A DNA stretch of 58,137 bases, taken from Schizochytrium sp. TIO01. Taxonomy: Eukaryota > Sar > Bigyra > Thraustochytrida > Thraustochytriidae. The position numbers were made by a program, and so were the translations under genes. The notes beneath the pieces were generated by a model. It saw nothing but the letters and a program-made list of their open reading frames with translations, had not been told where the DNA came from and did no database searches. Position 1 is the first letter of the stretch. The number at the start of each line of letters is the position of its first letter. The stretch is from positions 67,501 to 125,637 of the forward strand of contig SMSO01000011.1 in NCBI GenBank assembly GCA_004764695.1. Direction: 5' to 3'. This document shows, piece after piece, positions 1-58,137 of the stretch.

Positions 1-1553
1 CGCAGGTCATGGGTGTATTAACTTATTGACACGATCAAACAAAATCAGATCATCTCGAAACTAGAAAGTTCTGTTGCACTATACAACTCCACGGCTAATA
101 ATACTACAATCCCTTTGCTTTCATATTGAATGTGCATAACCCAAAACAATTACTCTCGTCGTTAACTTATGAAGCAGTCTAGTATGCGGAGCCGTCCAAG
201 CAATGGAGGTCGTGAAAGGAAAAGAAGAAGGAAGGCAAGGCATTCACGGTAAGGCTCTGCTCTCACGGACAATTTATACGACGGGCGTCTACCTCATGAA
301 GAGTGCCCACACTACTGGGCGTCAGATGCCCACACTATTGGGCCTCAGATGCCCACACTATTGGGCCTCAGATGCCCGGTGGATTGAATGCCGTACGCAG
401 CTCTTACATCTTTATCCCTAGAATATAGGACGATAGAAGCTGCGTTCAAAAAGAGATTGCTTATTGAGTTTTTCGAAAAGTAATCAGAGTAGACCAGAAA
501 TGAGGCGTTAAAGTGCAGCAAACTTTGTTAGGGATATTCTCATGATACTTTTGACTGCTTGAGCTTTTGAGTGATCACACGCTTCTTCTTCTTCTAGCTA
601 CTTTCTTATTTGAACACAGTCTATATCAGATTACTTTACCAGAATACAAAACTTCAGGTTTGATAACTATAGCTATACATATTAGCTTCTGCTTTGGAGC
701 GCACAGAGTTAGTCTGACAAAAGAACGAACTCTAGTGAGGTGGGCAGTGAGACCTGATGAAAAGTGTGAAAGGGAAAAGGATAGTATTGAGTTTATTGAG
801 TTTCTAGACACAGACAAACTGAATACATGATTTCGCATTGAAGGGTGGCGTTAATTTACATTTGGGTAAGACACCTGGATAGATATGGCTTTGGTACTGA
901 ATGAGGCCTGCAACATCATTTTCCTTCAACGCACAACAATGCACAACGACGCCATCCTTGTTGGAGAAGGGATTCACATTCTCATTCTTGATCATTTTGC
1001 AACAGGTTATTAGTTATTAAATCACATGTATCATTAAATATTTTGTCTGGCAGTTATAGAAAAACAGAAAAACAATGGCCAAGCTTCCCCATAGACGTTG
1101 CTTCCGAAGTTGTTGCATTTCCATAATTTATCGAGCCTTCTCAATTTTGGAAAGGTCGTCACGAGCAAACCATGTGCTTAAAAAAGCTGAAGCTCGAGTA
1201 ATACTTTAATAAATACTAACCAAAAATTTGGGTTCAGGTATTTGATAAACTTGAAAACGACTTCTAAACTTACCTTCACATCCACACTCCAGGATGTGTA
1301 TGAAGAATTATGGACTTATAAGGCATTATTTAACGTCAGGTTATATTTTATTCATACAATGACCCTCAATCATTGTTTCTAAATGCAAACATCGGGGATT
1401 TGAGCTTTACGACAATTTTTCACTTCACTTCTTGAAATCACTGGTTGCTGCATGCGCGTTCACTAACTGTGTCTTGTTCTCCAACGTCTTTCAAAATATT
1501 GTCTATGACTCTTGCAGCGTTTATTTTATTCGCTTCTTAAATAGTCAATCTTA
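1..1553. other. No gene seen; short 23-bp tandem repeat
   Basis: I see no coding region with recognisable protein character here. Open frames are short, overlap on both strands and show no domain. Positions about 304-376 hold roughly three copies of a 23-bp unit beginning CCCACACTATTGGGC. The right edge is the 5' flank of the copia insertion. Confidence 0.6.
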
Positions 1554-1558
1554 GTATT
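1554..1558. repeat. 5' target-site duplication of the copia element (GTATT)
   Basis: GTATT directly precedes the 5' LTR, and the same five bases directly follow the 3' LTR at 7156-7160. Five base pairs is the usual duplication length for Ty1/copia integration. Confidence 0.93.
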
Positions 1559-1750
1559 TATTGAAGTAATATACAGCTACTGTCTAACCTAACCTAACCT
1601 AACCAAGCTCTCCTATCCACACATTAACCTGCCTGTATGCAGACCTGAAACCCCGATAACTCATATATCATCCTCTTTCTCTTTCTCCTGAGTTCGTCAT
1701 CCTTGTCAGACTACCTCTCCACGCTTCACAGCACAGGCTACTCTGCAATA
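1559..1750 (+). repeat. 5' LTR (192 bp)
   Basis: Starts TATTGAAGTAATATACAGC and ends CTCTGCAATA. It contains a short telomere-like run of CCTAA units at about 1584-1604. Apart from one such unit it matches 6959-7155. Confidence 0.96.
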
Positions 1751-1763
1751 GGTTATGGGCCCA
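1751..1763 (+). promoter_or_regulatory. Primer binding site: half-tRNA initiator-Met type
   Basis: GGTTATGGGCCCA starts at the first base after the LTR. It is complementary to the anticodon stem-loop of animal-type initiator tRNA-Met (TGGGCCCATAACC), not to a tRNA 3' end. Drosophila copia is known to prime with a 5' half-molecule of tRNA-iMet, so the same mode is inferred here. The site predicts a host initiator tRNA with C rather than U at position 33. Confidence 0.88.
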
Positions 1764-1909
1764 AGATACGCCAGGAAGACTCGAGTGTAACAACTCGTTT
1801 CCTAGACATCTTGAAGATCAGACGAGCTCAACATCAGAGATAGAGTAAACTTTTTCGAAGTAAGACTTCCTACGGAAAACTATACACAGTCCTCAGGAAC
1901 GTCAACACG

Positions 1910-4900
1910 ATGTCTTCCGTGAGAGAAAGCAAGCGGAACAGGACAAACCAAGCGGCGAACTCAGAGAGCCAGAGTGCTCTCTCTGCGGAAGAAGTTCAAA
2001 AGATACAGGAAAAACTAGAAAAGTACAAAAGGCTTTATGAAGAAAGTCAGAGGACGAAGGATCATCTCAAAGACTCCGACTATGATGATGACCTAGAATA
2101 CTTGAATGACGACTCTTCGCGCAAACGCCAGTCTCGCTCTCGCTCCTCATTCAGAACAACGGACCGAACTCGCGACATTCTAATCGATAGAATCAACAAG
2201 ATTCCTACAGGACCTTCTCTCGATTTAATGGGAAGTAACTGGGAGACCTGGTCAGCCAATGTACTGAGATACATGGATCACCATGGATGTACTCCTGAAG
2301 AAATTGAAGCTACCACTGACCCTAAGAGACAACGTCTACTAGACAGTGCACTTTTCACCTTACTCAGCAATCAAGCTGGTCCAAATTTTCAAAAACAACT
2401 ACTACATTATGGTAAATCACACCATGGACATGAAGGACGCGCTGCCTGGGCACAGCTTCAAATTGCATTTAAAAAACAGCCTGGTGAGACCAATCTTGAC
2501 AAGGTCACAGCACTCTTACAATGTCTTCGGAAATACCTTGACAATTCCCTTGAGAGTATGTCAGAAAACGAAATCATGGTATGGTTTATGGAACTATACA
2601 ACACTCAGTGTGAATTGTTAGCTACTGGCATGACGTTACATGATTACATGTTTATCCTTAACCTTTTACCACATATTCGTTACATGGGTCCACAAACAAC
2701 TGCGATCTATGGCAAAGCAATTAAACTCAAAGAGTATAGTAAAGAATTGTTTCAAGAGTTACGAAACACGGAACGGGAAGTTGCACAACAATGCACACTT
2801 AAAGGCAAAAGTGGCTATTCTGCTGGGAACCCTGAACCCACACATCTACAAGCAAACTCCTTTCATCCTTCCCGGAACAAGTTCAAGCGTCAAAAACGAC
2901 CTACATCTCAAAACAACAATTCCGGGGGAGCACAACAACCCTTTCCTCAAAGGAATAAATGCTCACACTGTGGTTATTCAAATCATGCTGAGGCAAACTG
3001 CAAATTCTTGACAGCAATTTGTCCTATCTGTAACCAAGTTGGACACAGACCCTCTGTTTGTCCACGTAGATCATCGCGACAACAAAAGTCGAACAACAAG
3101 CGTCAGCGTCATAATTCAACACCACCGTACAAAGGTCTCGCGTTACACAACGCTCCTTTTGATCAAGGACCTTTTCATGCCAATTTCAGTGTCAACCTTC
3201 TGACAATCAATCATCTAAAATCAGAACCGAAGTCAGCAGAGACAACCTCAGAAGGATTCCTACTAAATTCTGGATGCAATTTGCATGTCACACCAAATCT
3301 TGCATTACTTTCAAACTATGAGAACATTAATCCACTATCAATGGATGCAGCTCAAGGATCCTCAGTTCCGATTTTAGGAAAAGGTACCCTGGAGGCACGA
3401 GTAAGATCAACGTCGGGTAGAATTGTTCCTTTAACACTTACAGTCTACTACGCACCTTCCCTTGCTCACACATTACTGTCGACGTCTATTATGACTCAGC
3501 AAGGATTCTCATTTTTCTTCTCACAAGATAGCGATCGTATGACCACTCCACATGGAGAAGTTATTACACTCGGTCAGCAATCTGACATCCCAATGCTTAT
3601 CCCTGTAAAAGCACCCAAAGTTAACGCTCTGCAACTACGGAAAGCACAAAAACTCAGTTATAAAGGAATAGATTGGCTAGAAGCTCACCTTAAATTAGGT
3701 CACGCTTCAATTCCACGCATAGCATCCTCCATAGGAGTTTCTGCATCACAAATCGACTTCTTATGCATGGATTGTAAAGTTGCCAACTTTGAACGTATTC
3801 CAGTGACAAAAGGACCTCACACACCATATGCTAAGTCTCCTCGACAAGCTGTTACAGCTGATGTGATGGGACCATTCCACGTTCTAGGCATCCCCAACAA
3901 GTTCAAATATGCCATAGTCTACAGAGATCTTTACTCAGACTTTACATATGTTTATCCTATACAATCCACTGATCAAGTGTCCACGACCCTTCGTACCTTT
4001 GCTCAAGCATGGCTCCAAGGTAAAAACACCTCGCGCATCATCATTCGCACAGACGGAGCTAAATATTTTACAGGCGGAGAGTTTGCAAGATCACTTCACA
4101 CCATGCGGTGGGAACATAAACTATCTGCACCACACTCTCATGCTACAAATCCTGCTGAAGGCATCAATCGAGTACTAATGAATGGTCTTCGCTCCAATCT
4201 AAAAACTGCATTACTCGGAGCCAAATATTGGCCCTATGCTTTATCTCATGCTGTACATGTCAAGAATCGCACAGCCTCCAGTCGCAATCGGAAATCTCCG
4301 TACGAACGACATTTTGGCAAAGCACCAGAGTACAGCTACTTCCACATTTTTGGAGCACCATGTGTGTTCAAGAAGTTTCCCATTCCGCAAAAGTTGGGAG
4401 ATAGGGGTGAACTAGGCATTTTCCTTGGATATGCTGATAGTTACACTCATGGAACTGTACATGTCTTACCTAAAGACAAGTCCAACATCCTTCAAACGCG
4501 TGAAGTCAAGATTTTCGATCAAGCATTGACTGAACAAACTCGTCAGCGTGCAATGTCAATAGAAACCGCTCTGACACCTGATCTAATTACTCATTGGACA
4601 CGTGAAGAATCAAATAAACTAATTGCTGGAGAAATGTATCAGGATCTACCTGCTTTATCCTCCACAGCTAATAATACTAAATCTTTCCTCACTCCTAATA
4701 CCCCAGAATATAATGACGACCGTGAATCCAATAGTGAACACGCTAGTCGTCCGGAGGTAAACAATGACGACCGTGAATCCAGTAGCGAACACGCTAGTCG
4801 TCTGGAGGCAAATCATCATGACCGTGAATCCAATAGTGAACACGCTAGTCATCCGAAACTAAATCACAATGACCGTGAATCCAGTAGTGAACACGCTAGT

Positions 4901-6946
4901 CATCCGAAACTAAATCACAATGACCGTGAATCCAGTAGTGAACACGCTAGTCATCCGGAACAAAATCACAATGACCGTGAATCCAATAGTGAACACGTTA
5001 GTCATTCTGAGGTAAATAATGATGACCGTGAATCCAAAAGTGAACATGCTCGTGAAGACATGGAACTAGAACATAGTTCAGTCCATGCACACGATAGTCA
5101 TCGGAGATCCAAAAGGACTCCCAAACCTCATGTACCACTAAATGTTGGTCCCAGTGCCAAAGGCGCTGCAAATAAATACCGATACTATACCAATCGTCTG
5201 AAACGAAAACGTAATATGACGAATACAGAGTTAGATTTCTCGGATATTAATTCTCTATCAAAAGAAGAGAACTTACATGAACTAATCATTCCCACGATAT
5301 ATCCGAGGGAACAGGAATATTTTGCTTTTCTTATTAAAAACAACACAGATAATAAACAATTACCTAAACCGGTCCCAAAACCATGTCCATATGACGACAT
5401 TGTAGTTCCAAACACTTATAAAGAAATGCGGAAACTGCCACAGGCATATCAGCAACTATGGATTGCTGCGATGAATACTGAACATCACAATCTGCAGTCC
5501 GCTGGTGTTCTGGAAACTGTACCCTTACACACTTTACCACAGGGACAGACTGTAATGGGAACTAGATGGGTCTTTACAAAGAAGGCACCACCGGTCAATC
5601 TGTTAAAAGCACGGGTTGTAGTACAAGGCTACAATGAGGCCATTGAACATGTTTATGATATATACTCACCAACAGTTAATGTTGAAAGCATTCGTGTTGC
5701 AACAATTATTGCTTTAACGAGAGGCTATGATGCTATCACCGTTGACGTAACAGCCGCATTTCTAGAAGCACAAATTCCAGATGACGAATTCCTCTACATC
5801 AAAGGCATTGAAGGTCTTGACTTAGCAGAAGGTTATTGTTATCGTCTGCGTAAAAGTCTATATGGACTCAAAAGTGCCCCCCGTAGGTGGATGGATCATT
5901 TGACGGCTATATTAGAAAATTATGGCTTAACACGATCTATAACGGACGCATCACTCTTTATTGGCAAAGATCTTCTAATGACTATCCATGTTGATGACAT
6001 GAGAATCTTTGGCACACCCCAAGCACTAAAAGCGATTGTCAAAGAACTTGAACAAAATGTCGGCGTCAAAGTTAATCGTGAAAAACAATGCCATTATCTT
6101 AGTGATACACATGTCTATGACAAGTCACGAAAGATCTGTACCATCAGCCAACGCGAGTATTGTGGAAAAGCCCTTAGGCGATGTAATATGGAAAACTGCA
6201 ATGGAGCTAAAACTCCATCCATCCTTAAAGAGTTAAGTGATCATCCTGACGACTCTGTGAATGAACACTATCGTCCACTTGTTGGCACTCTAATGTATTT
6301 ACTAAAAACTCGACCTGATATGGCATACACTTTACACCAACTTGCATGCCATGGTCAAAAGAATGGAGCGGAACATATGCAAGCTCTTAAACATGCATTC
6401 CGTTATGTCAAGGCCACAAAGGACAAAGTTCTAACACTCAAAGGCGTGGATTCAGAGGCACAACTTGTTTTGAATGTCTATACAGATGCTTCTTTCAGCA
6501 AGGCACATGACAAACTTCGTCGTAGTGTTACAGGATATGTTGTTATGATAAATGATAGTGCTGTTGTATGGAAAACAACCAAACAGTCTACAGTTGCAAG
6601 AAATACTCACGAAGCTGAACTAATTGCTGCAGTTGCAGGAGTTCTCAGAGCAGAATCCATTCGACAACTTTTAGCAGACATGAACATTTACATCAATGAA
6701 ATACAGGTATATATAGATTGTCAAGCATTAGTAAACACAATCAAAAAGGAAGAAGTTAATGGTACAAATGGTTATCTCGCAGTACAACTTGCAGTACTGA
6801 TTCATCGAAGACAAAACCAATTACTCAAGGTACATCATGTTAAAGGCACAGAAAATATAGCTGATTTACTCACCAAACCACTTGCAGCACCATCTCATTG
6901 GAAACACGCGAGTCGCTTACTTGATGCTTCAGGTGCTGACGCGTGA
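1910..6946 (+). CDS. Copia Gag-Pol polyprotein (1,678 aa)
   Basis: A single ORF from ATG at 1910. Domains in order: a basic, charged Gag N-terminus; two CCHC zinc knuckles at about residues 351-391 (CSHCGYSNHAEANC, then CPICNQVGHRPSVC); a protease motif around 450-456 reading LLNSGC; an integrase zinc-binding region (HLKLGH near 593, CMDC at 619) and catalytic triad D651, D715, E750; a 17-residue tandem repeat spacer (about 936-1050); reverse transcriptase with D1279 in VDVTAAF and the palm motif HVDD at 1360-1363; RNase H with YTDAS near 1526 and a C-terminal ADLLTKPL motif. Two departures from the family are visible: asparagine where the protease normally has its catalytic aspartate (N453), and histidine rather than tyrosine before VDD. 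Either could reduce activity, although nothing else in the ORF looks decayed. Gag and Pol share one frame, so their ratio must be set by proteolysis or splicing. Confidence 0.97.
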   Translation: MSSVRESKRNRTNQAANSESQSALSAEEVQKIQEKLEKYKRLYEESQRTKDHLKDSDYDDDLEYLNDDSSRKRQSRSRSSFRTTDRTRDILIDRINKIPTGPSLDLMGSNWETWSANVLRYMDHHGCTPEEIEATTDPKRQRLLDSALFTLLSNQAGPNFQKQLLHYGKSHHGHEGRAAWAQLQIAFKKQPGETNLDKVTALLQCLRKYLDNSLESMSENEIMVWFMELYNTQCELLATGMTLHDYMFILNLLPHIRYMGPQTTAIYGKAIKLKEYSKELFQELRNTEREVAQQCTLKGKSGYSAGNPEPTHLQANSFHPSRNKFKRQKRPTSQNNNSGGAQQPFPQRNKCSHCGYSNHAEANCKFLTAICPICNQVGHRPSVCPRRSSRQQKSNNKRQRHNSTPPYKGLALHNAPFDQGPFHANFSVNLLTINHLKSEPKSAETTSEGFLLNSGCNLHVTPNLALLSNYENINPLSMDAAQGSSVPILGKGTLEARVRSTSGRIVPLTLTVYYAPSLAHTLLSTSIMTQQGFSFFFSQDSDRMTTPHGEVITLGQQSDIPMLIPVKAPKVNALQLRKAQKLSYKGIDWLEAHLKLGHASIPRIASSIGVSASQIDFLCMDCKVANFERIPVTKGPHTPYAKSPRQAVTADVMGPFHVLGIPNKFKYAIVYRDLYSDFTYVYPIQSTDQVSTTLRTFAQAWLQGKNTSRIIIRTDGAKYFTGGEFARSLHTMRWEHKLSAPHSHATNPAEGINRVLMNGLRSNLKTALLGAKYWPYALSHAVHVKNRTASSRNRKSPYERHFGKAPEYSYFHIFGAPCVFKKFPIPQKLGDRGELGIFLGYADSYTHGTVHVLPKDKSNILQTREVKIFDQALTEQTRQRAMSIETALTPDLITHWTREESNKLIAGEMYQDLPALSSTANNTKSFLTPNTPEYNDDRESNSEHASRPEVNNDDRESSSEHASRLEANHHDRESNSEHASHPKLNHNDRESSSEHASHPKLNHNDRESSSEHASHPEQNHNDRESNSEHVSHSEVNNDDRESKSEHAREDMELEHSSVHAHDSHRRSKRTPKPHVPLNVGPSAKGAANKYRYYTNRLKRKRNMTNTELDFSDINSLSKEENLHELIIPTIYPREQEYFAFLIKNNTDNKQLPKPVPKPCPYDDIVVPNTYKEMRKLPQAYQQLWIAAMNTEHHNLQSAGVLETVPLHTLPQGQTVMGTRWVFTKKAPPVNLLKARVVVQGYNEAIEHVYDIYSPTVNVESIRVATIIALTRGYDAITVDVTAAFLEAQIPDDEFLYIKGIEGLDLAEGYCYRLRKSLYGLKSAPRRWMDHLTAILENYGLTRSITDASLFIGKDLLMTIHVDDMRIFGTPQALKAIVKELEQNVGVKVNREKQCHYLSDTHVYDKSRKICTISQREYCGKALRRCNMENCNGAKTPSILKELSDHPDDSVNEHYRPLVGTLMYLLKTRPDMAYTLHQLACHGQKNGAEHMQALKHAFRYVKATKDKVLTLKGVDSEAQLVLNVYTDASFSKAHDKLRRSVTGYVVMINDSAVVWKTTKQSTVARNTHEAELIAAVAGVLRAESIRQLLADMNIYINEIQVYIDCQALVNTIKKEEVNGTNGYLAVQLAVLIHRRQNQLLKVHHVKGTENIADLLTKPLAAPSHWKHASRLLDASGADA
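4715..5056 (+). repeat. 51-bp coding minisatellite between integrase and RT
   Basis: Seven copies, the last partial, of a 51-bp in-frame unit encode a 17-residue acidic, serine-rich repeat of the form DRESxSEHASxPExNN. It lies in the poorly conserved linker between integrase and reverse transcriptase, so it is probably a disordered spacer. Confidence 0.93.
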
Positions 6947-6951
6947 TTTGC

Positions 6952-6958
6952 GGGGGAG
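6952..6958 (+). promoter_or_regulatory. Polypurine tract
   Basis: GGGGGAG directly abuts the 3' LTR, six bases after the Gag-Pol stop. Its position and composition fit the plus-strand priming site of LTR elements. Confidence 0.88.
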
Positions 6959-7155
6959 TATTGAAGTAATATACAGCTACTGTCTAACCTAACCTAACCT
7001 AACCTAACCAAGCTCTCCTATCCACACATTAACCTGCCTGTATGCAGACCTGAAACCCCGATAACTCATATATCATCCTCTTTCTCTTTCTCCTGAGTTC
7101 GTCATCCTTGTCAGACTACCTCTCCACGCTTCACAGCACAGGCTACTCTGCAATA
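6959..7155 (+). repeat. 3' LTR (197 bp)
   Basis: Same sequence as the 5' LTR with one additional CCTAA unit in the run near the start. It ends CTGCAATA and is followed by the GTATT duplication. Confidence 0.96.
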
Positions 7156-7160
7156 GTATT
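7156..7160. repeat. 3' target-site duplication (GTATT)
   Basis: Partner of 1554-1558. Confidence 0.93.
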
Positions 7161-7315
7161 CAATGAAAATGTTTCCATCACCTACACACTCTATATTATA
7201 ATTAATATTTTCTAGCACAATCAAAATCCTATGAATCTATAAAATAGTAATATCATTTCTGTAGTTTTACATACAAGCAACAAGGTTTAACAAAAAAAAA
7301 AATTCAGAACTTCTT

Positions 7316-10300
7316 TTATTCAAAAATATAAGGGCCTAGACATCCCAATGCTTCACTAAAGGCAACATTTGCAGCTTTCAACATATCAAGCTCTACTTTC
7401 TGCGCAGCAATATAGTCCTCTTTTGAAATCAGCATACCAGACCTGTTCGCAAGCCGACCTTGGGCAAGAAGACTATGCTGCACTGAAAACGGCAGAGAAA
7501 GTGCATCGTTTACAACATGTATACAACGAAGCTCACGAGATACCTGTATAAGACTTGTCCTTCTTGTCTTTGCAGAACAAATTTGCTTATTCAATTCGAG
7601 CTCCTCGCGCATTTCAATCATCTCCCAGGTCATTCTAGTACCAGTAAAACCCAAATGACATCAACTCCGTTCGTCAGTTTACAATTTTTTATTTTTTTTG
7701 TCATTAAAAGGTACCCACAGTACTGCCAGTACAGTTTCATTTATTCTCTGATGTTATCATGCTCTCTGTTAGATCCACACTCAACCAAACATTCAACTCC
7801 ACAACAAACTTGCAATGGCGCGAAGAAAAACATCGGCAAAATAACACACTAGACAACCCACGAAGCAACGAACCAACCAACTAACCAAGCCTCGTGTACA
7901 AACGAGTCCATAAACTACGGTGTTACTAAGTTAACTTACGATAGTGATGTCAGCGACCGGTTCTCTTTCAGCGCCGCAGCCACTGCCTTGGCGCCCTCTG
8001 AGCCGATTTTGTTGTAGGAAAGACTGTCGATTTGATTGAATGATGGCAAGCAATACATTACACGTTACATATTACAATAGATGCACGCATGCATGCATGG
8101 ACGTGAGTGATCTAGGTTGACTTTCAGGATTTATCTTTGTTGTGTTGTCATTTTGCTCTTTGTTCGATGGATGTATACTCACTCAAACAGACAACCCATC
8201 CATCCATCAAACAAACAAGCGATTGCATAAACTTGCAAAACAACACCGACCCACCCACCGAACAACAAACCAATCATCATGTACAAACAAGTCCACGAGC
8301 TGGGGTGTTGCGTAGACAACTTACTCAAGTAATGTCAGCGACCGGTTCTCTTTCAGCGCCGCAGCCACTGCCTTGGCGCCCTCGTCGCCGATCTGGTTGC
8401 GTTCAAGACTGTCGATTTGATTGAATGATGGCAAGCAATACATTACACGTTACATATTACAATAGATGCACGCATGCATGCATGGACGTGAGTGATCTAG
8501 GTTGGCTTTCAGCACTTATCTTTGTTGTGTTGTCATTTTGCTCTTTGTTCGATGGATGTATACTCACTCAAACAGACAACCCATCCATCCATCAAACAAA
8601 CAAGCGATTGCATAAACTTGCAAAACAACACCGACCCACCCACCAAACAACAAACCAAGCATCATGTACAAACAAGTTCACGAGCTGCGGTGTTGCGTAG
8701 ACAACTTACTCAAGTGATGTCAGCGACAGGTTCTCTTTCAGCGCCGCAGCCACTGCCTTGGCGCCCTCGTCGCCGATCTGGTTGTCAGAAACACTGTCGA
8801 TTTGATTGAATGATGGCAAGCAATACATTACACGTTACATATTACAATAGATGCACGCATGCATGCATGGACGTGAGTGATCTAGGTTGGCTTTCAGCAC
8901 TTATCTTTGTTGTGTTGTCATTTTGCTCTTTGTTCGATGGATGTATACTCACTCAAACAGACAACTCATCCATCCATCAAACAAACAAGCGATTGCATAA
9001 ACTTGCAAAACAACACCGACCCACCCACCGAACAACAAACCAAGCATCATGTACACACAAGCCCATGAGCTGCGGTGTTGCGTAGACAACTTACTCAAGT
9101 GATGTCAGCGCCCGGTTCTCTTTCAGCGCCGCACCCACTGCCTTGGCGCCCTCGTCGCCGATATTGTTGTAGGAAAGACTGTCGATTTGATTGAATGATG
9201 GCAAGCAATACATTACACGTTACATATTACAATAGATGCACGCATGCATGCATGGACGTGAGTGATCTAGGTTGGCTTTCAGCATTTATCTTTGTTGTGT
9301 TGTCATTTTGCTCTTTGTTCGATGGATGTATACTCACTCAAACAGACAACTCATCCATCCATCAAACAAACAAGCCATTGCATAAACTTGCAAAACAAGA
9401 CCGACCCACCCACCAAACAACAAACCAAAAATCATGTACAGACAAGTCCACGAGCTGCGGTGTTGCGTAGACAACTTACGATAGTGATGTCAGCGACCGG
9501 TTCTCTTTCAGCGCCGCACCCACTGCCTTGGCGCCCTCGTCGCCGATATCGTTGCCAGCAAGACTGTCGATTTGATTGAATGATGGCAAGCAATACATTA
9601 CACGTTACACATTACAATAGATGCACGCATGCATGCATGGACGTGAGTGATCTAGGTTGGCTTTCAGCATTTAGCTTTCTTGTGTTGTCATTTTGCTCTT
9701 TGTTCGATGGATGTATACTCACTCAAACAGACAACCCATCCATCCATCAAACAAACAAGCCATTGCATAAACTTGCAAAACAACACCGACCCACCCACCA
9801 AACAACAAACCAAAAATCATGTACAAACAAGTCCACGAGCTGCGGTGTTGCGTAGACAACTTACGATAGTGATGTCAGCGACCGGTTCTCTTTCAGCGCC
9901 GAAGCCACTGCCTTGGCGCCCTCGTCGCCGATTTTGTTCCTTCTAAAACTGTCGATTCGATTGAATGATGGCAAGCAATACATTACACGTTACATATTAC
10001 AATAGATGTACGCATGCATGCATGGACGTGAGTGATCTAGGTTGGCTTTCAGCATTTAGCTTTGTTGTGTTGTCATTTTGCTCTTTGTTCGATGGATGTA
10101 TACTCACTCAAACAGACAACTTATCCATCCATCAAACAAACAAGCGATTGCATAAACTTGCAAAACAAGACCGACCCACCCACCAAACGACAAACCAAGC
10201 ATCATGTACAAACAAGTCCACGAGCTGCGGTGTTGCGTAGACAACTTACTATAGTGATGTCAGCGACCGGTTCTCTTTCAGCGCCGCAGCCACTGCCTTG

Positions 10301-12387
10301 GCGCCCTCTGAGCCGATATAGTTGCGTTCAAGACTGTCGATTTGATTGAATGATGGCAAGCAATACATTACATTGTATTGGATAGAACCATGCATGCAGG
10401 AACATTAGTGATCTAGGTTGGCTTTGAGGATTTCATTTTTGTTGTGTTGTCATTTTGCTCTTTGTTCGGTGGATGCATACTCAGGCAAACAGACAACTTA
10501 TCCATCCATCAAACAAATAACTGATCGCACAAACTTGCAAAGCGACACCGACCAAAATAACAACCAACGAAGCAAGCATCATGTACACACAAGCCCATGA
10601 GCTGTGGTATTGCTTAGACAACTTACTTGAGTGATGTCAGCGACCAGTTGTCTTTCAACGCTGCAGCCACTGCCTTGGCGCCCTCGTCGCCGATTTTATT
10701 ATCCCGAAGGCTGTTAATTTGATTGAATAATGGCAAGCAATACATTGTATTGCATTAGATGCGTGCATGGGACGTGAGTGATCTAGGTTGGCTTTCAGGA
10801 TTTCATCTTGGTTCGATGGTTGCATACTCACTCAAATAGACAAATTATCCATCCATCAAACAAACAAGTGATTGCATAAACTTGCAAAACAACACCGACC
10901 AAATCAGCACACCAACAAAGCAAGCATCATGTACAAACAAACCCATGACCTGCGGTGTTGCGTAGACAACTTACACAAGTGATGTCAGCGACCGGTTCTC
11001 TTTCAGCGCCGCAGCCACTGCCTTGGCGCCCTCTGAGCCGATATTGTTTTTACTAAAACTGTCGATTTGATTGAATGATGGCAAGCAATACATTACACGT
11101 TACATATTACAATAGATGCACGCATGCATGCATGGACGTGAGTGATCTAGGTTGGCTTTCAGGATTTAGCTTTGTTGTGTTGTCATTTTGCTCTTTGTTC
11201 GATAAATGTATACTCCCTCAAACAGACAACTCATCCATCCATCAAACAAACAAGCCATTGCATATACTTGCAAAACAACACCGACCCACCCACCAAACAA
11301 CAAACCAAAAATCATGTACAGACAAGTCCACGAGCTGCGGTGTTGCGTAGACAACTTACACAAGTGATGTCAGCGACCGGTTCTCTTTCAGCGCCGCACC
11401 CACTGCCTTGGCGCCCTCGTCGCCGATATCGTTGCCATAAAGACTGTCGATTTGATTGAATGATGGCAAGCAATACATTACACGTTACATATTACAATAG
11501 ATGCACGCATGCATGCATGGACGTGAGTGATCTAGGTTGGCTTTCAGGATTCATCTTTGTTGTGTTGCCATTTTGCTCTTTGTTCGATGGATGTGTACTC
11601 ACTCAAACAGACAACTCATCCATCCATCAAACAAACAAGCCATTGCATAAACTTGCAAAACAAGACCGACCCACCCACCAAACAACAAACCAAACATCAT
11701 GTACAAACAAACCCATGACCTGCGGTGTTGCGTAGACAACTTACTCAAGTGATGTCAGCGACTGGTTCTCTTTCAGCGCCGCACCCACTGCCTTGCCGCC
11801 CTCGTCGCCGATTTTGTTGCCTATAAGACTGTCGATTTGATTGAATGATGGCAATCAATACATTCCACGTTACATATTACAATAGATGCACGCATGCATG
11901 CATGGACGTGAGTGATCTAGCCTGACTTTCAGCATTTATCTTTGTTGTGTTGTCATTTTGCTCTTTGTTCGATGGATGTATACTCACTCAAACAGACAAC
12001 TCATCCATCCATCAAACAAACAAGCGATTGCATAAACTTGCAAAACAAGACCGACCCACCCACCAAACAGCAAACCAAACATCATGTACAAACAAGTCCA
12101 CGAGCTGCGGTGTTGCGTAGACAACTTACTATAGTGATGTCAGCGACCGGTTCTCTTTCAGTGCCGAAGCCACTGCCTTGGCGCCCTCTGAGCCGATTTT
12201 GTTGTAGGAAAGACTATCGATTTGATTGAATGATGGCAAGCAATACATTACACGTTACATATTACAATAGATGCAATAGATGCAATAAATGCAGGCATGC
12301 ATGCATGGACGTGAGTGATCTAGGTTGGCTTTCAGGATTTATCTTTGTTGTCTTGTCATTTTCCTCTTTGATTAATGCATAATCAAT

Positions 12388-12428
<41 letters not shown>

Positions 12429-12505
12429 GTGTTAACTTACCTCAATGTTGTAGCGCCATTCTGAAGCTTTTCAAGAGCAGCGAGAACACGTGGATGGTCC
12501 GACAT
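7316..12505 (-). CDS. 14-exon leucine-rich-repeat protein, RNI/NLR-type LRRs on amplified 84-nt exons
   Basis: Inferred gene structure in transcript order: exon 1 12505-12441; LRR exons 12213-12130, 11828-11745, 11443-11360, 11058-10975, 10710-10627, 10333-10250, 9948-9865, 9563-9480, 9178-9095, 8793-8710, 8408-8325, 8023-7940; last exon 7634-7316. Every LRR exon is 84 nt and starts after CAG (TAG once). Every exon from 1 to 13 is followed by a GTAAGT donor, and all introns are phase 2. The spliced length is 1,392 nt, or 463 codons plus stop, in frame. Each cassette encodes the 28-residue pattern LTSLxLxxNxIGxEGAKAV followed by AAALKENRS, the ribonuclease-inhibitor/NLR class of LRR. The N-terminal exon (MSDHPRVLAALEKL...) acts as a cap. 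The last exon joins as SMTWEMIEMREELELNKQ, a plausible terminal cap, then a helical tail of about 85 residues. No NACHT, TIR or membrane segment is visible, so a cytosolic binding protein is likely, ligand unknown. The exon chain is strongly supported; the start (ATG at 12505) and the final acceptor are less certain. Confidence 0.88.
7940..12213 (-). repeat. 385-bp exon-intron tandem array (12 units)
   Basis: Exon starts are spaced exactly 385 bp apart over most of the array (7940, 8325, 8710, 9095, 9480, 9865, 10250). Two intervals are shorter, 377 bp (10250 to 10627) and 348 bp (10627 to 10975), and then 385 bp resumes to 12130. Each unit is 84 bp of exon plus about 301 bp of intron. The introns carry a GCATGCATGCATG block, a TGTTTGTTTG-type stretch on the coding strand and no clear polypyrimidine tract before the acceptor. 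The many similar 88-95-residue plus-strand ORFs in this interval are intron artefacts. Confidence 0.96.
12390..12428. repeat. (AAGC)n microsatellite in intron 1 of the LRR gene
   Basis: About ten perfect tetranucleotide units lie just inside the 5' splice site of the first intron, next to the exon-1 donor at 12440. Confidence 0.9.
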
Positions 12506-14654
12506 CGCAGCAAGTAACGATCTATACCTTAACCAGTGAGCGCGTGCGTGTGCCTTTTCAGCTAAGCTCGTGGCACAGTCCCAGTCGTTGCAGAAGGTTT
12601 CGAACCTGCTGGACGTAAAGCTGCAAGTCGATGACAAGGGTTTTGCACATGGTCTGACTTACTGAGTTACTATGGTTTCCCCTAAGAAGGAGATGTTTTT
12701 TAGTGCTCTCGAAGTGAAAGGATATTTTACTATTGCGAACCTAACCTTGCCTACTCAGCCTCTGGTTCTGCATGTGCTGACCTCGCTCTTTCAAGACTAT
12801 TCCTATTTCCTAAAGCCTACTCCTAGAATATGTTTTGCAGGGATGCTTGCTGCAGAGGTTCCACTACCACTCTCTCCTAATACTACCTATCTTGCACCTA
12901 AGTCGTCAAAAAAGTAAGTAAGTGACTATCAAATTAATGATACGTATAAATCCATCATGCACCATCTCCTTAGCACATTCGATCATACCACGCGGGTAAC
13001 ACTTCATCTCATTCGCACTGAGAAGTAAAGTCGCGTAGGGCCGGGTCAGTAGTATGATAGGGGACTGCATGCGAAGCCCCGGTGTTGAATGTTTTTTCCT
13101 CCGTTTATTTTTTTACCTTTGCTTATCAACAAAGCAACTCCAAGGTTACCAATATTGTTTTGCAGTTTTGTTTTGGTGAGTATCTAAATTTCCTCCAGCG
13201 CATACGACGGCAAGATTGCTCACTCGTTGAAGGGATTGACATTGTGTGTTTTAATTCAACTTAATTATTTGCACACACCATCGCAAAGTTTGCATATCAA
13301 TCACCAATTGTAGGAGTCAAGGGTGCAAAGTCGGCGAGAGTGGCAGCATTTTGAATGCGATGCTTTACTGTGGCTTTCAACAATATTTTGGGGCTATATA
13401 CTCCAGACAAAACCAACCACTCATGCTATAGTCAGCTTCTATCCAATATTCAGTATTGCATGTATCTCCTTTTACAAGCTGTTTGCCTTTTCTATACGTA
13501 GAAAATGAAATGATTCTTGCCTTTCCCCAAAAGAAAAGTCTTCCCATTTTTTATGCCAAAATATTCTTTGAAATTGTCGACACTACGGGGCACTCGCATC
13601 TCTGCTCCTGGGATCTTTAAATATTAACGACTCATTCAGTTTTCACTAAGCAAATATGTTTTCCGCTGCTGTTTTTCTCTCAAGTCAGGCAATTGCGCTA
13701 AAAAACATCGAAAACAATACATAATCGGAAAATGATTTGCTTAAGTAAATACTTTGGTTCGTTCGTCACTTTAAACAGGTCAGTGGGTACCTAGTACTGT
13801 CGTTCTAGCAAGTCTACTACTAGTTCAATAATTAGGCGTACTCAAAGCAAATCTTGAATGAAGAGTTTGGTTCATGTGAAACTCTGGCGCGGTACATGGG
13901 ACTCTATTCATTGTTAAGCAAGTCGGGAGTGAGAGGACCTGCTGAAATGCCCGTGTGTGCAAGCCCCCCTCGTCGCCGGTCTATCTTCTTCCCTGCTGCT
14001 TCGAACTCAGGAGATTGGACTCCTTCTTGAGAACTTACCTGTTCAACACTGCTGAAAACTCTGCCTCAGCCGCCGCTTTTGAGAGGTCTTCTCTCATCGT
14101 TCAGAAACGGAATTCTCTACAAAACGCTGAAGAAAGCGTCACTGAGTTTGTACACTCGGGGCATCTGTTGCGCAACACTAATTAATAAGACTGCTGTGAA
14201 GTCTCAGCAGAGAGAGAGTTGATGATGGAAAGGTGTTGCTTTAAGCTTTCTCCTATTCTTGAGGGCAACTCCACTACTGACAGAAATACAATTCTTATGG
14301 AGCATCGAGTCAGAGCGGCAGGGACACAAAGTCTTTTCGTACGGCACCGAAGCACCACTAATCATGAAATGAGGACAGGTCAAAGAACTAGTCAGAAGAC
14401 TATCGAAACGCCTGGAAAACCAGACCGAGAAGGTGTCCAAAAGATCCTTGAAAAGATGGATGGATGGACGGGGTACTAAAGCATGTAAAATTTCTTGGAA
14501 AGGCTTTCTCGGAAAAGAAGTTGTCCCTAGGCTATTGAATTACGGCCTTCGAGAAGCTATAGTTACGACTGCTTTCTAGAATCTTTTCCATGCTGGTTGT
14601 GATACTTGCACATTACATCTTGGCCAAGGTGAGTACAAGATATTTCTAAGTATT
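12506..14654. other. No supported gene; 5' flank of the LRR gene
   Basis: On the minus strand, 12506-12650 is the upstream region of the LRR gene. It holds a 30-codon ATG ORF in another frame (MCKTLVIDLQLYVQQ...) ending in TGA, possibly a missed upstream exon or chance. An 81-codon plus-strand ORF at 12672-12917 ends at GTAAGTAAG and shows no domain. The rest (12918-14654) has only short ORFs without recognisable features. It may include the decayed 5' part of the neighbouring relic. Confidence 0.5.
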
Positions 14655-15861
14655 TTGCGTCAGGAAGGTGTTCCTTTAGCTGCCTGTGACTTTCTATATC
14701 ATAAACATGTTGGCGAGACCAAGTTGCCTATGAGTACGAATCCGGCTGATATTGACCAACCTTCCTTCTTCAACACGGACGGGCTTGACAAGGATATGGC
14801 TCAGAAGCTACAGCGAGCATGCACCAATTACATCGAATGCAGACCAAAAGCTGCGGAGGGCGAGCAAACGTGGCTTCGGAGCGTGTCAGGCGCTGAGGTC
14901 GTGAATCGTGGAACTTGAACACTGGATGAGGAAACAGGATTTGTGGAATGGCCCAATATGGCCAGGGCAGACAAGATTGGGGTGACAAAGGTGGTGTGGG
15001 AGAGTGAAGAGGAATTTGCTGTGGATAGCTCCATGTACGTGGTCACCTTGCCACGGTCTTTTCCAGGAATGGTTAATCGTCCTGGAGCAAATATTTTATT
15101 CTTTAGAAATGAAGATATTGGTCTTATGAAGGCGTGGTGAAAATATGAAAATTCAGTCGTTATTGGCGATCCAGGTATCTCAAAGTCTTGGCACCTTTGG
15201 AAGTACGTAGTGGTGGTATTTAACCCAGAAGTGTGGTGTGTTCTTGGTGAAGACCTATCAGTGCTTCCAGAGCCACAAATTTTCACGTTTTGGTGGAATG
15301 GAGCAGCCGTCAGCGTTGGCGCATTCTTCTTGTCACTAGAGGTGGGTTCAAGACAAGTTTGTCGAGTTGAGAGGGACATCGCAATTAGTGTATCTGCGCT
15401 CAGGCCTGTTTCTCATAATGGTAATATACAAAGAAATTTATGACCCAGAGGCCTCGATGCAGGAAGTACCTGCAGTTCGAGGAATACCATGCGTTGCTGC
15501 CTGCTCTCCAGATACGCAGCGCTACAAAGCGTTTTGTAAACATTATGATGCAAAGCAGCTTTATGTGTCATGCCCAACACATAATGAACGACTTACGATG
15601 GGATCGAGTCTTGTATCTTTAGCTGAATGCTTGCACTTTACTCCAACACAGGTTCTTAAACGTAAGTCCAGAGTTGGCCCATATTTGTGGTTAATGTTCA
15701 CTCCCAGTCTGGGGTTCGAACAGTATTCCAACAAGATTCAAGACAAAGTTAGCACTATGGAAGAATCGGAGGTATTAAAGATTCTAACAAGGCTCCGCCT
15801 CGAGACTCACTCACAAGAGGATCATTTGACGCACACGCTAGGCAATGGAGAGGCTATTTAG
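14655..15861 (+). pseudogene. Decayed Crinkler/RHS-type P-loop NTPase
   Basis: One frame runs through 14655-15443 but is cut by stops at 14916-14918 and 15138-15140. Just after the second stop it reads SVVIGDPGISKSWHLW, a Walker-A-like loop of the type found in Crinkler (CRN) and retrotransposon-hot-spot (RHS) NTPases. The homology then continues in another frame (about 15390-15861): IPCVAACSPDTQRYKAFCKHYDAKQLYVSC, close to the family's 'SP(D/N)xxxYKxF...LYxP.W' segment after Walker B. At least two nonsense changes and one frameshift are therefore present, and no N-terminal targeting region is visible. In this family, relics commonly sit among mobile elements, as here. Assignment is from motif memory; the decay is directly visible. 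Confidence 0.68.
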
Positions 15862-15881
15862 GTGCTCTCGCAAATGAGTAC

Positions 15882-16761
15882 ATGAAGTTTGCCTATGAAG
15901 AGCATCTAGGGAGATCTCCCCATCTTGGTGATGATTACTCGTCGTCGTATGGTTTTGCTAGAGAACAACTTACAGGTGGCATTTGCTTGCAACTCTGGCG
16001 GCGGCACAATGATGATGTACTATCAAATGGGACACCGCCACCCTGTAAAAAAATATTACCGAAGTTATGCAGTGTTTGGAATCGCCACATGGGAAATGTT
16101 GATATTGTTCGGAAGATAGTCGAAGGTTGAAGGCAGCGTACTAGTCAACTGAAGCCTGCGGCTATAATCTGGCTTACTTACGTCGACTACACACTATATA
16201 ATACATTCCGTGTATATCAACTTGCGCGTCTTGAAGCTTCTAATCCATATGCAAAATCCTTTGATGCATGGCAGACAGCTAGGAAAACACCACATCATTT
16301 GTAGTGTTCTTAGAAGATTTGCACAAAGGCATGTGTTATCGATTTTATGAGCATAATCAATTCCCGCTTTCCGTAAATGGTATTATTGTTGCTGCGAATC
16401 CCAATTCTGCGATTGTATCATCACCCCAAAGCGAAGACTATGAAGAATCATCGAAATACGTAACAAAAACAGTCATACTTAACCTGCTTCAAGGTTTGAA
16501 AAACAATATACACAATAAGCACACTCTATCACGCAATCAAGCTTATGGTACCCCTGTGGCAAGGAGGACATGTATTGTTGGTGCGAGAAAAGTCAGGATC
16601 ACGTCTCTCGACGAGGGAGATCTACTACCAAGGAGTGCAAAGGCTGTGAGATACATCCAGGTCTATTTGCTGCATTCTGCAAAAAGCGCTTCGATATATT
16701 TCGCGAATTAGAGGCTAAGTGTATATCCAATGTACATTTTTCATTTCTGAAGGAATTTTAA
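15882..16761 (+). pseudogene. PiggyBac-like (DDE) transposase C-terminal relic
   Basis: The frame starting at 15882 contains RHMGNVDIVRKI (about 16090), resembling the piggyBac MGGVDxxDQ signature. It then hits TGA at 16128-16130 and continues in the same frame through WLTYVDYTLYNTFRVYQLA, matching the helical VNAxxLY segment of PGBD transposases, to TAG at 16302-16304. A different frame at 16570-16761 encodes a Cys/His cluster, YCWCEK...ECKGCEIHPGLFAAFCKK, as in the C-terminal zinc-binding domain of piggyBac proteins. Catalytic aspartates of the N-terminal part are not found. Terminal repeats and a TTAA target were not identified. Confidence 0.62.
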
Positions 16762-17283
16762 AGGTGCTCCCAGAAGTCAAATAGTAAAATTTATGTAGAA
16801 TCCAATTATCCCGAAGCTTTGTTAAGTATCCCCGGTACGACCGTTTCACGATACAAGTTTGAAACTAATTAAGGATAACATGGTGTTTTTGTCTACATAA
16901 AACGTAGAAAAAAGAGCTATTTTTAATCAGACTTAGACCGATTGATTTCGTTCAAAGCTAGAATCGAAAATTCCAATTATTCATCATCACCTTTATTTTA
17001 GAGCTCGGGGCTTGAAGATGATGTTCTTCAAGGCTAGAACTAGCAATCTGACACAGAAATTTCAAGAATCTGCGCCTGAAAATCAGAAATTTGTGGTGTA
17101 TAGATCTGGCTACCTTTTTGTAACCACCTTTTTACGATATTCAGGGCTATTCTATTCGAACTTGCAAATTGGGGACCCTGAGTGTTGTTACAGGGTTCAA
17201 TAATCTCATTCTCAGACCCTAAAACAGTCAAAACTCCAAAATAAGAACACCGAAAATAAAACACAAAAATTAAAAACCCGCAA
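16762..17283. other. Non-coding, no feature recognised
   Basis: AT-rich, with only short ORFs. It borders the first tRNA gene on that gene's 3' side; the minus-strand sequence just after the tRNA is GGGTTTTTAATTTTTG, supplying T runs suitable as an RNA polymerase III terminator. Confidence 0.6.
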
Positions 17284-17354
17284 GCTTCGACCGGGAATCG
17301 AACCCGGGACCTTGAGATTACGAATCACACGCACTACCGCTGTGCTATCGAAGC
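17284..17354 (-). tRNA. tRNA-Thr (anticodon CGT), copy 1
   Basis: On the minus strand this folds into a clean cloverleaf: 7-bp acceptor GCTTCGA/TCGAAGC, D-arm GCAC...GTGC, anticodon loop TTCGTAA giving CGT, and T-arm CCGGG TTCGATT CCCGG. It has no intron and no encoded CCA; the base following the acceptor is T. The anticodon stem has one T-T mismatch at its centre. T runs follow within about 10 bases. Reading the anticodon as TCG (Arg) would put T at position 37 and weaken the stem, so Thr is preferred. Confidence 0.9.
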
Positions 17355-17672
17355 AGAATGGTGGCACCATAGCACGAAAATAGAAACGTCATCAAAAACC
17401 AAAACGTTCAGGAGTGACAGCAAAATGTTTAATCGATGTTTCCAGTAATTCAAAAGCGAGGCTCTAGTAGTTCCAATGTCAACCTCAAATCGAGCAAAGT
17501 ACTTTCTGTATTTAAACACTAAGGTAGGTAGCAAACCCTTTCAAATTCAAGGTTGGCTGCAGTTTTTACTTGGGCCAAAACAAAGTTAGATTATGAGCTT
17601 ATTTAGGGTGAAAAAATTCCAATAATGAGGTGAGGTATTAAAGTCAAACTTTTTATTTTAAAAAAAATAAAA

Positions 17673-17743
17673 GCTTCGACCGGGAATCGAACCCGGGACC
17701 TTGAGATTACGAATCACACGCACTGCCGCTGTGCTATCGAAGC
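17673..17743 (-). tRNA. tRNA-Thr (anticodon CGT), copy 2
   Basis: Identical to the copy at 17284-17354 except for one D-loop base. It has the same anticodon loop TTCGTAA and the same T discriminator, followed on the minus strand by TTTTATTTTTTTT, a strong Pol III terminator. The sequences between the copies are unrelated by eye, so only the gene itself appears duplicated. Confidence 0.9.
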
Positions 17744-18103
17744 TTCTTTTTGTTGGATGTAACTGAAGAATGTTGTGGATTAATATAAATATTCTGTTAG
17801 TATTAAGCTCACCCACGAAGACAGAGAAGAAGAGAAGAGAAATAGAGAATGAAAAGGGGTAAAAACAAAATGAAGAAAAAGTCCGTTATGAGATACGTCT
17901 TGTTCAGAGAATGGATGCCAATTAGTCTCAACATTATTGTGTGCAAAGATAAGTAGATGCTTGCTACCTGAAGAACAGCGTTCAAGGTACGAGTTTATGG
18001 AACTGCGTTACGTAGAAGAGTGGACAAACTCATAAAACAGGCTATGAGGTTCTGGCGTAAGGCTGAGGTTACATTCTTGAAATTGTAAAGAGCTCCTTCT
18101 ACG
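17744..18103. other. Intergenic, 5' region of the CFAP69 gene
   Basis: Purine-rich stretch (GAAGAGAAGAGA type) about 17820-17860. No ORF of note. The downstream part is presumed promoter and 5' UTR of the gene at 18104. Confidence 0.55.
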
Positions 18104-20533
18104 ATGGAGTCGCTCGTGGAATTCCTGGATGACGAGCTCACCCAAGGTTTGTATGAGCGAAGACAAGAAGAGATTGCACGATCAGTAGGGCCCTCGTTGT
18201 ACCTTGATGAATGTGATGCCTTTGTGGCCATGCTACCTCTTCTAGAGCTTCGTGAGGCTCCACAAGCATTGCAACGTATCCAGGTCTTAGAAGCTCGAAC
18301 TCCGCACGCCAAGGCCCGATACGAAGCATCTGTAGGGAAGGTTCTTGTAGTTTTGGCAGAGCTTCTAAGCGGGCGCAAAGACATTGCTACAGCTAGTGCA
18401 CAAGTCCTTACCCGCTTTGCGCAGCAGGACGATGGTTGGGTGGGAGCTCTTTTTACAAGGTATGATGCCATGAATCTCGTCAATTCAGCTGTAGCTCATG
18501 TAGTAAACAATATCAAAAGCAACGACGTAGATGGAGACGGGAGAATAAGCTCTGCGGAATATGAAAGAGCCCGTGCGTCATCCAATGCTGCTTGCGATGT
18601 AGTTGCTCTAATGGAACTGGTCCAGGTGCTTGCAATTCACCGGGAGAACGCTCTAAGCCTTACTCGAGCGAATGTGCCAAACTTACTCGTTGAAGTAGTC
18701 TCTCGCGTTGTTGACTTTCGCAAGGATGAAATACGATTTATGGTTCAAATTCTCTGGAGTGTACTTGAGCATTCCTCTGAAAGACTCGACGGATGTGTGG
18801 CTGGAACACGAATGCAGCTCTTGGACAAGTTCCGCCATGCAAACGCTTTGTGTCGCCTTGGGAATCTTAGTGCTATCAGCATGTTATGTTCATTACTTGA
18901 ACGAATGTTGCTGGAAGGTCATAGACTTGACGATAAGAGACTTCGCAATGAGGTTCTTATCATTGCAACACAATTGGCGTCTCGTGCCCCAAATCGTGCA
19001 TTGTTTAAGTCTTCTGGGTTGTTATCTCTTGTACTGTTATATGCTTCCGCAGCAGAAAATGAGCTTCCTACAGGTTGCGATACCAGGCATTTTGCAACCG
19101 CAGATCCTCTGGACATGGAGTTTAAGCTTCTTACTTGGTATGCTGTGCGCTATTTGGCCAACTCGGACGAGTGCCGCCCCGTAATAAACGAGGCACTTTA
19201 TATGGAAACATTACGGGGCTATATCGTTCCAGACCCATTGCCGCAGCGTATCAAGGGATCCCCGTACTCGCTAAGCCAACGCTGTCTGCTGCGTACGCAT
19301 GCTTTGCGCATTCTCGCATCTTTGGGACCAGTGAAGGAAGACCAGGAGGCTGTTCTTGAGGTTCTTCGCTGCACAGTCTCAAACCAAACTGGTGAGGATA
19401 GAACAAGTGATGGAAAAGCTCAAGAAATCTCACGGGAGAAACTAATTGTAGATTGTCTTCAAATTTTGCTGCACTGCAAAGAGATGCCAGATAATTTGAG
19501 TGTTGTTGCAAATATATTGGTAAGGCTTGTATGTACCTCCAATTCCATGTCAGTTCGTGAAAGTGCCGCGCTAGCTCTAACACGGATGGGTGTAGCTGTC
19601 TCCCAATTCTTGCGTGAGTGTAATGGTATACATGCTGTGAGCAATGTGCTACTCTCTCCGAATCGGAATGATCTTCATCATCAAGAGACTTGTGTAATTG
19701 CTGGCTTAGCGTGTGCTCACGCTTGCATTATTGATGACCCACTCTCAGAGCGTCTCTTCATTGATGATGCTGACGGTATCGAACGTCTGCTGGACCTTAT
19801 TGATGGATCAGTCATTCAGGTTCAGGCTCAAGCACTTGCTCTACTTGCAGATCTTCTTGCTAATAATGCATATGCAGTACCAATTGTTATGCACTACAAG
19901 TCAACTGCAAGTAAAACTGACGCAATTTCATTGATTCTTGATCTTTGGGTTTCTGGGTCTTGTACTGATGCTCTCATTACTGATTTACAGAAGCCTCTTC
20001 AGGAGCCAGGATGCTCACAGCAGGGCTCTTCTGGACCTCGCACTCGCTTACTGCAAGCTCTCCGCGATGCCCAGGCTCTCATGTTAGCCCAAGATCAAAG
20101 GCAAGTGCTTAGTGCCGGAGAAAGTATCGACATCAGGGAGAGGATTTTCGCAATATTTGATAGTCTCACATTGGAGGATTATCCTCAGGTTATCGATGAG
20201 CTTTCCAACCAGCGACGGGTTATTCTTGTTCTTGCACAACAATACAAAGCCTTTAGGGAAGGTGAACAATGGTTCAAACTTCAAGAGAAATTGTCAGAGG
20301 CACGGGTGCGCCCTATCTACTATGACCGTGTTGTCATCGATAAGAAGATCAATGATGCTGTGGAAAGAGCTGATAGTGCGCGAAAAGCTCAGCTACTATA
20401 TTGCGAAGCCGAGGAGAAGCTTCTGGAGAGTCAAGACCGCGAATTTTATAATGGAATCGAAATCAAACAAAGGCAGCGTCTCGCCTTGATGCAGCTCAAA
20501 GCCGCAAGTGCTGGGAAAATGACCAAAAGTTAG
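18104..20533 (+). CDS. CFAP69-like armadillo-repeat flagellar protein
   Basis: 809 residues, one exon, ATG at 18104. It is helical throughout, with ARM-like repeats. Several blocks resemble animal CFAP69 in the same order: a central LRNEVLIIATQLASRAP segment, then EFKLLTWYAVRYLAN, and near the C-terminus a segment starting about IRERIFAIFDSLTLEDYP and continuing through QWFKLQEKL, VRPIYYDR and a long coiled coil. CFAP69 belongs to the ciliary central apparatus and is needed for normal sperm flagella in mammals. Residues 141-152 (DVDGDGRISSAE) form a textbook EF-hand calcium loop, which I do not recall from animal CFAP69. Its presence implies that the organism makes a motile flagellum. The family call rests on remembered similarity, not on a search. 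Confidence 0.75.
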   Translation: MESLVEFLDDELTQGLYERRQEEIARSVGPSLYLDECDAFVAMLPLLELREAPQALQRIQVLEARTPHAKARYEASVGKVLVVLAELLSGRKDIATASAQVLTRFAQQDDGWVGALFTRYDAMNLVNSAVAHVVNNIKSNDVDGDGRISSAEYERARASSNAACDVVALMELVQVLAIHRENALSLTRANVPNLLVEVVSRVVDFRKDEIRFMVQILWSVLEHSSERLDGCVAGTRMQLLDKFRHANALCRLGNLSAISMLCSLLERMLLEGHRLDDKRLRNEVLIIATQLASRAPNRALFKSSGLLSLVLLYASAAENELPTGCDTRHFATADPLDMEFKLLTWYAVRYLANSDECRPVINEALYMETLRGYIVPDPLPQRIKGSPYSLSQRCLLRTHALRILASLGPVKEDQEAVLEVLRCTVSNQTGEDRTSDGKAQEISREKLIVDCLQILLHCKEMPDNLSVVANILVRLVCTSNSMSVRESAALALTRMGVAVSQFLRECNGIHAVSNVLLSPNRNDLHHQETCVIAGLACAHACIIDDPLSERLFIDDADGIERLLDLIDGSVIQVQAQALALLADLLANNAYAVPIVMHYKSTASKTDAISLILDLWVSGSCTDALITDLQKPLQEPGCSQQGSSGPRTRLLQALRDAQALMLAQDQRQVLSAGESIDIRERIFAIFDSLTLEDYPQVIDELSNQRRVILVLAQQYKAFREGEQWFKLQEKLSEARVRPIYYDRVVIDKKINDAVERADSARKAQLLYCEAEEKLLESQDREFYNGIEIKQRQRLALMQLKAASAGKMTKS

Positions 20534-21053
20534 TCACACATGCGAAAAAAAATTATTCATGAAAATGAAAACTGAAGATAGAACCTTGAAGGTAAGGGAC
20601 CAAAACATGGCATTGATCGAGATAAATTTACCATGGGGCAATTGTTGCAAGCATCAAATATAGCAATCAATATATTTGTAAGTTTTTAAAACATTAAATT
20701 TCAAACCTTTATCTAAGTGCATCCTACTTTAAACTTTTTCCCTCTAACAACTTGAAGTAAGAAAGCTAAGAACAGGTTTTGGTAAAAAAGAAAAACACCA
20801 ATGAATAGAAGGAGATAAAAATGATTTCCATTAAAAGAGAGTTGATTTCTAGAACTGGAACTTGATCTTGATACTAAGCTGCCATGGAATTGTCAGGGCG
20901 ATTGTGCTGATACCTATTTGTTTTCTCTACAGAGAAGATGGGGAGCTTCAAACCCCTTTTCTGGAAAAGAAAAAAGAAAAGGAGGATGTGAAACCCATCG
21001 ATATGGGCCTTCTTGCACATCACATCTTCAGGATGATGTATATAAGACTATAT
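20534..21053. other. Convergent intergenic region
   Basis: Between the CFAP69 stop (+) and the CBS stop (-). A/T-rich, presumably the two 3' UTRs. The overlapping plus-strand ORF at 20862-21170 has no domain and is partly antisense to CBS. Confidence 0.6.
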
Positions 21054-22472
21054 CTACTTGCGGTTAGTGATGTACTTGAGAAGATCTACACGAGACACAA
21101 CACCCGTGATGAAAGAACGCTCCTCAGATTTACCTGCAGGGCCGTGCAACGTCTGGGTCTGTACTACTAAAGCAAAGTGATCATTGTTGAAGATATGAGA
21201 TAGGTCGCACAGCTTTGTGGCGTTAGTAACACGTTTGAAATTTTTGTACAACGCCTTTTCGACCTTATCGTCAGAGTTCACCTGGTGGCGGAGGAGCATC
21301 GAGTTCATATTACCGGCAGTAACAACGCCAAGAATGGAACCATTCTCGGCCACAACAGGGAGTTGGTCAAATGCTTTGGACTCTAGAATCTCCACAGCTT
21401 CGCGAACAGTGACGTCTGGAGTAATGGTGCACGGTGTCGATGGTTCGAGCTCAGCTACGGTGTCAAGTGACCACCATTCATTCTGATCCGCCGTATCAGA
21501 TGAAGACATGTATCCATTCTCGATCATCCATCCGTCATCGAGAAATTTAGTCATGTAGTTGCGGACCGAGTCAGGGAGGATGACAACACAGCGCTGGCCT
21601 TCTCCGAGCTGTTTCGCAGCGCGAAGAGCAGCAGCAACGGCAGATCCACACGACCCACCGCAAAGAAGGCCTTCTTCACGAATTAGTCGGCGGGCTGTCA
21701 AGAAGGACTCCTTGTCTTCAGTCTTGATCCACTCATCCACCAAGGATCGGTCCAACACATCTGGGATGAAATCATAACCGATGCCTTCGACCTTGTATGA
21801 CTTAAGCCTATCTTTGTCATTAAGAGAATCCGGCACAGCAAGGATCGAACCTACCGGATCTACACCGACAATCTTGATTCCAGGAATTTTCTCCTTGAGC
21901 TTTCGAGCAATGCCAGTGATGGTACCTCCCGTACCAGCGCTAATGACAGCCATGTCAATTTTGCCACCAGTTTGACGAATAAGCTCCTCAGCAGTACCAT
22001 CATAATGTGCTTGGGGGTTGGAGGGGTTCGCGTATTGATCAAGGATGTGCGAGTTGGGAATTTCTTCGTTGAGCCGGCGAGCTACACTAATATGGGATTC
22101 AGGAGAATCATACGCAGCCTCTGTTGGTGTACGAATGATCTCTGCGCCCAAGGCTCTGAGAACATCGACCTTCTCCTTGCTCATTTTCTCAGGCAACGTA
22201 ATGATCATTTTGTATCCTTTGATCGCCGCTGCTAAAGCGAGGCCAATGCCAGTATTTCCAGAGGTAGGCTCGATCAGAGTGTCGCCTGGCTTAATACGAC
22301 CGCTCTTTTCAGCATCTTCAATCATGCGCAGTCCAATTCGATCCTTAACCGAACCTCCGCTGTTGAAGAACTCGCACTTAGCAAGGAGCTCGCACTTCAG
22401 ACCATCATTTGGGCCTACACGGTTGAGTCGTACCAAAGGAGTCCGGCCAACGTTGTCGAGGATTGTGTTCAT
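21054..22472 (-). CDS. CBS: Cystathionine beta-synthase
   Basis: 472 residues from the first in-frame ATG at 22472; the frame extends 17 codons upstream only to a GTG. It condenses serine with homocysteine to give cystathionine in transsulfuration, using PLP in the cytosol. N-terminal fold-type II PLP domain: [16 protein letters not shown] lysine K43 in [21 protein letters not shown], phosphate-binding [12 protein letters not shown], then GGSCGSA. The C-terminus carries two CBS (Bateman) modules, [20 protein letters not shown] onward and a second ending [15 protein letters not shown], which in some relatives bind S-adenosylmethionine. The haem-binding N-terminal extension of animal enzymes is absent. 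Cysteine synthase is the main alternative, but the tandem CBS modules favour cystathionine beta-synthase. Confidence 0.93.
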
Positions 22473-23165
22473 AATCACCTCATCCACGGGCTTGGTCCGT
22501 GCTTCATCATTGCTGTTTACCACGCGTCATGCATCATGCGTCATGCGTCATGTAAAACGAAAACCAATACGAAAATCTCGCGACCATCATGTGCGCATAT
22601 TTTTAATGATTCCCATCAAATCGATCGGCAGCGTCCAATACAATTGTCCCGGGCACACATATGATTTCAATGAGTCATGATTAGTGGTTTTATATGTTTT
22701 TCATGGTTTTGTCCCATCGGGAAGACCATTCCAAGAGTAATCGTTCCGCGTCAGTTTTCTGTTTTGAATATACACTACTGAGATTAATCCCGGCACCCTT
22801 TTCCAATCACATTCTCACCCCTCCTTTCATCTACTTTCCTCGTGATTCTCCTTTTATTTTGTAGGTGCTTTGTGCAAGATCGTCTCCTTCGCCGTGCGCT
22901 GGTTTCATTAATCTCCATCGTCCAGGGTCTCTCCTACGGGCGGTAGCAAGCATCGCTGCGTTCGCTTGCAGTTCCCTACTTACCTCGCCATCGCGCTGTC
23001 TTATCGCGCTCGTTCTTGCTGCCGCCTTGACTTCTATTTCCACCAAGCCTTGCGCCTCGAAACGTTTTGGAATTGAAAGCTGTTTGAATTGGATCCCAAA
23101 ATCCATCCCATTCGAAGAATCTTTTTTCCGTCCGCTTCAACAACAACAAAGAACTACCTACCTAC

Positions 23166-23198
<33 letters not shown>

Positions 23199-23724
23199 AA
23201 GCTACTACTACTATTAAAACTGGAAAAGCTTCATCGACCTTATGAAGATCCCGGGAAGAACTTTTTGGGGCAAGAACTTGAAAAACTCCAGAAAGAGGCT
23301 TTAGGACGAGCGGGTGCCACTTCTCTCGTTGCAATTAAACGTGTGATGCCTTGGTTGTCCTCAGCACTAATCTACGTATATGCAGTAAGCGTCAGCGCGT
23401 GACCTATATACATAATAACATTTGGCTCAATCTTCAAACCTGCGCATGAAATAACAAACAACAACTGCTACTATATACTACCTACCTAGGTTTCTTACTG
23501 ACTAATGCATGAGAAAACTTTCAAAATTAATTAAACTGAATGAAATAAAGGAGAAACGAATTTGAAGAAGCAGAAGAAAGAAGAAAGGAATCGATTTAAA
23601 GAAATCGACTCGAGCTGACTCTGCTGTTTGCACATAGCTTGACTGCACGAGCATCCTTGCAGGTATTACGCCAGTGCATTTCTCTTGCATTGTACTCCTA
23701 TAGCTTCTTTTGTTCATCCCCTCT

Positions 23725-23823
23725 AAACAAACAAACAAACAAACAAACAAACAAACAAACAAACAAACAAACAAACAAACAAACAAACAAACAAACAAAC
23801 GAACAAACAATCAAACAAACAAA
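23725..23823. repeat. (AAAC)n microsatellite
   Basis: About 24 tetranucleotide units with a few substitutions near the right end. A similar array of the complementary strand (TTTG)n lies at 51793-51909. Confidence 0.96.
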
Positions 23824-24271
23824 TTGGTTATAAGATTTTAACCTCCTGCTACTCATTAGATAGGTACTGCTAGGTGTCAGATTCTTCTTGAAAGCGTGGC
23901 GGAATTCTCTTCAATCTTGAAGCCTGATGTTTTTGCTTCATCGGCTTCGACGTTTCGACGTTTCGTTGTTCCGTCGCTTCGTCGCTTCGCTTCTTCCATC
24001 ATCCTTTCGAGTTCTTCCTGTCTCGACCCGGCCTCTTTTGCGTCCCGTCCTTATCACCTGAAGCGCCTTCTGAGAACAACCCTCACCTCCATTGCTAAAG
24101 ACAATTCCTCTCAAACTGTTTGTTTACTTCAACTTTGCAGCACATCTTCTTCTTCAAACGGCCAGAGTGGCCTTCATCACCAAACAAACCCACGTGAAAA
24201 CGTGGTCCCAGGTATCGATGCTCCAATGGGGCTGTGAAAATCTGACTGTCTGCCTCTCGCTGTCCCAAACA

Positions 24272-24388
24272 GAGACAGAGTCAGAGTTAGAGTCAGAGTC
24301 AGAGACAGAGTCAGAGACAGAGATAGAGAAAGAGTCAGAGACAGTGACAGAGACAGAGACAGTGACAGAGACAGAGACAGAGACAGAC
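24272..24388. repeat. AGAGAC/AGTCAG purine-rich array
   Basis: Imperfect 6-bp units, mostly AGAGAC and AGAGTC, giving a strongly purine-biased plus strand. Confidence 0.9.
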
Positions 24389-25444
24389 CTCACTGTTGTG
24401 TGTGATGTATCCGGTACCTCTCCAGCTGCTAAGTAGTTCCAGTACAAAAGAAGATACAAATACACATGTACGATACTACTTCGGGTTGCGCAGACTACCC
24501 AGGTACTAGTGCCTGCTAGAGAGAATTATGAGACAAAAAGACACTGGCATAACGTTGAACCAATCCTTCTTTCTTGTACTAATGTGAGAGAAGAGGCGAA
24601 AGAGGCAGCTTCTACCTACTTCCCCATCTAGTACCTGGGTAGGTGGTGAATCATCTCATCTGTTTTTGTGCCTCTCATCATTAATTAATTAAGTAGGAGG
24701 CATCGAGGCTGAAATAAAACGTTGAAGAGTAGGTACTAGGCTCAAGGTCGCTGTATCGCGTGCATTGTAATGGATCGGAAAATTCGACTGGTCAATGCTG
24801 AAAATAAAACATATGTGTATGATGACATGATAGCCTCGTGATTGGTGTAGTCCTGCAAGATCGAATCCAACATGGGGTGTAACACTTCACATTCACCATT
24901 GTGGACTATAGAGGTTTAGCATCATGGTGGGTCCTAGTATGCAACTCAACTGGTTGAGGTGGTTGTTTTCTGCATTTCCAAGTACGTTAGAATTCCAGCA
25001 GTCCGATTTGTGATCATATAAAGTGCTACTCATGTATCTGCCAAATTTATGAGAAGCTGAAGGTTATCCAGTGACCTAAATAGAATCGACTCGTAACACT
25101 TCGATTTTCTTACGTCGTTATCACATAGGTCTAAAAGAGTAAGTTTGTCCACACACAAGGAACAGTCTGTGTACCTGTATGAAATAAATATCCTAGAACA
25201 CGGCTTTGGGCAAATAAACAAAAAAGAAATATGAGTGCGAGGAAATAAAAGGCACACAGTATAATCATGTGCAAATCTACCATGTAATCAAAATCATCAC
25301 TGCTTGGTTGCTCGTGATTCCGTAAAAGACAGATAATCTTGGAATACAATCAGAGACGTTAACTTTATGTTCTGTCTAGGTTGGTACACCAATGCAAGAG
25401 TTTGCGTGCGTATTCGCTAGTATCTTGCATGCTACGCTTTAAAT

Positions 25445-25660
25445 TTGCAGCGGCAACAAAGACAGTGGGGCTCCGAAGCTCAGTCAATTCAAACTGTAAA
25501 GAGTTTGAGAGGTGAGGAAGAAAGGTTATGCCAGAGACACGAACAGTGGTGCCTATACAAATTGATTCCTAGCTTGCCACCCGAGCTTGAGGATTATTTG
25601 GGACTTCCTTCAATGACTAGCAACTCTCCATCATATGACGACGGTCTTGTTTTGACTTAA
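25445..25660 (+). other. Open frame of uncertain status, possible terminal exon
   Basis: The open region is preceded by ATTTGCAG, a plausible splice acceptor, at 25452. It encodes about 70 residues ending LPPELEDYLGLPSMTSNSPSYDDGLVLT. Composition looks protein-like, but no ATG, domain or upstream exon could be found. It could be the last exon of an unseen gene or a relic. Confidence 0.25.
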
Positions 25661-25977
25661 GTTCAAACCTTCAACAAAGAGGATTTCAAGAGTGGTTTCT
25701 GGCAATGACTTCTGAGTGTGGGGAGTGGTGCACTGTCAAGGAAGTACTTCGCACCCCATGATGCTTTGTGGGTGGGTACCTAGGTACAACAAGAAAATAG
25801 CAAGAAGAAATGAAGAATCCAAAGAAAAATTAAAAGATAGAAGTTTTCATCGTAGTAAAGTCTGCTACTGCCACTATTCTGAGAGAGATAGATATATAGA
25901 GAGAGGGACCCTGGCTAGCCGGTGTAGTACATTCAATCATTCATGTGCAAAGTTGCACTGGAGAAATTGTTCTCAAC

Positions 25978-27543
25978 TTAAGAAGCGACGGAGTCAATGT
26001 CTTCAAAGTTCTCCTCGTCCTCAGGGTTATCCTGCATAGCGAAAGCCACAAAGTTGGGGGAGTGGCAGTGGTACAAGTTGTTGGTGAATTTGAGCTTTCC
26101 ATCCGAAAGGTTGAAGCGGAAGACAGCGAGGGAATCACTGTCCTGGTTGGCAACAATAAGATACTGACCGGTAGGATCGTATTGGTAGTGACGCGGGGTC
26201 TCACCACGGGTGTGGAAAAATCCAACGAGACTGAGCTTACCGCCCTGCTTCGGGTTCACGCGGAATACAGCAAGACTGTTGTGGCCACGGTTCGAGACAA
26301 TGACATAGAGACCCGAAGGGTGGATGGCAATGCGGCCACACGTGTTGAGGCTCTTGGGGAATGCCTCCGGAATAGTTGCAATTTTGTGGTATGGTGTGAG
26401 TGTCGAGTGGAAGCCCTGTCCCACGACATCCTCGCCAGACTGGAGCGCAGCAATGCGACCTAGCTTCTCGCGATCAACACGGAAGACCGCAACCTCGGAG
26501 CCAATTTCGTTGATCACATAGCACACGGGCAAAGTCGGGTGGAACTCAATGTAGCGAGGTCCATGGGCACGGCCTGCAGCACCAACGCGGATATCTGAAA
26601 GCCATGTTAGCTCACCAGTGTCACGGTTGAAATGAAGTTCGTGGATGGTATCAGTACCGAGATCGGGCACATAGGCTACGCATCCGTAAAATGGCTCGAG
26701 CACAACAGCGTGCGTGTGCGGGTCTTTCTGACGTTCACGCTGCGCGGCCTCGTCATTCAGGGAGTGGTTAACATGCTTGGTGTGAGACACGTTCATGACA
26801 TCGGCGCCTGCAGCAGCGGGACCCTTGGGGTGGTAGATGCTGCATGCCTTCTCGAGCGCTCCGGTCTCTTGATTGATGGGCATGGACACAACCTGGGAGC
26901 TCCAGTAGTTGACCACAAGCATGAAGCGTTGCGCCTTGTCGATGGTAAGATAGCACGTGGAGCGACCTTGCGCATCCACATCGCCAAGCTTGGTCATGCG
27001 ACCTGTGGTTGGGTTCACGTAGTAAGAGACGACGCGACCATTCTCGGAGAGACTCTCAGTGCAAGAGTACATGACGTTGCGGGCAGGGTGCATACGAGTA
27101 AATGCAGGGTTCTTGTTGCCAGACTCGACACTGAGAAGAGTCATACTGCCATCCTGCACGTCAAGACGGTAGGTACGGAGCGTGTAAATTGCCTCGGTAC
27201 CGCGGGGGCCATGAGCAAGGTCTCCGAAATCATTGTACGATGCCACAATGACCAATGGGTTCACATCCGAGAGTGCGGGGGGACGACGAATTGGCTGCTT
27301 GGCAAGAACTGCCTCGAGATCCTCCCACGTTTGGGCTGTAGGGTTTTCTACAACGCTCATTTTCTTCTTGGGTCTCAACCAAGGCAATTTCGCGAGGTCT
27401 CTTGCGTTTGGGTTTTGGTTGCTTTTCGACTCCTCCGTTTGGTGTAAGTCTTGTTCTGTATTATTGCTTTGCCGCTGCTCCTCGAGTTGCGGGTTTGCTA
27501 CACTCGCCGCGCTTGCAATTCCATTTGCTGTTGACATTTTCAT
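25978..27543 (-). CDS. Lactonase-family seven-bladed beta-propeller (6-phosphogluconolactonase YbhE type)
   Basis: 521 residues from ATG at 27543. The first 60 or so residues are polar and low-complexity (QRQSNNTEQDLHQTEESKSN) with no clear targeting signal. The remainder matches the Lactonase propeller: SGNKNPAFTRMHPARNVMYS, a DPHTHAVVLEP motif, AAGRAHGPRYIEFHPTLPVCYVIN, the CGRIAIHPSGLYVIVSNRGHNS block, then GETPRHYQYDPTGQYLIVANQDSDS. Repeating blades end in 'V.NRGH.S.AVFR' and 'ANQDSDSLAVFRF' strands. Bacterial relatives hydrolyse 6-phosphogluconolactone in the oxidative pentose-phosphate pathway; other members of the fold act on different lactones, so the substrate is inferred. It is longer than bacterial enzymes (about 330-390 aa), owing to the N-terminal extension and insertions. 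Confidence 0.87.
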   Translation of the reverse strand: MKMSTANGIASAASVANPQLEEQRQSNNTEQDLHQTEESKSNQNPNARDLAKLPWLRPKKKMSVVENPTAQTWEDLEAVLAKQPIRRPPALSDVNPLVIVASYNDFGDLAHGPRGTEAIYTLRTYRLDVQDGSMTLLSVESGNKNPAFTRMHPARNVMYSCTESLSENGRVVSYYVNPTTGRMTKLGDVDAQGRSTCYLTIDKAQRFMLVVNYWSSQVVSMPINQETGALEKACSIYHPKGPAAAGADVMNVSHTKHVNHSLNDEAAQRERQKDPHTHAVVLEPFYGCVAYVPDLGTDTIHELHFNRDTGELTWLSDIRVGAAGRAHGPRYIEFHPTLPVCYVINEIGSEVAVFRVDREKLGRIAALQSGEDVVGQGFHSTLTPYHKIATIPEAFPKSLNTCGRIAIHPSGLYVIVSNRGHNSLAVFRVNPKQGGKLSLVGFFHTRGETPRHYQYDPTGQYLIVANQDSDSLAVFRFNLSDGKLKFTNNLYHCHSPNFVAFAMQDNPEDEENFEDIDSVAS

Positions 27544-28325
27544 GCCTGTTGAGTGCTAGATAAACAATACCTAATAGTAGTCGTAAAAAGTTCTAGGCGG
27601 TGGATGATCTTGGACAGTGATCGAACTATCAATCGACAAATTCAGCCCTGCTCCCAACTCCTCCCGACAACTTGCAGCAGGAGGACTTCAATGAACTACT
27701 ACTAAGTGGTGGCTAGGTTCCTCCTACCTAGTACAGGAACTTCGAAGCAACAAATAAGATAGGACTGCTTGTTCTCTTTCAGACCAGCCGCTTCAAGTTC
27801 CCTCCTATCTACCTCCTTCTGCTACCTAGATACTTCCGTCGCTCACTTCGCTTTGCTTTTCTTTTTATTACGGTGTACACAAAATAATAAAAAGAAAGCA
27901 ACCAACTAACTAACTAGCTAGCTACCTAACTAACTAACCAACCAACCAACTAACAAGTCAGCTAGCTAGCTAGCTACCTAGGAGTGCCAGTGGTGGACAA
28001 CAGCCCTTCCGTCTCCTCTGGGCCCTCGCACTCTCAAAGTCAGATCAATCGCTTTCCAGCAAAGACCTGAGCAGACCAGACAAGACAGACTTGTCACAAG
28101 GCCAGCGACCTCGCCGCGTGCTTGCCTCTGCTGGCAAACTTGGCAAGTACTTACTGGCTGTCGCTACCTGCTCTCGTCTACACTCTCAGGTCCAAACGCA
28201 GCCAACTTGCGACTTGGCCGTCCTTCCTCCCTTGCGAAGGTCTCTTTCTCCTCGCCTCCGCCTCTGTCTGAATCGCAGTCCAAGGCTAGCGCACTCCTAG
28301 CTATAGATAGCGCACTCCTAGCTGA

Positions 28326-28810
28326 CTATAGAGTGAGTGATGAGCAGAACAACAGCAGAGACCGTCGAAGAGTTCTTTTGCTTGCTTTGTGCTTGCACGC
28401 GAAGGTTTCCCTCCGATGCCCGTGCCCAAGGATGCAAATGAGAGTGGCTTGCTCCAGACCGTGACCAGCTAGCTCTGTGCAGACCGTCTTCCCTTCCAGG
28501 TGGTGGGTACTGTCGCTCCTTTGTCGCAGTTCTTGCTGTGGCTCTTGGAGCTGCTGCCTTTGTTGCTGCTGCTGATGTTGTTGCTGCTGCTGTTGAGAAG
28601 TTGGCGAGGTCTGGTTGCTGCTGCCGTGCACTCGATAGAGATGTCCGGAGAGGATTGAAGAAAACGCAGCCAGGCCAAGGTCAAAAGTTGTGACCCACCT
28701 CCAGTCGAGTTCGACGGGATCTTCGCCGGTCTCAACCTTGCTCTGCACGACCTCTTCGGGTACCAACCGGGGGCGCACCGTCTGTTTCTCAAGCTCCTGC
28801 TCTTCAACCT
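28326..28810 (-). other. Gln-rich open frame, possible exon
   Basis: On the minus strand an acceptor-like ATTTATCTGTCAG precedes a frame starting VEEQELEKQTVRPRLVPEE, passing through DPVELDWRWVTTFDLGL and then a run of glutamines. The first 75 residues look protein-like. There is no ATG and no identified partner exon, and the tail is low-complexity. Reported only as a candidate exon. Confidence 0.22.
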
Positions 28811-30195
28811 GACAGATAAATATCGATTCCAAAACCAAGAATCGGCAGGTAGGAAGCTCAAGCAAACTGAGCCAAAGGCGCCAGTGCGACCTCGGGGTGT
28901 CCTCAGGCCGTGGCTTTGCTTGGGCAGAGCTAATCTCTCGAACTTGAGCGCGCGTGCGAAGAATCGCAAGACGGAGAATCGATCACTGCGTTTCTTTTGA
29001 TGTACTGTTCTGTTGTAAGAGAAAATGAGTTTGTTTGCTCTTAGAACGATACGCTTTCTTTATAGAAGAAAGAAGAAAAGTCGTCGATGGACGCTCGCTA
29101 TCCTCGACCCAAGTTCGACGCTCGCTCTGCTCTTGGGCGGCCTACTTCGTCTGCAATTGCAGGTACAGACCCTACCAACAAGACCCCTCTCGACTGGACC
29201 ACCGGCCACTCCTGCGTTGCCGGGTGTGCGGGACCTTCGCAGGCCAAAGTACCGTGCAACGCGAAGAAACGCTTTGCTTTGCTTTGCAATGCAATGCAAA
29301 GCAATGAAAAATATGGAAAGCACTCGGGCTGCTCTCCTTCCTCCCTTCCTCGCCTTCACTCCGCTCCCTCTCTCTCCGGGTGCCCGCTCTTCCACACGCT
29401 CTTCCGCTCTTTGGCCTGCTCGTCTCTCTGGCTCGCCGCCTCGATTTGTTTCTGCCGCCTGCCGCAGACAAGTCGGGACAGCCGTCCCAATCGGCGCTCG
29501 CAATTCACTCAATCGTTGACCATCTTGAAACGCTTTGAACGAACTTGAACTCAGTCTATTCAAATGGGATTCCGTCGGTCAACTTAAATAGTACTGCATT
29601 TATTATCATCATACTTATTCATTTTATTTTAAGTAATTAATAAAAATGGAAATTGAAAATAAGTCTTCAACTTGATAAGATAAAAACGCAATTTTTATTT
29701 CTTTTCTTTTCTTTTCTTTCCTTTCCTTTCCTTTTCTTTTCAACACCTAGTTATTTTCAGGTATTCTTCTTCTCAGTTGAAAAAGAAGAGAAAGGAAAAC
29801 AAGAGATAAGTAAGGAAAGGAAAGCAGCAGCACTTTCAGGCTTTTCTTCTTATGTGGGATCAGAGATTCCTTTTCCCCGCAATGTAACAGTCAGTAAAAT
29901 CCACTAAACAGAAGTCTTTCATTGGCTAGTACTTATATTAAAAAAAAAAAATTAAAAATGAATGGGGAAAAAGAGAAGAAATTATCGATTTACTCGCGTA
30001 TGCACCAGAGGATCCAGGACGCGTGCTTGCTACTTTGAATCAGATACAGGTATGGCTGAGGACACGCTTGCATGCGGCAGTTTGTATGTTGAGGGGGCCG
30101 ATGTGGATCGCAAGCTTGCTCGCTGGCTCGCTTCCTCGATCAGTAATTAGGTACTTTGAGTTGCACTTTATCCTATGCGACTTCACTTTGTTTGC

Positions 30196-30315
30196 TAGTA
30201 CCCTCGAAGTAATCCGGCCTAAATAAATACAGGCAGACAGCTTTTGATCAAAGTGTAGTACCCTCGAAGTAATCCGGCCTAAATAAATACAGGCAGACAG
30301 CTTTTGATCAAAGTG
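30196..30315. repeat. Perfect 60-bp tandem duplication
   Basis: Two identical adjacent 60-bp copies (30196-30255 and 30256-30315), each beginning TAGTACCCTCGAAGTAATCC. The perfect identity suggests a recent duplication. Confidence 0.97.
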
Positions 30316-30997
30316 CTGCAGCCGCCGGTTTAGCCCAAGAAAGTGCAGCTCATACATTCCCTTGGCTCCGGGTCTTATGAGTTTGGGGCTTTTACAGGGT
30401 GAAACTCTAGCTTGGGACTGATTGCCGTTGGCGTTCGTCGTGATTTTGAGGAAGTCCGCGTTACCAAGGTTGTTATCTTTGATCGATGTAGTAGAGTTAT
30501 CGTCGCCTGGTACTTTGGCTCGCTTTCTATTCGCCGAAAGTACCTCGGTCGGTAGGTACTTTAATAAGCGTTCTCAAATCGCTCTTGGAGGGCTGAAGAG
30601 CCTGGGATCACCAATAAACTTTGACTCAGGCAAATCATTCAAGATGTCGATGCACTTTAAACGTTACAGAGACCATGTTCACCAGTACTGTCACATGTAT
30701 TTACAATAGATATGTTCGCGACGGTTGGTGCTAAAAAGTCTCCGACGTTCTACATAGACATTGGGCACTGCCACCATCCTGGAGCCATAGCCTGTTTTGA
30801 TCGAAAGTGCACTGCTTAGGAGTGCCGGTAATTGCAATTCTGAAACGCAATACTAGATCTTCGGCCCACCAAGCCAAGTCAAGGTCGCGACGGGCTCGGA
30901 CTCTGACTTCATGTATTTATTTTACGCGGCCCGATACCGTTGGTTACTGTTCTGACGATGCAGGAAGGTTTATGACCAGGGGTAGTAGCTTCGGAAT

Positions 30998-31690
30998 TCA
31001 CGAGCTCTCGAGGTTGTGCACAGATATGTGGACAGATTGTGCATTGTTTTGCACATTTCTTTTCACTTTGCCTGGTGTGCGCTGATAATCTGTAGAACCA
31101 TATTTCTTAAAGCGGTCTTTGCTGCTGTGTACTGACGACACAATAGCAAGCACAATAAATATCGAATGAGCTATAGGTATAAAGGTCAGTAGGTGTCGGC
31201 GCTTGGGTGTTCTTGCATCCACTGCACAACGCTCCAAGACCCCGTGTGCCAATGCTACAAATAGATCCGTGTCATGCTCCGCGACATGAAGGCACCAGGT
31301 CTCTTCCATAGACACATATCTCTTTAGCCCCGGGTTATCTCCACGTTCTGTAATATGCACAAGTCCCAGAAATATAGATTCAGGTGCAAGTCCTCTTCGC
31401 GTGCTGTAAAAGTTCATGGGCACACGTATATTAGATCTGAGTGAACATCAAGGATCAAATTCGCGTCGCCGCTTCGTGGAGATTACAGCGACCACCGAGC
31501 TATCTGTGTAGAGGTTTAGCACGACATCTTCGACCTCGGCAGAGTGGCATACGAAGAACTGCTTTCTTTGTCCATGATTCTGCTCCAATCATAAGTCCTG
31601 TAGTTGTGCGGGTCTTGGTGACGCTTATGATGCAAGCGAAACCTGTACGAAATGTCTGCACACCTGATAAACAAAAGCTTGCGTGTTGAA
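30998..31690 (-). pseudogene. Coding relic, possibly retroelement RNase H region
   Basis: Minus-strand frames near 31540-31440 read VEDVVLNLYTDSSVVAVIST, resembling the 'LYTDSxxVVxxI' block of retroelement RNase H domains. A second frame (31417-30998) continues NFYSTRRGLAPESIFLGLVHITERGDN, which could match the following 'GL...HI.G..N' stretch. A stop and a frame change separate them. Similarity is weak and from memory; another degenerate gene is possible. Confidence 0.3.
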
Positions 31691-34600
31691 ATTACATCCG
31701 GCGCCTCAGGTGCACTAGCTAGTACCTACCTATAGAGTATGTTACACAGTGGGCAAATTGGACAACCCGAACTTTGGAGGTCTTAGATCTCAGACTTTCG
31801 CTTCGGCTGAATTTAGATACCTGCAACTTGATAGAACTCATTCGAGCTTTCTCTTTTTGCACTTTTACGCATCGATCTTTGCAGTATATTGGGGCTACTG
31901 CAAAGTGTATCTTGAGTTTGACCTGCAGATTGCGAGAATTCAGGGAACTACACAGTTTGTGGCGAGCGAGAAGTTATGGACCAGGATCGCACTGTTTGTA
32001 TGGATCAAGAGCTTTCATTTACCGCAATACGTACTGTGTTGAACCTAATTGATTCCTTTGCCCCAGCAGAAGATTCTAAGTGAAGCTAGTGGGCTGACTG
32101 CCCTGCAATGCCCAAACAAGTTTGGCCTTGGTGCATTGTTAAGGCTTTCCCAAGTAAAGGTATAATCTAAAGGTTTGTGTGAAAGAAGAAAGACAGTTGT
32201 TTTTGATTCAAGATCTTGGTATATAAAAACTTGAATATTTTTAATTTTATCTTTCAAGTTTGTTTAAAAAGAAAGAAATACTTGTAAATAATTAATTATT
32301 CTATTATTTTTATTTTCATAACTTTTCAAGTTTGGAAAAGAAGAAGAAGAGGAAAAAGATGGTGACCAATTGAGATTGGACAACTTTAAATGTCTCCTGC
32401 GACTGATGAAGGAGGCGCATAACGGAAGTGACAAACTGTATGCACCCAGATCTTATGAGCCCCCCCATGCCTTTTAACAAATGAAAACCCAGGGAACCTC
32501 GGCAACCTTCTCAAGGTTTGCTATCCCATTTTCTGCGCAGACTGTTGCTATGAGTTGTCCAATCGATCTTTGAAAATATGTTGGTTAAAATAAAATGTAT
32601 ACCTCTATAAGGGGTAGTTCCCCAGGCTCAGTTTTTTTCCCCCCCTTTTTTTTTTTTTTCATACCAAAGTTTCCATAAAATAAACTATTAAAAGTGTTGA
32701 AAACGAAAGAAGAAAAGGGAATTAATATCGCAGACGTCAAGGGTGCTACCAAAAGCACTGTCGAGCAAAACCTTACTTCTGCTACTTATTACTACTCAGA
32801 CCGTTTTGTTGCCAGGTATCGATAAGGTTGTACAAAAGTCAAGTGCTATCAAATTATAAAAGTCCAGATTCACTTCAGTGTGGCGAAGAGCCGCCTATGT
32901 ACTACAAAGTCCTATGGTTTTCGCTTCTAATTCTCTCGTTGCAGTTCTGTGTTGTTGGGTGCCTCATTTTGGAACTTCAACAATGCCGTCTTTTTGTCTA
33001 CAAAAGCAGCTCGAATTGTCATCGTAGTTCCACTTGGGCCCTCATCGTGCAAAGCTTGAAGTCAAAACCTTTCGTTCGACCCTATGCGTTCCAGATCAAC
33101 ATAAACTCGTCGCAACAGGCCAAAGCCACGAGCTTCCATCAAGCAATACCCGCGCAAAATAATTTCTCATCTTATGCAATGATCAGCGCGGCGGCGTGCG
33201 AAGACCAACTGAATCATCCCTCATCGTGCCAAGCCATTCACATGCTCGAACAAACAAACAAACAATCAAATAAACAAACAATCAAACAAACCAGAACCAA
33301 AGCCAACGAAAAGAACAGGAACATTGGAAAACCCTCAAGAAAACTCGACTACTTCCTGCCATTGCGGCAGTATACCACCCACCCAAGTTCGTTATCATCG
33401 CGTTCAGGCCTTTGCTTTGCCGGTCTCAACATGTTCCAGGAACGCGCTCGCTCGGGCAGAACTCGGTCTCCATGCAGTCCGCGGGCGGCATTATAAGTGC
33501 TGTTGAATCAACCCATTGCCAACTAAGCTCGAGGTCTCTGCCCAAGGGCTACCTACCATAAGATGACAGCGAGGAATCAGATCGCTGCGCACAGTTCTCT
33601 CCTTCGACCCGCTTACGCCAGAGCGTGTCGCGAATAAATGAATCAATGAATCAATGAATCAATGAATCAATGAATCAATCAATTCATCAATCGCTGTGCA
33701 CAAGCTCCGACAGCTTTGGCGGCGTTGGCGGCACGCGGGGCGGCTCTTTATTTCTGACCAATGCTGCGAACCACGAGTCCGCTGCGAATTAGCAGTGGAA
33801 CTCAATCATGATGTGCACATCTTCGCTGACTTGGGTCTGTCTATCAGAAAGGGCGCCCTACTATGCCATGGTATCTTTCATTCTATGCATGAGAATTGTG
33901 GCTCTCGAGGTGCGCACTGGGTACAACACTTAGAAAGAACGATGAGAATGATGGGAATGATGGGACCTGGATAACTGACTGTTGTCAGATTGTCAATACC
34001 ATCATCCTACAATCCTCCGAAGCCGCGGCGGCTTTTGGGTCGAAGTTGGACAACGGGAGGCTCAATAGCTACGAAAGAAAGTTCTACGAAAGAAAATTCT
34101 GGTATGCTTTGGCAGGGCTTGAAGAAAGATCGCAACATCATCGGCTCAGACAAGCCTTCTGAAATTTCAGGTACATCATGATACCTACTCGTATGCCGCT
34201 AGAAGTTAGGCCTCAGAGCAGACAAAGTCGCGACTGCAAAAGTCAGAAATTTTAGCTTTCGAAGCAGGTCTAGATTGCAGCCAAGGCTTCTTTCTTTCTG
34301 CCCCGCTCGGCGCTCGGTTCAATTCTGATGCGCTCATGAGCGGCCTGGGCACAGCAGAACTCCGGAAACTAGTATCCAGACACCTTCTTGAAAGCTTGCC
34401 GCAGCAGGGCCCTGATGGCCTCAGCAAGAGGTTTTATGGATCATCGTAGCCACTCTTCAGAGTCTGGCGCTCGCGAAGAGTTACATTAAATCAGAGATTG
34501 ATTTCCCGATAAAGCAACTTCAGCAAAAGGAAGCCGTGATCGAGGAGAAGGACCCGAACCGTGAGAACTTTGAAGCAAAGATCTTCTCCTTTCCAATTGT

Positions 34601-36005
34601 AAGAACGGAATTTATCACAGCATCTCATCTCCTTTTGTGAGAAGGTTCCCACCTTCCATGGAAGTGCGCAATTTGAACCTGCTGAGATAGCTCACGCCGC
34701 TCTCTTTTCAAAGCAATCCTCGCCATATGCGTGAAAAATACAGGTATTGCTGATATGTTTCACCACCCAAGTCGGGGATTGATAGGAGCCATAGTGAGCG
34801 AGGTTGACGTGTTAAACGATTGTTCTGGCATGAATTTTATGAGCCCTGGTTTGATATTCCAATACGTACTACCTCTGCCTCCTCACTCTGCCTAGTGATA
34901 GTGAGGGAGTATGCCTTCTTACCTAGGTATGTATGTACTACCTCTGTACTTACCTGTCTTCTCACCGCACTTCCAAGACAAAGCACTATCACCTTTCCGC
35001 TCTTCTTGAAGGTCTGCTTCTCCATGATATAAGTACTGTTGGACGCCTACTCTGCCAACTTGGGCCTGCTATGAACACAGCTTTGCATCGACATTGATAA
35101 CTTGTCAATCCAGTTCCTGCGCCCCCAGGAAGAGAGCACTACGTAGCTAGCTACCTCTAGAGGCACACCAGGAAAATGAAGTCTTTGATTTTCCGTCAGC
35201 GCACACCCATCGATGAAGGTCAGAAATAACTTAAAGCCAGCGACTAGCCCGAAGCGGCAAGATCGTGGTCATCTCCAAGATTGCTGACTTTGGTCCAATG
35301 AAAGATATGCCGCAGTTACGAATCACCGCGACGAACTCTGAATTTGTATGTCTCCAGTTCAAGTTGTTTGTGAACGTTCAAAGTTATTTGTCTCTTTAAC
35401 GAATCGGCGCCACTGCATTTACACGAGGAACCAGGGCAGAACCCCTAATGCACAGCGCAACAAGTCCGGCCAAGCCTTTGAAACTGCGACTGCGCTGTCC
35501 CCTTTGGCATCTTCAGTGGCATTGTCGTAAGGGAAGAGGCGCCTTTTCACTCGAACCGCAGGTGCGTCTCGAAGAAATGCTACGACTAGTAGGTCCGGCG
35601 ACCTGGGACTCTTTGAACGTCCCATTCTTCAAGGTGCGAAAGTGAGATCAACAATACGAAGAGATGCAGATGCACTGAGGAGCCAGTAGAACATGGGATC
35701 AATAGTTGGGGAACACGCAGGTCAGCTGCGCAGTTGGCAGCAGGTCAAGGACCCTCGAAAATATACCACTTGCAGAACAAGCGCCCAAGCACGTAGGACT
35801 GCACCACCCAGCAGCAGACCCGAAACTTCTTTCGTTCTACAACAGCGAGAGACACAGCAACAACTGCACTAGACAGCAAACCCAGAAAGAGCCAAGGCAG
35901 ACAGACAGACAGCAAGCAGCAGTCAGGTGCCTTCTTGAGCGAAAGTTGGCCAACCAGGAAAGGCAGGAATTGTCTAGAGACCACAAAGGAACTACACCTC
36001 TGCGC

Positions 36006-36230
36006 ATGGCCAAGATCCTACCCAAGGGACAGTCTAACTCCAGCAAGATTTCCCGTGCCAAGCCCATCAACGAGAAACTTATTCTGGAGGATCCAGAGGA
36101 GGCACTTCGCCTCGCCCTAGGACTTCCCAAGACGTACAAGAAGATTGAATCCAAGGATGCAAATGATAAAACCCGCAATGGCAAGAAGCTCATCAAGCGC
36201 AAGAATGCCGGAAACACACGGAACAAGTAG
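36006..36230 (+). CDS. Small basic protein, unrecognised (74 aa)
   Basis: ATG at 36006 (MAKILPKGQSNSSKIS...). The frame is open for another 100 codons upstream, but without ATG. The middle reads INEKLILEDPEEALRLALGL, a likely amphipathic helix, and the C-terminus is strongly basic (KKLIKRKNAGNTRNK), suggesting a nuclear or nucleolar protein. No family is recognised. A perfect stem-loop follows at 36350-36392. Coding status is supported only by composition. Confidence 0.5.
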   Translation: MAKILPKGQSNSSKISRAKPINEKLILEDPEEALRLALGLPKTYKKIESKDANDKTRNGKKLIKRKNAGNTRNK

Positions 36231-36349
36231 TTGTTATGCACGCATAGTTACAAATACATTAATCATTTTCCCCTGTCAAATTGAACTGGCCTCCATCGCA
36301 TCAACAGCACATACCTAGTCAACTTAAGCCTTCTTGACTCGAGTGATTC

Positions 36350-36392
36350 ATCCAGAAATCTATAATGTTATTTGCATCATAGATTTCTGGAT
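36350..36392 (+). other. Perfect 14-bp stem-loop
   Basis: ATCCAGAAATCTAT and its exact reverse complement flank a 15-nt loop. It lies 120 bp after the stop of the small basic ORF and 278 bp before the GT90 start; it could form in either transcript or as a DNA cruciform. Confidence 0.85.
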
Positions 36393-36669
36393 ATTACATT
36401 GTACATGCTACATGCGCATACCTAGGCACCTGATGCTTAATAGAAGAAAGAGCACCGAAGAAATAAATATACACAGGGCAAATTTGCTGCCTCAGAGAAA
36501 CAGCTTCACGGTTCACTACTCACAAATGTGGTATTTGGTATTTGACTTCGCCACATGGATTACCACATAGTAGATCCTAGTGGAGTATTCTATGTACTTA
36601 TAAATAATCTTAGGATTAGTAATTGCACATAAGATGATGAACTAGCCGAATCCCAATAATCTCCCCAAA

Positions 36670-38406
36670 ATGAAGATCATGCTCAAGTCTTGTCAGCGTG
36701 GGCGAGTTGCGCTGCTACTGCTTGGGATCCTCTTTGCTGTGTTGATCTTAAGTGTGGTATCTGTGACCTGGGGCCTGTACGTCACAGCAGTCTTCGATCG
36801 CGAAAACGACGACACAGTGCAAAGACCAGAGATTGACCATGCAAGGACCACTAGCAGCAGCGTGAACAAGAGATACGTAGGCAACAACGTCAACAGCGAC
36901 AACAATAACGATGCCGACAACCTATTTGCTGACTTGGACTCTATGGACCATCGCACCCAAGAGAAATGGCCTAACAAAGACTCGGTGCTCAACTGTGAAA
37001 GCGTGTACACCAAACTTCTTCGAGCGTCTTCGTTAGATCTAAATGCGAATGAGGAGGTTCCGTACATAGACTTTACGGCGACAGCTGGGTTTGATATACA
37101 GTTTCTAAAGTGCTCTACAGACAGCGTGGATCCACGAGCACGCTTAGACGAGCTCCTTGAAATATATGTACGTCGCCCTGCATTGGCGAAAGCAAAACAG
37201 ACATCCTTGCTCCGCCAACCGCATCGATTAACAGCCGAAGAATTCCTGTGCCAGCTTCAATGCCCACGGTCAGAGCCAGAGCTAGATCAAGCCGGTCAGC
37301 TTCTTTGGCTTCGCCAAGTGGAACTAAAACGCATCTGGGGTTATTGTCAAGCCCAGCAAGTCGATGCCCTCGTGTGGGTAACATCAAATGTACCTCATAT
37401 TCTCAACTGTAAAACACGCGTCTCGGGAACTCGACTTTGGCATGCCAAATTAAAACTGCTTTGGATGCTCTGTCAGATAACAACAGTACCTGATGTGTTA
37501 TATGCATTCTCAAACTCTGATTTCGCCGTGCCTGATTCTTCGCATGACTGGCTTCAACCTATGCCAGGCATTGTGCGATATGTTGGAACTCCTGCGCATA
37601 ATTCATTGCTCTTCCCGACTGGAGCCTTCGTGGAGGCATCTATGCATAACCTCATTCAACTCTCTGACAATCCTATAGAGTTTTCGCGTCTGCAACAGGA
37701 TATGCAATCCTCACCTTCGAGGAGCCGCGTTGTGGAGGTGCCATGGAGTCTTCGCAAAAATGTGGTGTGGTGGAGAGGCAGCTCCACAGGTGTTCCACAT
37801 ACACTTGAGTCCTTTGAGTATCTTCCTCGCTTGAATATTGTGGAGCGCTTTGTTGATCTTGAGGGATTCGACGTAGGGTTTATCGGTGGTGCGCCAAAAA
37901 TTGGCGGATCTTTTGAAGCCCTTTTTCAAAGTAATTGGTACGAAAAGATATCACCTCGCCAGTTTGCAGAAAACAAAATGATTCTGCATTGTGATGGAAA
38001 TACAGCTTCATTTGGACTTGCTCTGAAAATGACAACCAAATCTCTGGTTTTATGGGTCACTTCAATTTTCGCATACCGGGAATTCTATTATCTCGAATTG
38101 CGCCCTTGGCACCACTACATCCCTATCTCTACAAGTATGCGCGAGCTTCCCGCGATGAGAGAGTGCCTGCTTCAGCCGCATATCGCAAAAGAAGCTTCGG
38201 CCGTTGCTCAACGTGCTTTTAACATTTTAAAGGCACGTCTCGGGCCGGATAAAATCTATTGTTATGTCTGGAGGTTGCTTGCTTTAATTTCACAGAGATC
38301 CGCCGAGCCTGCCACAGTTAAAGCATTGCGCTCAGCAGGTATTCCTGTTGAAATGTTCGAGCCAATTGACTATTTCAATGGCCCTGTGTCAAATTCAAAA
38401 CCGTGA
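36670..38406 (+). CDS. GT90/CAP10-family glycosyltransferase, type II membrane protein
   Basis: 578 residues, one exon, ATG at 36670. A short basic cytosolic tail is followed by one membrane anchor (about residues 12-37, VALLLLGILFAVLILSVVSV) and a low-complexity Asn/Asp stem (about 65-90), the layout of a Golgi or ER lumenal transferase. The C-terminal half matches the CAP10/GT90 domain: KNVVWWRGSSTGV, a YEKISPRQFAENKMILHCDG segment leading into NTASFGLALKMTTKSLVLWV, then FYYLELRPWHHYIPIS. Relatives transfer xylose or glucose (fungal Cap10, animal POGLUTs). Donor sugar and acceptor cannot be told from sequence. No KDEL-type retention signal is seen at the C-terminus. Confidence 0.9.
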   Translation: MKIMLKSCQRGRVALLLLGILFAVLILSVVSVTWGLYVTAVFDRENDDTVQRPEIDHARTTSSSVNKRYVGNNVNSDNNNDADNLFADLDSMDHRTQEKWPNKDSVLNCESVYTKLLRASSLDLNANEEVPYIDFTATAGFDIQFLKCSTDSVDPRARLDELLEIYVRRPALAKAKQTSLLRQPHRLTAEEFLCQLQCPRSEPELDQAGQLLWLRQVELKRIWGYCQAQQVDALVWVTSNVPHILNCKTRVSGTRLWHAKLKLLWMLCQITTVPDVLYAFSNSDFAVPDSSHDWLQPMPGIVRYVGTPAHNSLLFPTGAFVEASMHNLIQLSDNPIEFSRLQQDMQSSPSRSRVVEVPWSLRKNVVWWRGSSTGVPHTLESFEYLPRLNIVERFVDLEGFDVGFIGGAPKIGGSFEALFQSNWYEKISPRQFAENKMILHCDGNTASFGLALKMTTKSLVLWVTSIFAYREFYYLELRPWHHYIPISTSMRELPAMRECLLQPHIAKEASAVAQRAFNILKARLGPDKIYCYVWRLLALISQRSAEPATVKALRSAGIPVEMFEPIDYFNGPVSNSKP

Positions 38407-40944
38407 ACTTATCCTTTCTCTCTGCATTTACCTCCACTGCAATTTCGTTTAGAATATCATCCCGAGCTTCACTGCCTTACTTTTATTGAACATTAAATAG
38501 CTGGCTTATGGGCATTTATCTCCTCACAGCAGATGGTTAAAATTAAAGTCAAGATATAGCCTTGTGTTGAGAGTTAGACACTTATTTTAATGTCCTCCTG
38601 AACAAGAACGCGATTATCCACAAACTTCATTGAATTGTGTGCAAAGATTGACCCAATGGCATCATTGAAGAGTTGAATAGGTGTGCATTGTTGACCTTTT
38701 AAAATATATCATAATTTTATATATTGAGAGCTCAAGTATATTTTCCGATCTCTTCAGGTCGATATTTTAAAGGTGTACCGTAGTATGCACTATCTCTTCT
38801 TGATCTTTTGGTACCCACATCTCAGTTTTTTTTTCTTTCCAAATCCCCCCCCCCCCAAAAAAAAAAACAAGCACCTGCTTAGCACGGCTGTTGCACTATC
38901 TTCTATGAACCTCAACTTGTTAATCTACGCGCTGCCGATCTTCATGCTGAGTCTCACAGTCGTTTCCTACCTTATTTTCGTGAGTGCTTTCATACTATGT
39001 CCTGCATGAGGTTTGTGGAAACGGAAGAAAGACTGTTCATAGCCTCAGCAATTCTGACGCCGAGCAAATGCTGCGTCCTCGAAGTTTCGTTGTTGAAGGC
39101 CTTGGACACGCAGGTGGCACTTCCAGATGAGGCGACGCAACATGTTGTAAACATCCCATGAGCTGGAACCCTCATTTCTGCTTGCCGAAACGGCCTGTTA
39201 CAGAAAAACAATGGTGAATTGGCGAGAGCCACTGATCTATATTTCGCACGAGTGGAATTCAGAGTCGTCTTCACTTTGCTCAGGCCGATCATTGTTCAAC
39301 GCGACCCGCGAATCAATCGCATAATATACAATCGCCACAACGCGAAGTGCGCTAAGGAACGTGCGACGACCGTGACTGCTCACGCGAGGTCTCTTCGAGA
39401 TCGTTTCTCCGTTGTCAATCAGAACCGCCATCTTCCTCAATCTTAAGATCTGTAACTGATCCACTGATAGTTAGTTCATGGTACTTGTTTTTTCCTTTAA
39501 AAGAATAAATAAATCCTCTCTCTTGAAACAATCAAACAAACATCAGCGGCCAAAGCCAAGAGCTCCTTCCGCACGTCTCCTCAAGAGGCACATTCTTGCA
39601 AGACGCCTCGGTTTAGTCGTCCTCCACTGCATCTTCACCACCGCCGTCGCAACCACCACCATCACCACCACCGTGACGAATGGTGATACCTTTGGGGCAT
39701 CCAGCTGGTGTGTGCCAGCCAAGGCATCCCTTTGCTGTCCTCGATGGCAACAAACAAGATTATGGCTGACAACTGAGTGACCTTCAATTTTGCCATCGCT
39801 TTGTACATCGCCTGGCAAGCCGCAGTCCGCAGAGTCCGAGTCTCGTGGCCCGAATCAAGAGCTCTCTACGTCCATCCATCCATTTACCCCCTTGTAATGT
39901 CAATCTTCCTTGGTACTCCCATAGTTCCTCACTTTATAGGGGCAATTCCTTTGCACATGCTGCTGGAAAACTCCAATGCCGCTGCAAGTGGTCTCCCGCG
40001 AGCGATGAACTGCATCGTAGACCACCTCGCTCGACACCATCTTGCACGCGACAGCAGTTTTAGAGACAACACTTGCATTTGGACTTCTTGACCCAAGAGT
40101 GCTTCATGTCGCCTCCTGGGAGCTGATTGATTGCCTGCCCTTCTATCTATGGCTATAGCCATAGATAGCCATAGATAGATAGCTACTTCATCATCAGATG
40201 GGTGAGTCCTTAAGAAGTAGTTGTGATTCATAGATTCACTGTAAATTCAGCGGCATGCCTCAGATCGCTGTCGTCATCGCGTGTCCTCCAGACGGCACAG
40301 AAACCACCCATGCACAGCACCGTGGCCCTTCCCACGCTCCACGCGAACCCCAGCTGCCGCCTCCTTCAAGACCTCTGCGCTTCTCAACCCTCTGCGCTTC
40401 TCATCAAAATTAGGCGAGGAGACAGCGCCGGCGCACCGAGAGCTGCGAAGACTGACAAGAGTGAGTTCAAGATGGTAGAAGAAGAACTTGAAGTACCAGA
40501 CTGAGGAAAGCGGTAGCAGTAGGCTAGGTGGAGCTAGTGGAATAGCGGATCTGACTTGAGCTTGAGAAGAAGTTTGGAGCCACCCTGAACAGAAGGCAAA
40601 GCCAAAAGACGCGGCAGGTCAGCGTTCTTGGGCGGGATCTTGACTTGGGAATACTTGCACAAGAGCTTGTGCAGGGGAGGTTGCTGATAACTGGGTTGGT
40701 TTCCTCATGGTAAATTTGTAGAGAGTACACTTAGGTTTAATAATTTATAGGAAGCTAGGTGCCTAGAACGTGGGTAAACTCGACATAACAATTCACACCA
40801 ACAACCATTACCACTTTGGCAGTGCCAGTCAACAGAGGGGCAGGCAAATCGTGAAACGGCATTGAGGTCATTGGGAGAGGCGTTTGGCAACGTGCTTTGG
40901 TGAGCGTGGTGCTTCTTACCTCTCTTTGGGGACGTTCCTAGTCG
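38407..40944. other. Intergenic, no gene recognised
   Basis: AT-rich 3' flank of GT90, a C/A homopolymer pair near 38846-38870, several short overlapping ORFs without domains (39000-40500), and a perfect palindrome at 40143-40168. The last few hundred bases presumably contain the promoter of the fluoride exporter. Confidence 0.6.
40143..40168. repeat. 26-bp perfect palindrome
   Basis: The 26 bases from CTATCTATGGC to GCCATAGATAG equal their own reverse complement with no spacer, and a partial further copy (CATAGATAGATAG) follows at once. It could extrude as a cruciform or bind a dimeric protein. Confidence 0.95.
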
Positions 40945-42345
40945 ATGCTGGATTCGCAGAGCTCATCCCTTGAGAACCGCAGCACTCCTTCGGCACACAA
41001 CCCTCCAAACAGACAAGCAGACGCGAGCTCTCAGCCAGGTCCCAAGGGGATCACCTGCAAGCCGCAAAGCGGGTCCATGCGCAACCACGGTTCTCTCGAG
41101 GATGGAGGCGCTCTCGAAGAGCGTCCTGAAGCTGTTATTAACGGCAACAACGATAACAGCAGCATCAACAACAACAACAACATGAACCACGGAAATGGAT
41201 CCAACTATGTCCAAAGTAACATGGCCAATCCGTCTTCGCCTACGAACCACCTCAAGCCTATGCTGCGGCAGCACTCGACGTCTCGAAGCTCTGCTCGTGA
41301 GGAGGAAATTGTCCTCGATGACGAGCTGCTTGCCACTGCGGGCCGTGAAGAGGCCAGTGAGTATGAAGCTGCTGAGCGTGAGGCCCCGGAGTACCGCGAC
41401 ATTCCATGGTTCTACGAGACTCTCTCAACTCTTGCTCTCATTGCAGTAGGTTCTATAGCAGGTGTAGCTCTTCGAGTGGCACTTTCGCTCACATCTGTGG
41501 ATCCGTTCTCGGACTATATCTTCGCAAACTTCGTGGGCACTGCGTGGCTCGCGTATTGGAGTTATTTCAAACATGTATTGTGGACTCCACTTTTCGTAGG
41601 TGTTGGTACTGGATTTTGTGGTTCTCTCACATCGTTCTCCAGCTGGCAAGAAGCAGGGGCGGTTCTTGTCGGCCCTACAGTTCTAGGGATTGATCGTCGT
41701 GAAAAGGCCTTCGTGTGGTTTGAGGTCCAGCTTGCGGGTATCGCGGTGGACTTGATTGCTTATGACTTTGGCCGCCACATCGGCAAAACTCACCCTTTTA
41801 AGCCGCCTAAGAATGAACCGGATACCATCGTGTGCGCCCCGAGAGTTCTCTACCACGCTGGTAGTATCACGTTCGCGGTGCTGATTGGATTACTCGTGGC
41901 ACTTCTTGCAGGGTATTTCCATACAGAGCTCCTCTTCGCGTTGTGCTGGGGTCCGTTTGGTGCGTGGTCGCGATACTTTCTCGGTCGTCTTTTTAACAGC
42001 AAGCTTGAAGGTTTTCCGCTCGGTACTTTCATCGCTAATGTGTTCGCATCAGCATTGCTTGCAATGGCTTACGTGCTTGGAATTTCTGTCAGTCGTGCGG
42101 ACACAGTTCAATGTGAAGCATTACAGGGCTTTATCACAGGATACTGTGGTAGTCTTTCTACAGTGTCCACTTTTATTGCTGAGCTCAAGGGTCTCGGCCG
42201 CAAAGATGCCTATGTGTATGGTTTTGCATCAATGATTGTAGCCCAAATATGCATGATCATCATCATCGGCGGCTACACTTGGTCTGCCGCTGATCTCACA
42301 GATTTTGAGAACGGTGACTCGTGTGTCTCAGTTTATTATCCTTGA
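40945..42345 (+). CDS. Two-domain fluoride exporter (FEX/CrcB family)
   Basis: 466 residues, ATG at 40945. The first 150 residues are hydrophilic and Asn-rich. The rest holds two CrcB-like membrane repeats. Repeat 1: SIAGVALRVAL, ANFVGTAWLAYW, GVGTGFCGSLTSFSSWQ. Repeat 2: GPFGAWSRYFLGRLFN, GTFIANVFASALLAMAY, GFITGYCGSLSTVSTFIAE. About eight or nine membrane segments are expected. The paired G(F/Y)CGSLxxxS motifs and the pore asparagines (FAN, FIAN) are those of the fluoride channel family. Eukaryotic FEX proteins fuse two bacterial Fluc-type halves in the plasma membrane to keep cytosolic fluoride low. The long disordered N-terminus may be regulatory. Confidence 0.94.
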   Translation: MLDSQSSSLENRSTPSAHNPPNRQADASSQPGPKGITCKPQSGSMRNHGSLEDGGALEERPEAVINGNNDNSSINNNNNMNHGNGSNYVQSNMANPSSPTNHLKPMLRQHSTSRSSAREEEIVLDDELLATAGREEASEYEAAEREAPEYRDIPWFYETLSTLALIAVGSIAGVALRVALSLTSVDPFSDYIFANFVGTAWLAYWSYFKHVLWTPLFVGVGTGFCGSLTSFSSWQEAGAVLVGPTVLGIDRREKAFVWFEVQLAGIAVDLIAYDFGRHIGKTHPFKPPKNEPDTIVCAPRVLYHAGSITFAVLIGLLVALLAGYFHTELLFALCWGPFGAWSRYFLGRLFNSKLEGFPLGTFIANVFASALLAMAYVLGISVSRADTVQCEALQGFITGYCGSLSTVSTFIAELKGLGRKDAYVYGFASMIVAQICMIIIIGGYTWSAADLTDFENGDSCVSVYYP

Positions 42346-43186
42346 ACTCTTTGCAGCACAAAATTTATACAGACAGGGTATCAAGAAACAATCTTGCACA
42401 TATCGTGCTGCAAATGACGAGCAACAGCCATGAACTTTTAAGTTATTTTTTATTCTTTTCAATATAACACTGTCACACAAACTTCATTCATCAACGCAAA
42501 ATTACGGAATAGCTACACATGCGCTATTCATAATGAGGAGCCTGAACAAACCACACCATGGAACACGCATTCCAGACTCTAAAAACGCAGAGCATCATAT
42601 TACACGATCATAAGAGGATGCCATTTGTAGAAATAAAGTTTGTCGAGTCAACGGATTCACTGTCTACCTATCGGCGTAATGACCATCATGCAAAACATCG
42701 CTTACAGACCAAGTAGCTTACTAGAGGCAATAAGCTCCTCCAATAAACCCACGAATTTAACCCACGCGACATAAGAAACATGAGAACCGCAAACGCTTCG
42801 TAAGTTCGCATCCACATTTAAAAACAAAGTCCACAGAAAAGTGACTGCAAACAATCAGACTAGATCGCAGAATCTCAATTAGAAAACAAGCTGTCGACAT
42901 TTGCGCGCTACTATTTGCTGTTTTCCATCATGATTTTGCCCCACAAAAGCTATACAACAAATTTGCAGTGAAACGGCTGTCTTTGTTGTGCGAGGAACCA
43001 CAGGAGGCCTGAACACAAAAGATATTCTACCATAGTAATCTAATTTTCCAAGAGTTTGTGGCTACGCGTATACACATGTTACTAATAAATCTTTGTTTGC
43101 ACCAATAAGTGAACAATGCCTGCCTCTTTCCGAGCTACAACACCTATAATTTAGGAATTTACTAAACCCCTCACCGATCAAAGAAT
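42346..43186. other. Convergent 3' intergenic region
   Basis: Between the stops of the fluoride exporter (+) and UBX gene (-). Mostly AT-rich; no ORF of note. Confidence 0.65.
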
Positions 43187-44530
43187 TTAAAAAACCTCCT
43201 GCACATCGTCGTCGTCGTCATCTTCAATACTTACAGCTCTTGATCCTGCCATTGTGTTTGAAGGTCCAGCATGACCAGAGACCGAGTTGGAGGATGTTGC
43301 GCCTCCGGATGCACTTGCTTGTTCTCGATTTTCTTCTTCTTCTTCTTCTTCGTCGTCGTCTTCGTCCACCGTCACACGAATACTATCTCGGCGCAAATTG
43401 AGAGACTCCATTGTATGCGCCCGCATCTCATTTTCATCTAAATCCGAAGAGAAACGCAGATTAGGTGGCACAACGATCTCAAAGCCACGAGATAGCTTGC
43501 AGCGTGGGTCTGTGACTGCAACCCAGCGCATGAGATCAAGAAGTGTCTCTTGTTTGTGAAACCTACGACGAAAGCGCCCTGCCGGTACCAGTAAAGCAAT
43601 ATGGACGGTATCCGCACTGTCGGCAGGAGGTTCAGGGTTCATATTTTCTTCCCAAGAACGAAGCATTTCTAGGCGCTTGGCCTTCAAAGCTTCCTTTTCC
43701 TGAAGTTTCCTACGTTTCATTTCTTCTTTATTCTGTAAATTTCGACGTTCGGTCTCTTCACGTTCCCGCTTCTCCCGTTCTTTGGCCTGATCTTCAGCCA
43801 AAGACTGCTCAAAAGCAATATCCTGCTGCTGTTTGAGCTTTTGCGCTTCCAGAGATTTAGACGCCTGGATCGCCTTTTGAAGATCCGCTTCAAAAGCATC
43901 TTCGTTGTTTTGCTGAGCATGCTGGATTGGATGAAAACCTGCGAACCCCGGGCGCCTCGAAAATGACATGTTCGCAGCAGCAGCTGCTGCCTCCAAGATA
44001 CTTCCGCCAACATGTTGAAAACCATCATCGACGTAGTCTTCGTCATCCTCATCGTCAACTATAAAGTCTTTTTCGGCATAATTTCTATTGGTTGCACGTT
44101 TCCCATGTTGATCGCGGCCACGACGCAAAACCTGTCGACGAGCTCTTTTCCTTGAAGGCTCCACCTGCTCCTGCGCGAAGTCTTCGTCAGACCTTTGCCT
44201 TCGACGTCGTCGATTGTCAACTTCTCCATCGTAGCTCTCACCGTCGTTCCGCAAGGATGATTTGGTTTTGCGTTTCGATTTCCCAGATTTACTGTTTTTG
44301 GAGCCTGCATGAGTAATGTTATTGCTCTTATTGTCGCTCCCATCGAGGCTCATGGCGTTGTTATTATCTCTACCTCTGCTCCGGCGCATGGACGAAGATG
44401 ATGGAGAGGGTGATGGGAGGGGGTTTTCGCCTCCTCGCGAACTGTCGTCTTCCACTAAGTCCACGACGCATTCGCCGTTGCGGTGCTTTGTCGTCGAAGA
44501 AGACGAGGAGGAGGAGGAGGAGGAGCTCAT
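43187..44530 (-). CDS. UIM- and UBX-domain protein (p97 cofactor-like)
   Basis: 447 residues, ATG at 44530. Order: a poly-Ser start (about 12 Ser), a long basic disordered region (RRRRRQRSDEDF, RKRARRQVLRRG), an acidic patch (DDEDDEDYVDDGF), a ubiquitin-interacting-motif-like helix EADLQKAIQASKSLEAQ (about 215-231), then the FEQSLAEDQAKEREKREREE coiled coil typical before UBX domains in FAF/UBXD8-type proteins. The UBX domain follows (VHIALLVPAGRFRRRFHKQE to LRRDSIRV, about 305-385), then an acidic tail ending DDDDDDVQEVF. UBX proteins bring ubiquitinated clients to p97/Cdc48. The usual FPR loop that inserts into p97 is not evident (PPNLRF at the expected place), so p97 binding is uncertain. 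Confidence 0.85.
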   Translation of the reverse strand: MSSSSSSSSSSSTTKHRNGECVVDLVEDDSSRGGENPLPSPSPSSSSMRRSRGRDNNNAMSLDGSDNKSNNITHAGSKNSKSGKSKRKTKSSLRNDGESYDGEVDNRRRRRQRSDEDFAQEQVEPSRKRARRQVLRRGRDQHGKRATNRNYAEKDFIVDDEDDEDYVDDGFQHVGGSILEAAAAAANMSFSRRPGFAGFHPIQHAQQNNEDAFEADLQKAIQASKSLEAQKLKQQQDIAFEQSLAEDQAKEREKREREETERRNLQNKEEMKRRKLQEKEALKAKRLEMLRSWEENMNPEPPADSADTVHIALLVPAGRFRRRFHKQETLLDLMRWVAVTDPRCKLSRGFEIVVPPNLRFSSDLDENEMRAHTMESLNLRRDSIRVTVDEDDDEEEEEEENREQASASGGATSSNSVSGHAGPSNTMAGSRAVSIEDDDDDDVQEVF

Positions 44531-45223
44531 GCGCGCTCTTGTGCTTTTCCAACTTTAAACAACTCCCTCAATTTGCAACTGAGAAGAACCCTTTAAGACG
44601 TGAATCGCAGTTGTGTCTCTTGCAGCAATAGACGTATGGAGATTGCCCTTCGAGACCAGCACCTATTGTGGGGGAGAGTTGTTCTACTCGTAGGTCGTTT
44701 GTTTCTTATCGCGCTCGTTGGAGGCACTCTAGCGATAGTAGGCACCTATGTACCGACTACTATGTGGCTTGGCTACCCATATTTATTATACCTGGAAGGA
44801 TGAAAAGTTGATTATTCATTATGTACCTACGTAATGTCTCACATTTAATGTTGAGAGCGGCAAAGTCTTCACAGATTGGTTACCGTAAATGGACTTTAGA
44901 ACAGGCTTGGACACAATGGCCAGAAACAGTTGGGCCTGATGAGAGCAGTATCTACAATGCAGAAGGTTAGTAGGTATAGTAAAGAGGAAAAAGCAATTTC
45001 GAGGCAAGTTTACTTATTCTTGGGCTTATTTTTACATGCATACAGTAAAGGGGCTCTATACCTATGAGGCAAATTGCAAAGTCTAGCAGAAAGTTGTTCG
45101 CAAAGGTCTACTTATGAAGTATGCCAAAACACCCCTTTATTCTTACAGAGTAGCAGTACGTGGAGCGCGAGCTGGAGCTCGCTGCGCAATGAAAGCTTCT
45201 CTGCCAAAAAGCTCCTTCTTTTA
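44531..45223. other. Intergenic, UBX promoter side
   Basis: Upstream of the UBX start and downstream of the F-box stop. A plus-strand ORF from 44636 (MEIALRDQHLLWGRVVLLVG...) has a hydrophobic stretch but no other support. Confidence 0.5.
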
Positions 45224-46172
45224 TTAGAGTTCAGATGGATCCAAGCGTGTTTGATCCTCCAACGTGAGCCTGGAGCAAGTTTCGTACACAAGAAATTCAT
45301 TCTCGAGACGCCAGGCCCAGTTATCGGCGCGCCGGGATATGCGCAATGGTGGAAGGTTTGCCAGATTAATACCATTGTGTTGGTAATTGATGCTCCAGAC
45401 CAGCGCGTGGCCAGGCAAGAGTGGACCATGCAGTTCCTCATGACGCTCGACCGGATCCTTGACAGGTGAAAGGGAATACGGATTGCGCCGTACATCATCT
45501 TGGTCAGGATATCGTACATACTTACCGCCTTCTGCGAACCTGCGAAACATTGGTACTTTTCTACCTGTTGCATCTTCGAAGCCAAACAGCATCATTGTTC
45601 CAGCTCCCATTCGCATATGAAAACACGCCTGCGGTAGGAGCTTCTCAAGAGTTTCAACTGATGCATCGTTCGCTGCGCGTTTCGAGTGGAAATAGCTCTC
45701 TAAGCTCGGATGCATTTGGAGTTGCTTCGGTACATAAGCTTTGTCGGCCCAAAGTTCTCGGCAACGCTGCACCCATAGGTACTCTGATCCGATAGTTTCC
45801 TTAAACACCGATCTACACGTAAGCCCGAGCCTACATACGAAAATTCGAAGAGCCAAAGTATCAAGAGAAACCGTTAGCTCATTCACCTTAATCAGCAAGC
45901 GTTTTTAGTAAAATATATTGGAAATACACACGATAAGACAACTCTTCTACGTCGATTGTTTTTGTAATCAAAGTCTCTAAATGTTCATACATGCGTACAC
46001 GATAACATTGAAACCCTGGCAAGCATGGGCATTTTGCATAATGCACGTACCTGATGAGATCCTCAGCGTCTAGGAAAGTCCAGACTTCAAGCCTCACGCA
46101 TGGCGGGATGTTCCCAAATATCATTTCTTTATAAACATCAAGTCCCATTCGACCTCGCTTCCGTGCAGCCAT
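45224..46172 (-). CDS. F-box protein, two exons
   Basis: Exon 1 46172-46051, exon 2 45830-45224. The exon-1 frame reads NIPPCVRLEVWTFLDAEDLI and meets a consensus donor (CAG/GTACGT) inside the Arg codon. The acceptor TATGTAG/G at 45831 restores frame to give LIRLGLTCRSVFKETIGSEYLWV. The join completes an F-box (start helix, then CRxxFK..., LW), the Skp1-binding module of SCF ubiquitin ligases. The product is about 242 residues. The C-terminal region, with an FGFEDATGRKVPMFRRFAEG segment and WSINYQHNGINLANLPPL, is not a known substrate-binding repeat that I recognise. It lies upstream of the UBX gene in the same orientation. Without splicing, only two unrelated-looking ORFs appear. Confidence 0.8.
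45831..46050 (-). other. 220-bp phase-2 intron in the F-box gene
   Basis: Donor GTACGT at 46050 and acceptor ATGTAG ending at 45831. Removing it rebuilds a continuous F-box, which is the main evidence for the intron. Confidence 0.82.
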
Positions 46173-46750
46173 CGATTTGCGCCAAGACTAATTTGTTTAC
46201 ACCAGGGCTTTCAAAGTCTCCTTATTATATACCAAGAAAAATTCCCCTTCCCTGAGGTCCAGACCCAGGCCGTAGGTACTATTCGATGCTCGGGTGGTAT
46301 TCGAGCTCTGCGGTACAGGACACTAGCGAGGTCCTTGTTCTCAGTTTGCTGGCCACGGCTGGTGAGCAGGTTGCCGCCTCCGGCAACGGCTCGAGACCTG
46401 GCGGAATCAAGATCGGGAACTGAGCTGGAGCTGGGACGCGATAATATTTTGCCTATTGTCCCTCCAAGAGTAAACTATTTACCTATTTTCAAGTTGCCCC
46501 TATTCTATCTATGACTACCTACTGCTACTTAAGAGTAAATCGATAGACATCCGCGAAAGAAAGAGACATTAAGGGAGGATAGTCGATGGCAGATTTCACA
46601 GTATGAGGGATTTTGCAATTGGTGAAGCAAAGCGTCAACTTCGCGACTCATTTGCTTAATTCACCGGGGAGACGACTGGGGCATTGTCGTTTGCAGGGCG
46701 TGGAGCTCAGAGGAGCTAGCTCGCTTATTTGGGTGGCGTAGTTGACAAAG
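46173..46750. other. Divergent promoter region
   Basis: Shared upstream region of the F-box gene (-) and the SDHAF1-like gene (+). No ORF and no repeat recognised. Confidence 0.6.
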
Positions 46751-47017
46751 ATGGATAAGATCATCAGACACTCCGGCCTGCAGAAGGATGTGCTAAAGTT
46801 GTATCGCAAGGCACTTAAGGTGGCGCGGTCCAAGGACACGCCGGGATCGCGCAAGAACTTTGAGACTGTCAAGAACAAATTCAGAGAGGATGCAATGGAT
46901 GTGGACCGCAAAGACTTCAGAACGATTGAATTCTTATTACGGAGAGGAACTCTTCGCATCGAAGAGTTTGCAAGTGAAAATGTTGCAAGAGTGTCCACCT
47001 TCAAGATCAAGCGCTAA
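46751..47017 (+). CDS. SDHAF1-like LYR-motif mitochondrial assembly factor
   Basis: 88 residues from ATG at 46751; the frame extends three codons upstream to a TTG. MDKIIRHSGLQKDVLKLYRKALKVARSK carries the SGLQxxVLxLYR signature of SDHAF1 (LYRM8), and the LYR tripeptide is intact. A downstream FRTIEFLLRRGTLRIEEF segment matches the second conserved block 'IEYLxRRGxxQL'. SDHAF1 helps deliver Fe-S clusters to the iron-sulfur subunit of respiratory complex II in the mitochondrial matrix. Length fits the family, and no cleavable presequence is obvious, as in other short LYR proteins. Confidence 0.86.
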   Translation: MDKIIRHSGLQKDVLKLYRKALKVARSKDTPGSRKNFETVKNKFREDAMDVDRKDFRTIEFLLRRGTLRIEEFASENVARVSTFKIKR

Positions 47018-47383
47018 GACACAGAGTTGAGAGTTTTTCTTTCTTTTAAAGTACAAGCCCACGACCTTGATACGCCTATAGGTCCTTGCTGTGCAATCTC
47101 TGGTTATCGATTGAAAAGGAGTGGCATTCTGCAGAACTAGTCGCAAAATCTGCAAATGAATTTCCTAGTTTGTTACTTGTTCGCTACTCCAGTCCTTCTT
47201 AACTATATGGATGCTAAGTGATTTAGTTGTGCTGTCTTGATTTCTGAGTTGCAATACTTGAAAGGTTCTACCAGCTTAGCTCTGACGCAGGTTCATTAAA
47301 GAGCTCGAGTATAGTCAACATTCTCCTTCGCTTAACCATCATTTTAACAACTTAACTTTTCACTTCGCATTCCACCATGGTCT

Positions 47384-47617
47384 ATGCCGAATAGAGGAGC
47401 AACGAAATTCTTGCTAGCACTGGAAATACTTTTGGCATGTCCTTGCGTTCTTAGTTTTGGAATGATTGGTTCATTGGCAAAGAAAACCCTTAACGCCGAA
47501 GAATGCCTCTACATAGTCATGAGGTCTGATGCAATGGATTTATATTTCACTCAAGTACAGCATATTGTCCTTTGGCCAATCATTGAAAGAGTTGTGCTAT
47601 ATACCTGGGCTTACTGA
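47384..47617 (+). CDS. Small hypothetical ORF (77 aa)
   Basis: ATG at 47384, with an N-terminal hydrophobic stretch (FLLALEILLACPCVLSFGMIG) that could be a signal peptide or membrane segment. A competing upstream ATG in better context (CCACCATGG at 47377) opens only a five-codon frame. No family is recognised; it may be chance. Confidence 0.25.
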   Translation: MPNRGATKFLLALEILLACPCVLSFGMIGSLAKKTLNAEECLYIVMRSDAMDLYFTQVQHIVLWPIIERVVLYTWAY

Positions 47618-50600
47618 TGTATCTTTGCTTCTCCATTAAAAAAAAAAAACTGTTTGTCTATTCTTGCCTAAGCACTCGTTTTTATAATTATTAACACTCA
47701 CTCAATCAAGAGCTAGCTTTCCATCACAAAACACCAAAGTTTAACCAACCGGTTCGGAGTAAGAAAAGTCTAGCGAAAGATGAGATTTTACAACAGGCTG
47801 ATGATTGTGAAAAGAAGAGAAAAGTTGACTTGAACAATTTATTAAAAAAAATTAAAACAACAAAAAACTACTTTCTGGCCAGGAAGCGGGGGACCGCACC
47901 AACATTGAGACCGCACTCGAGAGATGCGGTTCTAATCCTACATCTTCATTTCCCTGTTGTCTACGTCTTGTAGATGTGAGTTTGACAAAGGGATCATGTG
48001 ATGGACAGACCCCATCCAGATCTGTCACGTAATCTTATCTCATCGATCAAGAATTGTTAAAGGTACTTGAGAGAGATTTAAGAAGCTCGTAGTAGGACGA
48101 TGGGCTACCGTCTGTCTGACCAAGGGTGAATGTTATACCTTGACTATCCTCCACAAGTCACTTATGTCTGCAATGATTAGAACGTGGACGAAACCAATGA
48201 GGTCAGTTAATGATGAACTATAAAACAAGTCATCGTACACTACGGCATGCTACACGATGAGGCGGCCAAACACGAGCAGGTTGTTATTCATAGGCTTGGT
48301 GTTGTTTTCTAAAGTTATCGGAGTAGAGAGCTCAGACATTCATATTTCCGGAGTGAATGTTTTTCTTCACTGAACTCTGAAAGCGAGCCATCAGAAGAGG
48401 GAGCTGTTTTTTCGATCATTGCCCTATACAAACGACACTTTTTTTTTACAACTACCATGCCCGTCTAACTTTTGCTTCTGTATTCTTTCGACCTACCAAT
48501 CAACCAAGCGAGCCTGTCTATTTCATGCTGTACTTACACTTAGAGTAAGGAGATACAAATCATTCAATCAAGAGCATTGTCTTTTCGAGGAAATCCCTCC
48601 AGCGCATTGACCCTTTCGTGTAGCTGATCTAGAGAGAAAGCACAAGCGCTTTCTTATCTCTTCAGCACGAATGGCCTTTGGCTTCCATACTCCATCCTGT
48701 ACATGGATAGAGGAATAGGGTATCTCGAAGCCTTTCAGACTCTAGCTGAAAGCTCAGCTCTGCTTCTTGATGCTTAAGTTCATCACAGCGTGACTAAGGC
48801 TATACAGCTCAGGTGAGCTCAAGAGGCCTCCATGGCTGCAGCACCGTGCTCCTGCAAGCGCAGTGCTGTGACACCAAGAGGTGTTTTTATCTTGCAGCGA
48901 ACTGCAGTTATGGATTTGCTGGCGACTTTGCCTGGTCATGATCTGCAGCCAACTTGGCGAGCTCTGAGAGCCGTCCGTCCTATTGTGAACACTATTGTGA
49001 ACATCTCCACTTATCTTTTACTTAGAGCCACCCACGGCTTTCTTTGGGCAGCGCTGCATTTGCAGCTCTACAATAGACTCTATCTAGCTAGGTACTACGA
49101 TGAACTTGAGGGATCGTGAAGTAGTATCATGGCTTTCGCAACTATCTTCGACCATGATGGAATCAGTGATTGATGAAGAACGTGCAGTAGGTACCTCTCT
49201 CTACTATTTCCTCTAGACAGGCATTGGAGCACTAGTCCTGCATAATGTAATATTATTCTTCAAGTTAGTGGATATTGCACAGAATGGTATTTACATTGGG
49301 TCGTCATCATGGATGTAAAGATGGCTCTATCGGAGATTGTGTTTGTCCTTGCAACAAATTGGAGGGACGGCTAGTGCTGTTTAATCATGAACCGTTGAAC
49401 CAGTCCTGGCGATTTGAGTTCATGATAGTGCGCACCTGAGTAATTGATATCTACGACCTTGGCGCACTTTGCAAAGGCTGCAAGTTGGGATTATTATTAT
49501 GGCGATGAGATTTGCGACTACGCAGGTGCCCACTTAGTGTTTACCATAGATAGTGCGTATGTGCGCTAGGTATGTAGGGTACGTACAATTAAAGATGAAT
49601 TGCAATCATTAATCATTGATGATATTGTTTGCTCTGTTTCGTTCATTGGGTTTTTGATCCATGTGTCGTACCAACACTCCGCAGCGGGTTAAAGTTAGGG
49701 CTCTCCCGCAGAGTCGTTTGTAGCGAGTTGGCACAATCTTCAAAGAAAGAAATAGCCTAATCCTGTAGCATACTCGACAACAATCACAAGTTAGAATTGG
49801 GTACATAACCTAAGCGACTTTAAACAAAAATACGCAGTACCTCCCTAGGCATAAGTGATGAATAGGTCCCTGTTATTTGCTTTCTTGATAGCAGAGGGCT
49901 GTTTTAATAAAGATTCTGCGATTGATGACGATGCTTACAGCGTCTGCATCATGCACGCAGTTATTACTCAATTCAGAGCATGTGGATCAAGGGGATCATG
50001 CACTCAGAAGACACCATGGCAACTAATTTGATCGATCTGTGACTGTTTACTTCGCTGCCTCGACACCTTTCTCTTCGTCGATCAAGCGAAGAGCTCCAAC
50101 GACTTGGACAGACGCAATCCAAAGTAAAAATACACCCAAACCAACAACGAAGCGGGACAACTTTAAAAACATATTATTATAAAATTGATCATCAAGTTTT
50201 TTTTTGTTTAGTTTTTTTAAATTAAATTAAATTGTTCCAAAGATTTTACTTACTTTTAGTACCGCGACTTCAAATTCAATAAATAACAATAACAATAACA
50301 ATAATAATAACAAAAACAATAAAAGACAGAGCTTATCATAATCCTTTGAAGAGGACAAAGAACGCGAGCCGCGGCAGAGTTCTATGGGGTACTATGCACT
50401 TCCTACCCTCAAAAGAGAACACAGAACAAAGAACACCATTACATTCGGAATTTCTGTCTCGCAGCTTTTCCCCTCATTAATCGCTCCCCGCATTCTCCCC
50501 TATAAAGTTCGTATCATGCCTTAGGCAGCGCCTTTCGCCCTGCTCGCGCCTTTTGCCCCGCACAATCGACTGCGCAGGTAAACCGCGGCCGTGGACCTGG

Positions 50601-51231
50601 AAAACCTCGTCTGGCCTGGCGCAGGGCATTGCCAGACCCTCTCGAGCCCTCGTAGACCCTCTCAGGCCCTCTCAGGCCCTCTCAGGCCCTCTCAGGCACC
50701 TGCTTCGAGCAGCCCTTGGAGGCCTTCGCAGGCCTCTCGCAGGCCTCAGTCTGAGATGGGAGCAGGGCTATCGAAGGGGCTTTGCTGCGCTGCAGAGCCC
50801 CACAAAGTTGATACGAGTTTTGTGATGGAAGCGCGGCGCGTAATTGTCCTCATTGCGTTGAAATTTGTAGAGTTCTGATGCGGAATGGGTTGAAATTGCT
50901 GTTGTTCGCCTCCTCTTCGATGCTTCGCTTGCCTTGCCTGCCCGTTTCTTTGCCTCGCGTGCGAGCTGGGCCGAGGCCTCTCGGCGCCGGCAGGAGCTGC
51001 ATCGCCTCCTCGGCGTCTGCGGGAAAATGGGGCTGCCGACGGAGTTTTCTGTTCTGCGGACATGGTTCGATTCGTGGCTTTTCATCGGCCGTGAATGTCA
51101 ATTACAGCAGCGCGATCATCGCCGCCCTCAAAGACGCCAAAGGAGTGGGGATGCATGAATATACATACACTCAATCATTCACTCATTCGTTGATTCATTC
51201 AATCGTGCATGGACAAACATAGCACGAATGG

Positions 51232-51295
51232 ACATCACATCACATCACATCACATCACATCACATCACATCACATTACATCACATCACATTACAT
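51232..51295. repeat. (CATCA)n microsatellite
   Basis: About twelve 5-bp units with two C-to-T variants near the right end. Confidence 0.94.
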
Positions 51296-51792
51296 CAATT
51301 CGTTGCAGCTTTGTCACTGCGATGATTGCAGACCTCAGAAGACGATGGATATTCTTGCGAAAGCCGAGTTTCACTGCAGTTGTTGATGTGTTCGTTCGTG
51401 AGCACTGCGCAAACCGTGAGAGACCCAAAGCCGAAAAGCAGCTCTTGAAGCAGTAAGTTATGCACGTATTTGACTAAATCGTCGATATTTCTGTTCTCAG
51501 CGCTCACCATTGACGCGCGTGCGTACTGAGCACATGGGTGTCTATATATTTATGTATACATATACACAATGCCAAAGGCGCTGCGAACCGGTGCCGGTCG
51601 CACCCGCAGATGGTCTGCGTTGAACTTAGCGATCGATGGCTTTCATTGATTGATTGATTGATTGATTCATTCATTCATTCATCCATTGCGTTCACCATTT
51701 ACTTCGCTCGACATGATCAGAGTGAGTTAGTTAGTTCCAAAGCGAAATGGAAAGAATAGAAAGTAAGTAATAATAGCTAACGAGCTTAAGCT

Positions 51793-51909
51793 GTTTGTTT
51801 GTTTGTTTGTTTGTTTGTTTGTTTGTTTGTTTGTTTGTTTGTTTGTTTGTTTGTTTGTTTGTTTGTTTGCTTGTTTGTTTGTTTGTTTGTTTGTTTGTTT
51901 GTTTGTTTA
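51793..51909. repeat. (TTTG)n microsatellite
   Basis: About 29 near-perfect units. It produces false ORFs (poly TNKQ) on the minus strand. Confidence 0.96.
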
Positions 51910-52599
51910 TAATGTAAACAAACACTGCACATTATAAACAAACATTGCAATGGTGATGCTGCGATCGATGCTATGCTGCGTTGAAGTTAGGCGACGATCG
52001 ACCGCCATCGGTCGTTGGCGAGGCACTGGGCTGGGTATTTCGTGACCGCTCTCGTGGTGCTGGACATCGTGGCGAAAAGAAGAGCAGAAAGACCGCCTTG
52101 GCAGCGTCGCTCCGTCGCCGTTCCCATCGTCACGCCCTGCAATTACTGCGATGCTGACAATCTGATCAATCAATTTATGAAAAAGAAAAGAACAGAAAAG
52201 GGAGAGAAGAAAAGAAAAGAAAAGAAAAGAAAAGAAAAAAAAAGAATGACAGTACTATAACAATGACAATCGATCATGAGGGACTACTAGGCAGGCAGGT
52301 AACTGAGCACTAGGTGCCCAGGTGATAATTAGCAGATTTAGTAATAACAGAAATGAATAAATGAATGAATGAATGAATGAATGAACAAGGAAATAATTAA
52401 GGAAACAATTATGGTTTAGGTTAATTAGTAGTAGCAGTACTACCTACTACGTAATAAGAGGCAATCAAATCATTGATCAAAGCGGATTTCATTCAAGCAA
52501 GCAAGCAAGCGAGGAGCTGCACAGAGCGATACGCCCAGACTGGGATTGTGATTGCGTTCTGAGGCGCGGAGGCCTGCTTGCACCGTCCCTTTTTCTAAA

Positions 52600-53859
52600 A
52601 TGTGGCGTCGCGCCTTGAATAATGGCCTTCCGCTGGTCACCCGGAGCCGCTCTGTGCTCTCGCAGCAGGGTCGCGGTTTGGCGACGCTTCAAGAGCATCT
52701 GCTCATGCGCAGCATGAACAGCGTCATCGACGACCTTGCCCTGGACGAGCCCACAACCTGGATGCCACAGCCGGACTTCACTGACTGTGAATCTCTTCGC
52801 CAACGTGCCTCCGCGACCTCTGTTGATGCCTCGCTGCTCCAATCCGTCGCTGACGTCGACCCGTTCGCTCTCGTTAAGAACGACGTCAACGCCCTCAGCT
52901 CCAATATTAAGGAGCTTCTCGGCAGCGACCACCCCGTGCTCGAGACCGTCGCCCAGTACTTCTTCAACCAGGAAGCTGGCAAAAAGGTTCGCCCCACACT
53001 CGTGCTGCTCATGTCCAAGGCCCTCCAGGCCCATATGGACATTGAGCAAGGCCAGGCCCGTCCCACAGAAGAAGTCGCTGCCATGTACGCACAACAGGTA
53101 CGCCTGGCAGCCATCACTGAGCAGATTCACACCGCCTCGCTGCTTCACGATGATGTCATTGATGTGGCCGACACGCGTCGCGGCGTGAAGTCTGTGAACT
53201 CGATGTTTGGCAACAAACTCGCGATTCTGGCCGGAGACTTTTTGCTGGCTAGAGCCTCCATCTGCCTGGCACGGCTCCGTAACGTGGAGGTTGTGGAAAT
53301 TATCAGTACGTCGATTGAGCACCTCGTGAAGGGAGAGGTCATGCAGATGAAGCCCGACCTCCGCGGGAATGCGGCATTTGAAATGTACCTCCGCAAAAAC
53401 TACTACAAAACCGGCAGCCTCATGGCAAACAGCATCCTCGCGTCGACGGTGCTCATGGGCGCGCCAAAGGATCTTCAGCTTATTGCGTTTCAGTACGGAG
53501 AGAGCTGTGGACACGCATTCCAATTAATAGATGATGCGCTTGACTTTGAGGGAAGCCTTGCGACCCTCGGAAAACCGGCCCTGGCGGATCTTAAGCAGGG
53601 CCTCGCGACCGCACCGGTGCTCATTGCACAGGAGTCGCACCCGGAGCTCCGCCCTCTTATCGAGCGCAAGTTCTCTTACCCGGAGGACATCGACATTGCC
53701 GCCTCCGCTGTGCACTCATCGCAGTCCATCGTGCAGACACGTGCACTTGCAACTGCGTACGTTGAGAAGGCCATCTCCTGTGCACTTCAACTCCACCCGT
53801 CGCCGGCGCGTGACTCCCTCATTCGCATGGCGCTCAAGATTGTCAACCGCAGTTCTTAA
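52600..53859 (+). CDS. COQ1: Mitochondrial long-chain polyprenyl (solanesyl-type) diphosphate synthase
   Basis: 419 residues from the first ATG at 52600; the frame extends further only to a TTG. MWRRALNNGLPLVTRSRSVL is Arg-rich and lacks acids, a probable mitochondrial presequence ending near RGLATL. Trans-prenyltransferase motifs: GKKVRPTLVLLM, first Asp-rich motif DDVID at 184-188 inside ASLLHDDVIDVADTRRG, GDFLLARAS, KTGSLMANS, and second Asp-rich motif DDALD at 311-315 in FQLIDDALDFEG. The enzyme elongates the isoprenoid tail of ubiquinone by condensing IPP. Small residues before the first motif fit a long-chain product, but chain length cannot be read from sequence. The paralogous PDSS2/DLP1 subunit is not in the window. 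Codon use is more GC-rich than that of the CFAP69 or GT90 genes. Confidence 0.9.
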   Translation: MWRRALNNGLPLVTRSRSVLSQQGRGLATLQEHLLMRSMNSVIDDLALDEPTTWMPQPDFTDCESLRQRASATSVDASLLQSVADVDPFALVKNDVNALSSNIKELLGSDHPVLETVAQYFFNQEAGKKVRPTLVLLMSKALQAHMDIEQGQARPTEEVAAMYAQQVRLAAITEQIHTASLLHDDVIDVADTRRGVKSVNSMFGNKLAILAGDFLLARASICLARLRNVEVVEIISTSIEHLVKGEVMQMKPDLRGNAAFEMYLRKNYYKTGSLMANSILASTVLMGAPKDLQLIAFQYGESCGHAFQLIDDALDFEGSLATLGKPALADLKQGLATAPVLIAQESHPELRPLIERKFSYPEDIDIAASAVHSSQSIVQTRALATAYVEKAISCALQLHPSPARDSLIRMALKIVNRSS

Positions 53860-55690
53860 GTACCGTCAAGCGTCACGCCCTATCTCGCTTCAACTTGCTT
53901 CCCAGTTTGCCGTGTTATATCTTGCCCTGCCTCGTCTCGCGTGCACGCTTACTATTCGCTACTACTGTTCTGATGCTCCTACTATTTTCAAAGGCTACTT
54001 AATCAACCAATGTAATGGTCGTAGGCAGCCAGGGGTATTGCGAATGGTTTTAGCTCGCACAAGTGTTAGTGCAGGTGCATGCATGCAGGCCAGGCAAGGC
54101 AAGGCCTGGGGAGTGGGCCAAGTATCTAAGAGAGTTTTCTGCATGCAAGCGAATGGCATATCAGGATAGCTTGCTTGTTGGACTTAAGAGCGACGCATAC
54201 ACACATTTTATGAACCCTCAATTAGGTAGGGAATGAAGAATTTAGGAGGCTCAGACATCATGCACGTGAAGCTCATGAATCTTGTGCCTGCGCATCAATT
54301 AGCCAAAACGACATATACTAGGGAAAATCTGACCGTGTGCTGTTTATTGCCTTTGCGCGCACAAACTTGGGATCTGCCGCTTTCTTTTAGGCTGGTTAAT
54401 TATATTCAATCGCGTGGCCATTATATACAAACCACGAAAAGGAAAGTGAACAAAAAGCTGCAATGTAAAACAGTAGTGGCAAGATTTCAACTCTGCTTGT
54501 TGGTGCCAGCAAACAATAAAATCACTCAAATTTGTTCCTAGACAAACTTTTAAAAATACACAGACAATGTTGTACTAATGCCCGATTTCGTTACGTTTTA
54601 AGTTTTTGCTTTTCTCTTGACTTTCAGATCATTGTGAGTAGAGCCAGACCCTTTCCACGCACTCATCTCTTGTTTCGTGTTCGTTGTAATCGAGCAACGC
54701 TGTATATACAAGGACTGCAATTTACCATGCAATTGCATTCTTGTCCTGCATACTATCTGCGAGAAAGTGATTTTTAGAGAGCGTATTTCATTTCCAGCAC
54801 AAAGCATTCGCTCGAAGCAACAACGTCCAGACTGAACATTTTATTTCATTTTGTTAAAGGAAAAAGCCGGTGCGGGGCAAGTTGGTGAGCATACAGAGGT
54901 TGAATTCGACTACCTTTCCTATTTGATGTTTTACTGAATTATTTTTTGTTCATGTTATTCATTTGTATAGGTGTTAATGACGCGAAGATAGCAAACATAA
55001 TGAAATTGCCATATTGTTACACTTGTTTATACACCAGCGGTAGATTTGAAATTTTGTACGATCCGCCTGCGCAATGGTTCAAGTCAGTTTCTTTTTGTTG
55101 ATGATGATGGAGCGGTGGCGATATCGAGAGCAAGAATCCACCTTCGAGGTTCGTTAATTCAAAGTACGCACGCATATATGTGCTTTATGAATCAAGCCTA
55201 CCGTTCAATGTTGTTACTCATGAGATTCGTAGTTCTGTTTAGAGAAAAAAAAAAAAAAAAAATCATGGAAAAGTTAGCCAGCTAGCTATACATGGCAAAA
55301 TATTCAAAGCAAACCGAGTCAAGGACTAATTGAACATCCTGATTCCTGAAGAAAGGAAAGAAGAAGTGGAGGTTAATTAACTAACCACTTACTCTGAATT
55401 CATCCAAAGTCATATTTGGTGAAACGCACACACATGCACCTCCTATATACTACCTAGAAGCAGCGGAATGTATGGGAAAGGATGGAGGAGTAGAAATGAA
55501 TGTTGGAAATGAGGTAGTAAATTTAAAAAGATGAATGAAGGAGTGGGTGGGTGGTAGGGTAAGTAGGTAGTTAATTTCGTTGATTTGGTTGCAAAGCCGG
55601 GTGAGCAATTTGGTTGATTGATCGACCGATTGTTTAAAAAGTGAGACAGTCGAGCAAACGAAAGGTACGCAGGTACGTAATGAATGTTAC
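53860..55690. other. Convergent intergenic region
   Basis: Between COQ1 (+) and DHDPS (-) stops. AT-rich with a poly-A run at 55245-55261. ORFs at 54233-54541 and 54532-54777 have no domain. No RNA gene recognised. Confidence 0.6.
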
Positions 55691-56607
55691 TTAGGCCTTG
55701 GCCTTCTTGGCGCCGTTCTCAGCGCTGACGATGCCAGCGGTGTCACAAATTGACTCAACGGATGCCTTGGATGACTCTGCGAGGGGGGCGAGGGGAAGAC
55801 GCACGCTAGGGTTGCACATGCCAGCAAGGGACATGGCGTACTTGCAGGGCACCGGGTTGGTCTCGCAGAACATACCCTTGAAGAGAGGGAAGAGCTCGAT
55901 GTGCTGCTTGGTGGCACTGGCGAAGTCGCCCTCAGCGGCAGTCTTGACCATCTTGACGACAGCCTCGGGGGCGAGGTTGCTGAGAACGGACACAACACCG
56001 GAGCCGCCAACGGCCATGAGGGGGAGAGTCAAGGAGTCGTCACCAGAGAGCACTGTGATGTCGCACTTGGAGCGAATCTCAGAGGCCATGTCGAGGGAAC
56101 CAGTGGCCTCCTTCACGGCACAAACCTGGTCGAGCTCGCTGTACATGCGCGCCACGGTGTCGGCGGTGAGGGAGATTCCGGTGCGGCCGGGGATGTTGTA
56201 GAGCACGATGGGCACGCCAACCTCGTGACGGCCTTGACGTGCTGGAAGAGACCCTCCTGGCTAGGCTTGTTGTAGTAGGGGTTGACGATGAGAACAGCAT
56301 CAACGCCAGCCTCCTTGGCCTTCTTGGTGGCGGCGACGGTGGAAGCAGTGTTGTTGGAGCCTGTGCCAGCGATGACCTTGCACTTGCCGGCGGCCTTCTC
56401 CACGCAGAGGGCGATGATCTTGTCCTTCTCCTCGCTGCTCAGGGTAGGGGACTCACCGGTGGTGCCGATGGGGACAAGGCCAGCGACGCCAGCGGCGATC
56501 TGGGCATCGATCAACTTCTCGAGGGCTTCGTAGTCCACCTCAGTGCCGTCCTCGGAGAAGGGCGTAATGAGCGCCGGGAAGACGCCTGCGAGCTCCAAGC
56601 GACCCAT
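55691..56607 (-). CDS. dapA: 4-hydroxy-tetrahydrodipicolinate synthase (DHDPS) with apparent frameshift
   Basis: Two overlapping minus-strand frames make up one bacterial-type DHDPS of about 300 residues. The first, from ATG at 56607, has AGVFPALITPFSEDG, IGTTGESPTLSSEE and NPYYNKPSQEGLFQHVKAV. The second continues PIVLYNIPGRTGIS, the Schiff-base lysine region CAVKEATGS and the C-terminal helices ending NGAKKAKA. Homology crosses from one frame to the other at about 56225-56230 (GTCACGAG on the minus strand), as if one base were missing. Everything else is intact, so a base-call error or very recent mutation is likelier than old decay. The enzyme joins pyruvate and aspartate semialdehyde in the diaminopimelate lysine pathway. 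No transit peptide is evident. Strong GC bias at third positions matches the neighbouring COQ1. Confidence 0.9.
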
Positions 56608-58137
56608 GATATAGACGATGTGTGGCGGTGTGTCTGCGACGGAGGCTGGCTGCTTGCGAGAGCGTGTGTGTGTGCGCGTGGAGTTCGAGCGAGAGAGCGA
56701 AGAGAGGATCGACCGGCGATCACTCTGAGCGATGTCAATTCAGGTCTGTATGTCTATATCTCTCTCTCTCTGTATCTCCGTATATACATACATACATACA
56801 TCCATACATACATACATATATCTACATATTTACTTCTCTCTCTCTGTATCTCTCTCTCTCTCTCTCCCTTATCTATCCATCTATATTATCTGTGGATGGC
56901 TGAGCAGCGAAGTTACCTTTTTATCGTGATCTTGTTATGTTTAAAATCACAGTAGGAATAAACAAACATCTACGATAGAACTTTAAAACTCTTTACAATA
57001 GGTACTTACTTACTTCCCTCCCTCTTTACTATTGCGGACACTGAAGCATGAAAGTTTTGAACTACAATCATTTAACCATAATAAAAACTGTTAATCATGA
57101 AGTAGCTCGGTATCTATGAGATTGATCACTCAACGACGGTAGTTAAGAGATCAGATTACCTCGAGGCAGAGCAGGACGAACTCAAAGGCGGCGCTGGTCG
57201 GGGTCTCCTCAGCAAAGGCAGCGCAGCCCGTGCCTAGTACCAGGTACTTACCTGGAACGAAGCAGCCGCGACACGGGCTTTTAGCAAAAGTGCTGCTCTT
57301 CTTCAAGCTTAGTTTGCCTTGTCTCAGGCCACTTTTGTTTTGTTTCCCTCTCTCTCTCTCTCACTCTCTCTCACTCTCTCTCACTCTCTCACTCTTTTCC
57401 CTCTGAGCTTTTGAGAAGTTTTTATGTAACTTTAGTGGCTACTTAAGGATATATTTACTATACATATAAAAGTTTGCTCAAATTTGTATTCCTCTTCTTT
57501 TCTCGACTATTTGTGCTGTAAAGGAACAAATAAAGGTGATTAATTAATTAATTAATTAATTAGTTGTCTTGGCCATCGAGCAAGAAATTCCACCCGCAAG
57601 CGCCAAACTTTCTCAGCCGGCTCTCAGCGGCCCCTTTGTTTTGACAAACCTGCATGCACGCACAAGCAAGCAAGCAAGAGATCGTGTTGTCCTGTACTGG
57701 TGCACAGGCATCATCGCAGCGCCGAAGATCTTCTTTTTCAAGCTGCTGTTTTTGTAATCCTCCGGAATTCGAGACTTTGGTCAATTCGATCTCCATACCA
57801 TTGAATTTAGGTATTCAACAATAAGTTTTCTTTTCATTTATTTTAAAATTAAAAATAAATTAAATTCAAGTCGAATTCAATTCAATTCATCTCAATTCAT
57901 TTCAATTCAATTCAATTCAATTGAGCGTATTTTGCTTTCGTTCGTTCTATTCTTCTGTAGAGATTATGACGAGGGAGATGTGAAAGTAAAGGAGAGAGAT
58001 TGCACTTCTTGAACTCTCTGAGTTAGTTGTCAATGCAGTCCATGAATAAACAAACGGTGAGCGAAGCTAAAATAGTAAACTGATGGATACAGCAGAGATG
58101 GCTTTCCTTCCGATGGTTCGTGAATGGTTCGTGAATC
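56608..58137. other. Upstream flank with microsatellites, no gene
   Basis: Contains CT-rich and TACA-type arrays (56755-56880), a (CT)n/CACT tract (57348-57390), a TTAA run (57537-57562) and ATTCA repeats (57865-57925). ORFs through the CT/TACA region are repeat-driven. No promoter element recognised. Confidence 0.6.

What the first reader, a model, noticed from the sequence alone, without database searches (positions are those of the whole stretch)
7316..12505. Hidden 14-exon LRR gene built from amplified exon-intron cassettes
Twelve 84-nt exons each code exactly one 28-residue RNI/NLR-type leucine-rich repeat. All introns are phase 2 with GTAAGT donors, and exon plus intron form a 385-bp tandem unit. 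Caps at both ends join in frame (65 + 12x84 + 319 nt = 464 codons including stop). ORF callers instead report a family of repeated plus-strand ORFs that are intron artefacts.
Basis: partly seen in the sequence, partly recalled or inferred. Interest (0 to 1): 0.92.

Follow-up and report, generated by a model that had tools for sequence, protein, structure and literature searches.

The report
Hypervariable leucine-rich-repeat exon-cassette gene family
A genome, probably of a marine protist, carries dozens of genes built from near-identical exon-intron cassettes, each exon coding one leucine-rich repeat, in which most variation sits in the few residues expected to touch a binding partner, so they look like a fast-evolving repertoire of recognition proteins.

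Summary
Confirmed. The minus strand at 12505-7316 holds a 14-exon gene: 65 nt + 12 x 84 nt + 319 nt = 1392 nt, 463 codons plus stop, all 13 donors GTAAGT, all introns phase 2. Pfam finds LRR_6 (E 8.5e-94); the nearest solved chains are ribonuclease-inhibitor/NLR-type solenoids.
It is one of a family: 54 matches to the C-terminal exon and 516 to a unit pattern in the 64-Mb genome. All 18 fetched loci with both ends in view give an open model with 5-20 repeats, two of them imperfect.
In 234 exons from 21 loci, variation is concentrated in four codons, the exposed x's of L-x-L-x-x-N-x: 2.2-3.6 bits, against under 0.8 in all others but two. Units whose introns differ by 0.5-1% already differ at 56% of nine bases in those codons.
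Best reading: recognition proteins, probably cytosolic and often near contig ends. Cassettes recombine and homogenise across genes while diversifying selection keeps the binding face diverse. Nearest in kind: brown-algal ROCO LRR exons, Tetrahymena 90-bp LRR exons. Expression, ligand and function are untested.

The parts
12441..12505 (-). Exon 1 (65 nt): ATG and N-cap MSDHPRVLAALEKLQNGATTL, donor GTAAGT
   Evidence: N exon with conserved ATG in all 18 loci where one was found
12214..12440 (-). Intron 1 (227 nt), ends TAG; holds a 4-base microsatellite (12384-12428)
12130..12213 (-). LRR exon 1 (84 nt) SLSYNKIG...
11745..11828 (-). LRR exon 2 (84 nt) YLIGNKIG...
11360..11443 (-). LRR exon 3 (84 nt) DLYGNDIG...
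10975..11058 (-). LRR exon 4 (84 nt) VFSKNNIG...
10627..10710 (-). LRR exon 5 (84 nt) VLRDNKIG...; preceded by a 264-nt intron
10250..10333 (-). LRR exon 6 (84 nt) NLERNYIG...; preceded by a 293-nt intron
9865..9948 (-). LRR exon 7 (84 nt) YFRRNKIG...
9480..9563 (-). LRR exon 8 (84 nt) SLAGNDIG...
9095..9178 (-). LRR exon 9 (84 nt) SLSYNNIG...
8710..8793 (-). LRR exon 10 (84 nt) DVSDNQIG...
8325..8408 (-). LRR exon 11 (84 nt) DLERNQIG...
7940..8023 (-). LRR exon 12 (84 nt) DLSYNKIG...
7635..7939 (-). Last intron (305 nt), donor GTAAGT, acceptor CTAG; not of the cassette type
7316..7634 (-). Last exon (319 nt incl. stop): C-terminal cap of about 105 aa, no Pfam match
7872..12370 (-). Tandem array of 385-bp exon-intron cassettes (11.8 copies)

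Best explanation
A member of a large family of stand-alone LRR proteins, often near contig ends and probably cytosolic, that work as recognition proteins. Each gene is an N-cap exon, a run of interchangeable one-repeat cassettes and a C-cap exon. Shown by sequence: the gene models; the family; concentration of variation in four codons (L-x-L-x-x-N-x); mixing of cassettes across genes; arrays that change in length or content while C-caps or flanks stay nearly the same. Inferred: because every cassette is symmetric (phase 2 to phase 2) and introns are near identical, unequal crossing-over and gene conversion add, drop and shuffle whole repeats without breaking the frame, and homogenise introns and the repeat scaffold. 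Diversifying selection preserves or renews variety at the exposed residues of the concave beta-sheet, which bind varied ligands, most plausibly proteins of viruses or other parasites, or self/non-self markers. The ligand step is the least supported.
For: Entropy: codons 2, 3, 5 and the junction codon 3.64, 3.34, 3.02 and 2.21 bits; elsewhere only codons 8 (1.65) and 15 (0.94) exceed 0.8. Exon remainder 0.16 and intron 0.22 bits per base. Unit pairs with 0.5-1% intron divergence (n=105) differ at 55.7% of nine variable bases; pairs with 20-40% (n=95) at 64%. Paralogues L020/L022: 3' flank 20/1653 and introns plus flanks 75/4078 differ, variable bases (12 per exon) 49/108. The window, L009, L010 and L011 have C-cap dS of 0-0.045 to the window but 12, 11, 16 and 5 repeats. 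Recombination: among 13 biallelic sites, 77 of 78 pairs show all four combinations (count derived from binned fractions) and r2 falls from 0.31 (4-10 nt) to about 0.1 (40-250 nt) and 0.008 (beyond). Intron divergence within genes 0.059, between genes 0.067. C-cap mean dS 0.205 against cassette-intron difference 0.066, so cassettes are homogenised. 15 of 25 mappable C-caps lie within 100 kb of a contig end, 4.3% expected, P 7e-15. Highest 19-residue Kyte-Doolittle mean 1.55 in 18 models.
Against: No RNA, protein or ligand data. Nei-Gojobori pN and pS are about equal at two of the variable codons (codon 2: 0.718/0.724; codon 5: 0.517/0.530; codon 3: 0.615/0.392), so plain dN/dS does not show selection. 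Same-residue synonymous differences are also raised there, 0.153 against 0.037 at conserved two-fold codons; the rise is in Q/K/E codons (0.286), while codons ending in T/C sit at 0.052 against 0.065. Exon and intron are not fully decoupled: below 0.5% intron divergence (n=13) variable bases differ by only 0.22 and 7 pairs are identical; 87 pairs with identical variable bases have median intron divergence 0.033 against 0.050 overall. All-four-combination pairs can also come from repeat mutation. Codon 8 (Ser 106, Asp 103) is dimorphic without an obvious binding role. Contig ends are not proven telomeres and some contigs end inside these arrays; 10 of 25 mappable copies are not near an end. No NB, kinase or signalling domain says how binding would be read out.
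Confidence: 0.6

Rival explanations
1. Targeted hypermutation of the exposed codons (a mutator or templated process), rather than selection on ordinary mutation and recombination.
For: Variable bases are close to saturation (up to 1.92 of 2 bits) and pS is as high as pN at codons 2 and 5. The synonymous third base of Leu27 is also highly variable (1.58 bits) and tied to the next residue: C with Asn 69/75, A with Ser 58/60, T with Asp 39/44.
Against: Recent duplicates show no change at variable bases: 0/132 (L030/L031) and 0/84 (L017/L018) at 0.1-0.2% intron/flank divergence; this is weak, since by my arithmetic even an 18-fold faster rate would predict only a few changes. Stronger: neighbouring synonymous sites (third bases of codons 1, 4, 6) stay nearly fixed; codon 5 uses AAT 50, GAT 41, TAT 13 and never AAC, GAC or TAC, though CAC 5 and CAT 3 both occur; exon-end alleles are a few discrete triplets (CAA 70, ATC 58, TGA 39, TGT 16, ATA 7; 20 others, of 210).
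Confidence: 0.12
2. Relaxed tandem-repeat drift: a young repeat family homogenised by unequal exchange, the variable codons merely being unconstrained, with no selection for diversity.
For: Homogenisation and array turnover are strong. Exposed LRR positions are structurally tolerant (general knowledge). C-cap dN/dS is about 0.8 on means of 0.165 and 0.205.
Against: Unconstrained codons should vary like introns (mean pairwise 0.066), not at 0.60. The same homogenisation would remove neutral variety from the codons too. No exon has an in-frame stop, 0 of 234.
Confidence: 0.15
3. Structural or ciliary LRR proteins that happen to be multi-copy.
For: The best PDB matches are MOP84A (9e5c) and LRR chains of 9y6s (what those complexes are was not looked up); LRRC34, DRC5 and radial spoke protein 15 also match. 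A cilia-associated ARM-repeat protein gene lies in the window.
Against: A fixed structural partner would not favour variety on the concave face, dozens of paralogues and array turnover. NLRP14 and ribonuclease inhibitor match in the same list, which reflects the shared repeat type.
Confidence: 0.08
4. Assembly or repeat artefact: cassettes mis-assembled, or the gene part of a pseudogene array.
For: Some contigs end inside arrays. One unit in each of L012, L015 and L021 lacks clean borders and one of L015 is 87 nt. The L011 C exon is broken into two frames.
Against: 0 of 234 exons with an in-frame stop; open models in all 18 loci with both ends; N and C exons conserved.
Confidence: 0.03

Closest known systems
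Brown-algal LRR-ROC-COR (ROCO) genes with shuffled LRR exons (PMC11378527, abstract and passages seen; Zambounis et al. 2012 only as cited there)
   Same: One LRR per exon, phase 2, exon shuffling, four positively selected sites on the concave face, proposed recognition role; LRR-only sequences with shuffling exons also reported there
   Different: 72-bp exons, 23-residue repeats, followed by ROC-COR. Here 84-nt exons, 28-residue RI-type repeats, stand-alone protein with a different C-cap
[quoted passage not shown]
   Same: Tandem arrays of exactly equal LRR exons, extreme phase-2 bias, youngest genes subtelomeric and pericentromeric, proposed unequal crossing-over and shuffling
   Different: [quoted passage not shown] Here 84-nt exons, and no match to the window's copia element in 24 fetched loci, one of them partly masked; other element types were not searched
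Human NOD/NLRC LRR exons (PMC6642158, abstract and passages seen)
   Same: One 28-aa LRR per exon in most NOD and NLRC genes, border at the same point within the beta-sheet, frame-preserving
   Different: Those genes carry a NACHT domain (recalled); the passages seen do not describe a recombining hypervariable cassette family
Lamprey/hagfish variable lymphocyte receptors (recalled, not tested)
   Same: Diverse LRR repertoires with variable concave positions
   Different: Assembled somatically from germline cassettes, extracellular; nothing here shows somatic assembly

Membership tests
Ribonuclease-inhibitor-type LRR solenoid (Pfam LRR_6) | 28-29-residue repeats with LxxLxLxxN(x)I and a helical second half | tested here: met
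   LRR_6 E 8.5e-94 with 12 stretches; ribonuclease inhibitor 1dfj E 6e-33; conserved L, N, I positions. The helix itself was not modelled
NLR (NACHT/NB-ARC-LRR) | Nucleotide-binding domain in the same protein | tested here: not met
   No NACHT or NB-ARC match in the 463-aa model. Seven NACHT matches elsewhere in the genome, five over the cut-off, lie in frames of 1238-2238 aa; none coincides with a listed C-cap match
Brown-algal-type ROCO LRR genes | ROC-COR domains after 72-bp LRR exons | tested here: not met
   Exons are 84 nt; no ROC or COR in the model, no Pfam match in the C-cap. The genome was not searched for ROC or COR
Tetrahymena-type 90-bp LRR exon genes | Exactly 90-bp LRR exons with phase-2 introns | tested here: not met
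   Phase 2 met; length 84 nt in 234 of 238 units
Exon-cassette LRR recognition repertoire (works like) | Variation concentrated at exposed concave positions, with cassette shuffling between genes | tested here: met
   the concave placing rests on the LRR motif, not on a model
Exon-cassette LRR recognition repertoire (works like) | Binds variable ligands and triggers a defence or recognition response | not testable with these tools
   needs expression and binding data
VLR-like somatic assembly | Different assembled sequences in different cells of one clone | not testable with these tools
   one assembly only

The most novel reading that the evidence does not exclude
A single-celled heterotroph keeps a repertoire of about 500 interchangeable LRR cassettes in dozens of genes as an antibody-like recognition system, and a dedicated short-tract exchange process reassorts exposed codons between cassettes while wiping out most other variation, perhaps within clonal populations.
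Probability: 0.12. Interest if true: 0.93.

Novelty: new variant of a known kind. Interest (0 to 1): 0.66.

Why it matters
It adds a case, not found in my searches, of one-exon-one-repeat LRR repertoires in what is probably a thraustochytrid, which belongs to the stramenopiles (PMC12258536, abstract listing) like brown algae (recalled). The cassettes carry an internal yardstick, the near-identical introns, so the balance of gene conversion against diversifying selection can be measured directly. It makes testable whether single-celled stramenopiles keep shuffled recognition repertoires and what those recognise. It also warns annotators: ORF callers see intron artefacts instead of the gene.

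Tried and rejected
Plus-strand ORFs as genes: rejected, no sign of coding constraint. Hypermutation: disfavoured by synonymous neighbours and codon use, not excluded. Spread by the neighbouring copia element: 0 of 24 fetched loci, one partly masked, hold a match. Viral origin of the C-cap: 33 pattern stretches in viral contigs, none a relative. NACHT link: seven matches, none at a listed C-cap, though one lies about 7 kb from a distant, broken C-cap match. Domain name for the C-cap: none. A C-cap match in a 1763-aa 'open frame' proved to lie beside a masked run of N and was dropped. SSU rRNA searches gave no answer; the host was instead inferred from a PfaA-type polyunsaturated fatty acid synthase and from size and GC like Aurantiochytrium sp. 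TWZ-97, whose longest contig (4.1 Mb) is shorter than one here (9.8 Mb), so it is not that assembly. Genus and strain remain a guess.

Rows dropped before counts: 4 of 238 units not 84 nt or unresolved; 2 of 210 introns longer than 344 nt; L029-L031 are not in the 234-exon set, 14 weak C-cap matches and the second piece of one split match were left out, leaving 39 of 54, then 7 on contigs of unknown length and 7 on contigs under 200 kb. The expected fraction uses only the 12 long contigs of known length. In one search the C-exon acceptor was chosen as the first in-phase AG that leaves the frame open. One search's counts are lower bounds by its own note. The notebook entry quotes the 71-of-74 stop count as evidence; it is not.
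Full report
THE OBSERVATION. Reading the minus strand, the window holds an ATG at 12505, a 65-nt first exon, twelve 84-nt exons and a 319-nt last exon ending in TAA at 7316; the sum is 1392 nt with no internal stop. All 13 donors are GTAAGTT; 11 acceptors are CAG, the first and last are TAG. The array has period 385 with 11.8 copies at 7872-12370; donor spacing is 385 in 9 of 11 steps. The product matches LRR_6 at E 8.5e-94. Of 82 PDB sequences matched (60 shown), the first names are MOP84A, ribonuclease-inhibitor-like and LRR proteins of 9y6s, and NLRP14; ribonuclease inhibitor follows. Plus-strand ORFs of 91 and 95 aa recur over the introns but show no sign of coding constraint.

THE FAMILY. 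The window is C10:67501-125637 of a 64.06-Mb, 37-contig genome. Among the rows listed for the 3' part of the gene, 26 span nearly all of the 1185-base query, the window included. The 105-aa C-cap finds 54 matches, 39 of them above 90 bits. A 30-place unit pattern with up to 3 mismatches finds 516 sites; the reversed control finds none. I fetched 20 loci and later three more. With the window, 21 loci gave 238 units: 234 of exactly 84 nt, one of 87, three unresolved. Of 23 loci with a C-cap (these 21 plus L030, L031), 18 also contain the N exon, and all 18 give an open model of 243-688 aa with 5-20 repeats. Two are imperfect: one unresolved unit was left out in L012, and the L011 C exon is broken into two frames and read with a shorter tail. 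The L028 acceptor is uncertain, and acceptors were chosen to leave the frame open. The N exon has its ATG and a GT at the same place in all 18 (three have a GTAGGT donor). A distant subfamily at L029 (C-cap 40% identical) also has 84-nt LRR exons, but divergent ones.

WHERE THE VARIATION IS. Amino-acid entropy is 3.64, 3.34 and 3.02 bits at codons 2, 3 and 5, and 2.21 at the codon split by the intron. Codon 8 is a Ser/Asp dimorphism (1.65) and codon 15 an Ala/Gly one (0.94); the rest lie below 0.8. In LRR terms the four are the x positions of L-x-L-x-x-N-x, the exposed face of the beta-strand and following loop (recalled; in brown-algal ROCO proteins four positively selected sites were placed on the concave side, PMC11378527). 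Mean pairwise difference over 208 units is 0.60 at nine variable bases, 0.045 in the rest of the exon and 0.066 in the preceding intron. The 0.60 hardly depends on intron divergence from 0.5% upward: 0.557 in the 0.5-1% bin, 0.643 in the 20-40% bin. Below 0.5% (13 pairs) it drops to 0.22, with 7 pairs identical, five of them in the near-identical duplicates L017/L018. One pair with identical introns from different genes differs at 7 of 9 variable bases.

HOW IT CHANGES. The most recent duplicates are unchanged at variable bases: 0/132 and 0/84 (12 bases per exon). At about 1.8% intron/flank divergence they have moved: 8/36 in L017/L021 and 49/108 in L020/L022, where the rest of the exon differs at 28/621 and the 3' flank at 20 of 1653. 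In L020/L022 some units look moved (LEFNEIG is unit 4 in one and unit 6 in the other), others look changed by single steps. Four genes whose C-caps differ from the window's by dS of 0-0.045 or are the window's own have 12, 11, 16 and 5 repeats. Among 13 biallelic sites, nearly all pairs show all four combinations, and association falls with distance (the closest pairs, r2 0.86, are neighbouring bases within codon 8). Codons 2 and 3 travel together (z 20), less so with codon 5 (z 6 and 4.5) and codon 8. No association above z 3 was seen with the exon end or with the junction bases; weaker ones (z 3.0-4.6) link codons across the intron to codons 2 and 8 of the preceding unit. Of 99 codon-2/3 blocks (158 expected on random pairing), 31 occur in more than one gene and cover 152 of 234 units. 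Of 60 units with a unique block, 53 are one base from another block and 44 reuse two codons seen elsewhere. Intron divergence is nearly the same within and between genes (0.059, 0.067) and well below C-cap dS (mean 0.205 over 253 pairs, any with undefined dS left out). So the cassettes behave as one exchanging pool. Pairs with identical variable bases still have somewhat closer introns (median 0.033 against 0.050). Exon ends come as discrete triplets in which the synonymous base of Leu27 goes with the next residue, which suggests old alleles passed around rather than fresh point mutation at that site.

SELECTION OR MUTATION. Against simple hypermutation: near-fixed synonymous neighbours and codon 5 with AAT/GAT/TAT 104 against AAC/GAC/TAC 0; the unchanged duplicates point the same way but only weakly. 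Against calling the case closed: Nei-Gojobori pN and pS are similar at codons 2 and 5, and synonymous differences among same-residue codons are 0.153 against 0.037 elsewhere, the rise being in Q/K/E codons. My reading is diversifying selection acting on alleles that recombination keeps reshuffling, with homogenisation of the rest; this is inference.

PLACE AND HOST. On contigs of 1 Mb or more with known length, 15 of 25 copies lie within 100 kb of an end. No telomere repeat was seen at the four contig-end stretches printed, and some contigs stop inside arrays. The genome has a PfaA-type synthase, 1157 bits with its neighbours in frame against a cut-off of 1010; none of the 14 control genomes passes the cut-off. 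By established knowledge (recalled) this points to a thraustochytrid. Size and window GC resemble Aurantiochytrium sp. TWZ-97 at 62.5 Mb and 45% (PMC12258536, passages).

FUNCTION. The 18 models have no strongly hydrophobic 19-residue stretch (maximum 1.55). The window product has no Pfam match of clear meaning beyond LRRs: other families reach low E-values on stretches inside the repeats, such as SpoU_sub_bind at 2e-14, which I read as spurious, and the C-cap matches none. I infer soluble intracellular proteins that bind varied targets. Recognition of parasites or of self/non-self is the likeliest pressure, but nothing here tests it.

KNOWN OR NEW. One LRR per exon is known in human NOD/NLRC genes (PMC6642158, passages), brown algae (phase 2; PMC11378527, passages) and, as equal phase-2 exons, Tetrahymena (PMC6564038, passages). 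A search for Aurantiochytrium with leucine-rich repeat gave three papers and one for Labyrinthulomycetes with LRR gave none; a looser search was too broad to show absence. The one relevant thraustochytrid paper says LRR proteins were relatively few in Thraustochytrium aureum ssp. strugatskii (PMC8917795, one passage). New here, as far as those searches go: 84-nt RI-type stand-alone arrays in a probable thraustochytrid, and the sharp contrast between homogenised introns and near-saturated contact codons.

Noticed in passing
window 1559-7156: A Ty1/copia-like element: open 1700-aa frame at 1844-6946 (+) with RVT_2 and integrase core matches (the latter below its cut-off), flanked by 97.5% identical direct repeats of about 198 bases (1559-1751 and 6959-7156), ending about 160 bases beyond the LRR gene's stop.
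   Followed up: partly
window 17283-17744: Two tRNA-Thr(CGT) predictions about 390 bases apart on the minus strand.
   Followed up: no
window 30196-30315: A perfect tandem duplication of a 60-bp unit.
   Followed up: no
window 40942-42345: A protein with two CrcB-like (fluoride exporter type) stretches; neighbours include a PLP-dependent enzyme with CBS domain, a lactonase-type propeller, a GT90 glycosyltransferase, a polyprenyl synthetase and DHDPS.
   Followed up: no
codon 8 of the LRR exons in 21 loci, including the window: A near 50:50 dimorphism Ser (TCA) / Asp (GAC), differing at all three bases with few intermediates, suggests two old cassette lineages.
   Followed up: partly
C-cap exons, 23 loci: The C-cap evolves with dN close to dS (means 0.165 and 0.205) while staying open in all but L011.
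   Followed up: partly
G000:C30 near 8.39 Mb: A NACHT match in a 1238-aa frame lies about 7 kb from a distant C-cap match that has a stop.
   Followed up: no
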